A DNA stretch of 56,824 nt from Terriglobia bacterium (GCA_020072655.1 JAIQGH010000003.1:1-56824), one strand, 5' to 3'. Numbered from the stretch's first letter, positions 1 to 56,824 are shown. Made by a program: numbers and translations. Notes: generated by a model from the letters alone, not told the origin.

Positions 1-179
1 TCCGGGGCGGTGGCAAGGTGGACATTACGTGGAAAGAGGGCCGGCTCACTGAACTCAGGCTGCAATCCGATCATACGATGAAGTACCGGGTGCTCTACGG
101 CGATCGCTCAGCCGACGTTCAGATTGAACCTGGCAAGCCCGTCGTGCTGGATGAGGCGCTTCATACAATCGGCTCGTGA
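1..179 (+). CDS. GH95-type alpha-L-fucosidase, C-terminal end only
   Basis: The gene runs in from the left edge and ends with TGA at 177-179. Only about 58 residues are visible. The sequence has the small beta-sandwich tail typical of GH95 family enzymes: a GGKVDITWKEGRLTEL stretch, then SDHTMKYRVLYG and a short acidic end. GH95 enzymes remove fucose (or galactose) side chains from plant polysaccharides such as xyloglucan. The neighbouring esterase, GH43, GH3 and GH5-like genes fit a hemicellulose-degrading locus. The catalytic domain lies outside the window, so the family call rests on the tail alone. Confidence 0.6.
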   Translation, partial: RGGGKVDITWKEGRLTELRLQSDHTMKYRVLYGDRSADVQIEPGKPVVLDEALHTIGS

Positions 180-298
180 TGCTGTGTGGAGATCTGGCTA
201 GGGAGAAAGCGACTTCTACCGAGCCGTCTCTGCGGAGGCGGGCAAGAAGCTACCACCAAGCCATGCACGGACGGGCAGCGTGCTTGAAACCCAAGTGA

Positions 299-1516
<1,218 letters not shown>

Positions 1517-1633
1517 ACTGTTGAGCAGAGTTGATCCGCAGGTTGCTCAATTAGACGGCCACCTATGGAGAATTCATTTTTCATTTGGCAAAGAAGGTGT
1601 CTCAGTATTTCTAATTCCAACTGGCTCCTGAAT

Positions 1634-1670
1634 GCAGGCCCGTGTGTGCTCGCGAGCATTCGGGCCTGCT
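1634..1670. terminator. Hairpin between esterase and TPR gene
   Basis: A 9-bp inverted repeat (GCAGGCCCG at 1634-1642, CGGGCCTGC at 1661-1669) encloses a second palindrome (TGCTCGCGAGCA, 1647-1658). It lies about 120 bases past the esterase stop and is followed by TTCTCT. A transcription terminator is the simplest reading, although the T-run is short. Confidence 0.45.
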
Positions 1671-1704
1671 TCTCTGTACATCGTGAGGTGTTCCGAAGAG
1701 AAAG

Positions 1705-1929
1705 GTGTGGATGATGACGACGAAATTGTTTTTTGTAGTGATGACGCTGGCGATGACTGTTGCCCTGGGGCCTCATAGAGCTGCAGACCAATGGTTTCGC
1801 CGAATTCCGCGAGAAAGAGCAGCGGCGCCAGCGCGTAAGAATGGTAGTGCAGGGCCATTTGCCCGCGCTCCAGTTCCCGCGGCGGCTGATTGCACTGGGT
1901 GTCTTGCTATTCCTTGGAGGGCGGTTTAG
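1705..1929 (+). other. Doubtful short ORF, possibly a frameshifted remnant
   Basis: A GTG-started frame encodes about 74 residues that open with a signal-like hydrophobic stretch (MMTTKLFFVVMTLAMTVA) and then turn Arg/Ala-rich. In the +1 frame the same DNA gives a charged segment (NGFAEFREKEQRRQRV) followed by a hydrophobic segment (LIALGVLLFLGG) and a TGA near 1938. A signal-like start in one frame and a membrane-like end in the next suggests one small gene with a shift near 1760. I recognise no family, and chance is a real alternative. Confidence 0.2.
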
Positions 1930-1987
1930 GATGGCGTGAGCGGGTAATCAGTTGGTCTCCTCAGGCGAGCATACATTGGGGGGCGAT

Positions 1988-3010
1988 ATGCCAAATCCCG
2001 GACAGCGTTGGTGTGAATCGCCTTGGGTCAGGATCACGCTGCTCCTTACCTTCGGTCTCGCTGCCTTTTTGGCCCAGCCCGGATGGAGCCAGGAGATAGG
2101 GATGATCGGCGGATATGTGCGTGGCCCCGATGGGCGTGCGCTTTCCAGCGGTGTGACGATGACGTTGGAGACTGAAGACGGCGAGATGGTGCAATCGCAG
2201 TTGGCCAGTCGGGACGGACAATTCGAGTTCGGGGGCCTCCGCAAGATGCGTTATCGTCTGTCGGCAACGGCAGAGGGATTCCAACCCGCGCAGGAATTCC
2301 TCGACCTGAGGACGCCCTCGGCCCGGGCTTTGGTCAATTTCTTTCTGACCCCGATGAGCGGGATGAAGAGCGAGAAAGGGCTCGCTCCGAGTTTGACCGA
2401 CCAACAGGCACCCAAGAAGGCGCGTGAAGAATACAGCATAGGGATGGGGGCATTCGCAAAGGGGGAGTATGCCAGCGCTCGCGGCCACCTCGAGAAAGCA
2501 ATCACTGATTACCCCTGTTTTGCCCGCGCCCACACACAGTTGGCCCTCACGCTGATTGGCATGGGCTCATCCAGCCAGGCCGAAGCACCCCTCCGCAAGT
2601 CGATTGAGTGCGATCCAGGATACTACGAGGCTCACCTTGTTCTGGGACAGCTTTTCAACCAGGAGAAGAAGTTTGAGGAGAGCGAGAAGATCCTGACGGA
2701 AGGGCTACGTCTCTCTCCCGCCTCGTGGCAGTTCTATTACCAGCTTGGGGTCGCCCATTTCGGTTTGCGCCAGTACGACAAGGCAGACCTCGACTACCAG
2801 AAAGCCCTGAGTTTCAACCCCACCCCTCCTCCCGAAGATCATGTGAAAGTCGCCGACGTCTATCTGGCCCAGGAAGCTTACGACAAAGCCTATGCCCAGA
2901 TGCAGGCTTACCTGCAAGCCGAGCCCAGCGGTCGCTTCGCCGAGAAAATACGAAAGATAATCCGGGAAATGGAAGCGGCTGGCGTCTTGGACAGGTCCCG
3001 GCCGCAGTAG
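1988..3010 (+). CDS. Secreted TPR protein with carboxypeptidase-regulatory-like domain
   Basis: The chosen ATG at 1988 gives 340 residues; a TTG 12 codons upstream is less likely. A signal peptide ends near the motif PGWSQ. It is followed by a CarboxypepD_reg-like beta-sandwich (about residues 25-100, with the pattern GYVRGPDGRAL and FEFGGL). A spacer and then four or so tetratricopeptide repeats run from about 140 to 330 (for example AHTQLALTLIGMG, AHLVLGQLFNQ and YQLGVAHFGLRQYDKAD). This layout is common in Acidobacteriota exported proteins and probably mediates protein-protein contact in the periplasm. No enzymatic motif is visible. It ends in TAG, which matters for the amber codons discussed elsewhere. 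Confidence 0.75.
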   Translation: MPNPGQRWCESPWVRITLLLTFGLAAFLAQPGWSQEIGMIGGYVRGPDGRALSSGVTMTLETEDGEMVQSQLASRDGQFEFGGLRKMRYRLSATAEGFQPAQEFLDLRTPSARALVNFFLTPMSGMKSEKGLAPSLTDQQAPKKAREEYSIGMGAFAKGEYASARGHLEKAITDYPCFARAHTQLALTLIGMGSSSQAEAPLRKSIECDPGYYEAHLVLGQLFNQEKKFEESEKILTEGLRLSPASWQFYYQLGVAHFGLRQYDKADLDYQKALSFNPTPPPEDHVKVADVYLAQEAYDKAYAQMQAYLQAEPSGRFAEKIRKIIREMEAAGVLDRSRPQ

Positions 3011-3317
3011 GCTCTCTCAAAGCCTGGTGATGTTTCTGGGGCGAAGTCCAGCGAGGCCTAAACCTACCGCGAGCAGAACAGCTGAGAAGCCCCCAGCGCA
3101 TTGAACGCCCGACAGTCGGGCCTATAGTCCTCTGGACCGTTCGCGAAAGCCGCCGGGCATGGCCCGGCGGCGCGAGGGGAGAAAACTCTCTGCGAACTCC
3201 CCCCAACCAAGTGCACGCGGGCGTGCGCGGACGGGCGGAGTCGAGACGGGAATGTGTTAACTTTTCGTCTGGCGGGCAGAAGATGTGAAGGGCCTCGCAA
3301 GCTGCACAGAAAGAGAA
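3011..3317. other. Non-coding stretch between convergent genes
   Basis: This region lies between the TPR stop and the terminator of the TonB remnant. I see no convincing ORF. It holds one strong hairpin (annotated separately at 3149-3171) and GC-rich sequence without other recognisable structure. Confidence 0.6.
3149..3171 (-). terminator. Strong 10-bp hairpin, probable terminator
   Basis: GCCGCCGGGC (3149-3158) and GCCCGGCGGC (3162-3171) form a perfect 10-bp stem with a 3-base loop. On the minus strand it is followed by CTTTCG. It lies past the TonB-remnant end and could act as a back-up terminator for it. On the plus strand it could serve the TPR gene. Confidence 0.4.
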
Positions 3318-3343
3318 GGGGCGATCCGTCTCCGGACCGCCCC
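3318..3343 (-). terminator. Rho-independent terminator of the GH43/TonB-remnant strand
   Basis: An 11-bp stem (GGGGCGATCCG at 3318-3328, CGGACCGCCCC at 3333-3343, one G-T pair) has a TCTC loop. On the minus strand it is followed by a pyrimidine-rich CTTCTCTTT. It lies about 20 bases past the stop at 3365, the expected place for a terminator of the minus-strand genes. Confidence 0.6.
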
Positions 3344-3364
3344 CACAAGCGTGTCTACGGGCCT

Positions 3365-3835
3365 TTAGAGAAGGAATTTCAGCCCGAACTGAATTCGGCG
3401 TGCATCGTGGGCGGAGGTTATCTTCCCGAAGTTTGCCGAGAGGAAACCGGTGTCACAGTTCGAGAACTGGGTGTGGTTGAAGGTGTTCAACATCTCCAGC
3501 CGGAACTGGATCTGCGCACCCTCCCGAAGGGACGAGAGGGTGAAGACCTTGAAGACCGAGATGTTTTGATTGTTCCGGCCCGGGCGCCAAATGATGTTCC
3601 GTCCCGAGCTGCCGAACGTGAGATTGGCGGGGGCTGCAAATGCAGCTTTATTGAACCACTGGAGGACGGGCTTCGGCCCCATGTTGGGATCGCCGATGAG
3701 ATCGGGGCGGACGTTGCCAAATCCCGTTCCCGCAATGTCCCCGGGATAGCTGGGAGTGTTGGGCAGCCCGGTTTGGAAGGTGGTGATACCGGAGAGCTGC
3801 CAGCCTCCGAGCGTCTGGCGCACTACGGGGCTGGA
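3365..3835 (-). pseudogene. C-terminal remnant of an Oar-like TonB-dependent receptor
   Basis: About 155 residues match only the last beta-strands of the large (roughly 1000-1200 residue) Acidobacteriota CarboxypepD-plug TonB receptors. Visible features are LGGWQLSGITTFQTGLP, GDPNMGP, a SSLREGAQIQFRLEMLNTFN segment and the terminal aromatic-hydrophobic IQFGLKFLL. The plug and most of the barrel are missing. The frame is open upstream as far as the TGA that ends the GH43 gene (3875-3877), so the fragment sits directly downstream of GH43 in the same frame. That suggests a deletion fused the two loci. It cannot form a working barrel. A full receptor would have imported oligosaccharides for this locus. 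Confidence 0.8.
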
Positions 3836-3874
3836 GTGGACCCGCTTTTTCAGCCGTGACCGCCTGCGTCGCTG

Positions 3875-5497
3875 TCAGGGAGTCGTCATAGTGAACGAGG
3901 AGACGTTCACCTCCCCGCCGAGGGATTGCGTGGCGTAACTGAAGATCGCGTAGCGGTATCCCATAAAGAACTGCCAGTGGTTGTCCAGCACGAGCGGCGT
4001 GCCGATCGGCTTGAAGGTGTGGCCGTCGGTGCTGTAGGAAAACTTTGCCGTTCGACCTGCTCCGGGGCGAATGTCCGCGGAGACGCGCAGCCAGATGCGG
4101 CCGCCCGAAACCGGGTCACTCGCGACTTCAGTCCCCGTGCTGGTGGTCTGCCACTTCCTGCCCATCGTGAGATTGTCTTCCATCACGACTTTGAATGATC
4201 CGTTATCTCGTTTGATCCCGACCCATGCGGAAGAGTTCCTGAGCATTGCGAGGCCCACCCGGTCGCCGTCCTTCATGGCGGAATAATTGAGCGCGATGGT
4301 GGCGGTTGACTCGGGCCCCAGGATGCGGTGAGTCAGCGTGTTCCTCGCCCGATATAGATCATCGGCCACCGTGGCTGCCTTGAGACTGAGCCCGTTGTTG
4401 ACGAACCACTTTGAGTTGTCCGGATTATGATTCCACTCCCATTCGGGGCTGAGTGTCGTGCCCCGGAAGTTGTCAACGCCGGTGAGCGGTTTCAGGGGGT
4501 GCGGCGGAAGGGGATACGGATAGGAGACGCCCCAGGCATTGCCGGTGATCTGCAGGACCGGCCAGCCGTCGGCGTTCCATTTCAAGGGAGCCAGCACTGG
4601 AATTCGGCCGCCGGGATAGGCATCAATGAATGCCATGTAGTACCAGTCGCCGCGTTGCGTTTGCACGATTCCACCCTAATGCGGTGAGCCTGCGCCTGGG
4701 ACAGGGCTCGTTGCCTCGACCACGAGCGGCCGCAGGGTGTAAGGCCCGAAAGGCCCATTCGTTGATTTCAGGACGTACTCAGCATCCGGCGGATGGTCGG
4801 TGAAAATGTAGTAGGTGCCATTCACCTCGTAGAAACGCGATCCCTCGAGCATCCCCATGTTGCTGGGAGCTGTGAACACCTTCTGGCTTTTGACCTCGCT
4901 CGTAGCATCGGGCGAGAGTTGAGCGACACTGAGCGTCGTGTTGCCATATGCCACGTACATGGTGTCGTCCTCGTCAACGAGCAGCCCGGCGTCGTAATAG
5001 CACTTGTTGAGGATCGCCTTCCTCTGCCAGGGCCCCTCAACGATAGGCGCCGTGTAGATGTAAGTCTTGGAGAACTCGATGCAACCTCCCCAATAGAACG
5101 TCTTGTTGCTCTTGCGGTATCCGAGGAAAGAGGCCCAGGTACCCTTGACGTAGGCGCTGCCTCCGTTCATATCGTAGGCGGGCGAGAAGTCCAGCGTGGG
5201 CAACGAGTGCCCGACGTATTCCCAATGGACGAGGTCGTAGGAACGGAGAATCGGCGCGCCGGGCGAGTAGTGCATGTTGGATGCGGAGTAGTAGAAAGTT
5301 TTGCCGACGCGGAAGATATCGAGGTCCGCAAGGTCCTCCCACAAAACCGGATTCTCGAATTGCGGGGCTGATTGGCGGGGCGGTGACGCGGCCGGTGTCG
5401 CGGCCGTTGACCGGAGGCCGTAACCGAAAAGCAGGAGCGCAATAAAGCAAATTGAATAGCTAATCGGCGAGATACGGGGAGGAGGAGTTCCAGGCAT
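3875..5497 (-). pseudogene. Secreted GH43-type beta-xylosidase/arabinofuranosidase split by an in-frame amber codon
   Basis: One continuous frame of 541 codons runs from ATG at 5497 to TGA at 3875-3877. It is interrupted only by TAG at 4676-4678 (codon 274). The first part carries a signal peptide (about residues 1-33) and the five-bladed propeller start (LADLDIFRVGKTFYYSASN) with the likely general-base Asp. It also carries CYYDAGLLVDEDDTMYVAYG with the pKa-modulating Asp, and MLEGSRFYEVNGTYY with the acid Glu. The amber falls in SPH-TAG-GGIVQT, where GH43 enzymes normally read HQGG, so CAG to TAG is the minimal change. The second part ends in a C-terminal beta-sandwich. GH43 enzymes trim xylose or arabinose from hemicellulose. 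Readthrough, a real nonsense mutation or a base-call error are all possible. Confidence 0.85.
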
Positions 5498-5574
5498 TGA
5501 GACTCCGTCATCGAATGAAAGTTTTGTGTCGCTGGGAGGCCGAAGGTCCCTTTCTTCGCAGACTCGGACACCCT

Positions 5575-8238
5575 CTATTCCGGCAAGGCGATCTGTCCTT
5601 CTACACGGAAGTGCCCGGTGACCCCCGGGGCTCCGGTATCAGGCTGGCCGCCGGCGATGGTGATGGTGTAGTCACCACCGGCGATGATCGGATTGCCGTC
5701 ATCCGTCACCATGCCCAGGTCTCGGTTCTTCAGCTCAAAATGAACCTTCTGACTTGCGCCCGGTTCGAGATGAATGCGCTGGAATCCACGGAGAGCTATT
5801 AGCGGCGCCCCTTTCACTTGCGGGAATTTCAGATAAAGCTGCAGCACTTCATCCCCCGCCGTTTTCCCTGTATTGGTCACCGTTACATCAGCTCCAACTG
5901 GATCGCCCGCATTCACCTTTGTCTGCGGGAGGCTGAGATCGCTGTAACTGAAGCTCGTATAGCTGAGCCCGTAGCCGAACGGGAAGAGCGGCGTCCCTTC
6001 AAAGTAGCGATAGGTGCGGCCCTTCATGGAGTAATCTTCGAAGTGCGGCAACTGGCTGACATCTTTGTAGAAAGTCACGGGCAGCCTGCCCGCGGGATTA
6101 TTCTTCCCGGAGAGAGTCTCGGCCACGGCGGCGCCACCTTCTTCGCCGGCATACCACGCCTCGAGAATCGCGTTGGCGTGTTCGTTGGCCCAGTTCACGG
6201 CCAGCGCGCTGCCATTCATCAGCACGACGACCAGGGGTTTGCCGGTCGCTGCGACGGCTTCGATGAGTGCCGCTTCCGGCTCGGGCAGATCAATGCTGGT
6301 GCGATCTCCACCCAGAAAACCAGGTTCGTTCACCGGCATCTCTTCGCCTTCGAGTTGGCTGGTGATGCCGACGACGGCAATCACGACATCGGCATTCTTC
6401 GCCGCAGCAACAGCTTCAGGCGAAGGGGCAATGTTCACCTTCGCCCAGATCAGCTGCGCGCGAGGCTGGCCTCCGCCCCTATTTCCGTAGTTGACGGTCA
6501 GCGCGACCTTCTGCCCTTTGGCTAGGTGCACGCGCCCGACTTTCGCTTCGACTCCGTGGGTTCTGAACTCCTGCGCGACCGTTCTGCCCTCAACCGTCAC
6601 CCTGGCAAAGCCGTCGGCGCGTGCGCCGATGAGGTAGTCACCGGAATCCGGCAGCGTCAAGAAGCCCGTCCATTGCACGTCAAGGGATTTCTCTCCCGCG
6701 ACTTCCGCCGGCAGATTGCTTTCGCTGAGGTCGATATTCGGCTCAACCCGGCTCATGAGCGGTGCCGGCCTCGCTCCGGCAGTCAGTTCTCTTCCCTGCC
6801 ACCTGCTGTACTCCGCTTTGAGACCAGGTTTGCCATCGGCAGTCGTCAGCAAATCGTCCGGCACCGGATTGCCGTCGGCGCGCAGGAACTGGGTTCCTGG
6901 AACGAATGTAATCTTCGCGTTCGGGAACTCAGCCTTTAGGCCCTCCAGCATGGAGACGGTATGCGTCGGCCTTCCGGTGTAATTTCCGAGCAGGACCCTT
7001 GTCTGATCAGCCAGCGGGCCGACCACCGCTATCTTTGTGATTCCTGATTTGAGTGGCAGAGTGCCATCGTTCTTGAGCAGCACCATGGACTCATTGGCGA
7101 GCTTGCGGGCCAGCGCGCGATGTTCCGAGCTGTCGAGATCTTTCTCATCGATCTTTGTATACGGAACCATCTCCGGCGGGTCAAACATGCCCAGCCTCAT
7201 CCGTGCCGTGAAGAGGCGGATAAGCGCCGTATCCATCGCGTTCTCACTGAGGTAGCCTTGCTGTACAGCCTCGACGTACGGCCTGTAGTCGTGGTCGTCC
7301 TTCACCTTGGCAAAAAAGTCGATGCATTCATTATCCATGCCGCGTTCCAGCGAGATCGCCGATGCCTGTGGCTGCGTGGGGCGGTAGTGGTGGCCGCTGA
7401 AGATGTCGCGGACGGCGGCGCAATCCGAGACCACATAGCCCTGGAAACCCCACTTTCCGCGTAGCTGATCCTGCAGCAGGAACTCACTGGCGCAGGCCGG
7501 CTGACCGTTGATTGCGTTGTAAGCACACATGACCGATCCAGCTTTGCCTTCGGTGACGGCAGCACGGAAAGCCGGCTCGTAGGTGTCGAGTATGTCGTGC
7601 TTGCTCACATCCACGTCGGCGAAATGTCGCGTCGGCTCCGGGCCGCTGTGCACGGCAAAGTGCTTGGGCGTTGAGATCACGCGGTAGTACTTCGGATCAT
7701 CGCCCTGCATTCCGGTGACGAAGGCGACCGCCATACGCGCGCTGAGGAAGGGGTCCTCGCCATAGGTTTCCTGACCGCGCCCCCAGCGCGGATCGCGAAA
7801 GATGTTGACATTGGGAGACCAAAAATCGAGGCCTTCCATGATGTTGCTGTGGCCGGCGCGTTCCGCCTGCGCGTGCTTAATGCGTCCCTCGATGCCGATG
7901 GCGGTGGCCATCTCGTGAATGCCGGGCACGTCGAAGGTGGCGGCAAGACCGATGGGCTGAGGAAATTCCGTCGTGCCATCAACGGCGACACCATGCAGCG
8001 CCTCACTCCACCAGTCGTACGCCGGAACCTTGAGCCGTGGGATCTCGCGCGCCTGGTTCACCAGTTGCGAGGCCTTTTCTTCGAGCGTCATGCGGCGTAC
8101 CAGATCCACCGCCCGCTGCTCGGCTGGCAAGCTCGGGTCCAGATAGGCAGGTTTGGTAGCTTCCTGCGCTTCGGCGCCGCAGGCCATCCCCGCCAGCGCC
8201 ACGACCAAAGCACAAAATCTCGTTACCATTTTTGCCAT
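5575..8238 (-). CDS. Secreted GH3 beta-glucosidase/beta-xylosidase with PA14 insertion
   Basis: This is an 887-residue exo-glycosidase. A signal peptide covers about 1-24 (ending ACGAEAQ). The GH3 TIM-barrel covers about 55-330, with the nucleophile Asp272 in VVSDCAAV. A GH3 alpha/beta sandwich starts near 385 and is interrupted by a PA14 sugar-binding domain at about 455-600 (WTGFLTLPDSGDYLIGARADG). A fibronectin-III-like tail covers about 800-875. The length and the PA14 insertion match Acidobacteriota and Bacteroidota GH3 enzymes that release glucose or xylose from beta-linked oligosaccharides. It ends in TAG. It follows the GH43 gene on the same strand and has its own promoter (8283-8311). 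The exact sugar preference is not readable from sequence. Confidence 0.92.
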   Translation of the reverse strand: MAKMVTRFCALVVALAGMACGAEAQEATKPAYLDPSLPAEQRAVDLVRRMTLEEKASQLVNQAREIPRLKVPAYDWWSEALHGVAVDGTTEFPQPIGLAATFDVPGIHEMATAIGIEGRIKHAQAERAGHSNIMEGLDFWSPNVNIFRDPRWGRGQETYGEDPFLSARMAVAFVTGMQGDDPKYYRVISTPKHFAVHSGPEPTRHFADVDVSKHDILDTYEPAFRAAVTEGKAGSVMCAYNAINGQPACASEFLLQDQLRGKWGFQGYVVSDCAAVRDIFSGHHYRPTQPQASAISLERGMDNECIDFFAKVKDDHDYRPYVEAVQQGYLSENAMDTALIRLFTARMRLGMFDPPEMVPYTKIDEKDLDSSEHRALARKLANESMVLLKNDGTLPLKSGITKIAVVGPLADQTRVLLGNYTGRPTHTVSMLEGLKAEFPNAKITFVPGTQFLRADGNPVPDDLLTTADGKPGLKAEYSRWQGRELTAGARPAPLMSRVEPNIDLSESNLPAEVAGEKSLDVQWTGFLTLPDSGDYLIGARADGFARVTVEGRTVAQEFRTHGVEAKVGRVHLAKGQKVALTVNYGNRGGGQPRAQLIWAKVNIAPSPEAVAAAKNADVVIAVVGITSQLEGEEMPVNEPGFLGGDRTSIDLPEPEAALIEAVAATGKPLVVVLMNGSALAVNWANEHANAILEAWYAGEEGGAAVAETLSGKNNPAGRLPVTFYKDVSQLPHFEDYSMKGRTYRYFEGTPLFPFGYGLSYTSFSYSDLSLPQTKVNAGDPVGADVTVTNTGKTAGDEVLQLYLKFPQVKGAPLIALRGFQRIHLEPGASQKVHFELKNRDLGMVTDDGNPIIAGGDYTITIAGGQPDTGAPGVTGHFRVEGQIALPE

Positions 8239-8282
8239 AATGGGATCCCCCTCGGCGAATAAGTCGGTGATTTTCGGACATC

Positions 8283-8311
8283 AACTTAGTCGATCAGGCT
8301 GTTATTGTCAA
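8283..8311 (-). promoter_or_regulatory. Sigma70-type promoter for the GH3 gene
   Basis: On the minus strand, TTGACA (8311-8306) is followed by a 17-base spacer and TAAGTT (8288-8283). The ATG of the GH3 gene lies about 45 bases downstream. The perfect -35 box and ideal spacing make this a good candidate; the -10 box is weaker. Confidence 0.55.
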
Positions 8312-8388
8312 TCCGGTGGCACGCTTGCTTCCGGCTCCGGAGTGGGCCGCTAAAATGACGCAACCTGGGAACAACTTGGGAATGAGTG

Positions 8389-8484
8389 CAGATCGACGTC
8401 TCCCGGCCGGGCAAGGCCACCGGGAATGCGCGCATCGAATCGTTCAACGGCATTTTGCGGTAGGAATGCCTGAATGCCCAGCCT
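8389..8484 (+). pseudogene. IS3-family transposase (orfB) fragment
   Basis: Translation of 8389-8481 gives the DDE-region signature of IS3-type transposases: a DVSRPGKATGNARIESFNG stretch, then ILR-stop-ECLNAQ. The family normally reads RPGKPTDNAFIESFNG followed by RDECLN. Only this short piece is present, with a TAG at 8461-8463, so it is a dead remnant. It marks an old insertion between the GH3 promoter and the sugar-epimerase gene. Confidence 0.75.
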
Positions 8485-9342
8485 TCAATCGCCTGTTCTG
8501 GCGCGACCCATTACGCTTCTAAGGAATTGGATTCCTTCAAAGGGGATTGACTCCGGCGTTGGGGCGAGGTCTCGCCATATGGCCGCCGCTGCGGCGAGTT
8601 CCTTATGTGCAAAGCCAAAACTCTCAATCGTTACCCACTCGTCGTACCCAACGTCTCTAAGCGCCGCGGCAATACCGCGGAAGTCCACGTGGCCGGTCCC
8701 CGGAATGCCTCGGTCATTTTCGCAGGCGTGGACGTGTTTCAGTCGCTTGCCCAGCGACCGGAAGGCGTTGGCAACAACTTTCTCTTCGATGTTGGTGTGG
8801 AAGGTGTCGAGTAGAACACCGACATGTGGATGGTCAATCTCCTCGCACAATCTTGCGGCGTCGGCAGCAGTGTTCAAGAAGAAGGTCTCAAACCGGTTTA
8901 ACGGCTCAAGGGCAAGGGTCACGCCGTTTGCCTGGAGTGTTTCTCCGAGAGATTGGAAGCCTTCCACGGCCCAATTCCATTCCTCACGAGTGCGGCGGCG
9001 GCCCGGCAGATAGCCGACCGGGGCGTACAGTGGACCTGCCATAATATTGCTGCCCAGGTCCGCCGTCACCTTGACACAATCCGCGAGATGAGATCGCGCC
9101 TTCTGGCGAACTTGCGCATCCAAGTCGATCAGGCTTATCCCTGCAGGCAGGAGGGAGCAAACCGTGCAGGCGAGACTGTTGGCCGCCAACTCCCGGCGAA
9201 TCGAGGCACTGTCAACCCTCGCGGGCTGGAAGACAGGGACCTCAAAGCCATCAAATCCGTGCTCCCGAATCGAGGGCAAGAGCGCATAGCTCTTGCTGTC
9301 GAAATCGGTGGTCCAGATCAGCGCGTTGACAGCGAACTTCAT
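8485..9342 (-). CDS. D-tagatose/D-psicose 3-epimerase-like sugar isomerase (TIM barrel)
   Basis: The 285-residue product belongs to the AP-endonuclease-2/xylose-isomerase-like barrel superfamily. It shows the ketose-3-epimerase metal site. Glu sits in LALEPLNRFET, Asp in VGVLLDTFHTNIEE, His in VHACENDRGIPGTG (the substrate loop of this family), and the second catalytic Glu in VTIESFGF. The ATG at 9342 is chosen because it opens with MKFAVNALIW, as family members do, and has AGGAGG upstream; an upstream in-frame start adds 20 unlikely residues. Such enzymes invert C3 of ketoses. Next to a Gfo/Idh/MocA oxidoreductase, a role in catabolising unusual sugars from the polysaccharide locus is likely. 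The substrate is not determined. Confidence 0.85.
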   Translation of the reverse strand: MKFAVNALIWTTDFDSKSYALLPSIREHGFDGFEVPVFQPARVDSASIRRELAANSLACTVCSLLPAGISLIDLDAQVRQKARSHLADCVKVTADLGSNIMAGPLYAPVGYLPGRRRTREEWNWAVEGFQSLGETLQANGVTLALEPLNRFETFFLNTAADAARLCEEIDHPHVGVLLDTFHTNIEEKVVANAFRSLGKRLKHVHACENDRGIPGTGHVDFRGIAAALRDVGYDEWVTIESFGFAHKELAAAAAIWRDLAPTPESIPFEGIQFLRSVMGRARTGD

Positions 9343-9436
9343 TTTCAGGCCTCCTCGGGCTCCCAAGCGGCATGTCTGCCATCCTCGCAAGCAGGCATGC
9401 AAGGATTATCCCGTGCCGTACAATTCCCCGCCCTGC

Positions 9437-10540
9437 CTATTTGAAGACCGGCAACTTCACAGTCTCTCCGCCCCGCAGAGCGGATTCGTGCGCGCAAATG
9501 CCCGCACAAGTCCAGTTCACCGACTGGAAGACATCCGGGAAGGAGGGGCGCTTCTCGACGATACTGCTTACAAACTCATGAACGAGGTGGGGATGAGAGC
9601 CTCCATGCCCTCCCCCTTGGATAAACGAAAGATGCGCATGTTCACTGTCATAGACCCCCTTTTGCGTGAACCGCTGAATCGGTCCCGGCAAAAGGCGCGC
9701 ATAATCTGGCACTTTCGCCCGTTCAGGTTCCTCGCCGATGTGGACGACGGGATCTTCCCCTTCGATCTGCGTCCATTCAAATGAGGCTTGGTCGCCGTAG
9801 ACGTCGAAGCTCTCAACGTATTGCCGGGCCGTCTCGAAGAGGGAGCGCGTAACCTCAAACGCCAGAGGCTGATCGCGGACTTTGAAAAGGGCGCTCTCCA
9901 CAGCGAAGGGAGATCCGTACTTAGCGGCTAACCGGTCAGCAATTCGACCCGACCCGAAGCAGGAGACGTATTCCGCCTCGCCCTTCACGAGAGCGAGGCA
10001 GGGGCTGACAGCATGCGTGGCGTAATGCATCGGCGGCAGTCCTTCCCAATACCCCGGCCAGCCGGCCATCTCCTGCTGATGGCAGCCGCGTAGGAATTGA
10101 ATCCGTCCGAGCTTGCCCGTGTCGCGCATCTCACGGATGAATAGGAACTCGCGCGTGTAGATGGCGGTCTCCATCATCATGTAGTTCTTCCCCGACTCGT
10201 GGGCGGCCTTCACAATTCCCCGGCACTCCTCGATGGTGGTCGCCGCCGGCACCGTGCAGGCCACGTGCTTGCCCGCTCGCAACGCCGCGATGCTCTGGGG
10301 AGCATGGAGGTGAATCGGTGAGTTAATGTGAACGGCGTCGATTTCTGGGTTACGAATCAAGTCCTCAAAGTCGGTGTAGCGCTTCTCCACTCCGAACTGG
10401 TTCCCGACCTCATCCAGTCGCTCCTTGGTTCGCTGGCAGATGGCGTACATATTCGTGTGGGGATGACGCTGGTAGATGGGAATGAACTCTTTCCCGAACC
10501 CGAGTCCAACGATTGCTACATTGATCTTTTCGTGAGCCAT
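9437..10540 (-). CDS. Gfo/Idh/MocA family NAD(P)-dependent oxidoreductase
   Basis: A 367-residue dehydrogenase. The Rossmann domain starts at residue 6 with VAIVGLGFGKEF and continues through EIDAVHINSPIHLHAPQ and a GKHVACTVPAATT segment. In many family members the latter reads GKHVxxEKP, so the catalytic Lys of the EKP motif is replaced here. The C-terminal alpha/beta domain (about 130-350) carries GGHGGSHPHLVHEF, rich in His. The family oxidises or reduces sugars and cyclitols. It lies about 90 bases upstream of the sugar epimerase on the same strand, so the two are probably one operon. Loss of the usual EKP lysine may mean altered chemistry. Confidence 0.85.
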   Translation of the reverse strand: MAHEKINVAIVGLGFGKEFIPIYQRHPHTNMYAICQRTKERLDEVGNQFGVEKRYTDFEDLIRNPEIDAVHINSPIHLHAPQSIAALRAGKHVACTVPAATTIEECRGIVKAAHESGKNYMMMETAIYTREFLFIREMRDTGKLGRIQFLRGCHQQEMAGWPGYWEGLPPMHYATHAVSPCLALVKGEAEYVSCFGSGRIADRLAAKYGSPFAVESALFKVRDQPLAFEVTRSLFETARQYVESFDVYGDQASFEWTQIEGEDPVVHIGEEPERAKVPDYARLLPGPIQRFTQKGVYDSEHAHLSFIQGGGHGGSHPHLVHEFVSSIVEKRPSFPDVFQSVNWTCAGICAHESALRGGETVKLPVFK

Positions 10541-10702
10541 ATTCCTCCCCCGCTCATTTGACCTACCCGAGTTTTTGTCCTAACGGAAGTTAAGAATTCT
10601 ACATCACGTTGGCCCCCCGGGTGGAGCGGAAGCCGGGAGCAACAGCAGAATTGCTTGCGGCGCCGGCGGTCGGAATCTCAACACAGTCTGTGCTCATCTT
10701 CT

Positions 10703-11938
10703 CTAGAAGATCCTGCATTGTTTCTTGAGGGTCAGTCCCAATTCATAGGCAAAAGCGCGTATTGCATCCCGGTCCCGTTCCTTCTCAGGCTGCTCGCGCC
10801 AGAATCTGATCTTTGTGGTGGGGGGTTCATACATGGGAACCATTTCGGCGGCTTCCAAGAAATTGGCGCAATATTCAGCCGCTTCCAAAATCTTATCGGT
10901 GGACGTCTTCGTGTAACCAAATACGCTGGGCTCTCCTTCGAGTGCCGCCTCGAGTTCTTGGAGTGCCCTAGTGACGCCGCCTTCCCTGTTGGGATTTGGT
11001 TTAATGCTGGTCTTTAGGTCCCGGTTTCTATAGAAGCCGAGCAGGGCGGCGATGATAGAAGGGTCACGAATGGTCCCGTCGGGATAAAACAGACCGTGGA
11101 CTTCGTTCCAGTATCCCTCGATCATGAGTTCAAATACATACCAGCCCATCTTGTGGCGCGTGCAGATTTCCAGGGCCATGTCGTAAGGATTGGCTCGGGC
11201 AATACAGGCCATCTCCGTGTTGATCATGGGCTTATTGCCGTACTTCCCGGAGACCTCTTCGGCTAGGCGATAACTGTTTTCCACGCGTTGGCGAGTTCCC
11301 AGATAGTCGTGAAAAGAGAGTACGTCCACAAGATCAGCGCTGCTTTCAAGTTCCCTTGAGAAGGCATACCCCACGGTAACGGCGTTAACGGGGTCCAACT
11401 TTTTGACAAACTTGATGTAATACCGCACAAAATCCCTGATCTCTGCTTCACGTTTCGGTTTTTCCTCTGCAGGGGCACGGTTGTAATAATCATTCATGAA
11501 CGGCTCATTCATGATGTCCCACATGAGCAGGCCCTCCTCGTTTTTGAGGGCCTCGACCACGGCTTTAGTGTAGGCTTCGCCTTCCGGCCGGAACGTTTCT
11601 TTCAGGGTATCAGGATTGAGACCGTTGCCATTCCACAGTACGGGCATGGTTGAGATGCCCAGGCGATGCGCCGTTCGAACATAGTTCTGAAGAGCCTTAA
11701 TAAAGCCCTCGGGATTCTTCTGATGCTCGCGGTAACTGAGCCATACCCGCGTGCTGTTCAACTGCACCTTTTGTGCATAGCCCAGTTCCCTTTCAAGGGT
11801 TGCTTGGTCATTTCTCCATGCGCGCGGATAGCAAACGCCCCTGACGAAACCGTAGTCGCCGAGCGGTTTCTCCGCCATCGCCGATCCAACCATCACCAGG
11901 AAAACCATCCCTGCCAATACGGCTAGATTGGTCTTCAT
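10703..11938 (-). CDS. Secreted GH5-like glycoside hydrolase
   Basis: The 411-residue protein has a signal peptide (about 1-22, ending GSAMA) and a clan GH-A barrel. The acid/base Glu145 sits in WDIMNEPF at the end of strand 4. The nucleophile Glu242 sits in PMINTEMAC at strand 7. Other barrel markers are GVCYPRAW and NSTRVWLSYREH near the start. This fits GH5 or a GH5-like cellulase/mannanase. The final 80 residues are charged and helical. An AAGGAG ribosome site precedes the ATG. It is a separate unit from the epimerase pair, about 160 bases away. The substrate (beta-glucan, mannan or other) is open. Confidence 0.8.
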   Translation of the reverse strand: MKTNLAVLAGMVFLVMVGSAMAEKPLGDYGFVRGVCYPRAWRNDQATLERELGYAQKVQLNSTRVWLSYREHQKNPEGFIKALQNYVRTAHRLGISTMPVLWNGNGLNPDTLKETFRPEGEAYTKAVVEALKNEEGLLMWDIMNEPFMNDYYNRAPAEEKPKREAEIRDFVRYYIKFVKKLDPVNAVTVGYAFSRELESSADLVDVLSFHDYLGTRQRVENSYRLAEEVSGKYGNKPMINTEMACIARANPYDMALEICTRHKMGWYVFELMIEGYWNEVHGLFYPDGTIRDPSIIAALLGFYRNRDLKTSIKPNPNREGGVTRALQELEAALEGEPSVFGYTKTSTDKILEAAEYCANFLEAAEMVPMYEPPTTKIRFWREQPEKERDRDAIRAFAYELGLTLKKQCRIF

Positions 11939-12510
11939 TATGCTTCTCCTTTGATAAAAGGTTCCCTGATAGCGCCAAGGACGCCGGCAACCTCAACGGC
12001 TTCTTGGGCGTATTCCGATTCTTGCGCGCGTCCCTACTGACAGGCGAATTCGTTCGGCGTCCATTCTCCGAGAGTCCGGCGAGAACGGTTCTCATTGTAC
12101 CCCCTCCTCCAAACCTCGATGATCCCTGGGGCCTCGCTCAGCGCCATCGGTGCGACCCGGCCTTGAAACACCGCTTGACTCTCCACTCCGCGAGTGTACC
12201 ATTGTCGCAACCTGCCATTGTGCGCAGGTGAGCGAGAGGGGCCCCTCGCAAGGTGCTGATGGTTTCTCACCCCCCTCTTAGCGCTCGCGTTTTGTGGACC
12301 CCCTGGGAGAAAGGCGCTGAGCTCCGCCGCACGGCGGATAGCAGGAGGGGGGGACTGTGCAGGCGTACCAGACGCGCAAGAGACTTCCCATACCGGGACG
12401 CAAGGTGCGAGGTCTTGGTCCCGTTCCAGATCCTGCCATCTTTCATCACCGAGGGCTCAACCTGCCAGTTTCGACGTCCCGATTGGGTTTTTCATGAGAA
12501 AAGCGAACAT
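11939..12510. other. Gene-poor stretch with mobile-element debris
   Basis: This gap upstream of the GH5-like gene contains an IS3-family fragment on the minus strand (annotated separately). Otherwise I find no convincing ORF. The open frames here lack family features. It separates the polysaccharide genes from the signalling block. Confidence 0.6.
12034..12147 (-). pseudogene. IS3-family transposase C-terminal fragment
   Basis: The minus-strand frame encodes APGIIEVWRRGYNENRSRR, then TLGEWTPNEFACQ and a stop. IS3-type transposases end with a WRxxYNExRPHSxLGxxTPxEF pattern, so this is the tail of such a transposase with several substitutions. No inverted repeats or N-terminal domain are visible. 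It faces opposite to the fragment at 8389 and could come from a related element. Confidence 0.7.
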
Positions 12511-12717
12511 ATGATGAAGCGCCGCATGAAGCTCGACCGACCTCCTGCTGCCTTGCCGAAATGTCCCACGGGCATCCCAGGCCTCGACGACATCACGAAC
12601 GGCAGGCTACCTCGCGGCCGCGTGCCCCCCTGGTTTGTGGCGGCGCCGGCTGCGGCAAGACGCTTCCAGAGACAGGTTTTCGATCCCGAGCAATTGAATT
12701 CATGCATAGGTGTGTAA
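12511..12717 (+). pseudogene. KaiC/RAD55-like ATPase, frameshifted N-terminal fragment
   Basis: From ATG 12511 the frame reads PPAALPKCPTGIPGLDDIT and GRLPRGR, the canonical opening of bacterial KaiC-type RecA ATPases. After a shift near 12625 the next frame reads LVCGGAGCGKTL, the Walker A motif. The sequence then ends within about 20 codons, whereas KaiC proteins are about 470-560 residues. KaiC genes of this type often sit next to multi-PAS kinases and receiver proteins, which is exactly what follows. The gene is therefore a relic of a fuller signalling unit. Confidence 0.75.
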
Positions 12718-12720
12718 GCT

Positions 12721-15700
12721 ATGGATAAAAGGCGTGCCCCCCGTCTCGAGAGATGGCTCTCGATAGTTCCCAACGTAGCAGGTGGATTGTCCATCCTCGT
12801 GGCGTTGATTGTCCTAAGCGGGTGGGAGTTCCGCGTCCCCATCTTGAGGAGTTTCTTTCCTGGGCAACCCCCCATGCGCCCCAACGCCGCTTTGTGCTTT
12901 ATCCTTCTTGGCGTCGCCCTCTGGCTACTTCGCGATGAGAGGGTCGCGGGGGCAGGGTGCTTGCGCAGACGGCTTGTGGGCCAGCTCTTCGCCGCGACGG
13001 CTGCACTTATTGGCCTGTTAAGCCTGACCGAATCCCTGCTCGGTGTGGACCTGCGAACCGATCGACTGCTATTCCATAATCTCGCCGCGGACTTCGGCGG
13101 CGCGCATTCCTTGCGTCTCCCACCGACTAGCGCGCTGGGTTTTGCGTTTATCGGCTGCGCACTGCTTCTGCTGGACCGCAGGACACGCCGCGGACGTTGC
13201 CCCACGGAGGTCCTGGCCTTCGTTGGGATCCTCGATGGCGTCTTTGGGATTCTCGATTACGTTCTTCACCCTGCGGTTTCCTCCACGGGCATTGCGGTGA
13301 ACACTTCGGTGCTGTTCGTCTTCCTCGGGTGCGCACTCTTGACCGTCCGCCCGGAACACCGGATTCGGCTCCTTCTCACGAGTCCAGGGCTCGCGGCCAC
13401 GGCCATCCGCCATTTGATGCCTGCCGCGGTGGTCTTGCCGATGCTGGTCGGCTGGTTGGCATGGCGCGGGGAGAGCGGGGGCCTGTACGCTGGGGATGTA
13501 GGCATAGCCCTGACGGTCGTAATGAGTGTTGGTGTCTTGGCGCTCATCGTCTTTTGGAAAGCCGAACATTTGCTGGAAGCCGAAGGAGAAATCCGCAAGC
13601 TCAATGAGGAACTGGAGCAGCGAGTTATCGACCGCACTGCGCAGCTTGAGGCAGCTAACACCCAACTACGGGGAGAAATCATCGAGCGCAAGCGGGCGGA
13701 GGAGGGAGCGTTACGCGCCAAACAGGAATGGGAGCGGACCTTTGACGCCGTGCCGGACCTCATCGCCATCCTGGACGACCGATACCGGATCCTCCGCGCG
13801 AACCGGGCCATGGCTCAACGCTTGGGGGTATCTACGGAGGAGTGCGTCGGGAAGACCTGCTACAAAGTGGTGCACGGGCTGGAATGCCCACCGGCCTTCT
13901 GCCCTCACGCTCACACGCTGGCGGATGGCCAGGGACATCTGACCGAGGTGTGCGAGGGCCACCTGGGTGGTAGTTTTATGGTCAGCACCACACCGCTGGT
14001 GGACGAGCAGGGAAAGCCCGTCGGTTCCGTGCATGTTGCCCGCGACATCACTGAGCGCAAGCGGGCGGAGGAGGCTCTGCGCGCTTCTGAAGAGCGCTTC
14101 CGAGTGCTTTCCGAGGCGATGCCACAGCTCGTGTGGAGCGCCGACGCCATGGGCCTGCTGGATTACTGTAACCAGCGAACCTACGAGTATTCCGGCGTGC
14201 GGCCCGCAGACATCCAGGGTTGGAATTGGGCGTCCATTGTCCATCCCGAAGACCGGGAGACACTTCTGGCCGCTTGGCGTCGGTCCCTCGCCACGGGCGA
14301 GATCTTCGTCAACGAGCAGCGGATACGCCGTGCCGACGGCCAGTTGCGTTGGCACCTGACCCGCGGCGTGCCGGTGCGGAACGAAAAGGGCGAAGTCATC
14401 CGCTGGATCGGCTCGGCCACGGACATCGATGACCAGAAGATGGCTGAGCAGGAATCGGAACGGCGCGTCGCAGAACGCACCGCGGAGTTGGCCAAGTCCA
14501 TGGCCCTCCTCGAAACGGTGACCTCCAACGCGCCGGTGATCCTCTTTGCCACCGACGCCGAAGGTGTCTTCACCGTGCACACCGGCAAGGCGATCCCGGC
14601 AACCGAACGCCAGCCCGGCGAGATCATCGGCAAGCGTTATCAGGAAGTGCTTTCCAACAACCCGCCGGCTCAGGACTATTTCCGACGAGTCTTGAGCGGC
14701 GAGGCGTTCACCGCGGTCGTAGAGGTGCCGAATGGCAACGCCTTTGAGACTCTGTACAGGCCCCTTCGCGATGGGGACGGAAAGATCACGGGCATGATCG
14801 GCCTTTCCATCGATATCACCGAGCGCAAGCGGGCGGAAGAGACGGTAAAGCGAGCCCAGCAGGCCGTGGGGGCCGAACGGCAGCGGTTCAATGACATCCT
14901 GAATGACCTTCCGGCCTATGTGGTGCTGCTCTCGCCGGATTATCACGTGCCCTTTGCCAATCGTTTCTTCCGGGAACGCTTCGGGGAGTCCAACGGTAAG
15001 CGCTGTTATGAGTACCTGTTTGGCCGCAGCGAGCCCTGCGAGATATGCGAGACCTTCACCGTTCTAAAAACCCACGCGCCCCATCGTTGGGAGTGGACCG
15101 GCCCGGACGGCCGCAATTACGACATTTCCGATTTCCCTTTCACCGACACCGACGGCTCCACGCTCATCCTGGAGATGGGCATTGACATCACCGACCGCAA
15201 GCGCGCGGAGGTAGAACTGCACCGGGTCAACCGCGCGCTCCGGACGCTCAGCGAGTGCAACCAAACCATGGTCCGCGCTCGGGACGAGTCGGAATTGCTG
15301 CAAGAAATCTGCCGGATTCTGGTCGAAGAGGGCGGGTACCGGCTGGCTTGGGTCGGTTTCGCCGAGCAGGACGAAGCGAAGACCGTTCGGCCGGTGGCCC
15401 ACTCGGCGGTCGAAGAAGGTTATGTGGAGAATTTGAAGATCACCTGGGCCGACACGGATCGGGGGCGCGGCCCCACGGGCACTGCCATCCGCACGGGCCA
15501 GCCTACGGTTTGCCGGAACATGCTGGAAGACCCCCGATTTGGGCCCTGGCGCGAGGAAGCGGCCCGAAGGGGTTATGCTTCTTCGTGCGCGCTGCCGATA
15601 ATCCTGGGCAGCGAGCCGATTGGGGCACTGGCCGTCTATTCCCCGGCGCCGGATGCCTTCGATACCGCGGAGACACGGTTGTTGACGGAGCTGGCGCTCG

Positions 15701-16809
15701 ACATCGCTTTCGGCCTGCAGGCGTTGCGTACCCGTGCTGAACGTGAGCGGGCGATGGAAGCGTTACAGCGCGCCAGTGCCTACAACCGGAGCTTGATCGA
15801 AGCTAGCCTCGATCCGCTGGTGACCATCAGCCCGGAAGGCAAGATTACCGATGTCAACCGCGCCACGGAGAACATTACCGGTCTCTCCCGGGAGGAATTG
15901 ATTGGCACGGATTTCTCCGATTACTTCACCAACCCGCACAAGGCCCGCGCGGGATATGAAAAAGTGTTCCGCGAAGGCTGGGTGCAGGACTACGAGCTGC
16001 GGGTTCAGCATCGCGATGGTCACGTCACGCCTGTCCTGTACAACGCATCCGTGTATCGCGACCAGGCGGGACGGGTCATCGGAGTGTTTGCGGCGGCTCG
16101 GGATATTATCGAGCGCAAACGGATGGAAGAGGAACTGCGTCAACTCTCCGGCCGCCTGCTTCAGGCCCAGGATGAGGAACGTCGGCGCATCGCCCGAGAT
16201 TTGCACGACAGCACGTCTCAGAATCTTGCCGCCGTCGGACTGAACCTGAGCGTCATAGAAAAATCGGTGGAAATGGGCGAGGCCGCGCAAAAGTGCGTTG
16301 CGGAGAGCATTTCCCTGACCCAGCTCTGTCTCGACGAAATCCGCAGCATATCTTACTTGCTCCATCCACCCTTCCTCGACGAGATGGGTTTGACCTCCGC
16401 CTTAGAATATTATGTGGATGGCTTTAGTCGGCGAAGTGGGATCCAAGTGTCCCTGGCCATCTCACCCGACTTGGGCCGTTTGCCAAAAGACGTGGAGAGG
16501 ACTCTGTTTCGGGTTGTCCAGGAAGGCCTGATGAACATTCTCCGTCACGCCGGAAGCCCCACCGCCAAGATCGGGATTGGCCGCGATTCCCACGGAGTCG
16601 TCCTGGAAGTTCAGGACCAAGGCCGAGGAATACCGACACCCTCTGTTGGGTCTGCCGAAGCGGCACCGGCGATGCCCGGAGTCGGCATCGCCGGCATGCG
16701 GGAGAGATTGAGGCTGCTCGGAGGACAGTTGGAGATCCGCAGCGGCCCTCAAGGTACGACGATCCACGCGACGGTACCGCTTCCCGGAGAGAATTATGAA
16801 GCAGCTTAG
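12721..16809 (+). CDS. Multi-PAS membrane histidine kinase (NarL/DesK-type transmitter)
   Basis: This is a 1362-residue sensor kinase. Residues 1 to about 285 hold several hydrophobic segments that anchor it in the inner membrane; I cannot name this sensor domain. A coiled coil (about 285-335) leads to four PAS domains at about 335-450, 453-575, 590-703 and 720-828. Then come a GAF domain (about 845-1010) and a fifth PAS (about 1014-1134). The HisKA_3 box is RRRIARDLHDST with phospho-acceptor His1162. The HATPase domain covers about 1250-1355 (DQGRGIP, GVGIAGMRERL). The first and fourth PAS domains carry Cys motifs (GKTCYK..ECPPAFC and GKRCYE..EPCEIC) that could bind a metal or sense redox. 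The stop (TAG) overlaps the next regulator by 14 bases. Confidence 0.92.
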   Translation: MDKRRAPRLERWLSIVPNVAGGLSILVALIVLSGWEFRVPILRSFFPGQPPMRPNAALCFILLGVALWLLRDERVAGAGCLRRRLVGQLFAATAALIGLLSLTESLLGVDLRTDRLLFHNLAADFGGAHSLRLPPTSALGFAFIGCALLLLDRRTRRGRCPTEVLAFVGILDGVFGILDYVLHPAVSSTGIAVNTSVLFVFLGCALLTVRPEHRIRLLLTSPGLAATAIRHLMPAAVVLPMLVGWLAWRGESGGLYAGDVGIALTVVMSVGVLALIVFWKAEHLLEAEGEIRKLNEELEQRVIDRTAQLEAANTQLRGEIIERKRAEEGALRAKQEWERTFDAVPDLIAILDDRYRILRANRAMAQRLGVSTEECVGKTCYKVVHGLECPPAFCPHAHTLADGQGHLTEVCEGHLGGSFMVSTTPLVDEQGKPVGSVHVARDITERKRAEEALRASEERFRVLSEAMPQLVWSADAMGLLDYCNQRTYEYSGVRPADIQGWNWASIVHPEDRETLLAAWRRSLATGEIFVNEQRIRRADGQLRWHLTRGVPVRNEKGEVIRWIGSATDIDDQKMAEQESERRVAERTAELAKSMALLETVTSNAPVILFATDAEGVFTVHTGKAIPATERQPGEIIGKRYQEVLSNNPPAQDYFRRVLSGEAFTAVVEVPNGNAFETLYRPLRDGDGKITGMIGLSIDITERKRAEETVKRAQQAVGAERQRFNDILNDLPAYVVLLSPDYHVPFANRFFRERFGESNGKRCYEYLFGRSEPCEICETFTVLKTHAPHRWEWTGPDGRNYDISDFPFTDTDGSTLILEMGIDITDRKRAEVELHRVNRALRTLSECNQTMVRARDESELLQEICRILVEEGGYRLAWVGFAEQDEAKTVRPVAHSAVEEGYVENLKITWADTDRGRGPTGTAIRTGQPTVCRNMLEDPRFGPWREEAARRGYASSCALPIILGSEPIGALAVYSPAPDAFDTAETRLLTELALDIAFGLQALRTRAERERAMEALQRASAYNRSLIEASLDPLVTISPEGKITDVNRATENITGLSREELIGTDFSDYFTNPHKARAGYEKVFREGWVQDYELRVQHRDGHVTPVLYNASVYRDQAGRVIGVFAAARDIIERKRMEEELRQLSGRLLQAQDEERRRIARDLHDSTSQNLAAVGLNLSVIEKSVEMGEAAQKCVAESISLTQLCLDEIRSISYLLHPPFLDEMGLTSALEYYVDGFSRRSGIQVSLAISPDLGRLPKDVERTLFRVVQEGLMNILRHAGSPTAKIGIGRDSHGVVLEVQDQGRGIPTPSVGSAEAAPAMPGVGIAGMRERLRLLGGQLEIRSGPQGTTIHATVPLPGENYEAA

Positions 16810-17215
16810 CATCCTTCTCGTTGATGATCACGAAGTGGTCCGCCGGGGGTTGCGCGCCTTGCTCGCAACCCAGGCGGGATGGGAAGTAGTCGGCGAGGCG
16901 GTCAACGGCCGAGAAGCCGTCGAAAAGGTGAACCAGCTCAAGCCCGACGTTGTCGTCATGGATATCACCATGCCGGGGATAAATGGCTTTGATGCTACGC
17001 GCCTGATTATGGAGGCCGCTCCCCACACGAAGGTGCTCATCTTCACCATGCACCATTCGGAACAGATGGTCGAGACCGCTCTCAAGGTGGGGGCCCGAGG
17101 GTATGTGCTGAAGTCCGAGGCGGGGAGTGATCTCATTGCCGCCCTAAACGCGTTGTCGGAGAAGACGACCTTTATCATGCCCCAGGCGGTCCGACGCCTC
17201 CCGAGAACCGCTTGA
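16796..17215 (+). CDS. Receiver-only response regulator coupled to the kinase
   Basis: The 139-residue protein is a single CheY-like domain. It has the acid pair Asp10/Asp11 (LLVDDHEV), phospho-acceptor Asp56 (VVVMDITMPG), Thr84 and Lys106 (YVLKSE). It starts 14 bases inside the kinase gene, so translation is likely coupled and it is the probable phosphate acceptor. Close relatives in the NarL/FixJ class continue into a LuxR-type helix-turn-helix. Here the frame stops soon after helix 5 and no such domain is found downstream in any frame. It is therefore either a true single-domain relay or a truncated regulator. A complete NarL-type regulator follows 235 bases later. Confidence 0.85.
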   Translation: MKQLSILLVDDHEVVRRGLRALLATQAGWEVVGEAVNGREAVEKVNQLKPDVVVMDITMPGINGFDATRLIMEAAPHTKVLIFTMHHSEQMVETALKVGARGYVLKSEAGSDLIAALNALSEKTTFIMPQAVRRLPRTA

Positions 17216-17328
17216 GGGCGAGGCCGGAGGATCGCAAGATTCCACGCCTCGACAGCCCAGGCGACACAGATTCACTCAGGAATAAGTGGTTTCACCGTCG
17301 TAAGGAATGCGATAGAATCCGCGCCTGG

Positions 17329-17374
17329 GTAGCACCCCGATTCATGGGGGCAAAGGCCGGGCGAAAGCCCAGCA
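17329..17374 (+). repeat. Dispersed palindromic repeat, copy A
   Basis: The copy starts GTAGCACCCCGATTCATGGG and continues to a GCCGGGCGAAAGCCC hairpin. Related copies lie at 36313-36390 and 44739-44822, each just upstream of a plus-strand gene. All share GTAG, a CCCGAT..ATCGGGG-type hairpin and a GCCGGGC/GCCCGGC hairpin. This copy is the most degenerate. Confidence 0.4.
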
Positions 17375-17449
17375 CGACGTCCCCAATGAGGACGCCACCC
17401 ACTTCTAGTGGTAGGAAACACACCGATATTGACCTGTAATCGAAATTCT

Positions 17450-18127
17450 ATGGATAGGACTCCTCCGGCGGTCCGCATCCTGATCGCGGATGACCATCAA
17501 ATCTATCGGATCGGTCTGCGGCGGGTATTCGAGAGCGAGGCGGGATTCCAGGTAGTGGGCGAGGCCGCCGACGGCGAGCAGGCGATTCGACTGGCCAAGC
17601 AACTCAAACCGGAGATCCTGCTGCTGGACCTCGCCATGCCGCGCCGGACCGGCCTGGAAGCCCTGCGCGAGTTGTCCGCCGCTGCCATCCCGATGCGGGT
17701 CATCGTGCTGACGGCCGCCATCGAGCCGCCCCAGGTCGTCGAGGCGCTCCAACTCGGAGCGCGTGGCATCGTCCTGAAGAGCGTCGGGGCTGCGCAAATG
17801 CTGATCAAAAGCGTCCGCGCCGTCATGGCGGGCCAATACTGGGTCGGCCACGAAAGCGTCTCGGACCTGGTGAAGACCTTGCGTGACCTCATGCCGCAGG
17901 TGGCGGAGGGGGCGCGGAAGAAAACCTTCGGGCTCACGTCGCGTGAACTCGAGATCGTCGGAAAGATCGTTCTGGGGTGCACCAACAAGGACATCGCCCA
18001 CGAGGCCTCGATCACCGAAGACACTGTAAAGCGTCACCTGACCAACATCTTCGATAAAACGGGAGTCTCCAACCGCCTGGAACTCGCCCTATTTGCCCTC
18101 AAGCATCAGCTCGTCGGCGACCTGTAG
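17450..18127 (+). CDS. NarL/FixJ-family response regulator
   Basis: Starting at ATG 17450 the product is 225 residues. An in-frame GTG at 17408 is possible but adds 14 residues not typical of the family. The receiver domain has the acid pair in LIADDHQ, phospho-acceptor Asp60 (ILLLDLAMP), Thr in VLTA and Lys in VLKSVG. A LuxR-type helix-turn-helix follows at about 158-222 (FGLTSRELEIVGKIVLGCTN, then DIAHEASITEDTVKRHL). It is the DNA-binding partner most likely addressed by the upstream kinase. A perfect palindrome lies about 160 bases past its stop, in front of the first PilZ gene, and could be its operator. The stop is TAG. Confidence 0.9.
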   Translation: MDRTPPAVRILIADDHQIYRIGLRRVFESEAGFQVVGEAADGEQAIRLAKQLKPEILLLDLAMPRRTGLEALRELSAAAIPMRVIVLTAAIEPPQVVEALQLGARGIVLKSVGAAQMLIKSVRAVMAGQYWVGHESVSDLVKTLRDLMPQVAEGARKKTFGLTSRELEIVGKIVLGCTNKDIAHEASITEDTVKRHLTNIFDKTGVSNRLELALFALKHQLVGDL

Positions 18128-18147
18128 CGGCGAATTTATTCCGCTAC
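18124..18147 (+). terminator. Hairpin at the end of the NarL-type regulator
   Basis: GTAGCGG (18124-18130) pairs with CCGCTAC (18141-18147), enclosing an AT-rich loop. The stem includes the TAG stop. There is no clear T-run, so function as an intrinsic terminator is uncertain. Confidence 0.35.
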
Positions 18148-18281
18148 ACCTAATCGGTACCATGGCTGCCGGCGATGTGAAATCGCCGCTGCCTTGCTGC
18201 ACGTGGTTGCCCGCAATCACTCCTCCTGAAGATTCCCGCCACATGATGAATTGATGCGGCCGTAGCATTCGGACTTATTTA

Positions 18282-18350
18282 CCTACGACCTAGGTCGTAT
18301 TCTCTTCCCACCCCCAGGGAATTGGCGGCTCGCTGTTCTGGGTTTAGCGT
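18282..18350 (+). promoter_or_regulatory. Shared promoter module P1, upstream of the first PilZ gene
   Basis: An activator-like half site CCTACG at 18282 forms part of the perfect palindrome ACGACCTAGGTCGT (18286-18299). A CCCACCCCC block and AGGGAATTGGC end at 18326. TTGGCG (18322-18327) can serve as a -35 box with TAGCGT (18345-18350) as -10 after 17 bases. The distance from CCTACG to TTGGC is 40 bases, as in the two other copies at 18958 and 22777. The PilZ ATG is 65 bases downstream of the -10 box. Confidence 0.6.
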
Positions 18351-18414
18351 GCCAGGTGGGGTAGGCACAGTTCCCCACTCAAGGAAAGACAGATTGTCAT
18401 GTGCTAAAGCCGGT

Positions 18415-18867
18415 ATGACTGTTGGTCATGAGGCAAAACGTTTCGTTGCCGGACAGCCGCCACGGGCGCGGAGATTTGGCATTGGACTGCCCTTGCGCTT
18501 TCGCGCCCGTGGCGGTACTGCGTGGCACGAAGGACGCTTGGAAAACTTCAGCCCCACCGGCATCCTTTTTCAGGCTGATGGCCTGCTGGCAGTGCACACC
18601 CCCGTGGAGATGCGATTTGGAATGCCAGTGCAAATTGGCGGCAAGCTTGGAGCCGAAGTCATATGCCAAGGAGAGATCGTACGCACGGTGCCGCCCGCAT
18701 CCAGGGATGGCCAGCCTCGTCTTGCCGCCCGAATTCACAAATATCGTTTTGTACGAAGGCGCGCTCGCCCAAGAGAGCACGCGCAGGCGAACCCGTCCCG
18801 CAACGGCTCCTCCCCAGAATTGGGACGCGCCCCTGACCCGCCCTGCTCTTCTGCTAAGAGGTTCTGA
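18415..18867 (+). CDS. PilZ-domain protein (c-di-GMP effector), copy 1
   Basis: The 150-residue product starts at ATG 18415; upstream in-frame starts would overlap the promoter module. A PilZ domain covers about residues 10-105. The arginine-rich switch PRARRFGIGLPLRFR lies near the N-terminus and the second motif is NFSPTGILF (D/NxSxxG). These two elements bind cyclic di-GMP in PilZ proteins. The C-terminal 45 residues are Arg/Pro/Ser-rich and probably disordered. A paralogue follows 200 bases later. No enzymatic partner domain is present, so it probably acts as a small adaptor. Which process it controls is unknown; the neighbouring cytochrome genes share its promoter module. Confidence 0.8.
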   Translation: MTVGHEAKRFVAGQPPRARRFGIGLPLRFRARGGTAWHEGRLENFSPTGILFQADGLLAVHTPVEMRFGMPVQIGGKLGAEVICQGEIVRTVPPASRDGQPRLAARIHKYRFVRRRARPREHAQANPSRNGSSPELGRAPDPPCSSAKRF

Positions 18868-18957
18868 CCCGCTCCCTGCAGGGCCTTTGCACTTACGGCG
18901 CTGGCGCGCCCAGCAGCATTTTGTGACCAGTTGGAGTGGAGGGCCCAGACGTTTTGT

Positions 18958-19026
18958 CCTACGACCTTCGTGGGGTTTTTCTCCCACCCTCGGGGAATTG
19001 GCAAATAGTGTGCCGCGTATTAGGCT
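18958..19026 (+). promoter_or_regulatory. Shared promoter module P2, upstream of the second PilZ gene
   Basis: CCTACGACCTTCGTGGGG starts at 18958 and contains an imperfect dyad (CCTACGA / TCGTGGG). A CCCACCCTCGGGGAATTGGC block follows. TTGGCA (18998-19003) and TAGGCT (19021-19026) are separated by 17 bases. The internal spacing equals that of P1 and P3. The PilZ ATG is 40 bases downstream of the -10 box. Confidence 0.6.
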
Positions 19027-19065
19027 CGCTCATTATCTGATTGTGGCAAGTCCAGAGGAACCTCG

Positions 19066-19461
19066 ATGACGGATGGCGTTCCGACAGCTCTCGAATGGCT
19101 ACTGGCCATGGGCGAAGGCGACTTCTTCCAGGGTGCCCCCGCGCGCGCCCAGCGGTTTGATCTTCAGCTCCCCTTGCGCTACCGCGCCGTGGGCGAAGCT
19201 GCCTGGCACGAAGGTCGAACCGATAACATCAGTCAAACGGGGGTGTTCTTCTCGGCCGAATGGTTGATGGCCGTGGACACCCAAATCGAGATCAGTTTTG
19301 TAACGCTGGTGGGGCTTAGCGGCGAGACCGTGGCCGAGATCATATGCCAAGGGGAGGTCGTGCGCATGGTGGTGCCTGCAACCATGGACACTCAGCCCGG
19401 CCTCGCCGCCAGAATTCTCGATTACCGGTTTGTGCAGTCGCAATTGGCGCCGGTAGTTTGA
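19066..19461 (+). CDS. PilZ-domain protein (c-di-GMP effector), copy 2
   Basis: The 131-residue protein is a paralogue of the previous gene with the same frame of motifs. ARAQRFDLQLPLRYR is the Arg switch, followed by AAWHEGRTDNISQTGVFF (the NxSxxG element) and a conserved EIICQGEVVR and AARI ending. It starts at ATG 19066, with an AGAGGA element upstream. Compared with copy 1 it lacks the basic C-terminal tail and has a longer acidic N-terminus (about 25 residues). Both copies keep the c-di-GMP contact residues. Tandem duplication with a duplicated promoter points to related but separate outputs. Confidence 0.82.
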   Translation: MTDGVPTALEWLLAMGEGDFFQGAPARAQRFDLQLPLRYRAVGEAAWHEGRTDNISQTGVFFSAEWLMAVDTQIEISFVTLVGLSGETVAEIICQGEVVRMVVPATMDTQPGLAARILDYRFVQSQLAPVV

Positions 19462-19513
19462 CGTCTTTTCGCCTGGAGCGCGAGATTCCTTCGGGGCATA
19501 CGAGGGGTAGGTC

Positions 19514-19568
19514 GCAGGTCCAACCAATCCGGCGTCCCGACAAAGGGCATCGGGACGCCGGGACCTGC
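19514..19568 (+). other. Extended nested stem-loop
   Basis: The inner stem GGCGTCCCGA (19531-19540) / TCGGGACGCC (19550-19559) lies inside an outer stem GCAGGTCC (19514-19521) / GGACCTGC (19561-19568). The structure is about 50 bases past the second PilZ stop. It could be a terminator without a U-tract, a processing site or a structured leader for the next gene. Confidence 0.45.
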
Positions 19569-19656
19569 GGGACCCGACCGAAGAACACGCAAGCTTATCG
19601 CATGTCACGGATATGGGAGCACATATCGCTACGCTCGAGGCCGCGCGAGGCCTTTC

Positions 19657-19684
19657 GCAGGGGCGGGCTGGGCTTCGCCCCTGC
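19657..19684 (+). terminator. Hairpin before the small zinc-ribbon gene
   Basis: GCAGGGGCG (19657-19665) pairs with CGCCCCTGC (19676-19684), followed by GCCTTTCTCC. This is a perfect 9-bp stem with a modest pyrimidine tail. It separates the PilZ genes from the zinc-ribbon gene. Confidence 0.4.
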
Positions 19685-19746
19685 GCCTTTCTCCGTGCCA
19701 CGTCGGCGGGAAGCCCATCCCGAGGAGGAGGGCAGAGGAGGCACAC

Positions 19747-19935
19747 ATGAGTATTCCCTATAATTCGCTAGAACCACAATGGGAACCGCTGGAGTCCATC
19801 CCCTTTGGCGAGGCAGTCCTGTGTGCCAACTGCGACATGATCACGCGGGCCAAGAATTGCCGCTGCCCGGTTTGTGAGAGCACTTCAATCGTGAACATTG
19901 CGAACCTGCTCAACCGTGGGTTCCTATCAATGTAA
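19747..19935 (+). CDS. Small zinc-ribbon-like protein
   Basis: A 62-residue protein whose ATG follows an excellent ribosome site (AGAGGAGG, eight bases upstream), which is the main reason to trust it. The middle has two Cys pairs (CANCDMIT and CRCPVCES), a compact zinc ribbon. The N-terminus is acidic and rich in Pro/Trp, and the C-terminus ends in a hydrophobic helix-like IVNIANLLNRGF. I do not recognise a named family. Proteins of this size with a zinc ribbon often bind nucleic acid or act as adaptors. It lies between the PilZ genes and cytochrome-related remnants. Confidence 0.65.
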   Translation: MSIPYNSLEPQWEPLESIPFGEAVLCANCDMITRAKNCRCPVCESTSIVNIANLLNRGFLSM

Positions 19936-19945
19936 GCCTCGGCCC

Positions 19946-20228
19946 ATGTCTGCCTGCCACGAGAAAGTCTTCCACCTTAATGTCCTTTCCCTTTTAGTCA
20001 TCCCGCTCCTATTGGGTTATCGGCTCAGCCCGCGGCGCGAGGAAAGCGAATCCTCCGCCCCGGGACACCGGATCCTTTACTACCGCGACCCTATGCATCC
20101 GGCCTATAAGTCCGACAAGCCCGGTACTGCCAGTGCTAGTGGGGCGCGCGTCGATGCCGCGATCGTCGTCGAGCAAACCCACCAGAAGCTGAAAGTGTGG
20201 GAGCCGGAAGGCCAAAAGAAGAACTACG
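19946..20228 (+). pseudogene. N-terminal remnant of a heavy-metal RND efflux adaptor
   Basis: From ATG 19946 a membrane-anchor segment (LNVLSLLVIPLLLGY) is followed by ILYYRDPMHPAYKSDKPGTA. This is the heavy-metal-binding motif found near the start of CusB/CzcB-type adaptors (YxDPMHP...PGxAPDCGM). The Cys-Gly-Met end of the motif is not preserved and the rest of the roughly 400-residue adaptor is missing. The frame continues into unrelated sequence. It is a truncated, non-functional leftover of a metal efflux gene. Confidence 0.6.
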
Positions 20229-20381
20229 ATAGTATTACTGAGCCTCGGGGCCGGAATCGACAACCTGCTCGACAAGTTCTATCATGCGTAGCCTTCAGTT
20301 CACCAAGACGGGTTCGGCCCCGGGACCAAGGTCCCTGAGCCGGGAAGGAATTTCTACCTGAGCGTTTCCTACGTTTTCTGA
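20229..20381 (+). pseudogene. C-terminal remnant of a TonB-dependent receptor
   Basis: This frame reads LLSLGAGIDNLLDKFYHA, then a TAG (20289-20291), then PSVHQDGFGPGTKVPEPGRN and FYLSVSYVF followed by TGA at 20379-20381. The EPGRNFY...SYxF ending is the classic last strand of TonB-dependent receptors, and DNLLDKFYH is the preceding turn. Only about 50 residues remain and one stop interrupts them. It is fused directly to the RND adaptor fragment, so two unrelated genes were joined by deletion. Confidence 0.65.
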
Positions 20382-20411
20382 AATCTCGTGCTTGCTGCGC
20401 GGGTGGGGAGT

Positions 20412-20440
20412 TTGACTATTGGGTCGCCATCGCCTTATCC
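20412..20440 (+). promoter_or_regulatory. Possible promoter of the multiheme cytochrome
   Basis: TTGACT (20412-20417), a 17-base spacer and TTATCC (20435-20440) lie 54 bases before the cytochrome ATG. The -35 box is good and the -10 box weak. Confidence 0.35.
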
Positions 20441-20493
20441 TCCGCAGAGTTACACGCTAAGGGACTGAGGAATCCCACACAGGGCTCCGACCG

Positions 20494-22488
20494 ATGCTAC
20501 ATCTTAGCTCCTCCCAGCGGATGGTCACTCCTAGCCGAGGGGGGGCTTTCCTCGTTTCGGCACTGTTGACCTTCTTGTGGCCCGTCAATGCCCCGGCTCA
20601 GATCTCGCCGGGGCCGCTCGCTGTCCAGGGCTCACCAGTCGCTCAGCGGCACTCTGCAGTGTACGAGTTGCCACAGGCTTGCGGCTGGCTCGGGACTCTA
20701 TCGGTGCCGGGAATGCCACACCGACATCGCCTCGCGGATCTCCGCGGGGCGTGGCTATCACGCTACCGTGCCCCGTCCTACTGGCACTGACAAAGATTGC
20801 GTTGCTTGCCATTCCGAACACAACGGAGAGAATTTCCAGCTAATTCACTGGGAACCGTCCGAAAAAGCCTTCGATCACAGCAAAACGGGATACGTGCTGG
20901 AGGGTAGGCACTCCGAGCTTACGTGCCAGCAGTGTCACCATGCCAGCCACATTCCCGAGGCCCAGCGCGGGTCCATCAAGATGAAGGACCTGAGCCGCAC
21001 CTTCCTCGGCTTGTCGCGCGATTGCCTCACTTGCCACGCGGACCAGCACCGCGGGCAGTTGGGGAAGGACTGTCTCCGCTGTCACACGTTCAACGATTGG
21101 AAGAAGGCGACAGGTTTCAACCACGCCAAGACTAGGTTCCCCTTAATCGGAGCGCACGCGCAGGTTGCGTGCGAGAAGTGTCACAAGCCATCGCCGAGCG
21201 ATCCGAAGGTTCTCCGCTACGTTGGATTGGCCTTCGAAAGTTGTACGGCGTGCCATAACGACCCGCACCACGGCAGCTTCAAGGCAAACTGCGAATCCTG
21301 CCACAATTCGGTTGACTGGAAGCAGATCGCCCCCAACCGCTTGACGGCTACCTTCGACCACTCAAGAACCAACTACCCTTTGCTGGGCAAGCACGCCGAG
21401 GTGCGCTGCGACATATGTCACCATGGGGCCGGATTCAATACCCCCCTACCCCACGCAAAATGTGCGGATTGCCATACCCCCGACCCTCACAGGGGCAGTT
21501 CCGGGCACGCAAAGATGGCGGCGCCTGCGAGGCTTGCCACACCGTGGAGGGATTCAAGCCCTCGAAGTTTGGAGTGGAGGAACACGCCGCCAGTGCCTAC
21601 CCTCTGGAAGGAAGGCACGCCGCCGTTCCCTGTGCCAAGTGTCATATCCCTGCCGGGACGGCCACGCTTTACAGGGTCAAGCACGACGAGTGTTGGAACT
21701 GCCATGCGGACATCCACAAAGGCCAGTTCGCGGGGCTACCGTACAACAACCACTGCCAGAGCTGCCATACGGTTACCGAGTTTACCCCCTCGACGTTTCC
21801 TCTGACCCGTCATGGCAAGACACGATTTCCCCTCACAGGTGCCCATATTGCCGTACCCTGTGGCGATTGCCATCAAGCTAAGAAGCCGCTGGAGGCGAGC
21901 CTTCCGGCGCCGTACCGCTTCAAAGACTTATCTTGCACGGAGTGCCACACGGATCCACATAACGGCCAGTTTGCCGAGCGAATGAGAACAGTGGGGACGA
22001 ACGGCGGGCCAGTAGGCTGCGAGGCGTGCCACTCCACAAAAGCTTGGTCGGATAACGTCCGGTTCGACCATTCCACCACAACGTTCCCGCTTATCGGGAC
22101 GCATCGCGCGGTTTCATGCACAAACTGCCACAAGCCGCCCAACCTTGAGCTCACAATGAAGAATGTGGTTTTCAAGGCGGCGCCGACCCAATGCGAGGGC
22201 TGCCACGATGATCCACACGCTAGCCAGTTTGCCAATGGGGGGCGCAGCCCCGGTTGCGCCGACTGCCACAATACGAACAAATGGAAACCGTCTTTGTTCG
22301 ATCACGAGACTCGGACGGACTTCCCCCTGAAGGGGGCCCACCAGAATGTTCCGTGTGGGGGTTGCCACAAATTGATTCGAGAGGTCCAGAACAAACCAGT
22401 TCTTTTCTATAAACCGACCCCAAAGGAGTGCGCTGCCTGCCATGGTTCCGGCAAGCCCAGTCAGACCACCGGGGTGACCCCGGAATAA
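20494..22488 (+). pseudogene. 23-haem secreted c-type cytochrome broken by two frameshifts
   Basis: A signal peptide (about 35 residues, ending NAPAQ) opens the frame at ATG 20494. After a shift near 20615-20625 a long frame holds 11 CxxCH motifs. After a second shift near 21496 another frame holds 12 more and ends TAA at 22486-22488. At the second point the expected HRGQFRARK is restored by adding one C. Seven repeats follow the pattern F-D-H-S-x-T-x-Y/F-P-L-x-G-x-H-x-x-V-x-C-x-x-C-H. With 23 haem sites in about 660 residues it resembles large periplasmic or surface electron carriers of anaerobic respiration and extracellular electron transfer. Real decay or two indel errors are both possible; the preserved haem motifs favour recent damage or error. 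Confidence 0.85.
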
Positions 22489-22776
22489 GTAGACTCGTCA
22501 ACTGTTGGTGGCCGGTCCGGGACGCGAGGGAAGGCAATAAAATTCCAACCTGGAAGAAAATCTTTCGCCATAGTCATCTGCGCAATTGACGGATACCAGG
22601 CCTTGTCAAGACCAGCTTAACATCCAATTTTCATCATCACTTCCGGAAACCCCAGTCTCCGGAACGTCATATGGGTATAATGTCCGAATTGTGTTCCACC
22701 GGAGCACTAATTGCTGAAGGTTTGGCTCTTTTCCTAACTCAGGCGTCAGGGAACTACGACGGGCATGACACTTTGT

Positions 22777-22845
22777 CCTACGGCAAAAGTGAGGGGTCGC
22801 CTCCACCGGTCGGGGATTGGCACATCGCCGGTCTGTCAGTAATTT
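22777..22845 (+). promoter_or_regulatory. Shared promoter module P3, upstream of the outer-membrane-like gene
   Basis: CCTACG at 22777, CTCCACCGGTCGGGGATTGGC ending at 22821, then TTGGCA (22817-22822), a 17-base spacer and TAATTT (22840-22845). The spacing between CCTACG and TTGGC is 40 bases, identical to P1 and P2, although the sequence between them is diverged. It places the start of the downstream gene at ATG 22880. Confidence 0.55.
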
Positions 22846-22879
22846 CTTCCAGAATGCGCATTGCGTTGCGTCTGGGTCG

Positions 22880-23428
22880 ATGGTCCTGCTGATCATCAGC
22901 GCTGGCCGCCTCTTGGCCCAGGGTTCTGACGCCGGCCTGCGCACGGAGTTCCGCGTGAAATATGTTGCAGCCGGAGCAGTGTACTTGGATCACGGCAACA
23001 ACGCTGGCCTGGAAGTGGGCAGGAGTTCCGCGACCGGAGATGCACGCAGCTCATTGAACCAAATGTACGGGGTCACGATGGGCAGGATCTGGAAAACGGG
23101 AATCCGGGGAGACGTGAAGTATTCAGAATTCAGCAGCTCCTTTGGGCGGGGGAATTATAGCGTGCTCTCTTTGTCCCGCTCTTTCCGGGAAACGCTCCAG
23201 TGCGAATTCCTGATGGGAAAACAGAATCTCGTTTCTCCTCTCACCCGTAATTCGAGCTACCGAAGCTTGGGGGGCAACGTCAACTGGTTCCCGAGAATGC
23301 CGATGTATTTCGACGGCGGCTTTACGCGGCAGCACGGGACGATTCAGAACTACAACCAGTGGTACATCGGCCTCGGCTATCGGTTCGATTCCTTTAGGCA
23401 GCGCGGGCGCGCATCGGAGGCTAAGTAA
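22880..23428 (+). CDS. Putative outer-membrane beta-barrel protein
   Basis: The product is 182 residues if ATG 22880 is used; an earlier TTG at 22817 would overlap the promoter module. A short hydrophobic leader ends at LLAQ. Then follow YVAAGAVYLDHGNNAGLEVG and alternating hydrophobic/polar strands (GIRGDVKYSEFSSSFGRGNY, YFDGGFTRQHG, QWYIGLGYRF). The aromatic-ending final strand is typical of outer-membrane barrels. It is short for a stand-alone porin (about 8 strands). It is the first gene of a tightly spaced trio: its TAA overlaps the next ATG by one base. I do not recognise a named family. Next to a multiheme cytochrome, a conduit or anchor role is a reasonable guess. Confidence 0.6.
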   Translation: MVLLIISAGRLLAQGSDAGLRTEFRVKYVAAGAVYLDHGNNAGLEVGRSSATGDARSSLNQMYGVTMGRIWKTGIRGDVKYSEFSSSFGRGNYSVLSLSRSFRETLQCEFLMGKQNLVSPLTRNSSYRSLGGNVNWFPRMPMYFDGGFTRQHGTIQNYNQWYIGLGYRFDSFRQRGRASEAK

Positions 23429-24243
23429 TGACAGGACGAAAGGCTTTATTATTGGCCGCTCCGCTCCTCGCAGGGAGCCTGCTCTTTTCCCCCGAGGTGC
23501 TTCGGGCCGCAGATTCCGCGCCGGTCTCTCCTCGCGTTGCCCCCGCGCTCGACCGCACGGCAGGCCTTGTTGAGGGATTCCTCAAGGAACTCTCGGACGT
23601 CGAATGCCTCGAGGAAGTGTCGCAACTCAAGTTTTCCAAAAGCGACAAGGTCGAATACCAGGAGAAGTCCGAGTTCGACTACGTGGTGCTGTTTCAGGAT
23701 ACGTCAGGCGAGCCGACACTGACAGAATCACGCCTGGCCAAGCAACGCCCACGCCGCGCTGCAAAAGCCTCCATGTTGATCACGAACGGCTTTTCGATAT
23801 TGTTATTGATCTTTCACCCGCATTACTCGTCGAGTTTTGAGTTTACGGATGAGGGAGACGAGTCCGTTGACGGCCGCGAATGCTTCAAACTGCATTTCCG
23901 GCATATCAAGGGATTGCGCTCCACCAGCGTCCTCATGCTCCGCGGCCGCGAGTATCCACTGGACCTCGAAGGGACGGCTGATATTGACGAATCTTCCGGG
24001 GCGGTTGTGCGAATGACCGCTGCTCTTGAGTACTCCATGGAGGACGTTGGCCTCCGCTCCCTTCGGACGGAAGTCCAATATGCGCCGGTGAATTTCCAGG
24101 GAGTATCCCACCCTTACTGGCTCCCGTCTTCCGCGGTCATCGACGTCGAATCGCCGCATCAGCACTGGCGAAACCTGCATCGGTTCACCTCGTATCACCG
24201 GTTCGCGACGAGTGTGGATGAAAAGAGGGGCGCGCCAAAATGA
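23428..24243 (+). CDS. Exported hypothetical protein, second gene of the electron-transfer trio
   Basis: A 271-residue protein with a signal peptide (about 1-28, ending EVLRAAD). Beyond it there is no haem or metal motif. The sequence alternates beta-strands in a manner reminiscent of the LolA/LolB-like open barrel (SSFEFTDEGDESVDGRECFK and REYPLDLEGTADIDESSGAV). One hydrophobic stretch lies around 120 (ITNGFSILLLIFHPHY). Homologous hypotheticals are common in Acidobacteriota. Its ATG overlaps the previous stop and its TGA overlaps the next ATG (ATGA), so the three genes are almost certainly co-translated. No function can be assigned; periplasmic location is likely. Confidence 0.7.
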   Translation: MTGRKALLLAAPLLAGSLLFSPEVLRAADSAPVSPRVAPALDRTAGLVEGFLKELSDVECLEEVSQLKFSKSDKVEYQEKSEFDYVVLFQDTSGEPTLTESRLAKQRPRRAAKASMLITNGFSILLLIFHPHYSSSFEFTDEGDESVDGRECFKLHFRHIKGLRSTSVLMLRGREYPLDLEGTADIDESSGAVVRMTAALEYSMEDVGLRSLRTEVQYAPVNFQGVSHPYWLPSSAVIDVESPHQHWRNLHRFTSYHRFATSVDEKRGAPK

Positions 24244-25181
24244 GTACAACCACTGCCCCTGCGATACTTGAATCGGCTCCGCCGTCCTCCCCAAGATGGC
24301 ACCGCCTGAAGTTGCGAGCGGGCTATTTCCTGGCGACGTCTCTCGTCGTCGCGGTGGCCCTCTATGGGTTTGATTACTACCTCCTGGATTCCACGCAACG
24401 GCCGTTTTCGCCGAAGCACCTGATCCTGAAACCGAACGGTGAGTTGGGCCTGTGGCTCGGCATCTTCGGAGCGCTCGTTTTTCTCGGAATTTTTCTCTAT
24501 CCCATCCGCAAACGTTCGGCCTGGCTCCGGAGTCGGGGGAACACAAGGCATTGGCTTGATTTCCATGTGCTAATGGGCCTCACCGCGCCCTTTATCATTG
24601 CCTTCCATGCGTCGTTCAAGTTCGGCGGCCTGGCCGGAGTGGCTTTCTGGATTATGACCGCCGTGGCGGTCAGCGGGGTGGTCGGTAGATATCTTTATGC
24701 GCAGATCCCGCGCAGCCTGAATACCGCCGAGCTTTCACTCCAGGAGGCCCGGGACGAGCAGGCGCGGCTCACCGAACAACTCGGCCGTCAGCAGCTTTTT
24801 TCGGCTTCCTCATTGGCTCCGCGGTTCCGACTCCCTAGCGAGGAGAAAGTTCGTTCAGAGCCTTTGCTCTTTGCGCTCGGGAGCATGATGCTCCTTGATT
24901 TCCTGCGTTTCCTTCACATCGCCCGCTTGCGCGTGCGGGTGCTGGGCTTCTGGAGCAGGCTGGGCACTTTGGGCGGCATCCTCCCCTCCGGGAATGCGGA
25001 AGTTGAGCGCGTGTTTGCCATGGCGCGGAGGCAAGCCGGCCTCTCGAAACGCATCCTGTTCCTCTCGCGCACGCACCAGGTGTTTCATTACTGGCACGTG
25101 ATTCACAGGCCGTTTAGCTACTCGTTTGCTCTCTTGGCTCTCATTCACATCACCGTGGCCATACTCTTTGGGATTCGTTAA
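24240..25181 (+). CDS. b-type-cytochrome-like inner-membrane protein
   Basis: The 313-residue protein has about six membrane segments (roughly 27-47, 70-90, 107-127, 131-152, 207-227 and 292-311). Histidines are placed for haem b: His109 and His123 in one helix (LDFHVLMG..IIAFHASF), and a cluster His279, His283, His286, His289 with His303 near the end. A charged cytoplasmic or periplasmic region (160-205) includes a short coiled coil. The pattern recalls di-haem membrane anchors of electron-transfer complexes, but it is not a textbook family member. It overlaps the upstream gene by four bases. It may pass electrons between the quinone pool and the periplasmic or outer-membrane cytochrome. The direction is unknown. 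Confidence 0.65.
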   Translation: MSTTTAPAILESAPPSSPRWHRLKLRAGYFLATSLVVAVALYGFDYYLLDSTQRPFSPKHLILKPNGELGLWLGIFGALVFLGIFLYPIRKRSAWLRSRGNTRHWLDFHVLMGLTAPFIIAFHASFKFGGLAGVAFWIMTAVAVSGVVGRYLYAQIPRSLNTAELSLQEARDEQARLTEQLGRQQLFSASSLAPRFRLPSEEKVRSEPLLFALGSMMLLDFLRFLHIARLRVRVLGFWSRLGTLGGILPSGNAEVERVFAMARRQAGLSKRILFLSRTHQVFHYWHVIHRPFSYSFALLALIHITVAILFGIR

Positions 25182-25292
25182 GGTGGGCACGGGCCGAAGA
25201 AGCTGCGGGTACCGCTTGCGAGCCCGGCCAGAGTAACCGTCCCGCGTATCCCTTCGCCGTTCCGCTTGGGGGCCGTCGGCGCAAATGGCGCG

Positions 25293-26672
25293 CTAAGCTG
25301 AAACCGGCTGCTTTCTGGCCAGGGCCTGTTGTCTGGTCTCGTTGCTCGCTTCCACGGTGAGGTCGCGCGCTCCGAACTCGACACCGATTCTCTTTAGGAA
25401 ATCATTGGGCGGGACCCCGCCGGCGAAAATCCAGACGAAATCGTTGGGAATCTCCCGCACCTCCCCGTTGATATCGAGGACGACCACGTCCTTCCGGATC
25501 TCCGTGGGGGCCGAATTGAAAACCACATTCACCTTCCCCCCGCGGATGCATTCTTCGATGCGCCGGGCGTTCCGTTCTTTGATGCGGCTAAAGGCCTCTT
25601 TCCGGTAGGAGAGTGTAACCTGGTTGCCTTTCTGCTGCGCGAGCCCCATCGCCGCCTCAACGGCGCTGTCGCCGCCTCCGACGACGAGGATTCTCTTGTT
25701 GATGTAATGGTCCGCCTCGATCAAGCGATACATGACCTTCGGCAGTTCTTCCCCTTTGATTCCAAGTTTTCGTGGCGTGCCGGTCCGTCCGAGCGTCAGG
25801 ACCACCGCGTGTGCGCGGTACTGGCCGTTGTTCGTCACAACCGTAAAGATGCCATCCGCGCCTTTCCGGACATCCACGACCAGCTCACCGGTCCGAACCT
25901 TGAAATCCGCCCGTTCGAGGATTTTCTTCCAGAAGGCTAGGAGGTCCTCCTTGGAAAGCTCCATCTTCGCGAATCTTCCGTACATGGGAAATTCTACCGG
26001 ACTCGTCATCACCAGTTTCTGGCGCGGGTACTTCGCCACCGTGCCTCCAATCTCGTCCCGCTCCAGGGTCAGATAATTGAGCTTCTTCTCGATGGCGCGC
26101 AGCGAGGCGCTGATCCCCGCGGGGCCGGCTCCCAGGACCAACACATCATAAACGCCCGGCAGCGACCGGGCAGCGCCCAGGTTGGCGAGTCGTTTGGCAA
26201 CGGTATCGACGCAAGCGCGCCCTTGGTTGATGGCGTTCTTAATCAAAGCCAAGCCGCCGAGTTCCCCGGCAATGAACATGTTCGGGACGCTCGTCTCATA
26301 CTCGGGAGTCAGGTACGGCAATTCCGCGCCCATGCTCGGGCTGGCCATCACCATCGTAATGGCGCCGACAGGACAAGCCTCCGCGCACAGGCCGTGCCCG
26401 ACGCACTTGTAGGCGTTCACGAGCGCCGCTTTGCCACCCAGCATGGCCAGGACGTCGCCCTCCGGGCACACCGCAGTGCAACTCTGGCAGCCGATGCAAT
26501 GGGTCGTGTCGATGTGGGGGTGCTGCGCCTTGGGCCCCTCAGAAAACAACTTCCCTTTCTCCGCGGCCTCCCGCGCCAGAGCCGCCCGTTTCTTTTGGCT
26601 CCGCAGATACAAGGCCATGGGGACCAGAATCACCAGGGCGTAGAAACCGTAGATCAAAAGCGAACTTACCAT
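25293..26672 (-). CDS. Membrane-anchored ferredoxin/FAD-NAD(P) oxidoreductase
   Basis: The 459-residue protein joins three parts. An N-terminal membrane helix covers about 4-24. A ferredoxin domain holds two cluster motifs: C59-x2-C62-x2-C65-x3-C69, and a second with C90, C96 and C100, where His93 occupies the usual second Cys position. A thioredoxin-reductase-like flavoprotein part has the FAD motif VLGAGPAG near 180 and the NAD(P) motif VVGGGDSAVEAA near 320. It lies convergent to the cytochrome trio. An electron link between NAD(P)H, ferredoxin and the membrane is likely. The His in the second cluster might tune its potential; I have seen this substitution in the same protein type, so it need not be a defect. 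Confidence 0.85.
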   Translation of the reverse strand: MVSSLLIYGFYALVILVPMALYLRSQKKRAALAREAAEKGKLFSEGPKAQHPHIDTTHCIGCQSCTAVCPEGDVLAMLGGKAALVNAYKCVGHGLCAEACPVGAITMVMASPSMGAELPYLTPEYETSVPNMFIAGELGGLALIKNAINQGRACVDTVAKRLANLGAARSLPGVYDVLVLGAGPAGISASLRAIEKKLNYLTLERDEIGGTVAKYPRQKLVMTSPVEFPMYGRFAKMELSKEDLLAFWKKILERADFKVRTGELVVDVRKGADGIFTVVTNNGQYRAHAVVLTLGRTGTPRKLGIKGEELPKVMYRLIEADHYINKRILVVGGGDSAVEAAMGLAQQKGNQVTLSYRKEAFSRIKERNARRIEECIRGGKVNVVFNSAPTEIRKDVVVLDINGEVREIPNDFVWIFAGGVPPNDFLKRIGVEFGARDLTVEASNETRQQALARKQPVSA

Positions 26673-27067
26673 TCCGCAGCTACCTCATCCCCGCAATTCT
26701 CCTCCGACAGGGCGGGACCTTCGGCCCGAAAAGCACTCCTCAGATCTGCGCAAGCACTTAATCCGCAACGGCCTCTGAAGCACCCCAACCGACGAAAAAA
26801 CCAGCGCCCCTCTCCATCCAATATAGCCCTGGAAACAGCCCCGCGCGCGCCGGTTCGGTGGAATCACATTTGGCTGAAACCCAAGGTGGGTCAGAAAGGA
26901 AGATTCCTGCTTGCGCGCCAAATTGAGTATCGGGAGGTTAGGCACGAGGGATCTCCGACGGGAGGCTCTGAGGGCCGGACTGCGAAGCACAGAGCGGGGA
27001 TCGCGTCTCCGCGCATTCCATCGGCGCACATCACCGTCTCGACTCCCGCCCTGCCACGACCGCCTTA
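26673..27067. other. Divergent intergenic region
   Basis: This gap separates the minus-strand oxidoreductase and the plus-strand RND operon. Apart from the RND promoter (27068-27096, annotated separately) I see no gene or strong hairpin. It must also contain the oxidoreductase promoter, which I could not locate with confidence. Confidence 0.5.
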
Positions 27068-27096
27068 TTGACGGACGCGGCCGCCAGGCATAGAGT
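27068..27096 (+). promoter_or_regulatory. Sigma70-type promoter of the RND efflux operon
   Basis: TTGACG (27068-27073), a 17-base spacer and TAGAGT (27091-27096). It lies about 59 bases before ATG 27155, which supports that start over the longer in-frame one that would overlap the promoter. Confidence 0.5.
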
Positions 27097-27154
27097 TATG
27101 GCGGTAGTGCAATTCTCCGGCATCAGCAGGGCAAACACCCTGCAGGATGGAATC

Positions 27155-28309
27155 ATGAATGGTCAACACGGTCTGCCTGAGGGGAGGATACCTCTGATTC
27201 TGGCGTTCAATCTGTCTCTGTTGGCTTTTGCGCTCGGGTGCAGTTCGCAAGCCCAGGCGCCCAAAACGAGAGATACGCCGTCGGTTCCGGTCGTTGTCGT
27301 GCCCGCGGTCCAGAAAACCGTCCCCGTCGAAATCCGCGCGATTGGCAACGTGGAGGCTTTCTCCACCGTTTCTGTCAAATCCCAGGTCGAGGGCATTGTC
27401 GAGCGTGCACACTTCATGGAGGGTCAGGACGTGCAAGAGGGGGACCTGCTCTTCACGGTCGATTCCCGACCGTTCGAGACGGCCCTTCACCAAGCCGAGG
27501 CGAATCTGGCGCGTGACGCCGCGGTCGAGAAGAATGCCAAAGCGCAGGCTGACCGTTATACCAAGCTCTTCGAGGCCGGCATCGTCTCCCAAGAACAGTA
27601 TGATCAGTTCCAAACCAGCGCCGAGTCTTACGAAGCGGCAGTTCGCGCAGACAAGGCGGCTATCGAGAAGGCCAAACTCGACCTGAGTTACTGTACCATC
27701 CGCTCACCCATCGCCGGCCGCACCGGCAGTCACATTGTTCATGAGGGAAACCTCGTCAAGGCCAACGCCGACACGCCCCTGGTCGTGATCAACCAGATTT
27801 CTCCTATCTACGTGAACTTCTCTGTGCCGGAGGGGTATTTGTCGGACATCAGGAGGTATTGGGCACGGGGAGAGCTTCGAGTGCAGGCGATCGTTCCCAA
27901 TGTCAACCGGCCGCCGGAAGGACTCCTCACCTTCCTGGACAACACCGTTGATACCACCACGGGGACGGTCAAGCTCAAGGCCAAGTTCGACAACCTTGAC
28001 CGACAGCTCTGGCCCGGCCAGTTCGGCAACGTGGTGCTGAGGCTCACCACCCAGCCCAACGCCATCGTGGTGCCGTCTCAGGCTGTCCAGACCGGGCAGT
28101 CAGGCCAATACGTCTTCGTGATCAAGCCAGACATGACGGCGGAGTCTCGGCCGATAATTGTGGGTCGCAGTCTGGACGGTGAGACGGTCGTGGATCAGGG
28201 GCTCCAACCCGATGAGCGGGTCGTGATCGACGGGCAGCTTCGGCTGGCTCCCGGCATGAAGGTGGCGATCAAGGCCCCGGGGGCCGGCGTCCAGGAGAAG
28301 CGATCATGA
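27155..28309 (+). CDS. RND efflux periplasmic adaptor lipoprotein (MdtA-like)
   Basis: A 384-residue membrane fusion protein. The start ATG 27155 has AGGATGGA upstream. A lipobox FALGC ends at Cys29, so it is a lipoprotein anchored in the inner membrane. Lipoyl half-motifs flank a helical hairpin (about 90-165): EIRAIGNVEAFSTVSVKSQV and SYCTIRSPIAGRTG. The beta-barrel and membrane-proximal domains follow (DNTVDTTTGTVKLKAKFDN, LWPGQFGNVVLRL). It docks the RND pump to an outer-membrane channel. Its TGA overlaps the permease ATG by four bases. No outer-membrane factor gene is present nearby, so a channel encoded elsewhere must be shared. Confidence 0.92.
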   Translation: MNGQHGLPEGRIPLILAFNLSLLAFALGCSSQAQAPKTRDTPSVPVVVVPAVQKTVPVEIRAIGNVEAFSTVSVKSQVEGIVERAHFMEGQDVQEGDLLFTVDSRPFETALHQAEANLARDAAVEKNAKAQADRYTKLFEAGIVSQEQYDQFQTSAESYEAAVRADKAAIEKAKLDLSYCTIRSPIAGRTGSHIVHEGNLVKANADTPLVVINQISPIYVNFSVPEGYLSDIRRYWARGELRVQAIVPNVNRPPEGLLTFLDNTVDTTTGTVKLKAKFDNLDRQLWPGQFGNVVLRLTTQPNAIVVPSQAVQTGQSGQYVFVIKPDMTAESRPIIVGRSLDGETVVDQGLQPDERVVIDGQLRLAPGMKVAIKAPGAGVQEKRS

Positions 28310-31300
28310 GCATCGCAGGGCTTTTCATCCGCCGACCGGTCATGACCACCCTGGTCATGCTGGCCATCCTCTTGTTTGGGATTGTGGGGTATCGCGTTCT
28401 CCCGGTAAGCGACCTACCGAACGTGGATTTCCCGACCATCATGGTCGGCGCCAATCTTCCCGGGGCCAATCCCGACACCATGGCGTCCGCGGTCGCCACG
28501 CCGCTCGAGCGCCAATTCTCCACAATTGCGGGCCTAGATTCGATGACTTCGAGCAATTCCCAGGGGGGCACGCGGATCACTCTCCAGTTCTCTCTGAACC
28601 GCGACATCGATGCAGCCGCCCAGGACGTGCAGTCAGCCATCGCCACCGCCCTACGCCAGCTTCCGCCTGACATGCCGAGCCCACCGTCTTTCCGCAAGGT
28701 CAACCCTGCGGACGCACCCATTCTCTTCTTGTCGATGAATTCACCTACCCTGCCGCTGTCCACCGTGGACGAATACGCCGAGACCTTCATCGCCCAACGC
28801 ATCTCCACGATCAGCGGTGTGGCACAAGTCCAGGTTTACGGGGCGCAGAAGTATGCGGTGCGTATCCAGCTCGATCCCAACGCTCTCGCGACGCGCCAAT
28901 TAGGCATCGACGAGGTAGCCAATGCAGTTCAGCAGGGGAACGTTAACTTGCCAGTGGGCACACTCTGGGGACCGTACCAAGCGTTCACGATTCAGAGCAA
29001 CGGCCAACTTTTCGATGCCTCGGCCTACCGTCCCCTTGTCGTGGCCTACCGCAACGGTTCTCCCGTGCGCCTCGAACAATTAGGCAAGGTCATCGACAGC
29101 GTCGAGAACGATAAGACCGCCGGCTGGTTCAATGACCGGCGCTCTATAGTCCTCGCCGTGCAGCGTCAGCCCGGCACCAATACGGTGCAAGTCGTGGATT
29201 CGATCAAGCAACTCATGCCGACCTTCAAGGCCCTGATGCCCGCCTCGGTCAACCTGGACATCATGTATGACCGCTCGGAGTCGATCCGGAATTCGGTCAA
29301 CGATGTCAAGTTCACGCTTTGGCTGGCCCTATGCCTTGTGGTGTTGGTGATCTTTCTGTTTCTCCGCAACCTGTCGGCCACGGCCATTCCGAGCATGGCG
29401 CTCCCCATGTCCATTGTGGGCACATTCGCCTTCATGTACCTCCTCGACTACAGCTTGGACAACCTCTCCCTGATGGCCTTAGTACTTTCTGTCGGTTTTG
29501 TCATGGATGACGCCATTGTGATGCTCGAGAACATTGTCCGGCACATGGAGCAGGGCGAGGGCGTGCTCGAGGCGGCGCTCAACGGGTCGCGTGAGATTGG
29601 ATTCACCATCGTCTCCATGACGCTGTCGTTGGTCGCGGTTTTCATTCCCGTACTTTTTATGGGAGGAATTCTCGGCCGTCTCCTGCACGAATTTGCTGTA
29701 GTGATCGGCGTGGCAATCCTCGTTTCTGGGGTTGTTTCTTTGACCCTTACCCCTATGTTGTGTAGCCGCTTCCTGCGGCCGTCGCGAGAGGCGAGGCACG
29801 GACACTTGTATGCGGTCTCCCAACGTTTCTTCGACGGCATGCGGGATGTCTACGACTGGAGCCTGAGGGCGGTTTTGAGGCACCGCTTAGTCACCCTGAC
29901 GGCCTCGCTCGTCATCCTAGTGAGCACCGGCTATCTTCTCGTCGTGATGCCCAAAGGGTTTCTTCCCAGCGAGGACACAGGACAGCTCTCCGGATCCACG
30001 GAAGCAGCGCAAGGGGTTTCCTTTCAGGAAATGGCACGGCTTCAGCAACAACTTGCTGCCATCGTCCGCCAGGATCCTAACATCGCTTCCTTGAACTCCA
30101 GCGTCGGCGGCGGTCCCGGAGGAGGCGGGATGAACAGCGGCTGGATGTTCATCCGGCTTAAGGACCGCTCCGAGCGTCGGCTAAGCGCTGACGAAGTGAT
30201 CCAGGAGTTGCGACCCAAGCTTTCCACCGTGCCGGGCATTCGGATATTCCTGCAAAATCCACCACCGATTCAAATCGGCGGGTACAGGACGAGGAGCCAG
30301 TATCAATTCAGCTTGCAGAGCCCGGACACCGAGGAGCTTTATAAGTATGCGCCCATCCTGGAAGCTAGCGTGCGGAATTTGCCCGGCCTCCAAGACGTGA
30401 ACACCGACTTGCAGATCAAAAACCCGCAGGTGAATGTCTTGATTGATCGGGACAAAGCCTCAGCCCTGGGAGTGACACTGCAACAGGTGGAAGACGCCCT
30501 GTTTACGGCTTACGCTTCCCGGCAGGTCTCCACCATTTACGCACCTAACGACGAGTACCAGGTCGTCATGGAACTGCAACCCCAACACCAAGCGGACCCT
30601 TCCGCCCTGTCCATGCTCTATGTCCGCGCGTCCACTGGCGCGCTGGTTCCGCTGAATGCCGTGGCGAGATTGGGTCGTAGCCTGGGCCCCCTGACTGTGA
30701 ACCACCTGGGCCAACTCCCGGCGGTTACTCTGTCCTTCAACCTCAAACCCGGCGTGGCGCTGGGTGACGCGGTGACGGCCGTGGGAGAAGTGGCGCGCCA
30801 AACCCTGCCCGCCACCATCAGCACCAGCTTCCAGGGGACCGCCCAGGCGTTTGAATCGTCGGTGAAAGGTCTCGGCATCCTGCTGATCATGGCCATCCTG
30901 GTGATTTACATCGTGCTGGGTATCCTGTACGAAAGCTTCATCCACCCGCTGACCATTCTCTCCGGACTGCCTTCCGCCGGACTCGGCGCGCTGTTGACCC
31001 TGATGCTCTTCCACCTCGACCTGAACCTTTACGCGTTTGTAGGCATCATCATGTTGATCGGCATCGTGAAGAAGAACGCCATCATGATGATCGACTTCGC
31101 CATCGCCGCCCAACGGAACGAAGGCAAGAACGCCCTGGACGCCATCTACGAAGGCTGCCTGATCCGCTTTCGGCCCATCATGATGACCACCATGGCCGCC
31201 CTGATGGGAACTCTGCCCATCGCCCTCGGATACGGCGCCGGAGGGGAAGCGCGCCGGCCGATGGGCTTGGCGGTGGTCGGCGGATTGTTGGTCTCCCAGG

Positions 31301-31485
31301 TCATCACCTTGTACATCACGCCGGTCTACTTCACCTACCTCGAGTCCTTCCAGCAGTGGATGCGCCACATCTTCCACAGACGCCGCGGCGTGCCGGTTCA
31401 AGAGCCTGCACCGGTACTTAGTGGAAATGGCCTGAACGGCAACTCGGTCGCCGTGGGCGAGGATCTCGCGCCGAAAGTCCGCTAA
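28306..31485 (+). CDS. RND multidrug efflux permease (MdtB/MdtC/AcrB type)
   Basis: A 1059-residue proton-driven pump of the hydrophobe/amphiphile efflux class, full length. The opening is typical (FIRRPVMTTLVMLAILLFG). The first large periplasmic loop includes VATPLERQFSTIAGL. The proton-relay acidic pair lies in the helix LVLSVGFVMDDAIVMLEN, with the Lys partner in the C-terminal half (IGIVKKNAIMMIDFA). The GALVPLNAVARLG strip in the second periplasmic loop is also characteristic. Twelve membrane helices are expected. Together with the adaptor it exports small amphiphilic compounds; a substrate range cannot be inferred. It is translationally coupled to the adaptor gene. Confidence 0.95.
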   Translation: MSIAGLFIRRPVMTTLVMLAILLFGIVGYRVLPVSDLPNVDFPTIMVGANLPGANPDTMASAVATPLERQFSTIAGLDSMTSSNSQGGTRITLQFSLNRDIDAAAQDVQSAIATALRQLPPDMPSPPSFRKVNPADAPILFLSMNSPTLPLSTVDEYAETFIAQRISTISGVAQVQVYGAQKYAVRIQLDPNALATRQLGIDEVANAVQQGNVNLPVGTLWGPYQAFTIQSNGQLFDASAYRPLVVAYRNGSPVRLEQLGKVIDSVENDKTAGWFNDRRSIVLAVQRQPGTNTVQVVDSIKQLMPTFKALMPASVNLDIMYDRSESIRNSVNDVKFTLWLALCLVVLVIFLFLRNLSATAIPSMALPMSIVGTFAFMYLLDYSLDNLSLMALVLSVGFVMDDAIVMLENIVRHMEQGEGVLEAALNGSREIGFTIVSMTLSLVAVFIPVLFMGGILGRLLHEFAVVIGVAILVSGVVSLTLTPMLCSRFLRPSREARHGHLYAVSQRFFDGMRDVYDWSLRAVLRHRLVTLTASLVILVSTGYLLVVMPKGFLPSEDTGQLSGSTEAAQGVSFQEMARLQQQLAAIVRQDPNIASLNSSVGGGPGGGGMNSGWMFIRLKDRSERRLSADEVIQELRPKLSTVPGIRIFLQNPPPIQIGGYRTRSQYQFSLQSPDTEELYKYAPILEASVRNLPGLQDVNTDLQIKNPQVNVLIDRDKASALGVTLQQVEDALFTAYASRQVSTIYAPNDEYQVVMELQPQHQADPSALSMLYVRASTGALVPLNAVARLGRSLGPLTVNHLGQLPAVTLSFNLKPGVALGDAVTAVGEVARQTLPATISTSFQGTAQAFESSVKGLGILLIMAILVIYIVLGILYESFIHPLTILSGLPSAGLGALLTLMLFHLDLNLYAFVGIIMLIGIVKKNAIMMIDFAIAAQRNEGKNALDAIYEGCLIRFRPIMMTTMAALMGTLPIALGYGAGGEARRPMGLAVVGGLLVSQVITLYITPVYFTYLESFQQWMRHIFHRRRGVPVQEPAPVLSGNGLNGNSVAVGEDLAPKVR

Positions 31486-31540
31486 TCAGACTCCCGCACG
31501 CGACGCGCGGGTGGCATAAGACCGCGTGGGGACCCGCCCA

Positions 31541-32074
31541 TCAATAGAAGAGGTATTTCCGCCAACGCTCGTCGGAGCTTCCCATCATGCGCATGAGCTG
31601 ACGGCTGGTGTGAAGGGTGAAGGGTCGTGGAGAGCGAAGCAACTTCACCCCAGCTTCCTCTGGCAGGCGGTCGCCCTTGAGGTTGTTGCAGGCGTGGCAA
31701 CAGGTGACAAGGTTGTCCCAGTCGGTGTGGCCGCCGCGCGAACGGGGGATCACGTGGTCCAGTGTCAGCTCGCTGGCAGGAAAGACGCGACCACAAAACT
31801 GGCAGGTGTAACGATCGCGGAGAAGGATGTTCTTCCGTGAGAGGGCGCGCGTCTGATAAGGGATACGGCGGAACTCGGTGAGCCGGATGACGGAGGGAAT
31901 CCGGATGGCCAGGCTGGCGGAGTGCAGGAAGCTGCCGTTTTCCTCCTCGGTCGTGGCCACGCCTTTGAGCACTAAGACGATAGCCCGGCGCACGGGCGTC
32001 ACGTTCATGGGCTCATACGTCGCGTTCAGCACCAGCACCGGGGCGTGGAGCAGTCGTGGGTTCTCCTCCGACAT
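31541..32074 (-). CDS. HNH endonuclease family protein
   Basis: The 177-residue protein contains an HNH nuclease core at about 95-145. The zinc-binding pairs are CQFCGRVF and CCHACNN, around the catalytic [12 protein letters not shown] and a TDWDNLVT segment. A conserved N-terminal region ([20 protein letters not shown]) marks the widespread small HNH group found as stand-alone genes in many free-living bacteria. Its cellular role is not established. There is no phage or intron context, so it is probably a housekeeping or DNA-processing nuclease. It precedes the ComF gene on the minus strand. Confidence 0.88.
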
Positions 32075-32116
32075 GGCATCAATCCCTACGGGCCCAAAGC
32101 CTCGTCGAACCCTCCA

Positions 32117-32944
32117 TTATGACGGTCCCAAGCCAGAATCGTCAACAGACGGGGCCAAATCGGGGAATTCCGGCGTGGCGCGCGCGAGTGTCAGCGCGCA
32201 AATCGCCTGGGCCCCCGCGCTCTCCAGCGCCCGTGCGCAGGAGGAAAGCGTGGCCCCCGTGGTCATGACGTCGTCAACCAGCACGATCTTCTTGTGGCGG
32301 ATGCGCTCTGGGCGGGCGACAGCGAAGGCGCCGCGGACATTTTCACGTCGCGCGCTCAAACTCAGCCCCGTTTGCGGAGGTGTGGCGCGAGTCTTCCGTA
32401 GCGAGCGCGTGTCGATATCTGGGACGCGTCCCCCTCGCGACTTCGCCAGCCCGGCGCGCAGGCCATCGGCGAGCAGCTCCGCCTGATTGAAACCCCGCTC
32501 GCGTTGGCGCGAGATGTGGAGCGGCACGGGCACCAAGACCACTGTGTCATCTCCGAGTTCCGTTGCGATTCCTTCCCAGACCTGGACTAACAGCCCGCCC
32601 AAACGCTTGCCCAGCCGCTCCCGCCGCCGGAATTTGAGCTGGAGGATGGCCGCCCGAAGCGGGCCCGAATAAAAGCTGAAACTGCGTGCGCGATCCAGCC
32701 GGAACTCGCCGGTCCGACACGCTCCGCAGAGCGTTGTCGTCGCGTCCAGAACCTGCGTTGAGGCAAGGGGCAGACCACAGGCGGTGCAGATCGGCCCGCG
32801 CCAGGGCTCGAGAGCCTCCCAACACGGGGCGCAAATGCCCGCTAGCGCCGGTTCAGTAAGTTCCTCGCCGCACAGCGAGCAGGACGCAGGGAAAATGACC
32901 GAGAGCAGGCTCCCGCCGATCTCTTGCAGGAGCCTGGGAAGCAT
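32117..32944 (-). CDS. comF: ComF family protein (phosphoribosyltransferase-like)
   Basis: The product is 275 residues from ATG 32944. A GTG start 13 codons upstream is also open. An N-terminal zinc-finger region has Cys pairs (CSLCGEEL, CAPCWEAL, CTACGLPL, CGACRTGE). The C-terminal type-I PRTase domain has the PRPP loop IVLVDDVMTTGATLSS. A basic LVPVPLHISRQRERGFNQ element precedes it. ComF proteins take part in DNA uptake in competent bacteria, but many members exist in species without known competence. It lies directly downstream of the DksA-like gene on the minus strand. Confidence 0.9.
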   Translation of the reverse strand: MLPRLLQEIGGSLLSVIFPASCSLCGEELTEPALAGICAPCWEALEPWRGPICTACGLPLASTQVLDATTTLCGACRTGEFRLDRARSFSFYSGPLRAAILQLKFRRRERLGKRLGGLLVQVWEGIATELGDDTVVLVPVPLHISRQRERGFNQAELLADGLRAGLAKSRGGRVPDIDTRSLRKTRATPPQTGLSLSARRENVRGAFAVARPERIRHKKIVLVDDVMTTGATLSSCARALESAGAQAICALTLARATPEFPDLAPSVDDSGLGPS

Positions 32945-33004
32945 GGGGCGATGATCGGAGGCCGAGGGGAAGACGAACCTCACTTTCCGTGGGGCCGTCC
33001 CTGA

Positions 33005-33358
33005 TCAGAGGAGGCCCTTCTCTTGTTTTTCCTGGCACTCAATGCAGTGCCGCGCCCAGGGGACAGCGTCCAAGCGCTTGACCTGGACCTCCTCCTGGCA
33101 GGCCACGCATTTGCCGAAAGAGCCGTCCTCGATGCGGTCGAGAGCCTCGTTCACGAGTTGGAGGATCCGCCGATGGTCGTCGCTCTGGTGGAAAAGGAAT
33201 TCTTTGGCGTAAGAGTTGGCCGCTTTGTCGGCGATGTCCTGAGTGACCTCTTCGTCCACCTGCCGACCGTCAGCTTCCGATTTCGAAACGAGCCGAAGCA
33301 GTTCGTCCTGCTTCGTGAGCAAGCGCTTCTTGTAGAACTCCGCTTTCTTCTTATCCAT
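33005..33358 (-). CDS. DksA/TraR-type zinc-finger protein
   Basis: 117 residues from ATG 33358. The N-terminal half is a coiled coil with acidic tip (EVTQDIADKAANSYAKEF) and the C-terminal half a C4 zinc finger (CVACQEEV and CIECQEKQ). DksA-type proteins bind in the RNA polymerase secondary channel and modulate transcription with ppGpp. The typical tip Asp residues (DxxDxA) are present as DIADKA. It lacks any other domain. Its position before comF and beside an ECF sigma pair suggests no specific pathway. Confidence 0.85.
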   Translation of the reverse strand: MDKKKAEFYKKRLLTKQDELLRLVSKSEADGRQVDEEVTQDIADKAANSYAKEFLFHQSDDHRRILQLVNEALDRIEDGSFGKCVACQEEVQVKRLDAVPWARHCIECQEKQEKGLL

Positions 33359-33511
33359 GACCTGCCTTATTCGCAACGCTAGCCTTCAGCAAACCCACAA
33401 TTTTAGGTAGGCCCTTGGGTGCTGTCAAGCATGTCGGGGAATTAATTCGAGGGTTACCAGAAACTTGACCTGGATCGAAGATGCGGCGCGCCGTCCCGTA
33501 AGCCGCGATCC

Positions 33512-33760
33512 CTACCGGATCTGCCCTTCCCAATGGCGGCGCAGAGCGGCATGCAGGCGCGCCCGGACCCCGACCGGAAGCTCGAACAGCTTGCCGTCGC
33601 AGTAGAGTTCGATGGTCTTCCGCGTCGAGTCGTAGACAACCTGGCAGCGGTGACACTTGCCCAGGTGCTCTTCGAGCTCCCGCCTCAGGGCCGCGTCGAT
33701 TTCCCCCTCCAGGTAATTCGAGATCTGCTGAAAGCAATCGTTACATTTCACCAGCTTCAA
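33512..33760 (-). CDS. Zinc-finger anti-sigma factor
   Basis: An 82-residue cytoplasmic protein with the ZAS pattern: CNDCFQQISNYLEGE near the start and LEEHLGKCHRCQ (HxxxCxxC) at about 32-39. Its ATG overlaps the end of the sigma gene by four bases, so the two are co-translated. No membrane segment is present, so it is a soluble zinc anti-sigma. Similar factors release the sigma on thiol oxidation. Confidence 0.82.
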   Translation of the reverse strand: MKLVKCNDCFQQISNYLEGEIDAALRRELEEHLGKCHRCQVVYDSTRKTIELYCDGKLFELPVGVRARLHAALRRHWEGQIR

Positions 33761-34356
33761 CCTCGCTTGAAGATCTTGCTGAGTTCTTCGCGTAGTTGCA
33801 GGCGCGCGCGGAAAAGCCGTGCTTTCACAGCGCCCTCGGAGATGCCCAGAATTTCCGCGGTCTCCTGCGTGGACAGCCCATCAACGTCGCGCAGCAGGAA
33901 CACGGTTCGAAAGCCCGGCGAGAGTGACTGGGCGCTATTGCGAAGAATGGCCTCGATCTCCGCCTGCGCGTATTGTTGCTCGGGATTCGGCTTCCAATCG
34001 GCAAAATCCCGAGGCATCACGTCGCCCTCGTCGTCCACCTTGTCTTCGATGGCAACGGATTTGTCGGACCGCCGCTTGCGCAGCTTCATCAACCCTTCGT
34101 TGACCGCAATACGCACCAGCCAGGTGTAAAAACGCGAGTCCTCGCGAAAATCCGGCAGGTGCACGAAGGCTTTCAGGAAAGCCTCCTGCAAAACATCTTC
34201 GGCGTCTTCCGGGTTCCCCGTCAGGTTCATTCCCAAGCGGTAAATCTTCTTCTCGTAACGGTTCACCAGCTCCTCGAACGCCGCGTAGCTTCCCGCTTTG
34301 GCTTCTGTGACGAGGGCGGAATCGTCCTTGAGTGCGACTTGAGGTGATTCGGCCAT
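33757..34356 (-). CDS. ECF-type RNA polymerase sigma factor
   Basis: A 199-residue sigma-70 family factor from ATG 34356; a GTG two codons upstream is open. Region 2 covers about 25-95 (FEELVNRYEKKIYRLGMNLT, EDVLQEAFLKAF, YTWLVRIAVNEGLMKLRKRR) and region 4 about 140-190 (LSTQETAEILGISEGAVKAR). The acidic linker between them is short. It is translationally coupled to a zinc anti-sigma downstream. An ECF factor with a soluble zinc anti-sigma usually answers redox or oxidative stress. Its target promoters are not identifiable here. Confidence 0.9.
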   Translation of the reverse strand: MAESPQVALKDDSALVTEAKAGSYAAFEELVNRYEKKIYRLGMNLTGNPEDAEDVLQEAFLKAFVHLPDFREDSRFYTWLVRIAVNEGLMKLRKRRSDKSVAIEDKVDDEGDVMPRDFADWKPNPEQQYAQAEIEAILRNSAQSLSPGFRTVFLLRDVDGLSTQETAEILGISEGAVKARLFRARLQLREELSKIFKRG

Positions 34357-34362
34357 CCCCAC

Positions 34363-34705
34363 TCCCGACGCACCTCATCGAATTTGCCCAACCGTTCGCG
34401 GCCCACATTGGATTTCGTAATTCGGGCCCTGCTAACCTGGTCCGGCCATGCTCAAGACACGGAGCGGAACTCCCCATCTTGATTCGATGACGGCGCTCTA
34501 ACCAAGTTACACGCATCCGCGTCCGCCTGCAATCGGCAATTAGGACAAGATGTACCGAAATTCAGGAATAGCGGCTCGACCGCCGTAAAGCCGACCTTCA
34601 GCCCGGCATCTAGGGGCGCTGCCGCGCTCCCCCCGCCTGTCGGCCAGGGCAAGTTCGGCGCCGAACCAAAAAGCGCGATGAGCCGCCACCCATCATCCCG
34701 TTTGC
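34363..34705. other. Divergent intergenic region, no gene seen
   Basis: This gap separates the sigma-factor start (minus) and the SSS promoter (plus). I see no ORF with family character and no strong hairpin. It presumably contains the sigma-factor promoter, which I could not pin down. Confidence 0.5.
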
Positions 34706-34734
34706 TTGACTCCCCTCGGCCCCTTCGCTAGACT
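34706..34734 (+). promoter_or_regulatory. Sigma70-type promoter of the first SSS symporter
   Basis: TTGACT (34706-34711), a 17-base spacer and TAGACT (34729-34734). The first-base region of the transcript would include the inverted repeat at 34759-34823, before the GTG start at 34848. Confidence 0.5.
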
Positions 34735-34758
34735 CGCCGCGACTTAGTTGTCAGCAAT

Positions 34759-34823
34759 CAGTTGTCAGTTCTCAGTTTATCTGCAATCCCCAGGGCAAAC
34801 TGAAAACGCAGAACTGACAACTG
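34759..34823 (+). repeat. Inverted repeat in the symporter 5' leader
   Basis: CAGTTGTCAGTTCTCAGTTT (34759-34778) and the complementary arm ending GAACTGACAACTG (34797-34823) form a long imperfect stem. The right arm has a few extra bases (AAACGC). The unit also carries short tandem CAGTT(G/C)TCAG-like repeats. It lies between promoter and start codon, so it would be transcribed. Confidence 0.6.
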
Positions 34824-34847
34824 ACCACTGCTTTTCTGGGAGTCCGC

Positions 34848-36302
34848 GTGGCCTTTGGATGGGTAGACTTCGGGGTTGTGGCTGCCTACCTTGTGGCCAT
34901 TACCCTCTTCGGGGCCCGGTTCGGCAAGCGCCAACGCACCATCCATGATTATTTCCTGGGCGGGCGCCGCCTGCCCTGGTGGGCGATTGCCTTCTCGGTG
35001 GTCTCCGCCGAAACCAGCATCCTGACCATCATCAGCACGCCGGGCATCGCCTACGCCTCGAACCTTAACTTCCTGCAGCTCGTCCTGGGATACCTTGTGG
35101 CCCGAGTGGTTGTGGCGCTCGTTTTAATACCACGCTACTTCGCCGGAGAGCTTTACACTGCCTACCAACTCATTGAGCAGCGCTTCGGACGGCCGATGAG
35201 AATCCTTACGGCTGGGTTGTTCCTCATCACCCGGGCGCTCGCCGAAGGGGTCCGTATCTTCGCCATTGCCATCGTCGTGGGAGTCATCCTCCGGACCGGC
35301 GTTCTCGCCTCCGTCATCATCATTACGGCCCTCACACTTTTCTATACCTACCGAGGCGGCTTGACGGCGGTCATCTGGACCGACGTCATTCAGCTCATCA
35401 TCTACATTTCAGGCACGGTGCTGGCGCTCGTTATCGCGCTACACGCCATCCCAGGTGGTTGGAACGAAGTCGTGAGGCTGTCCGCGGCGGCCGGCGGCAA
35501 GCTGGCCGTCTTCCGCTTCGACTTTAACTGGCATCAGCCATATCTGTTCTGGTCAGGGTTGATCGGCGGCACGTTTCTTTCCACCGCCAGCCATGGCACC
35601 GATCAATTGATCGTTCAGCGCCTGCTTGCAGCGCGCAGTATGCGCCAGAGTCAAGCGGCGGTGATGGCGAGCGGGCTCATCGTCTTTGTCCAATTCAGCT
35701 TGTTCCTGCTGGCCGGGGCGGTGCTTTTTGCCTACTATCGCCACTTCCCTTCCCCCCAGGCTTTTGCGCGAGCTGATGAAGTCTTTCCGCGTTTTGTGGT
35801 GAGCTCTCTACCGCCGGGGCTTGCGGGGCTGGTCGTGGCCGCGATTCTAGCCGCGGCGATGGCCAACCTGAGCGCGGCTTTCAACTCCCTGGCCTCGAGT
35901 TCGGTCGTGGATTTCTATAAACCCTTCTTCCAGCCGCAAGCCGACGAGAAGCATTATCTGCGCACAGCGCGCCTCATGACGCTCGCCTGGGGCGTCGTCC
36001 TGATTCTGATCGCGCTGGCCGCACAGCACATCGAACGCAGTGTGCTCGAACTGGCGCTCACGATCGCCTCAGTTCCGTACGGATGCATGCTGGGCATCTT
36101 TCTGCTCGGGGTCCTGACGAAGCGCACTTCGGGAGCCGCCGCAACCGCCGGCGCCGTCGCGGGTCTCGCGGTGCTGTTCGCCGTCATGGGCCTCACCTCG
36201 GTGGCGTGGACCTGGTATGTAACCATCGGAACATGTGTTACCTTCGCCGTGGGCTGGACGTTGAGCGTCATGACAAGTGCGCGCGCGCTGCGTCCCGAAT
36301 AG
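34848..36302 (+). CDS. Sodium:solute symporter (SSS family), 484 residues
   Basis: A membrane transporter with about 13 helices. The start is GTG 34848 (MAFGWVDFGVVAAYLVAIT), the only in-frame start that keeps the first helix. Family markers are DYFLGGRRLPWWAIAFSVVS, AETSILTIISTPG and SHGTDQLIVQRLLAARS, then ANLSAAFNSLASSSVVDFYK near the seventh to eighth helices. SSS proteins import sugars, amino acids or sialic/muramic compounds with sodium. It heads a plus-strand run of transporters and glycosidases. The substrate is inferred from context as an amino sugar or peptidoglycan fragment and is not proven. Confidence 0.9.
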   Translation: MAFGWVDFGVVAAYLVAITLFGARFGKRQRTIHDYFLGGRRLPWWAIAFSVVSAETSILTIISTPGIAYASNLNFLQLVLGYLVARVVVALVLIPRYFAGELYTAYQLIEQRFGRPMRILTAGLFLITRALAEGVRIFAIAIVVGVILRTGVLASVIIITALTLFYTYRGGLTAVIWTDVIQLIIYISGTVLALVIALHAIPGGWNEVVRLSAAAGGKLAVFRFDFNWHQPYLFWSGLIGGTFLSTASHGTDQLIVQRLLAARSMRQSQAAVMASGLIVFVQFSLFLLAGAVLFAYYRHFPSPQAFARADEVFPRFVVSSLPPGLAGLVVAAILAAAMANLSAAFNSLASSSVVDFYKPFFQPQADEKHYLRTARLMTLAWGVVLILIALAAQHIERSVLELALTIASVPYGCMLGIFLLGVLTKRTSGAAATAGAVAGLAVLFAVMGLTSVAWTWYVTIGTCVTFAVGWTLSVMTSARALRPE

Positions 36303-36312
36303 GTTTGCAGAA

Positions 36313-36390
36313 GTAGCGCCCCGATTCATCGGGGCATGCCGAGCTGCCCGCCCCGGCTCCCGCCGGGAATGGGCCGGGGAAGCCCGGCGC
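36313..36390 (+). repeat. Dispersed palindromic repeat, copy B
   Basis: GTAGCGCCCCGATTCATCGG continues with a GGGC end, then CCGGCTCCCGCCGGGAATGGGCCGG and GCCCGGCGC. It contains two or three hairpins. It lies between the SSS symporter and the APC permease, 31 bases before the permease ATG. Related to copies A (17329) and C (44739). Confidence 0.55.
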
Positions 36391-36421
36391 CATGATAGCT
36401 GAGGGCTAAGTACTCAATCCC

Positions 36422-37810
36422 ATGTCTGGCCGCAACGATCTCGTCAAAGGACTCGGAATCTACGGCGCGACCTCGGTCGTTGCCGGGACGATGATCGGAA
36501 CGGCGATCTTCGTGGTTCCCGGCATCATGGTTCAGCACGTGGGTTCGCCGTGGCGAGTCATGTTCGTCTGGATTTTCGCCGGCATCCTCACGCTGTTTGG
36601 CGCGCTCGGATATGCCGAGCTCGGGGCGGCGCTACCCGAAGCCGGTGGCGAGTACGTCTATCTCCATCGCGCCTACGGGCCGCTCGCGGGCTTCCTTTAT
36701 GGCTGGACGCAGTTCTTCGTCGCCAAGACCGGCTCCATCGCCGCCATCGCCACGGGGTTCATGATTTACCTCGGCTTCTTCTTTCCTCGCTTGAACAATG
36801 TGCTTTACGAGACCCATCCGGCCGGGCTTACGCTTCGTCTGACGGGACTCCAGCTCGGCGCCGCGGCGCTCATTCTTCTGCTTTCCGCATTGAACGTTCT
36901 GGGCGTGCGGCGCAGCGGAACCGTGCAGACGATTTTCACCGCCTCCAAGCTGGGGGTTCTCGCGTTGCTCGTGGTTCTAGGCCTGGGTCTCGGACGCGGC
37001 TCGTTTGGCCATTTCCAAATGGCAGTCCATTCGCGAGCGGAAACAGGAATGATTTCCGCATTCGGACTGGCCACCGTGAGCGCCCTTTGGGCTTACGATG
37101 GCTGGAACAATCTGAGCATGGTGGCGGGCGAAGTGGAGGCACCGCAGCGCAACATGCCGCGAGCGCTCATCCTCGGTTCGTTGCTGGTCATCGTCGTTTA
37201 CGCCCTGACTAACTTCGCCTATTTCTACCTCCTCTCGCCCGCAGAAGTGGCGGGGACGGGCACGGTGGCCGCTGACGCCGCTCGGCGCATCCTGGGGGCA
37301 GCGGGTGGGGCATTCGTGGCGGTGGGGGTGATGGTTTCCAGTTTCGCAACCCTGAATGGCTCGATTCTCGCCGGCTCACGAATTCCTTTCGCACAGGCGC
37401 GCGATGGCCTGTTTCCGCAGGCGCTGGCTGGCGTGCATCCCCGCTTCCACACGCCTGCCGTCGCCATCGCCGCGCAAGCGGTGGTGGCCGGAGCGCTCGC
37501 CCTGAGCGGACAATACGAGGCCCTCTTCACCAAGGTGATCTTTTCGGAATGGCTCTTCTATGCGCTGGTCACCGTGGGAGTCTTTGTTCTACGCCGCCGG
37601 CGTCCTGACCTGCCCCGGCCCTATCGCACTTGGGGATTTCCCCTCGTGCCAGGCGTTTTTGTTATTCTGGCGGGGCTGCTGCTCACGAATACCTTCTTCG
37701 AGCGGCGCTCCGATTCGCTCTGGGGGCTCGTCCTGATGGCGACTGGGGTCCCGGCTTATTACTTATGGAAGCTGTGGAGACGAAAAAAAGGCCCACAACC
37801 CGGCTGGTGA
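36422..37810 (+). CDS. APC-family amino-acid permease
   Basis: A 462-residue, roughly 12-helix transporter. Markers are GATSVVAGTMIGTAIFVVPG in helix 1 (the GxG substrate-binding bend), then GALGYAELGAALPEAGGEYV in helix 2, and WAYDGWNNLSMVAGEVEAPQ in helix 6. It likely imports amino acids or small peptides by proton antiport. In this locus it could carry peptidoglycan-derived amino acids such as D-amino acids or meso-diaminopimelate, which is inference. The downstream GH18 gene starts inside it (46 bases overlap), so the two are probably co-transcribed. Confidence 0.9.
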   Translation: MSGRNDLVKGLGIYGATSVVAGTMIGTAIFVVPGIMVQHVGSPWRVMFVWIFAGILTLFGALGYAELGAALPEAGGEYVYLHRAYGPLAGFLYGWTQFFVAKTGSIAAIATGFMIYLGFFFPRLNNVLYETHPAGLTLRLTGLQLGAAALILLLSALNVLGVRRSGTVQTIFTASKLGVLALLVVLGLGLGRGSFGHFQMAVHSRAETGMISAFGLATVSALWAYDGWNNLSMVAGEVEAPQRNMPRALILGSLLVIVVYALTNFAYFYLLSPAEVAGTGTVAADAARRILGAAGGAFVAVGVMVSSFATLNGSILAGSRIPFAQARDGLFPQALAGVHPRFHTPAVAIAAQAVVAGALALSGQYEALFTKVIFSEWLFYALVTVGVFVLRRRRPDLPRPYRTWGFPLVPGVFVILAGLLLTNTFFERRSDSLWGLVLMATGVPAYYLWKLWRRKKGPQPGW

Positions 37811-39000
37811 GGGCGACCGTGGTCGCGGCGGCTTCCCTTGCGCTGGCCAGCGTTCTCGCCGCCGGGCAAACCCCTGAACGCCGCGCCTCGGCGAAATCCC
37901 ACCCGACGCTGATGGCGATGGGCAAGCGTGTCCTCGGCGCTCGGCCACTCGCCATGTATTACTACTACCCTGACGAACGCGGCATCGAGTCCCTCCGGGC
38001 CCGGGCGGGGGAAATGACGGCGCTCGGCCCGCAGACCTTCCGGGTCGAGGCCGACGGTGTCGTGCGCGGGGAAGTCCCCGCTCAAGTGATGGAGATTGCT
38101 CGAGGCTCCGGCCTGCCGCTCATGCCCCTGGTGGTCAACCCCGGCTTTGACCGGCGCACAGCCTCCGCGGTGCTACGTGATCCCCATGCCCAGGAGCGAG
38201 CCGCAACCTACCTGGCGTACCTAGCGAAACGGGACGACTATGTGGGTTGGCAGCTCGATCTGGAGAACATCGATCCCCGCGACAAAGCGCTTTACACGAG
38301 GTTCGCGCGCCGGGTTGCCGCCAAGCTGCACGCGGACGGACGATTGCTCAGCATCGCCGTCGTGCCACGTTTCTCTGACCGCTATCCCGACCCCAGGGCG
38401 CTCCATCGGGGCGCGACCGAGTTTCGCACCAGCGAATGGGGCGCTCCGTTCGACTTCCGGGCGCTCGGCCAGATCGCGGACTTCCTGGTGCTGATGACCT
38501 ACGACCATCACAGCAACGCGACGCCCCCCGGACCGGTCGCCGGGCATGAGTGGATCTCGCAGGCCCTCAAGTACGCCGTCCGGCGTGTGCCGCCCTCGCG
38601 AATTGTCATGGGGCTGCCCTTCTACGGCCGGGAGTGGGTGCAGACAGCCGATGCGAGGCTCTCCCGCCCCCTTGCCTTCAACGATCTCCAGCTATTGTTG
38701 CAGCGGCCGGGCGTCGAGGTGCAGTGGGACACGCGCTGGCGCGCGCCGTGGTTCCAGTACCAAGAGGGCGCGGAAGTGCACACAATCTGGTTTGACGACC
38801 GCCGCAGCTTCAAAGAGAAGTTGGACTTGATCAGACAGTTCCGCCTCCGCGGTTTCGCCGCCTGGCGGCTGGGCACCGAGGACCCCGAGTTTTGGTCCGT
38901 CGCGGCGGAGATGTCCAAGAAACTCGTGCCCGTGGCCCGGCAGCCGGCTCGGGTGTCCCGCCGGAAGGCGTCGGCAGGGTCAGCATCCAGGTCAAGATAG
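37765..39000 (+). CDS. Exported GH18-family glycosidase
   Basis: 411 residues from ATG 37765, inside the end of the permease gene. An in-frame longer start would overlap it by 180 bases. A signal-like helix covers about 15-35 (VRATVVAAASLALASVLAAG). The TIM-barrel carries the GH18 active-site strand YVGWQLDLENID, with Asp165 and the acid Glu167 (family DxxDxDxE). It also shows the YDHHS loop and the late strand VMGLPFYGREW. GH18 members include chitinases and the spore-germination type that cleaves peptidoglycan GlcNAc bonds; the latter fits this locus. The last 30 residues are basic and may be a tail. Substrate is not certain. Confidence 0.85.
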   Translation: MEAVETKKRPTTRLVRATVVAAASLALASVLAAGQTPERRASAKSHPTLMAMGKRVLGARPLAMYYYYPDERGIESLRARAGEMTALGPQTFRVEADGVVRGEVPAQVMEIARGSGLPLMPLVVNPGFDRRTASAVLRDPHAQERAATYLAYLAKRDDYVGWQLDLENIDPRDKALYTRFARRVAAKLHADGRLLSIAVVPRFSDRYPDPRALHRGATEFRTSEWGAPFDFRALGQIADFLVLMTYDHHSNATPPGPVAGHEWISQALKYAVRRVPPSRIVMGLPFYGREWVQTADARLSRPLAFNDLQLLLQRPGVEVQWDTRWRAPWFQYQEGAEVHTIWFDDRRSFKEKLDLIRQFRLRGFAAWRLGTEDPEFWSVAAEMSKKLVPVARQPARVSRRKASAGSASRSR

Positions 39001-39071
39001 AAATCGGCGGCCTGTCGCGCCCGCCGCCAACCGCGCTGCGTCGCCAAAAAAGTGACTCCGAGGAGACTCAA

Positions 39072-41510
39072 GTGCGTATTAGGTGGTTTGCCGTGATACT
39101 CGTCGTAGCGTCCGCACTCCCGGCTGGAGCCAGCTCGCCGCCTGGTTACACGTGGGCGGCAATCGCGCCCGCCGACCTCGACGCCAGGATCCAGCGGCAG
39201 GTGGAGGAAATGGCGGCGCGGGACCAAGCGCTGGTCCGCTGGTTCCACAGCACGCGCGAGGCTGCACGTTTTCAAGTTCCCCGCGGCGGCCTCACCCTGG
39301 AGTTGGAGGAACAAAAGGACCGCGACTCCTTTGAGGCCCTTCTGAGGCAACAGGCGGGCGAGCAAGCCCGCGGCCTCGAGCCTGCACTGGCGCGCGAGGG
39401 CTATCAACTAAGCGTGATCTACCCGCGCGGATTCGCGCTGGAGCGCATCAAGATCGCCGCGGCGACGGCCGCGGGATTCCATCACGCCTTACTGCGGATC
39501 CCCGATCTTCTGCGCCTGCCATCCTCCGAACTGGCCGCATCGCTCTTGCCTGCTCCCAAGTTCCTCGCCGTGGCAAGGACGGGCCGAAGTACGACGGCGC
39601 AGCTCGCCGACTTCCCGGCCTTGACGGAGCGAGGGATCGTTGAAGGCTTCTATGGGACGCCCTGGAGCCACCAGGACCGGATCGACATGCTGCGCTTCGC
39701 CGGCCGGCACGGGATGAACGTGTTCTACTACGCGCCCAAGGACGATCCTTACCACCGTAAGTTGTGGAAAGAGCCGTATCCGCCGACTGAGCTGAAACGC
39801 CTCGGGGAGCTCGTGGGGATGGCCCGCACGAACTTTGTGGACTTTTGTTTCGCTATCAGCCCGGGTCTTTCGATGGTCTATTCGAGCGACGCCGATTTTG
39901 CGCAGCTCACCAATAAGCTCGGGAGTGTTGGCAAGCTCGGCGTGTCGTGTTTCGCGTTGTTCCTGGACGATGTACCGCAAGAGCTCCAGGACGAGCGAGA
40001 CCGCGCGCGCTTCAAAACCCTTGCTGAAGCGCACGCCACCTTGATCAACAAGCTCTACGACCATCTCAAGCTGCAATCAGCCGAGAACCGTCTCGTGGTC
40101 ACGCCGACCGTGTACACCAACGAGTGGGGCAGCCGCGACTACATTCGGGAGCTGGGCGCGGCGGTGAATCCTGACGTCCCAATTGTCTGGACCGGCCCGC
40201 AAGTCGCCTCGCCGGAAATCACCGTGGCCCAGGCGCGGGAGTGGGGCGAGTACCTGCGCCGCAAGCCGCTCGTCTGGGACAACTTCCCCGTCAACGATGG
40301 CCGGGCGTGGCGCGTGCACCTCGGGCCAATACGGGGCAGGGACTCGCGGCTCTCCGAGGTGATCCGAGGGCTCCTCTCCAATCCCATGAACCAGCCACGC
40401 GCTTCGATGATCCCGCTGGCGACGGTTGCGGACTACCTCTGGAACCCCTCGGATTACAGCCCTGAGCGCGCCTGGCATGAGGCGATTCGAGACCAGTATG
40501 GCAATGATGGATTCCGCCTGCTCGCACCCTTCCTCGAGACCTACGGGGATTACTGGTGGGACGAGAATGTCTTCACACCGCTTTTTTCCGAAAGACGCTA
40601 CGCGATTGACCTGCCGGCAATCGAGCAGCGACTCGCCAAACTTGAAGCCGCACTGCCACCTCTGCGCAATCGAGGCAGCTTCGAGAATTTGACTGCAGAG
40701 ATCGCTCCTCTCCTCGCCCGCACGCGCGAGCGCCTGCCCAAAGTAGCTACCGATTCGGCGTTTCGGCGCTTAGCAGACGGCAAACTGCTGTGGCGGCCTG
40801 ACTACGACACGATTACGGCGCCCCGCCTTGCCAGCCCGCCGACACTCGACGGGGATTTTGGCAAATGGCGGAGCGGCCCGGTGTACGCACTCGATCAGAG
40901 CGCGCAGATTCGCGTCGGCGAGAAGCTTTGGAGGGGCCCCGACCGCTTTTCTCTCCGCGTCGCACCGGCCTGGGACGACGCCTTTCTCTACCTGGGGGCC
41001 GAGGTCACCGACCCGGACCTCTATCAGCCTTTCGCGGGGCGCGGAATCGAGGCTGGGGATGTCTTCATCCTGGTGCTCGAAACAGCATTTCGGAAGAATT
41101 TTGCGAGTACCCGACCCACTGGCGACGAATATCGCCTGCTCTTCAGCCCTGGGGATTTTTCTGCCGTCGCGCCCAGCATTTTCTCGGACGAAGACTATCT
41201 CCCGCCTCGGCCGGCAGCCCACGACTACAACCGCGAGATCAAGACTGCCTGGAAGAAGACGCCGAGCGGCTTCTCCGGCGACATCGCCATTCCCGTCTCA
41301 TATTTCGACGGCGGAAGATTTTCGGAAGGCTACGAAATCGGGGTTGCCTTCGGCGCTCAGAAAGTCCTGAAACCTGCGGGCTCGACCGCGGCGGAAACGG
41401 AATTGGTGCGGGTCGTATTCAGCTCAAAGAGCGACCCGCTCTTCCCGATACACGTGGATAATCCCGCCAGCTACCAGCGGTTGGTCCTGGTCAAAGCCCT
41501 CGAAGAGTGA
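39072..41510 (+). CDS. Exported GH84 beta-N-acetylglucosaminidase
   Basis: The start is GTG 39072, with GAGGAGA eight bases upstream, giving 812 residues with a signal peptide (about 1-20, ending PAGASS). A helical/alpha-beta N-domain covers about 35-165. The GH84 barrel follows (about 175-480) with the hallmark GIVEGFYGTPWS and the catalytic pair Asp299-Asp300 in LFLDDVP. A helical segment (480-580) leads to a C-terminal CBM9-like beta-sandwich (about 590-800, SPPTLDGDFGKW). GH84 uses substrate-assisted catalysis to remove GlcNAc. It lies 70 bases after GH18 on the same strand, so the two may act in turn on GlcNAc-containing glycans. No human-type O-GlcNAc role is implied. Confidence 0.92.
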   Translation: MRIRWFAVILVVASALPAGASSPPGYTWAAIAPADLDARIQRQVEEMAARDQALVRWFHSTREAARFQVPRGGLTLELEEQKDRDSFEALLRQQAGEQARGLEPALAREGYQLSVIYPRGFALERIKIAAATAAGFHHALLRIPDLLRLPSSELAASLLPAPKFLAVARTGRSTTAQLADFPALTERGIVEGFYGTPWSHQDRIDMLRFAGRHGMNVFYYAPKDDPYHRKLWKEPYPPTELKRLGELVGMARTNFVDFCFAISPGLSMVYSSDADFAQLTNKLGSVGKLGVSCFALFLDDVPQELQDERDRARFKTLAEAHATLINKLYDHLKLQSAENRLVVTPTVYTNEWGSRDYIRELGAAVNPDVPIVWTGPQVASPEITVAQAREWGEYLRRKPLVWDNFPVNDGRAWRVHLGPIRGRDSRLSEVIRGLLSNPMNQPRASMIPLATVADYLWNPSDYSPERAWHEAIRDQYGNDGFRLLAPFLETYGDYWWDENVFTPLFSERRYAIDLPAIEQRLAKLEAALPPLRNRGSFENLTAEIAPLLARTRERLPKVATDSAFRRLADGKLLWRPDYDTITAPRLASPPTLDGDFGKWRSGPVYALDQSAQIRVGEKLWRGPDRFSLRVAPAWDDAFLYLGAEVTDPDLYQPFAGRGIEAGDVFILVLETAFRKNFASTRPTGDEYRLLFSPGDFSAVAPSIFSDEDYLPPRPAAHDYNREIKTAWKKTPSGFSGDIAIPVSYFDGGRFSEGYEIGVAFGAQKVLKPAGSTAAETELVRVVFSSKSDPLFPIHVDNPASYQRLVLVKALEE

Positions 41511-41512
41511 AT

Positions 41513-42058
41513 TCACTTCTTCTGCAGCGCGGGAATCAGATACTGAGTGAGGATGGTTTCGTAAGACTTGCGCGCATCGTCGGTAATCGGCGTGGTGGCC
41601 AGGGGACGATCCCCCTCGGCGCGGAGGTACACGTCGCCGGTCTTCCCCAAGGGGCCGGGGTCGGTCTTTACGAACTTCTCCTGGTCCGACTCGCCAAACT
41701 CGTAGAACTCCTTCGTCGTATACGCCTTCATCTGGTCGGGCTGGATCTTGCCCACGCTGCGGACATAGATGTTGAGCTTTCCAAACCCCCGGTCCTTGTC
41801 GTAATCCACGCGCAGGATGTGCTGGAGCTCTTCCTGAGGGCTGCTCGGGTCCCTATAAACATCCGTGATCAAGTAGAAGTTGCCCAGTTTGCCGCCATAG
41901 TTGCCATCGAGGAGTTGATAAAGACGGAACGTGAGGTCGTTGGGGTCCGCCGCCGCGCTCTTGTCTTTCGCCGAGACGGCGGGCGCGAAGGCGCCTTGCT
42001 GGCCAGCGAGAAGAAGAAATGCCAGAAGGATCTTAAGTCCCGAGATGCGCTGCTTCAT
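41513..42058 (-). CDS. Exported hypothetical protein
   Basis: A 181-residue protein with a signal peptide (1-26, ending APAVSA). The mature part (DLTFRLYQLLDGNYGGKLGN, VDYDKDRGFGKLNIYVRSVG) has alternating strands and no metal or catalytic motif. I know similar unnamed proteins only from Acidobacteriota-type genomes. It faces the GH84 gene and lies downstream of the NamZ fusion on the same strand. No function can be assigned. Confidence 0.65.
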   Translation of the reverse strand: MKQRISGLKILLAFLLLAGQQGAFAPAVSAKDKSAAADPNDLTFRLYQLLDGNYGGKLGNFYLITDVYRDPSSPQEELQHILRVDYDKDRGFGKLNIYVRSVGKIQPDQMKAYTTKEFYEFGESDQEKFVKTDPGPLGKTGDVYLRAEGDRPLATTPITDDARKSYETILTQYLIPALQKK

Positions 42059-42268
42059 GTTCCCTCCTCGCGAGCCGCCGATGCTACATCGGCCGAGGGT
42101 ATCCGTAAAGGGTCTTCTCTAGTGAGACTGCTGCGGCCATACTACTCCTTCCAATAGGCGGAGACAAGGGCGCTGGCCGGGCCGCTCTTCCACCCACCGG
42201 TCCGGGGGGAGGCTAAGGCTATCCCGCGAAATCGCCCCAACAAACCGACGGCCCGCTCTGGCTGAACT

Positions 42269-44650
42269 CTACCGATAGAGCAGGTACTTCGTCCGGATTC
42301 GGCGGAACTCATCGAGGTCCTCGAAGCCGTGAAGAACGATGGTGCGCGGATCGCGGCCCTGCTTAATTCCCTCGACCACCCGGCGCGAGCCGATCAACGG
42401 CAGGGTCTTCTCGATCTCGAAATCGTGCGGATAGAACTTATAGAGGGCCGCAACGATTTCGAGCCCGAGAGCGGGCGAATCCAGAGCCAGGCGGTTCAGC
42501 ACGATGAGGCTAACGCCTCGGCACTTGACGCCGGCAAACGGACCACTCCGGGGCGAAAACTCGATAGGCAGGAAACGGACCCCCTGGATTTGCCGCTTGT
42601 TGAGGTAGGCTGCGAGCTCACGCCCATCGATCCACGGTGCGCCGACAAGCTCAAACGGCGTGTCGGTCCCCCGCCCTACGCTGACGTTGGCGCCCTCGGC
42701 CATCGCCACACCCGGATAGAGGATTGCCTCTGTCAGGTTGCGCAGGTTGGGGGAAGGGTCCACCCAAGTGAGGCCGGTCTCGTCAAACCAATCGGCACGC
42801 TCCCAGCCGCGCATCTTGATGACTACCAGCTTGACGCCCATCTTGTTTTCCGCGTTGAACATCTCCGCCAACTCGCCGACAGTCATGCCGTGACGGATCG
42901 GCATGGGAAAGTAGCCCACGAACGAGGTTAAGTCGCGGTCGAGCATCGGCCCTTCGACCGAGAGCCCATTGATCGGATTGGGCCGGTCGAGGACAAAAAC
43001 CCTGAGGCCTTTCTTGGCCGCGGCTTCCATCGCGTACGCGAGCGTCGTGGTGTAGGTGTAGAACCGCACGCCTACGTCTTGAATGTCAACAACCAGCGCA
43101 TCCAGCCCCTCGAGCATCGTGTCCGTAGGGCGAGGGGTCTCGCCATAAAGGCTATAGACCGGCAGCCCAGTTGCCGGATCGCGAGTCGACCCTACGGCGC
43201 CTTCCGCTCTGGTGCCGTCAAAGCCGTGTTCGGGCCCGAAGATCGCTTTCAGCTTTACGCCCGGAGCGCGGAAGAGCAGATCGACAGTCCGGCGTCCTTG
43301 CCGGTCGCGGCCCGTTGGATTCGTAATCAGCCCGACGCGCAGTCCAACGAGCGGCGCAAAGCCTTCGGCTTCGAGTACATCGATTCCCGTCTCCACCTGG
43401 CCGTTGCGCGCTCCGCGCGTCCGGTAGCTGTTGGCGATTTCGGCAAATCCGGTCAGAGGGCTCGGGCGGGCAAGAATCTCCCGCCCCTGGACCGCGTCCA
43501 GCGCCGCCGCCACAACGTTCGCAACGCGCGCCCGCAAGCTGACGACGTCGCCCTTGCCGTCCGGATGGACCCGATTCGAAAGAAAGATGACGTAGGTCTG
43601 GGAGACGGGATCAATCCAAATCGAAGTCCCGGTGAACCCCGTGTGACCGTAGGACCCGATGGGAAAGAGATCACCGCGGTTCGAGGAGAATGACGAGTCG
43701 ATGTCCCAGCCAAGGCCTCGCAAGGCGAGCTGGTTCCATGGATTCTGCGCAGTTGTCATCTTCTCGATCGCAAGCGGGCTAAGGATACGCACGCCGTGAG
43801 AACTGCCACCGTCCAGGAGCATCTGCGCAAAGACCGCCAAGTCGGCGGCGGTGGAAAAGAGGCCCGCGTTGCCGGACACCCCGCCCATGTTGTAGGCCGT
43901 AGGGTCGTGCACTTCGCCCCAGAGCATCTTGCCGGAGGTGCCATACTGGTATTCGGTTGGGGCGATTCGCGGGCGCAGGGCGCGCGGAGGTTTGAACCGC
44001 GTGTCTTTCATCCCCAGAGGTTTGAAGATGTGTTCCGAGCAGTAAACATCAAGCGGCTGGCCGGAAACGCGCCGTACCAGCTCTCCGAGTGTCTCGAAAT
44101 TGACGTCACTGTAGATGAAGCGCGTGCCCGGGGGATCCACGGGCGCGGCAGCAACAATCATCTTCATGGCCGTTTCGTATCCTGACCATTCCGGCTTCAG
44201 CTCGAGGTCGGGTGGAAGTCCGGAATAATGCGTCAGCAGCTCGCGCACGGTGATCTCTTGCTTGCCGTTGGCTTCGAATTCCGGCCAGTACTTGCCCACC
44301 AGATCTTCCAGCCGGATCTTCCCCTGCTCGACAAGCTGCATCACGGCTGTGGTTGTAGCCACCACCTTGGTCAGAGAGGCGATGTCAAAAATCGTGTCTT
44401 CGGTCATCGGCAACTTCTTGGGGACGAGGGAACGATTCCCCAAAGCCCGCCGGTAAACGATCTTCCCCTGGTGACCCACGAAGACGACCGCTCCCGGGCA
44501 CTCGCGCTTCTGAATCGCCTACCGGAGGGCGCCGTCGATGCTCGCAAGGCGGCTTTCGCTGATGCTCTCAGGAGCCGGGAGGCCCGGCGCAGACGTCGCT
44601 ATCGTCGCGAGCGCCAGTGCCACAATAGCTGCAAGCCTGAGATGACCCAT
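42269..44650 (-). pseudogene. Serine beta-lactamase-like/NamZ (DUF1343) fusion, split by an amber codon
   Basis: One frame of 794 codons runs from ATG 44650 to the stop at 42269-42271, interrupted only by TAG at 44519-44521 (codon 44, between ALR and AIQK; CAG expected). The first 20 codons are a signal peptide, so the segment lost without readthrough is the export signal. The rest could still start at GTG 44479. The class-C beta-lactamase fold has SLTK (SxxK), YSDVN and GHTG motifs. It is followed by an exo-muramidase NamZ domain with GPEHGFDG, VDIQDVGVRFYTY, DRPNPINGLSVEGP and RHGMTVGELAEM. NamZ cuts MurNAc from the non-reducing end of peptidoglycan, and beta-lactamase-like partners are usually separate genes. 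A promoter (44694-44722) lies upstream. Confidence 0.85.
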
Positions 44651-44693
44651 TGCCTTCCCTTCTGACTTTGGGCTTTCGATGAATCAGGCACCT

Positions 44694-44722
44694 GCTATAT
44701 ACTCGCGCGGCTCTCCTGTCAA
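44694..44722 (-). promoter_or_regulatory. Sigma70-type promoter of the NamZ fusion
   Basis: On the minus strand, TTGACA (44722-44717), a 17-base spacer and TATAGC (44699-44694), then ATG 44650 about 44 bases further. It supports the ATG at 44650, not the GTG downstream of the amber codon. Confidence 0.6.
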
Positions 44723-44738
44723 TGAGAGCCTTTTACCC

Positions 44739-44822
44739 GTAGAGCCCGATGGAGTCCATCGGGGCATTTGGGAAGAATGCCGGGCTCCCCGCCTTTCGGC
44801 GGGGCCAAGTTCCGCCCGGCGC
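44739..44822 (+). repeat. Dispersed palindromic repeat, copy C
   Basis: GTAGAGCCCGATGGAGTCCAT leads to CGGGGC, then GCCGGGCTCCCCGCC, a CGGCGGGG arm and GCCCGGCGC. It lies 25 bases before the second SSS gene. Related to copies A and B. Confidence 0.5.
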
Positions 44823-44846
44823 TACGTTCCAAAACCCTAAGCGTTC

Positions 44847-46670
44847 ATGAAAATCACCCTGCTCGACTGGGTTGTTGTTGCTTCCTATTTCCTGATCAAT
44901 CTGCTCATTGGGCTCTACTACCGGCGCAAAGCCAGCGCCAGCACGGGTGAATTCTTCGTTTCCGGGCGTGGGGTCACTTGGTGGCTGGCCGGAACGTCCA
45001 TGGTGGCCACGACGTTCGCTGCCGACACACCGCTTGCGGTTACTGGATTTGTGGCTCGTCAGGGAATCGCCGGCAATTGGATCTGGTGGAGTTTTCTCCT
45101 CAGCGGCATGATGACCGTGTTCTTCTTCGCGCGCCTCTGGAGGCGGGCCGAAGTCATCACCGACGCCGAATTTGTCGAACTCCGCTACGCCGGCAAGCCC
45201 GCCGCGTTCTTGCGGGGCTTCCGCTCGCTCTACTTCGGCATCCTCATGAATTGCCTCATCGTCGGCTGGGTCAACCTGGCCATGGAAAAGATTCTCATGA
45301 CCGCCCTGGGCATCCCGAAAACGTATGCGGTCGCTGTCTGTCTTGCCCTGATGGCCATCACGGGCTTCTACACCACGATCTCAGGCCTGTGGGGCGTGCT
45401 TTGGACTGATGTCGTTCAATTCGTGCTCAAAATGGGGATGGTCATCATTCTCGCTTACTATGGCGTGCGCGCCGTGGGCGGCATGGGCGCGCTGAAGCTC
45501 AAACTCGCGCAGGTGGGTTTCGAGCGCGGCGCGACCGTGGGCGGGTCCGGATCCATTCTCTCCTTTGTCCCCGACCTCAGTTCACCCTGGATGCCGCTGC
45601 TGACCTTTTGCGTCTATATCGGCGTGAGTTGGTGGGCCAACTGGTATCCCGGGGCGGAGCCGGGCGGTGGCGGCTACGTGGCCCAGCGCATCTTCTGCGC
45701 CAAGGATGAGAAGCATTCGCTCTGGGCGACGCTCTGGTTCAACATCGCGCACTATGCGCTGCGCCCCTGGCCGTGGATCGTGACCGCGCTCGTTTCCGTG
45801 GTTCTTTACCCCCATTTACCCGACCCCGAGGTGGGCTATATCAAGGTCTGGGTCGACCATCTTCCCGGAGCTTTCCGCGGATTCATGCTGGCGGCGTTTG
45901 CGGCGGCGTATATGTCAACGATCGCCACGCAGTTAAACTGGGGCTCCTCCTATGTGATCAACGACTTTTACCGGCGCTTTCTGGTGCGCGGTGGGGACGA
46001 AAAGCATTACGTCTTCATGGCGAAACTCGCCACCGCTTTCCTCGCCCTGCTCGGTGCGGCCGTGTCACTGGTAATGGGATCGGTCGGCGGAGCCTGGCAA
46101 CTGCTCCTGGGTATCGGCGCGGGCACAGGCGCCGTCTATCTGCTGCGCTGGTACTGGTGGAGGATCAACGCGTGGTCCGAAGTCTCCGCGATGACGACGG
46201 CGGGGATCATGACCATCCTCTTGCGCACGACGATTCACCTCTCCGGTTCTGACTCACTGGTCTTTGGGAAATCAATCTTGCTTACGGTGGCCGTGACCTC
46301 GCTAGTCTGGCTCACGGTGACCTTCCTGACGCCCGCCGAACCTGATACGAAGCTCCTGGACTTCTATCGCCGCGTGCGTCCCGGAGTTATGGGCTGGAAG
46401 CATATCGCCGCGCAGGCGCCGGAAATTCCGGCCACCCACGGCGGTTGGTATAATCTGATGGATTGGCTTCTCGGCTGCCTGATGGTTTATATGGCGCTGT
46501 TCGGCATCGGGAAGATTGTGCTCGGCTCCCTGGGAGTTGGCCTTCTGTTTCTTTTCATTTCTGCCCTCTCGGCCTATGCGATCTACTGGGATTTTTCGCG
46601 GCGCGGTTGGGAGAGCCTCTCGGGCACGGAGCGCCGCCCGCCGCGCTGGAGCTCATCAGGGGCGGAGTGA
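44847..46670 (+). CDS. Sodium:solute symporter (SSS family), 607 residues
   Basis: This is a larger SSS transporter than the first (607 versus 484 residues, about 14-15 helices). It starts at ATG 44847. Markers are ASASTGEFFVSGRGVTWWL, AGTSMVATTFAADTPLAVTG, NWIWWSFLLSGMMTVFFFAR and STIATQLNWGSSYVINDFY. The C-terminal extension adds two more hydrophobic segments. It sits directly upstream of murQ (about 60 bases), a typical place for a muropeptide or amino-sugar importer. A MurNAc-like substrate is inferred from that position only. Confidence 0.9.
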   Translation: MKITLLDWVVVASYFLINLLIGLYYRRKASASTGEFFVSGRGVTWWLAGTSMVATTFAADTPLAVTGFVARQGIAGNWIWWSFLLSGMMTVFFFARLWRRAEVITDAEFVELRYAGKPAAFLRGFRSLYFGILMNCLIVGWVNLAMEKILMTALGIPKTYAVAVCLALMAITGFYTTISGLWGVLWTDVVQFVLKMGMVIILAYYGVRAVGGMGALKLKLAQVGFERGATVGGSGSILSFVPDLSSPWMPLLTFCVYIGVSWWANWYPGAEPGGGGYVAQRIFCAKDEKHSLWATLWFNIAHYALRPWPWIVTALVSVVLYPHLPDPEVGYIKVWVDHLPGAFRGFMLAAFAAAYMSTIATQLNWGSSYVINDFYRRFLVRGGDEKHYVFMAKLATAFLALLGAAVSLVMGSVGGAWQLLLGIGAGTGAVYLLRWYWWRINAWSEVSAMTTAGIMTILLRTTIHLSGSDSLVFGKSILLTVAVTSLVWLTVTFLTPAEPDTKLLDFYRRVRPGVMGWKHIAAQAPEIPATHGGWYNLMDWLLGCLMVYMALFGIGKIVLGSLGVGLLFLFISALSAYAIYWDFSRRGWESLSGTERRPPRWSSSGAE

Positions 46671-46730
46671 ACTCGACTGGCAACGATCCGCCGTTTAGTA
46701 CCCTGCGTGGTCTCGGCGGCACCCGTTGCG

Positions 46731-47669
46731 ATGATACTCATGAAGCGACGCTCGTCTGCGGCAATCACGGAAGGTGAGAATCCGGCTTCGTTCCGGCTGG
46801 ACACGAAGTCGACAGAAGCAATCCTGCGTATAATCAACCGCGAGGATGGCAAGGTTCCGGCCGCCATTGCCAAGGTCATACCGCAGATTGCCCAGGCCGT
46901 GGAGGTGATCGCCAAGGCTCTCGCGCAGGGAGGACGGCTGATCTACCTGGGTGCGGGGACGAGCGGCCGCCTGGGCGTTCTCGATGCGGTGGAGTGTCCT
47001 CCCACTTTTGGCACGGATCGTGTGGTCGCGGTGATGGCCGGGGCGCCGAAAGCGTTGCGCCGGGCGACGGAAGTCACCGAGGACAATCCCCGGCAGGCGG
47101 CACGCGACCTGCGCCGCGTCAGGCTGGATTCGCGCGACGTCCTCGTGGGAATTTCCGCCAGCGGCCGCACCCCTTACACCTTGGGAGGCGTGCGCTTCGC
47201 GAACCGCCTTGGAGCGGTGACGATCGGACTGACTTCAAACCCGGGCTCTCCGCTGACGAAGCGGACGCGGATTTCCATTGTGCCCGTCGTCGGTCCCGAG
47301 GTGATTGCAGGCTCCACGCGCATGAAGGCAGGCACGGCGCAAAAGCTCGTTCTCAATATGCTCTCGACGGCCAGCATGGTCCGCGCGGGTCTGGTGCTCT
47401 CCAACTGGATGGTAAGTGTCCAGTTGACGAGCCGAAAACTCCGGGAACGAGCCAGGAGTATTCTGGTCCGGGCGACGGGCGCAAAGGCAACGGCCGCCGC
47501 GAGAGCACTCGAGGAATCGGGTGGCCGCTTGCCCGTCGCGGTCCTGATGCTCGCGAAGGGCATGGGGGTATTCGAGGCTTCGCAGATGCTCCACAAGGCC
47601 TCCAACCCGGCCAAGGTATTGCGCGCTGCCTTGACCGGCAGGAGTGAGCGCGTTTCAAAAAACAAATGA
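46731..47669 (+). CDS. murQ: N-acetylmuramic acid 6-phosphate etherase
   Basis: About 312 residues from ATG 46731; ATG 46740 is an alternative. The SIS fold has the family signature YLGAGTSGRLGVLDAVECPP with the active-site Glu, then GISASGRTPYTLGG for phosphate binding, and PEVIAGSTRMKAGTAQK. MurQ splits D-lactate off MurNAc-6-phosphate to give GlcNAc-6-phosphate, the key step of MurNAc catabolism. Its placement after an SSS importer and close to a NamZ fusion makes a coherent salvage set. A kinase for MurNAc (AnmK-type) is not present in the window. murA follows 12 bases later. Confidence 0.93.
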   Translation: MILMKRRSSAAITEGENPASFRLDTKSTEAILRIINREDGKVPAAIAKVIPQIAQAVEVIAKALAQGGRLIYLGAGTSGRLGVLDAVECPPTFGTDRVVAVMAGAPKALRRATEVTEDNPRQAARDLRRVRLDSRDVLVGISASGRTPYTLGGVRFANRLGAVTIGLTSNPGSPLTKRTRISIVPVVGPEVIAGSTRMKAGTAQKLVLNMLSTASMVRAGLVLSNWMVSVQLTSRKLRERARSILVRATGAKATAAARALEESGGRLPVAVLMLAKGMGVFEASQMLHKASNPAKVLRAALTGRSERVSKNK

Positions 47670-47681
47670 CTCGATGACGAA

Positions 47682-48950
47682 ATGGACAAATTCCTAATTG
47701 AAGGCGGACGCCCCTTGGAAGGGCGAGTCTCGGCAAGCGGCGCAAAGAATGCCGCGCTGCCGGCCATGGCCGCTTCCCTGCTCACCGGACAGCCCGTCGT
47801 CCTCCGCAACATCCCCCGCGTGCGAGACATCGGCACGATGCGCAGCCTGCTCGACGAGTTGGGGGTCGATTCGTCGGTCAAGCATGAAGAGCATGGCAAC
47901 CGCCTGGAAATCCAGGCGCGCCAGTTGCTGAATCCTGTCGCCCCCTACGAGCTTGTGAAGCAGATGCGCGCTTCGGTACTGGTCCTGGGGCCGCTCGTGG
48001 CGCGTTTCGGGCATGCGCGGGTTTCTCTTCCCGGCGGCTGCGCGATTGGCGCGCGCCCCATCAATCTGCACCTCAGGGGGCTTGAGGCGCTCGGCGCGTC
48101 GGTGCGCATGGATCACGGATATATCGAGATGCGTACGGAGGGCTTGCGCGGTGCCACCTTCCATTTCGACACGATTACCGTGACCGGCACCGAAAACCTG
48201 ATGATGGCGGCGACCTTGGCCGAGGGTTTAACCACCCTGGACAATGCCGCGCGTGAACCCGAAGTCGAAGACTTGGCCCACCTGCTCAACGAAATGGGCG
48301 CTTCCATCGAGGGCGCCGGCACGGACACCATCCGCATCCGGGGGGTCTCAAGCTTGCACGGCGCGGACCATCCGGTCATTCCTGATCGCATTGAGGTGGG
48401 AACGTTCCTGGTCTCTGCCGGCATCACCGGGGGCCACGTCTGTGTTGACCGAGCGGAAGTCGGGCATCTTGCGGCGGTGATCACTAAGCTGCGCGAAGCC
48501 GGAGTAGGTGTGCGCGCCAACGGCCCTCACGAACTGGAAGTGGAAAAGGACGGGGCGCTCCGTGCCGTCGACCTCGACACGCAGGAATACCCCGGTTTTC
48601 CCACCGATATGCAAGCCCAATGGATGGCCTTGATGACCCAGGCGGAAGGCGCTTCAGTGATCTCGGAGAATATTTTCGAGAACCGCTTCTTGCACGCCCT
48701 GGAAATGATGCGCATGGGGGCGGATATCACCGTCGAGGGACGACACGCGATTGTGCGCGGGAAGACGCCGCTGAGCGGCGCCAAGGTCCAGGCCTCCGAC
48801 CTCCGCGCCAGCGCCTCGCTGGTCCTGGCCGGGCTTGCCGCCCAAGGAGAGACCCTCGTCGACCGCGTCTACCATATTGACCGAGGCTACGAACGGATCG
48901 AGGAGAAGCTAAACCGAGTCGGCGCAAGGATTCGCCGCTTTTCGGAGTGA
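47682..48950 (+). CDS. murA: UDP-N-acetylglucosamine 1-carboxyvinyltransferase
   Basis: A 422-residue enzyme. Lys22 lies in ASGAKNAALPA and the catalytic Cys120 in LPGGCAIGARPI (Cys115 in E. coli; this is the fosfomycin-sensitive form). VTGTENLMMAATLA, RIEVGTFLVSAGIT and PTDMQAQWMALM are also typical. It makes the first committed precursor of peptidoglycan by adding enolpyruvate to UDP-GlcNAc. It starts 12 bases after murQ, so GlcNAc recovered from the wall could feed directly back to wall synthesis. This gene pairing is informative and not the usual chromosomal neighbour of murA. Confidence 0.95.
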   Translation: MDKFLIEGGRPLEGRVSASGAKNAALPAMAASLLTGQPVVLRNIPRVRDIGTMRSLLDELGVDSSVKHEEHGNRLEIQARQLLNPVAPYELVKQMRASVLVLGPLVARFGHARVSLPGGCAIGARPINLHLRGLEALGASVRMDHGYIEMRTEGLRGATFHFDTITVTGTENLMMAATLAEGLTTLDNAAREPEVEDLAHLLNEMGASIEGAGTDTIRIRGVSSLHGADHPVIPDRIEVGTFLVSAGITGGHVCVDRAEVGHLAAVITKLREAGVGVRANGPHELEVEKDGALRAVDLDTQEYPGFPTDMQAQWMALMTQAEGASVISENIFENRFLHALEMMRMGADITVEGRHAIVRGKTPLSGAKVQASDLRASASLVLAGLAAQGETLVDRVYHIDRGYERIEEKLNRVGARIRRFSE

Positions 48951-48968
48951 GCGTGATGCCGTGGAAAG

Positions 48969-49319
48969 TCAGTGGATGGCATACAGGATGCTGCCCAACA
49001 CTACGGCAAAAACACCCAGAGAGACGAGAAGATACTTGAAGTCTCGTTCGAGGCCAAAGCTGACGCCCGCTACCACCACCCGGAACACCGGCGTCAGCAA
49101 AAGGAGCAGGATGCCCAGTTCCGTAATCCCGGCAGGATCAAGCTGAGGCACACTCCTCAGCAATTCCCGAGCCGCCAGGCTCCCTGATCGGGGCAGGACC
49201 TCTCCTTTCCAGAGGGCTAGCCCCAAGCCCACCGCCATCACCGCCGCAGAGAGCAAGGAGCCGTAGCGCAGGACCGCCGAGATCGCGTCTTGCGCCTTTT
49301 CATCGGAAAGCTGGGCCAT
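48969..49319 (-). CDS. DUF1634 membrane protein
   Basis: A 116-residue protein with three membrane helices (about 17-37, 63-85 and 93-113) and the LRYGSLLSAAVMAVGLGLAL opening that marks DUF1634. It is a small partner protein often encoded beside TauE/SafE transporters, as here (gene at 49374). It may be a subunit or regulator of that transporter. Confidence 0.82.
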   Translation of the reverse strand: MAQLSDEKAQDAISAVLRYGSLLSAAVMAVGLGLALWKGEVLPRSGSLAARELLRSVPQLDPAGITELGILLLLLTPVFRVVVAGVSFGLERDFKYLLVSLGVFAVVLGSILYAIH

Positions 49320-49373
49320 GCATTCCTCTCGAGCGTCCAGCCGGGTGCGTACCTTGCCGCCGCGCGGGCCGGC

Positions 49374-50168
49374 CTATTGGGCAAAGCCTCCGCGAAGCGC
49401 CCGCCACACCATCAGCACCGCAAAATAGTATGCGATGGCCGAAAACAGCGTTACCAGCCAACGGCTCGAAGCGCGCCGCATCAAGTGCGATCCTAGCCAA
49501 GCTCCCGCAAACACGCCGACCGCCGTCGGAGCCGTAATCAACGGCCGGACATCGCCCCGCGAATAATAGATGAACGCGCTCGCCGTCGCGGTCACGCCAA
49601 TCATGAAATTGGAAGTGGCCGTCGCCACTTTGAAGGGAACGCCCATCACCAGATACATCAAGGGCACTTTGATGACGCCTCCCCCAACCCCCAACATGCC
49701 CGAGATTATCCCGGCGCCGCCCGAACCGGTGAGACCGAGAGGGAAATGCTTGATCCGGTATACCTGCTGGGGCGCGGGGTCCGACGCTTGGCCCTGGAGG
49801 GCTCGGCGAATCATCGTCGAGCCGGCGTACACGAGCAAGATCGCAAATAGGATGGCAAGCGCTTCGCGGCTCAGCAGTCCGGCCATAAACGATCCGGTGA
49901 TGGCGCCCAGGGTTGTTGCCAGCCCCAGCGTCATGCCGAGCCGGATGTCCGCGAGCCGATGCTCGACGTAGGTCGCGGCCGCCCCTGTGGAAGTGGCGAT
50001 CACACAGCAGAGGCTGGTGGCAATAGCCTGATGAATGGGAATCCCGAAGAGGAGTGTCAGGACCGGTGTAATAACCAGGCCACCGCCGATCCCGGTCAAG
50101 GCGCCTGCCCCGCCTGCGGCGACGCCGAGCACTATCAACCCCACAAGATGCAGCCACGTCAGAGTCAT
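49374..50168 (-). CDS. TauE/SafE-family (TSUP) transporter
   Basis: A 264-residue, roughly eight-helix protein. Two copies of the glycine-rich motif lie in helices 1 (AAGGAGALTGIGGGLVITPV) and 5 (GAGIISGMLGVGGGVIKVP). This family exports sulfite, sulfonates or other organosulfur anions. It lies 55 bases upstream of the DUF1634 gene on the same strand and probably forms a two-gene unit with it. The substrate is not decided by sequence. Confidence 0.9.
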   Translation of the reverse strand: MTLTWLHLVGLIVLGVAAGGAGALTGIGGGLVITPVLTLLFGIPIHQAIATSLCCVIATSTGAAATYVEHRLADIRLGMTLGLATTLGAITGSFMAGLLSREALAILFAILLVYAGSTMIRRALQGQASDPAPQQVYRIKHFPLGLTGSGGAGIISGMLGVGGGVIKVPLMYLVMGVPFKVATATSNFMIGVTATASAFIYYSRGDVRPLITAPTAVGVFAGAWLGSHLMRRASSRWLVTLFSAIAYYFAVLMVWRALRGGFAQ

Positions 50169-50244
50169 CTCGCGTCAATGTTACACGGGATTGAAAGGCG
50201 CCTATTCTACACCGGACTCCCTCACTCAAGCCTCAAAAGCAAAA

Positions 50245-50284
50245 CGGGCGGCGTCCCGATGCAGTTCATCGGGACTGCCGCCCG
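50245..50284 (-). terminator. Rho-independent terminator of the FecR-like gene
   Basis: A long imperfect stem (CGGGCGGCGTCCCGAT against ATCGGGACTGCCGCCCG) spans 50245-50284. On the minus strand it is followed by TTTTGCTTTT, a clear U-tract. It lies about 25 bases past the stop of the FecR-like gene. Its CCCGAT/ATCGGG core resembles the dispersed repeats at 17329, 36313 and 44739. Confidence 0.75.
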
Positions 50285-50308
50285 TTGCCGTTCCATTCCC
50301 CGGGGCCT

Positions 50309-51139
50309 TTACTGCTGGCAAGACGGGAAGATCGGACTGAGCTCCGACGTGCAGAGCGTCGTCAGGATCTCGCTGGCCGTGTCGCTGGCCGCCGTCGCCG
50401 CTGCCGTCGCCGTGTTCGCCGCCGTCACCGCCTTCGTCCCCGTGTCGCTGGCCGCCGCCGCCGCGTCCCGCGCATCGCCCGCCCGCGAGATCGCTACCCC
50501 CGACAGCACCGCCGACGCTCCGCCCGCCGCAATCGAGCCCACCTGCAACGCCGCCCCGGCGCTCATCCCCGCCGCCCCGGAACCGGCGCCCGCCGCTCCG
50601 CCCTGCGGGGCCCGCGCCACCTTCCCATCCAGCGTGAGCGTCTTCCCTTTCGCCACTTCCACCGCCGGGCCGTTCCCTTCCACCCGCAGGCGGCCTTCCT
50701 TCGCCGTCACCACCACCGCCCCGTTCACCATCGCTACTTCACCCAGCGTCTTGAAACCCGTCGCCGGCACCACCGAGACCGTCCCCACCTTCACCCGCAG
50801 GCCCACACCCGCCCCTGCTTGGTACAGCGAGACGTTCCCTTGCCCCAGCAGCACCGTCACTTCTCCGCTCTCCCGCAGGAACGACGCCACCGTCTCCCGG
50901 CCAAACACTAGCCGACTCCCGTTGCCTAGGGCGATTACCGCCGCCCCGTCCTTCACCTGCAAACTGTCCCCGCTGAACACCGTCGCGTTGGCCACCAGCG
51001 CTTGCCCGCCCAGCGTCGCGTTCAGGCTCCCCGCCACCGAGCCCACCACCGCCGAGCCCCCCAACATCGGTAAGGCCGCGAGCACCAGCACCCCCACCAG
51101 CAGCAGAGCGCTCCCCACCTTCCCTTTCGCGCTGATCAT
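50309..51139 (-). CDS. FecR-like domain protein with Ala/Gly-rich tail
   Basis: 276 residues from ATG 51139, with GGAGAGGAG upstream; longer in-frame starts lack a ribosome site. A hydrophobic anchor or signal covers about 8-25. A FecR-like beta domain follows (VVGSVAGSLNATLGGQALVA, FSGDSLQVKDGAAVIALGNG, FGRETVASFLRESGEVTVLL). The last 100 residues are low-complexity Ala/Gly/Ser/Thr with a terminal Cys pair (LCTSELSPIFPSCQQ). It is a stand-alone gene without FecI or FecA neighbours, so a classical iron-signalling role is unlikely. Related stand-alone FecR-like proteins are frequent in Acidobacteriota. It has an excellent promoter. Confidence 0.72.
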   Translation of the reverse strand: MISAKGKVGSALLLVGVLVLAALPMLGGSAVVGSVAGSLNATLGGQALVANATVFSGDSLQVKDGAAVIALGNGSRLVFGRETVASFLRESGEVTVLLGQGNVSLYQAGAGVGLRVKVGTVSVVPATGFKTLGEVAMVNGAVVVTAKEGRLRVEGNGPAVEVAKGKTLTLDGKVARAPQGGAAGAGSGAAGMSAGAALQVGSIAAGGASAVLSGVAISRAGDARDAAAAASDTGTKAVTAANTATAAATAASDTASEILTTLCTSELSPIFPSCQQ

Positions 51140-51221
51140 GACTGCTTCTCCTCTCCGATTTTGGCCGGGCCCTTCGCCGGCCGTTGCGCAAGAAGACACA
51201 CGCGCTTCCGAATCGTCGGAT
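51140..51221. other. 5' leader of the FecR-like gene
   Basis: This stretch lies between the -10 box (51222-51227) and the start at 51139. No gene or strong hairpin is seen. Together with 51251-51441, which also shows nothing recognisable, it makes up the roughly 300-base gap between the FecR-like and oxyR genes. Confidence 0.5.
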
Positions 51222-51250
51222 TCTATACCCGGCACGTCCCGAGCTGTCAA
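51222..51250 (-). promoter_or_regulatory. Near-consensus sigma70 promoter of the FecR-like gene
   Basis: On the minus strand, TTGACA (51250-51245), a 17-base spacer and TATAGA (51227-51222), followed by the start codon 83 bases further. Both boxes are close to ideal, so strong constitutive transcription is likely. Confidence 0.75.
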
Positions 51251-51441
51251 GACTTTTCACGGCGCGAACGCAAGAATCGGAATTTTCTTGAAAAGAATCG
51301 TAAGAAACCTCTTGGCCTTGGCCGCAATCGTATTCCTGCTGAGCTTCGTGAAGTCAAGCCGGCCGCGCCCAGAAGTCGCGAGAGAGAGCAAGCGCCGGGT
51401 CGGCCACTGGTCCATTAGCGCTGTGGGCCGGTAGCCTACGA

Positions 51442-52332
51442 TCAGACGGCGCACGTCTCTTTCAAGATCTGGATTAACGCCCGCGCGGCCGGGGTCAGGT
51501 ACTTTTCTCGCGCACGCACGAACCCGATGGTCCGTGTCGGCCGCGGAGGCCGCAGCTCGACTAGCTTCACTCCCCGGCGGCGGAAGTGGGCACAGGCCAT
51601 CTCCGGCAGCAGGGTGATCCCGGCTCCCGCGGCCACCATCGCCACCAGCGTATCGAACTGCCCGCCCTCGAAAGCCACAGGGGGGCTGAGGTGAGACTGC
51701 CGGCAAATTTCCAGGACGTCGTCGCGAAAGCAGTGCCCGTCCTTGAGAAGCAGGAACGGTTCCCGGGCAACATCCGAAAGCCCGACGCGCCGGCGCGCGC
51801 GCGTCCCTAATGGATGACTGTTCGGTACTGCCAGGACCATTGCCTCCGTGTAAAGAGGTGTGGCCTCAAATTCGTTCCCTCGCACCGGAAGGCTCAATAG
51901 CGCCAGGTCAAGTTCCCCATCGGCCAGTTGGGCGAGCAGGGCGCTCGTCAAGTCTTCGCGAACCGTTACGGCAATCTGCGGATGAGAGCGGCGAAAAGCC
52001 GGCAGGAAGCGAGGCAGCAGATAGGGCGCGACCGTGGGGATCGCTCCGAGAGCGACCGAGCCGCGCCGCAGGCCCAGCATTTCCGTGGCCTCCTGGCGGG
52101 CTCCCTCCACTTCTTCCAGAGCCCGGCGGGCGCGCTTCAGAAAGCTCGCCCCGAGCGGTGTCAGAGCGATCTTCCGGCCCAAGCGGTCGAAGAGCCGCGC
52201 CCCGAACTCGTCCTCCAGCTTGCGGATCTGCTGGCTGAGCGAAGGCTGCGCGACGTGCTCGTGCTCAGCCGCGCGCGTGAACGACCGATAGCGTGCCACG
52301 GCGAGGAAGTACCGAAGCTGATGAAATTCCAT
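51442..52332 (-). CDS. oxyR: OxyR-type LysR regulator of peroxide defence
   Basis: A 296-residue LysR-family protein. The N-terminal winged helix (MEFHQLRYFLAVARYRSFTR, then SQQIRKLEDEFGARLFDR) is followed by the PBP-type sensor. The redox pair Cys201/Cys210 lies in DGHCFRDDVLEIC, with the same spacing as E. coli OxyR (Cys199/Cys208). That identifies it as OxyR and not a generic LysR protein. Hydrogen peroxide would oxidise Cys201 and form a disulfide. It is divergent from a dps gene, and an OxyR operator overlaps its own start. Autorepression together with activation of dps is the expected behaviour. Confidence 0.92.
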   Translation of the reverse strand: MEFHQLRYFLAVARYRSFTRAAEHEHVAQPSLSQQIRKLEDEFGARLFDRLGRKIALTPLGASFLKRARRALEEVEGARQEATEMLGLRRGSVALGAIPTVAPYLLPRFLPAFRRSHPQIAVTVREDLTSALLAQLADGELDLALLSLPVRGNEFEATPLYTEAMVLAVPNSHPLGTRARRRVGLSDVAREPFLLLKDGHCFRDDVLEICRQSHLSPPVAFEGGQFDTLVAMVAAGAGITLLPEMACAHFRRRGVKLVELRPPRPTRTIGFVRAREKYLTPAARALIQILKETCAV

Positions 52333-52367
52333 ATCGAATACCTATCAAAGACATAGGAATAATATAT
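52331..52367 (+). promoter_or_regulatory. OxyR operator between oxyR and dps
   Basis: Four quarter-sites spaced by seven bases each: ATAT (52331-52334), CTAT (52342-52345), ATAG (52353-52356), ATAT (52364-52367). The OxyR consensus is ATAG-N7-CTAT-N7-ATAG-N7-CTAT, so 14 of 16 bases match at perfect spacing. It overlaps the oxyR start codon and ends directly at a -35-like TTGACC (52368-52373), the geometry expected for OxyR activation of dps. Confidence 0.8.
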
Positions 52368-52397
52368 TTGACCTATGGAACGCCGCAAGCGAAAATT
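52368..52397 (+). promoter_or_regulatory. Possible dps promoter
   Basis: TTGACC (52368-52373) and AAAATT (52392-52397), separated by 18 bases, lie directly beside the OxyR operator and 85 bases before the dps ATG. The -10 box is weak, as is usual for activated promoters. Confidence 0.45.
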
Positions 52398-52481
52398 CTC
52401 CCGTCTCGCCTACAGGGCTTATGGGCATGGGGACTGGTTCCCGAGAATTCATCCGTCCGACAATGAGAGGAGGACAAGAAT

Positions 52482-53048
52482 ATGGCTCGAGTTGCCCGCG
52501 AAGTGGTGCAAAAGGCCGGGGTTGACCTGGACAAGCTGCTCGATATGCTCGTCCGCAACGCCTCTGCTGAGCTCACCACCTACTATTACTACACCATCCT
52601 GCGCGTGAACCTGATTGGGCTGGAGGGCGAAGGCTTGAAGGAGATCACGGAAGACGCCCGCATCGAAGATCGAAATCATTTCGAAGCGCTGGTGCCGCGC
52701 ATTTACGAGCTAGGCGGGAAACTGCCACGCAACATGAACGAATTCCACGATATCTCCGCCTGTCCGCCCGCCTATCTGCCGGACAAGCCGACGGACATCA
52801 AAGCCATGCTCGACGTGCTGGTGAAAGCCGAGCGGTGCGCGATCGGCGGCTACACGGCCATCTGTAACATGACCGCGGGGAAGGACCATCGCACCTACGA
52901 CCTATCCCTCGCCATCCTGCACGAGGAGATTGAGCACGAGGCTTGGTTCTCGGAATTTCTAGGAGAAGGGCCTTCCGGGCACTTTCGCCGCCAAGGAACC
53001 GGCTTTGAGCGGAATTCCCCTTACGTTCGGAAGTTCCTGCACGACTGA
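52482..53048 (+). CDS. dps: Dps-like ferritin protein (DpsL/DpsA type)
   Basis: A 188-residue ferritin-like protein with AGGAGG ahead of ATG 52482. Metal-centre residues lie in [13 protein letters not shown] and [14 protein letters not shown], then in [13 protein letters not shown] Cys pair spaced by seven lies in [14 protein letters not shown], as in the thioferritin/DpsL branch. It stores iron using peroxide as oxidant and protects DNA. The length is at the long end for Dps. It is divergent from oxyR with an operator between them. Confidence 0.88.
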
Positions 53049-53096
53049 GAGAGGGGCTGGGCAGAGGCAGGAATTGATAGCTCCGCGCCAGCAAGG

Positions 53097-53765
53097 TCAG
53101 ACGGGCGCAGCTCGGGCGCTCGCGAGGAGTCTCTGGATCGCCGCCGCGACGCCATCCTTGGCGTCATAGACAGCCGAGCCGGCCACGAGGACATCCGCGC
53201 CCGCCTCCACAACCCTCGGCGCCGTATCTTCGTCGATGCCGCCATCCACCTCCACTTCGCACGAGAGGTGGTGTTGACGGATGGTTTCGCGCACCCGGCG
53301 GATCTTGGGCAGGGTTTCCGCGATGAATTCCTGACCGCCGAAACCCGGATTCACGGTCATCACCAGGACCAACTGGACGTTCGCCAGCACTTCGGAGATC
53401 AGAATCGGCGGCGTTGCGGGATTGATCGCTATGCCCGCTTTTTTGCCCAGGGCGTGGATGTGCTCGATCGCCCGATGCACGTGCGGCGTGGCCTCCTGGT
53501 GGATAATGATCGTGTCCGCGCCGGCGCGCGCGAAACTGTCGATAAAATCTTCGGGGCGGTCCACCATCAGGTGCGCTTCCAGCGTCAGCCGGGTCAGCGG
53601 ACGAAGAGATGAAACCGCGATGGGACCAAAGGTGATGTTGGGTACAAACCGCCCGTCCATGACGTCAATCTGGACTCGGTCGACCCCTGCCGCTTCGACC
53701 GCCTGAACCTGTTCGCCCAACCGCAGGAAGTCGGCGGAAAGGATAGAAGGAGCAATGCGGATCAT
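53097..53765 (-). CDS. rpe: Ribulose-phosphate 3-epimerase
   Basis: 222 residues from ATG 53765, whose start MIRIAPSILSADF is canonical; a much longer in-frame extension upstream is only shadow sequence. Key residues: IDVMDGRFVPN, LEAHLMV, GVAINP-type GIAINPATP, VMTVNPGFGGQEF and VDGGIDEDTAP. It interconverts ribulose-5-P and xylulose-5-P. Its ATG overlaps the pgl stop by four bases. It is the last gene of the minus-strand pentose-phosphate operon. Confidence 0.95.
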   Translation of the reverse strand: MIRIAPSILSADFLRLGEQVQAVEAAGVDRVQIDVMDGRFVPNITFGPIAVSSLRPLTRLTLEAHLMVDRPEDFIDSFARAGADTIIIHQEATPHVHRAIEHIHALGKKAGIAINPATPPILISEVLANVQLVLVMTVNPGFGGQEFIAETLPKIRRVRETIRQHHLSCEVEVDGGIDEDTAPRVVEAGADVLVAGSAVYDAKDGVAAAIQRLLASARAAPV

Positions 53766-54526
53766 CCGGAACTCCCCGCGCGCAATTTCAGCCGTGCGGC
53801 GGCTGCCGTATCCAGAAACCACTCGAGCCGGCCGTCCACCGGCCGAATGCCCTGCGCCGGCAATCGCTCCGGCTCCTGCGGCCCTTCGAGAACCCTCCGC
53901 AGAGTCTCTGCCTTTTCCTCGCCGGCGACAAGGAAAATGATTTCCCGGGCCGCATTCAGGACAGGATAGGTCAACGTTATCCGGTTCGCGCGCAGCTTCT
54001 CGACGAAGTTGGCCGAGACCCACTTCGCTCGCTCCGCAAGCGCCGACGAGCCTGGAAACAACGACGCGGTATGCCCGTCCGGACCCATTCCCAGGAACAC
54101 CAGATCCAGACGGGGAAGCTCCCCCCTGGGCGGCCGGAGAACTCTCCCCAGCTCTCGAGTGTAAAGCTCCGCGGCATTTTCCGGATCCGGCAACTCCGCC
54201 TGAATCCGATGAACGTTGGCGGAGGGAATCCCCACTCGATCCAGCAGCGACTCGCGGATCATGCGGTAATTGCTTTCGGCATGATCCGGCGGGACACACC
54301 GCTCGTCAACTTGGAACAGGTGCACGCGGTCCCAGGCCATGCGCGGGGAGAATCTCGGCTCTCCCAAGAGCTCATAGAGACGGCGCGGGGTTGAGCCGCC
54401 GGAAAGCGCCGCCGCGAAGACGCTCCCCTTCTCTGCGCGTTCAGGGCATCGTTCCACGAAGCGCGCCGCCGCCGCGTGGCTGAGTTCCTCGAGGTTGGCA
54501 AAGGTGTGGACGCTGACTTCCATCAT
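53762..54526 (-). CDS. pgl: 6-phosphogluconolactonase
   Basis: 254 residues from ATG 54526. A GTG at 54580 that overlaps opcA by ten bases is an alternative and would add 18 residues. Markers are AALSGGSTPRRLYELL, VDERCVPPDHAESNY and FLGMGPDGHTASLFPG, all classic DevB-type Pgl motifs. It hydrolyses 6-phosphogluconolactone. It lies between opcA and rpe with overlapping or near-overlapping ends, so it is part of one operon. The 6-phosphogluconate dehydrogenase gene is not in the window. Confidence 0.94.
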   Translation of the reverse strand: MMEVSVHTFANLEELSHAAAARFVERCPERAEKGSVFAAALSGGSTPRRLYELLGEPRFSPRMAWDRVHLFQVDERCVPPDHAESNYRMIRESLLDRVGIPSANVHRIQAELPDPENAAELYTRELGRVLRPPRGELPRLDLVFLGMGPDGHTASLFPGSSALAERAKWVSANFVEKLRANRITLTYPVLNAAREIIFLVAGEEKAETLRRVLEGPQEPERLPAQGIRPVDGRLEWFLDTAAAARLKLRAGSSG

Positions 54527-54570
54527 ATCAGTCATTGCAGCCCAGGTAGCGGGGGCCAGGAGTTGCTCTT

Positions 54571-55719
54571 TCAACTCCACTCAATGCCGGCTGCCGTCTC
54601 CAGCGCCTCTTCAAAGACCACGTCTCGTCCCGCCGATTTGATCCCCTCGTTCACGAGCTCGACCTCGCCATAGACCTCCAGACGGGCCGTGCCTTCGATC
54701 GGCGGACGGCCCGGCAACTCCCGCCGCACGACGGCGTATTTTCCGTCTCCCCCCCGCCGGAGAGAAAACGTCGCGGGCGAGGCTCCATCGGCCTTCATCT
54801 CAATCGAGAAGCAGACGCCCGTTCCGCCGCCTTCGAATCTCTTGGGGGTGAGCCGCACCTCCACCTTGCCGCGAGGCGATCTGAACAAGATCGAGCCATC
54901 TTTCCCCGTCCGACCTCCGTCGTCAGCCGCGGGTTCCCAATGCAGCCGGCTGGCCAACCAACCGACAAGAAGCATTGCCTGGGCGCTCTGGGCACTCCAG
55001 CGCGGCGACGCTTCCTCGTACTCGACCCGCACCTCGCTCAATTGGTCCAAATACCCGGCTGTCTCGGCAGGATCGAAGCACTGCGCGACGAGCCCCCGCC
55101 AGGGAGTCATGCGGGTCCAGTTCAAATCCGAGACCGCCACGACGTCCGAGAGGCGCTTGACTTCCCCCGCCAGTCGCCCCAGGTCTCGGGGCGGATCAGC
55201 GAACCGGGCCGAATCCACGAGCAAATAATCAGTAATGCGAAGGATGTCTCGGAAATAACCGGGCGGCGCAAAGCGTCCGGCACGCCACCACAAGACAACG
55301 GGCAAGCCGGGAACGGCCAGGGGGACAACGACGTTGTCAAGGTCGCGCCCAGAATCGCCGCGCGCCAGAAGCTCGATCAGCTCACAGCAAACCTGCTGCT
55401 CGCCGGCCCTCGGCAAATAACACTGGGCAGAAATCCGGGCAGAAAGCGAGGCCGCTGGCGCATCGGGCTGAACCACCATCACCAGGACACGACACGGGTT
55501 CTGCAGCATGACCCCCGCGATGAGATTCATGACCTCCCGGCCAGCCTCTTCGCTTTCGACGTACACGAGCAAGGTGAGCGCGCAGGCCCGCGTGACCCCT
55601 TTCTGGCGAGCGTCGGTGCCCGCCATCGCCTTCCAGAGCGCCGCGAGATCCCGTTCGATCGCCGCTACATTTGCAGGGCGCGGCTCCCCCAGTTGCGGGA
55701 TTTGATTTGTTTCAGCCAA
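54571..55719 (-). CDS. opcA: OpcA, glucose-6-phosphate dehydrogenase assembly/activator protein
   Basis: A 382-residue cytosolic protein with family features VTRACALTLLVYVESEEAG, NPCRVLVMVV, DNVVVPLAVPGLPVVLWWRA and DLNWTRMTPWRGLVAQCF. OpcA is known from cyanobacteria and actinobacteria as a redox-responsive partner of Zwf. It lies between the zwf fragment and pgl in an operon. The N-terminal 90 residues are conserved; the C-terminal third is more variable. Its presence implies a working Zwf in the cell, which is at odds with the zwf truncation. Confidence 0.9.
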   Translation of the reverse strand: MAETNQIPQLGEPRPANVAAIERDLAALWKAMAGTDARQKGVTRACALTLLVYVESEEAGREVMNLIAGVMLQNPCRVLVMVVQPDAPAASLSARISAQCYLPRAGEQQVCCELIELLARGDSGRDLDNVVVPLAVPGLPVVLWWRAGRFAPPGYFRDILRITDYLLVDSARFADPPRDLGRLAGEVKRLSDVVAVSDLNWTRMTPWRGLVAQCFDPAETAGYLDQLSEVRVEYEEASPRWSAQSAQAMLLVGWLASRLHWEPAADDGGRTGKDGSILFRSPRGKVEVRLTPKRFEGGGTGVCFSIEMKADGASPATFSLRRGGDGKYAVVRRELPGRPPIEGTARLEVYGEVELVNEGIKSAGRDVVFEEALETAAGIEWS

Positions 55720-55794
55720 TCCCCAGTTCCTTCCGGCTCAGCCAACCCTTCGCGGCTAGCTGCCTTCCGCTTTCTGCGTTCTGCCCGCTGCCCG

Positions 55795-56757
55795 TCAGAG
55801 CCGCAGCCAGCGCCGCCCGTCTGCTTGGATGAAACGATCCGCCTCGGCCGGCCCCCAACTCCCTGCCTCGTAGAAGGCCAATCCACTCGCGCCGTCCTGC
55901 CTCCAGCGGGCGAGAATCGGGTCCATGAGTTCCCAGGCAAGCTCCACGGCGTCTTCGCGGTTAAAGAGGGTCGCATCGCCCAGCATGCAGTCCAGCAGTA
56001 ACGTCTCATAGGCCGTGGGAGGAGACGCGCCGAACGACTCCCCATAGCGAAAGTCCATCAGCACCGGCCGGATCCGCATGGTGGGGCCCGGGAGCTTGGC
56101 GCTGAACCTCAGCGAGATCCCCTCGTTGGGCTGGATCTGAATCGAGAGGACATTCGGATCAATGTGCCCGTTCTGCGCGTTGCGGAAAAGCAGGTGCGGC
56201 ACGTGCCGGAACTGGATCGAGATCTCCGAAGCGCGCTTGGCCAATCGCTTCCCGGACCGCAAGTAGAATGGAACATCGGCCCAGCGCCAGTTGTCGATGT
56301 AGAGCTTCAGCGCCGCATAGGTTTCCGTCGCGGAATCCGGAGCGACCTTGGGCTCCGAGCGGTAAGCGGGAACCCTCTCGCCGCGGGCAAACCCCTCAGC
56401 GTACTGCGCCCGAACTACGAATTCGTGGACCCGCTCCACAGGAATCGGCCGAACCGCCCGCAGGACCTTCGCCTTCTCGTCGCGCACGGCGGAGGCTTCG
56501 AAAGTGGCGGGCGGCTCCATCGCCACAAGACTCAGCAATTGCAGCACGTGGTTCTGGATCATGTCGCGGAGTAATCCCGCTTCCTCGTAATAAGACCCGC
56601 GGTTCTCGATCCCCAAGTCTTCCGCTACGCTGATTTGAACCTGATCGATGTAGCGGCGATTCCAGATGGGCTCAAAAATGCCGTTGGCGAAACGCAGCAC
56701 CTGAAGGTTCTGGACCGTCTCTTTGCCCAGCCAGGCCGATAATGGACAGATCGACAT
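55795..56757 (-). pseudogene. zwf: Glucose-6-phosphate dehydrogenase, N-terminally truncated
   Basis: 320 residues match Zwf from LGKETVQNLQVLRFANGIFE onward (IWNRRYIDQVQISVAEDLGI, MIQNHVLQLLSLVAMEP, the FYLRSGKRL turn, SKLPGP-type AKLPGPTMRIRP). The first roughly 170 residues, with the NADP-binding GASGDL motif, are absent. Upstream of LGKET one expects the substrate-binding RIDHY motif, but this frame reads CPLSAW and then meets a TGA within about 20 codons. A ribosome site and ATG at 56796 are in another frame. It is therefore either a 5'-deleted gene or an assembly break close to the window edge. The gene precedes opcA-pgl-rpe. Confidence 0.85.
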
Positions 56758-56824
56758 CGTTCCGATACTTTCGTTTTGGAATGCGCTTGTTTTTCATTCC
56801 GGGCTCCTCGTGAGAGAATCTACT

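Follow-up and report, generated by a model that had tools for sequence, protein, structure and literature searches.

The region from 20,494 to 26,672 in a stretch of DNA from a Terriglobia bacterium (hereafter the window, which denotes the whole 56,824 nucleotides analysed) encodes haem-rich cytochrome sequence, a barrel-like protein, an exported protein, a membrane protein and a ferredoxin/FAD-NAD(P) oxidoreductase. Does it specify a complete and compact electron route through the cell envelope, as a preliminary description proposed, or what is left of one? Acidobacteriota are among the commonest soil bacteria and, to our knowledge, few of their extracellular electron routes have been described. 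Comparison with relatives indicates that the locus is probably a recently decayed copy of a six-gene acidobacterial envelope electron-transfer operon, the intact form of which is a proposed electron route.

The six genes are termed MHC1 (the 23-haem cytochrome), MHC2 (the second cytochrome), barrel, EXP (the exported protein), CYTB (the predicted inner-membrane cytochrome b) and FDOR (the oxidoreductase). Only EXP, CYTB and FDOR are intact in the window (Table 1). The window belongs to a draft genome of 4.36 Mb in 209 contigs, 96% complete; MAGs of Terriglobia and of other Acidobacteriota are its closest named relatives. Upstream of the locus, positions 12721-18127 encode a protein of 1362 residues and, after it, two response regulators.

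Table 1. Features of the locus, in positions of the window
Feature	Position	Strand	Remarks
MHC1, signal peptide and first residues, before the +4 frameshift	20494..20620	+	frame 1
MHC1 part a, 11 haem motifs	20621..21490	+	frame 2; 67% identity to residues 46-336 of L038 MHC1
MHC1 part b, 12 haem motifs	21484..22488	+	frame 1 again; 62-65% identity to residues 333-671 of L038 MHC1
Site of MHC2 in relatives; MHC2 deleted in the window	22489..22816	+	about 330 bp left, no MHC2 similarity
Barrel gene with internal in-frame deletion	22880..23428	+	residues 8-43 joined to 430-559 of a 565-residue same-genus relative
EXP, exported protein of predicted LolA-superfamily fold, intact	23428..24243	+	predicted model and Foldseek
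CYTB, predicted inner-membrane cytochrome b, two H-x13-H pairs, intact	24240..25181	+	invariant His pairs in alignment
FDOR, predicted membrane-anchored 2x[4Fe-4S] ferredoxin / FAD-NAD(P) oxidoreductase, intact	25293..26672	-	Pfam Fer4, Pyr_redox

The six genes occur together in relatives

A first search, carried out with CYTB in 60 related genomes, yielded homologues. A scan of GTDB contigs with the same protein gave 220 relatives; 80 of these were kept, all of them (80/80) from Acidobacteriota, and profile searches recovered the other genes of the set around them. Loci were counted as well-flanked when the available sequence extended from CYTB by 8.5 kb or more upstream and by 3 kb or more downstream, and duplicates were dropped (n=39). 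The six genes are found together in 36/39 of these acidobacterial loci, or in 37/39 if EXP is left out of the count, usually in the order MHC1, MHC2, barrel, EXP, CYTB, FDOR. The same genes in the same order recur in scores of species, far beyond chance. Membership of a conserved porin-cytochrome-like locus, which the preliminary description had suggested, is thus borne out by co-occurrence elsewhere. The six-gene set was not found described in the open-licence literature, supplements aside.

More distant families retain parts of this arrangement. The order CYTB-MHC1-MHC2-barrel is seen in loci L136 and L144, and in L145 together with FDOR; elsewhere partial sets are present, and FDOR is absent or apart in some distant loci. 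A search of plasmid records gave the full set on a single plasmid, pEMTOL02 of Emticicia oligotrophica (Bacteroidota), which carries CYTB, FDOR, a 23-haem MHC1 and a 40-haem MHC2 without EXP. Its barrel candidate was recognised by a barrel-profile match (E=2.3e-12), and the set adjoins a cytochrome c assembly gene.

Plasmids of Bradyrhizobium, Variovorax, Alteromonas and Methylophaga (L125-L128) carry a three-gene set of a 2Fe-2S protein, a CYTB-like protein and a cytochrome c3, adjoining hydrogenase genes on the Alteromonas plasmid. This set resembles the porin-free cytochrome/inner-membrane-protein pairs of He et al. 2017.

MHC1 is split and MHC2 is deleted in the window

Among MHC1 relatives, each of the 45 complete ORFs has 23 haem motifs; the only other counts, 2, 4, 19 and 19, come from four ORFs that are split or broken. 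The window holds the same total, with 11 CxxCH motifs in ORF 20588-21805 and 12 in ORF 21415-22488, as first counted. The two ORFs lie in different frames, and Pfam assigns both parts to Cytochrome_C7 and Cytochrom_CIII. The cytochrome does not form a single open gene, since it is interrupted by two frameshifts, +4 near 20616-20623 and -1 near 21490. Its start matches those of L038 and L041 up to ...NAPAQISPGPL; four extra bases (a GCTG/CGCT duplication) then follow the signal peptide and are read as a tandem duplication. The signal peptide sits in a separate ORF (20494-20790).

MHC2 is present in nearly all relatives. Its haem number varies from 15 to 61 (23-51 in the usual-order loci near the first CYTB homologues) and takes the form 3n+1 in 41/56 cases. 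Every third haem motif is mostly spaced by 73-78 residues, as tri-haem tandem repeats. With MHC1 fixed at 23 haems and MHC2 following 3n+1 with a regular repeat, MHC1 appears to be constant in size while MHC2 gains and loses tri-haem units. In the window, no MHC2 remnant was detected in the 330 bp between MHC1 and the barrel gene, and a copy sought in the rest of the 96%-complete genome was likewise not found.

The largest MHC2 among those examined, with 61 haem motifs in 1527 residues, is at L106:2979-7559.

The barrel gene retains only its two ends

Intact barrels of relatives are about 550-650 amino acids long. An AlphaFold2 model of the intact L041 barrel, of moderate quality (mean pLDDT 68.3, pTM 0.60), has 22 strands beginning at residue 144, as expected of a many-stranded porin at moderate confidence. 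The window product retains the signal peptide, the beginning of the N-terminal domain and, of about 22 strands, the final 7; it does not itself amount to such a porin. The earlier view of it as barrel-like therefore holds for the full-length relative, for which a barrel with about 22 strands is predicted, but not for the window copy, a 7-strand deletion remnant. A full barrel was looked for elsewhere in the genome, and the window remnant proved to be the sole barrel homologue. Pfam gave no match for 22817-23428. The best Foldseek matches of the barrel model were general barrels only (ushers, MOMP, Occ porins, AlgE), and MtrB was not among the best 50.

Some barrels are far longer. At L045:6624-9080 and L052:5425-9141 they reach up to 1239 residues, with an AMIN domain at the N-terminus and, ahead of the barrel, a long linker rich in Pro, Ala and Thr; AMIN scores above the Pfam cut-off at the N-terminus of some long barrels. 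The AMIN domain binds the cell wall in other proteins, and in the long barrels AMIN and linker are possibly a cell-wall tether.

Probable decay of the window copy

For the pieces of MHC1 and barrel, similarity to the relatives is as high as that among the relatives themselves. This lack of extra divergence indicates that the breaks are recent or, less likely, artefacts. The damage consists of two separate deletions and two indels within one 3 kb stretch, a combination that makes an artefact less likely, and we infer that the breaks are biological. CYTB, which serves as the marker of the operon, was found in 41/396 genomes sampled across Acidobacteriota and is missing from most genomes of the window organism's own family, which suggests that loss is common there. 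Having lost its outer half, the window copy is not expected to pass electrons across the outer membrane any longer. Neither the completeness nor the compactness of the route as originally described survives: MHC2 is lost, the barrel truncated and MHC1 broken, and the small barrel is a deletion product rather than a design.

The strongest competing explanation is that the organism has an intact operon and that the faults arose in assembly, through omission of MHC2 and of a portion of the barrel and through false indels in MHC1. A draft genome in 209 contigs, the survival of all 23 haem motifs and the undiverged state of the broken parts would agree with this, and MHC2, as a tandem repeat, could be collapsed by assemblers. 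However, MHC2 is not shortened but wholly gone, including its non-repeat ends, and the non-repetitive barrel has a separate deletion of its own. The missing parts of MHC2 and barrel are on no other contig, and the other long ORFs of the window are open. Neither a listing of ORFs nor a frame scan by codon usage clearly pointed to frequent frameshifts in the contig, although the scan, being blind to cytochrome genes, is uninformative for MHC1. We regard an assembly artefact as unlikely.

Less likely again is a trimmed but working form, in which MHC1, EXP, CYTB and FDOR would serve as an inner-membrane/periplasmic route without an outer-membrane part, the MHC1 frameshifts being errors or bypassed. 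Precedents can be named, as the cultured Acidobacteria bacterium AB60 has MHC1-EXP-CYTB-FDOR without adjoining MHC2 or barrel (L110:6593-12286), and L132 has CYTB, a 23-haem MHC1, barrel and FDOR with no recognised MHC2; EXP, CYTB and FDOR are moreover open in the window. Against these, the AB60 genome has two full barrels elsewhere whereas the window's genome has none, MHC1 carries two separate frameshifts, and a truncated barrel remains in the operon, as decay predicts.

A genuine compact variant with a small barrel, as first proposed, is very improbable: the small ORF is open and begins with a signal peptide, but it aligns to both ends of barrels of about 560-600 residues across a 386-residue gap and retains an odd 7 of 22 strands, while the nearest relatives carry a long barrel and MHC2 and the same short barrel without MHC2 was seen in no other species.

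Recent decay of a six-gene operon thus best accounts for the window copy, which offers an example of such a locus in the process of loss.

The intact proteins EXP, CYTB and FDOR

The reading of 23428-24243 as an exported protein was confirmed. A Pfam search with EXP gave no match. Its predicted model (mean pLDDT 86.5) matched LolA3, DUF1329, LolA and RseB in Foldseek (E 3e-7 to 1e-4), the TM-score being about 0.4 for LolA3, NE2245 and LolA (E down to 3e-7), and the fold is predicted with good confidence to be that of the LolA superfamily.

CYTB had been described as a membrane protein with possible haem sites; the former is confirmed and the latter are supported by its His pairs. The window protein has the motifs W105-x3-H109-x13-H123 and W285-x3-H289-x13-H303 with SGxxG (S145-G149) between them, and H109/H123 and H289/H303 are invariant in the alignment of relatives. 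Both H-x13-H pairs, like SGxxG, are present in 90/90 copies, and both W-x3-H-x13-H motifs in 89/90. The members of each His pair are 14 residues apart and the pairs lie on separate membrane helices, the arrangement that characterises a di-haem cytochrome b. These His motifs point to CYTB as a predicted membrane cytochrome with two b haems. Pfam gave sub-threshold PepSY_TM and DUF4405 only, and no sequence match was found in the PDB.

In two genomes of the same class (L028:2851-12370 and L029:4054-14041), a distant CYTB homologue is found between Fe-S/NADH-dehydrogenase-like large proteins and a 10-haem cytochrome, with a 9-haem protein of about 1240 residues alongside. This arrangement appears to be another kind of route from NAD(P)H to cytochrome.

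The facing ferredoxin/FAD protein with an N-terminal helix was also correctly recognised. In FDOR a membrane helix at the N-terminus is followed by the basic stretch RSQKKR, from which, by the positive-inside rule, the redox domains should face the cytoplasm. All 83 acidobacterial sequences (83/83) have the Fe-S motif CxxCxxCxxxCP and then CxxHxxCxxxCP, in which His replaces Cys. The Emticicia protein keeps the second motif (CVGHGACFHACP) and has Ser in the first. Residues of about 173-448 match the flavoproteins YpdA, ferredoxin-NADP reductase 2 and thioredoxin reductase (7a7b, E=3.8e-31; 3lzw, E=7.8e-16), to which FDOR adds the front membrane helix and the two Fe-S motifs. Between the Fe-S part and the FAD domain of FDOR lies a segment with weak matches (E 0.0045 and 0.36) to the FAD-contact segment at the C-terminus of the GOGAT small subunit and of trypanothione reductase. 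This segment is usually C-terminal, whereas in FDOR it appears to lie ahead of the FAD domain. This suggests, as a lead only, that the FAD domain may be circularly permuted.

In the window and its two closest relatives (L038:9796-11430 and L040:6596-8005), FDOR runs opposite to CYTB, a lineage-specific rearrangement.

Comparison with known conduits

PCC3 is a putative porin-cytochrome cluster described in Proteobacteria in 2017 (He et al., PMC5566968), and PCC3 of Gallionellaceae has also been treated (PMC10734462). The inner-membrane proteins of PCC3 and PCC4 have two W-x3-H-x13-H motifs, a signature of two b haems, and PCC3 cytochromes have 22-39 residues per haem with a median of 26 (PMC5566968). 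Both PCC3 clusters of Sideroxydans ES-1 are downregulated under Fe(II) (PMC8788666).

Set against the published architecture and motif description of PCC3, the intact set shares a many-stranded porin and two very haem-rich cytochromes, one fairly constant and one very variable in haem number. It also shares a low residue-to-haem ratio with sequence repeats (medians here of 29.9 in MHC1 and 26.0 in MHC2) and an inner-membrane protein of about 300 residues with two W-x3-H-x13-H motifs and SGxxG. In 37/39 well-flanked loci the components of a PCC3 gene cluster stand together: a porin, an inner-membrane protein and two multihaem cytochromes. The window copy, with MHC2 absent and its porin truncated as well as MHC1 frameshifted, does not make a complete cluster of this kind. 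The intact set differs in being found in Acidobacteriota and on one Bacteroidota plasmid rather than in Proteobacteria, and in having FDOR and, in Acidobacteriota, EXP, neither of which is among the named PCC3 components. For the intact operon the best reading is a PCC3-type conduit for extracellular electron transfer that brings its own flavoprotein, linked to NAD(P)H or ferredoxin. The six-gene system is real and widespread, and departs from PCC3 by FDOR, EXP and phylum.

MtrCAB and OmbB-OmaB-OmcB share the general plan of a barrel with multihaem cytochromes, but have 10+10 and 8+12 haems against 23 and 15-61 here, and are without a CYTB-type inner-membrane partner or FDOR. By haem counts and fold search, the intact set does not have the MtrB/OmbB-family porin and cytochromes of about 8-12 haems that mark these systems. 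The statement that no standard set is matched accordingly stands for Mtr and Omb-Omc, but the intact operon does match PCC3 in architecture and inner-membrane motifs.

Within Acidobacteriota, a 2026 study of MAG porin-cytochrome clusters (PMC13264449) reports a ferredoxin-NADP+ reductase gene nearby in 7/11 group 1 clusters; these reductase-bearing clusters centre on a decahaem cytochrome of 4-5 kbp, unlike the six-gene set. The Holophaga clusters of 2020 (PMC7399161) are MtrB-like and ExtB/E-like; these and the clusters of 2026 share with the six-gene set the phylum and the combination of a porin with multihaem cytochromes. Neither publication, in its available text, describes six genes of this kind with a 23-haem MHC1.

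A proposed electron route of the intact operon

In the intact form, FDOR, with FAD, two Fe-S clusters and an inner-membrane anchor, would exchange electrons with NAD(P)H or ferredoxin, and the two b haems of CYTB would carry them across the inner membrane. MHC1 would act as a 23-haem wire of fixed length spanning the periplasm. MHC2 would be a wire of variable length, made of tri-haem repeats, which extends to the outside and either sits on the barrel of about 22 strands or passes through it. The periplasmic position given to MHC1 and the outward one given to MHC2 follow from their lengths, constant in the former and varying in the latter, as in the periplasmic and extracellular cytochromes of PCC3. 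EXP, as judged by its modelled fold, may help to place a lipoprotein or another hydrophobic part of the complex. Electrons could flow outward to Fe/Mn oxides or humics, or in reverse, for uptake, and quinones may take part.

We tentatively entertain the stronger possibility that the intact operon represents a separate class of extracellular conduit, with a link to NAD(P)H or ferredoxin in the cytoplasm beyond any link to quinones. It would combine a periplasmic wire fixed at 23 haems, and an outer one evolving by tri-haem units, with a flavoprotein that has a His at an Fe-S ligand position and a circularly permuted FAD domain. The constant 23 haems against the variable 3n+1 constitute a natural experiment on the sizing of haem wires. 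Cultured carriers of CYTB exist, namely Occallatibacter savannae (L102) and Acidobacteria bacterium AB60 (L110), which makes parts of the operon testable.
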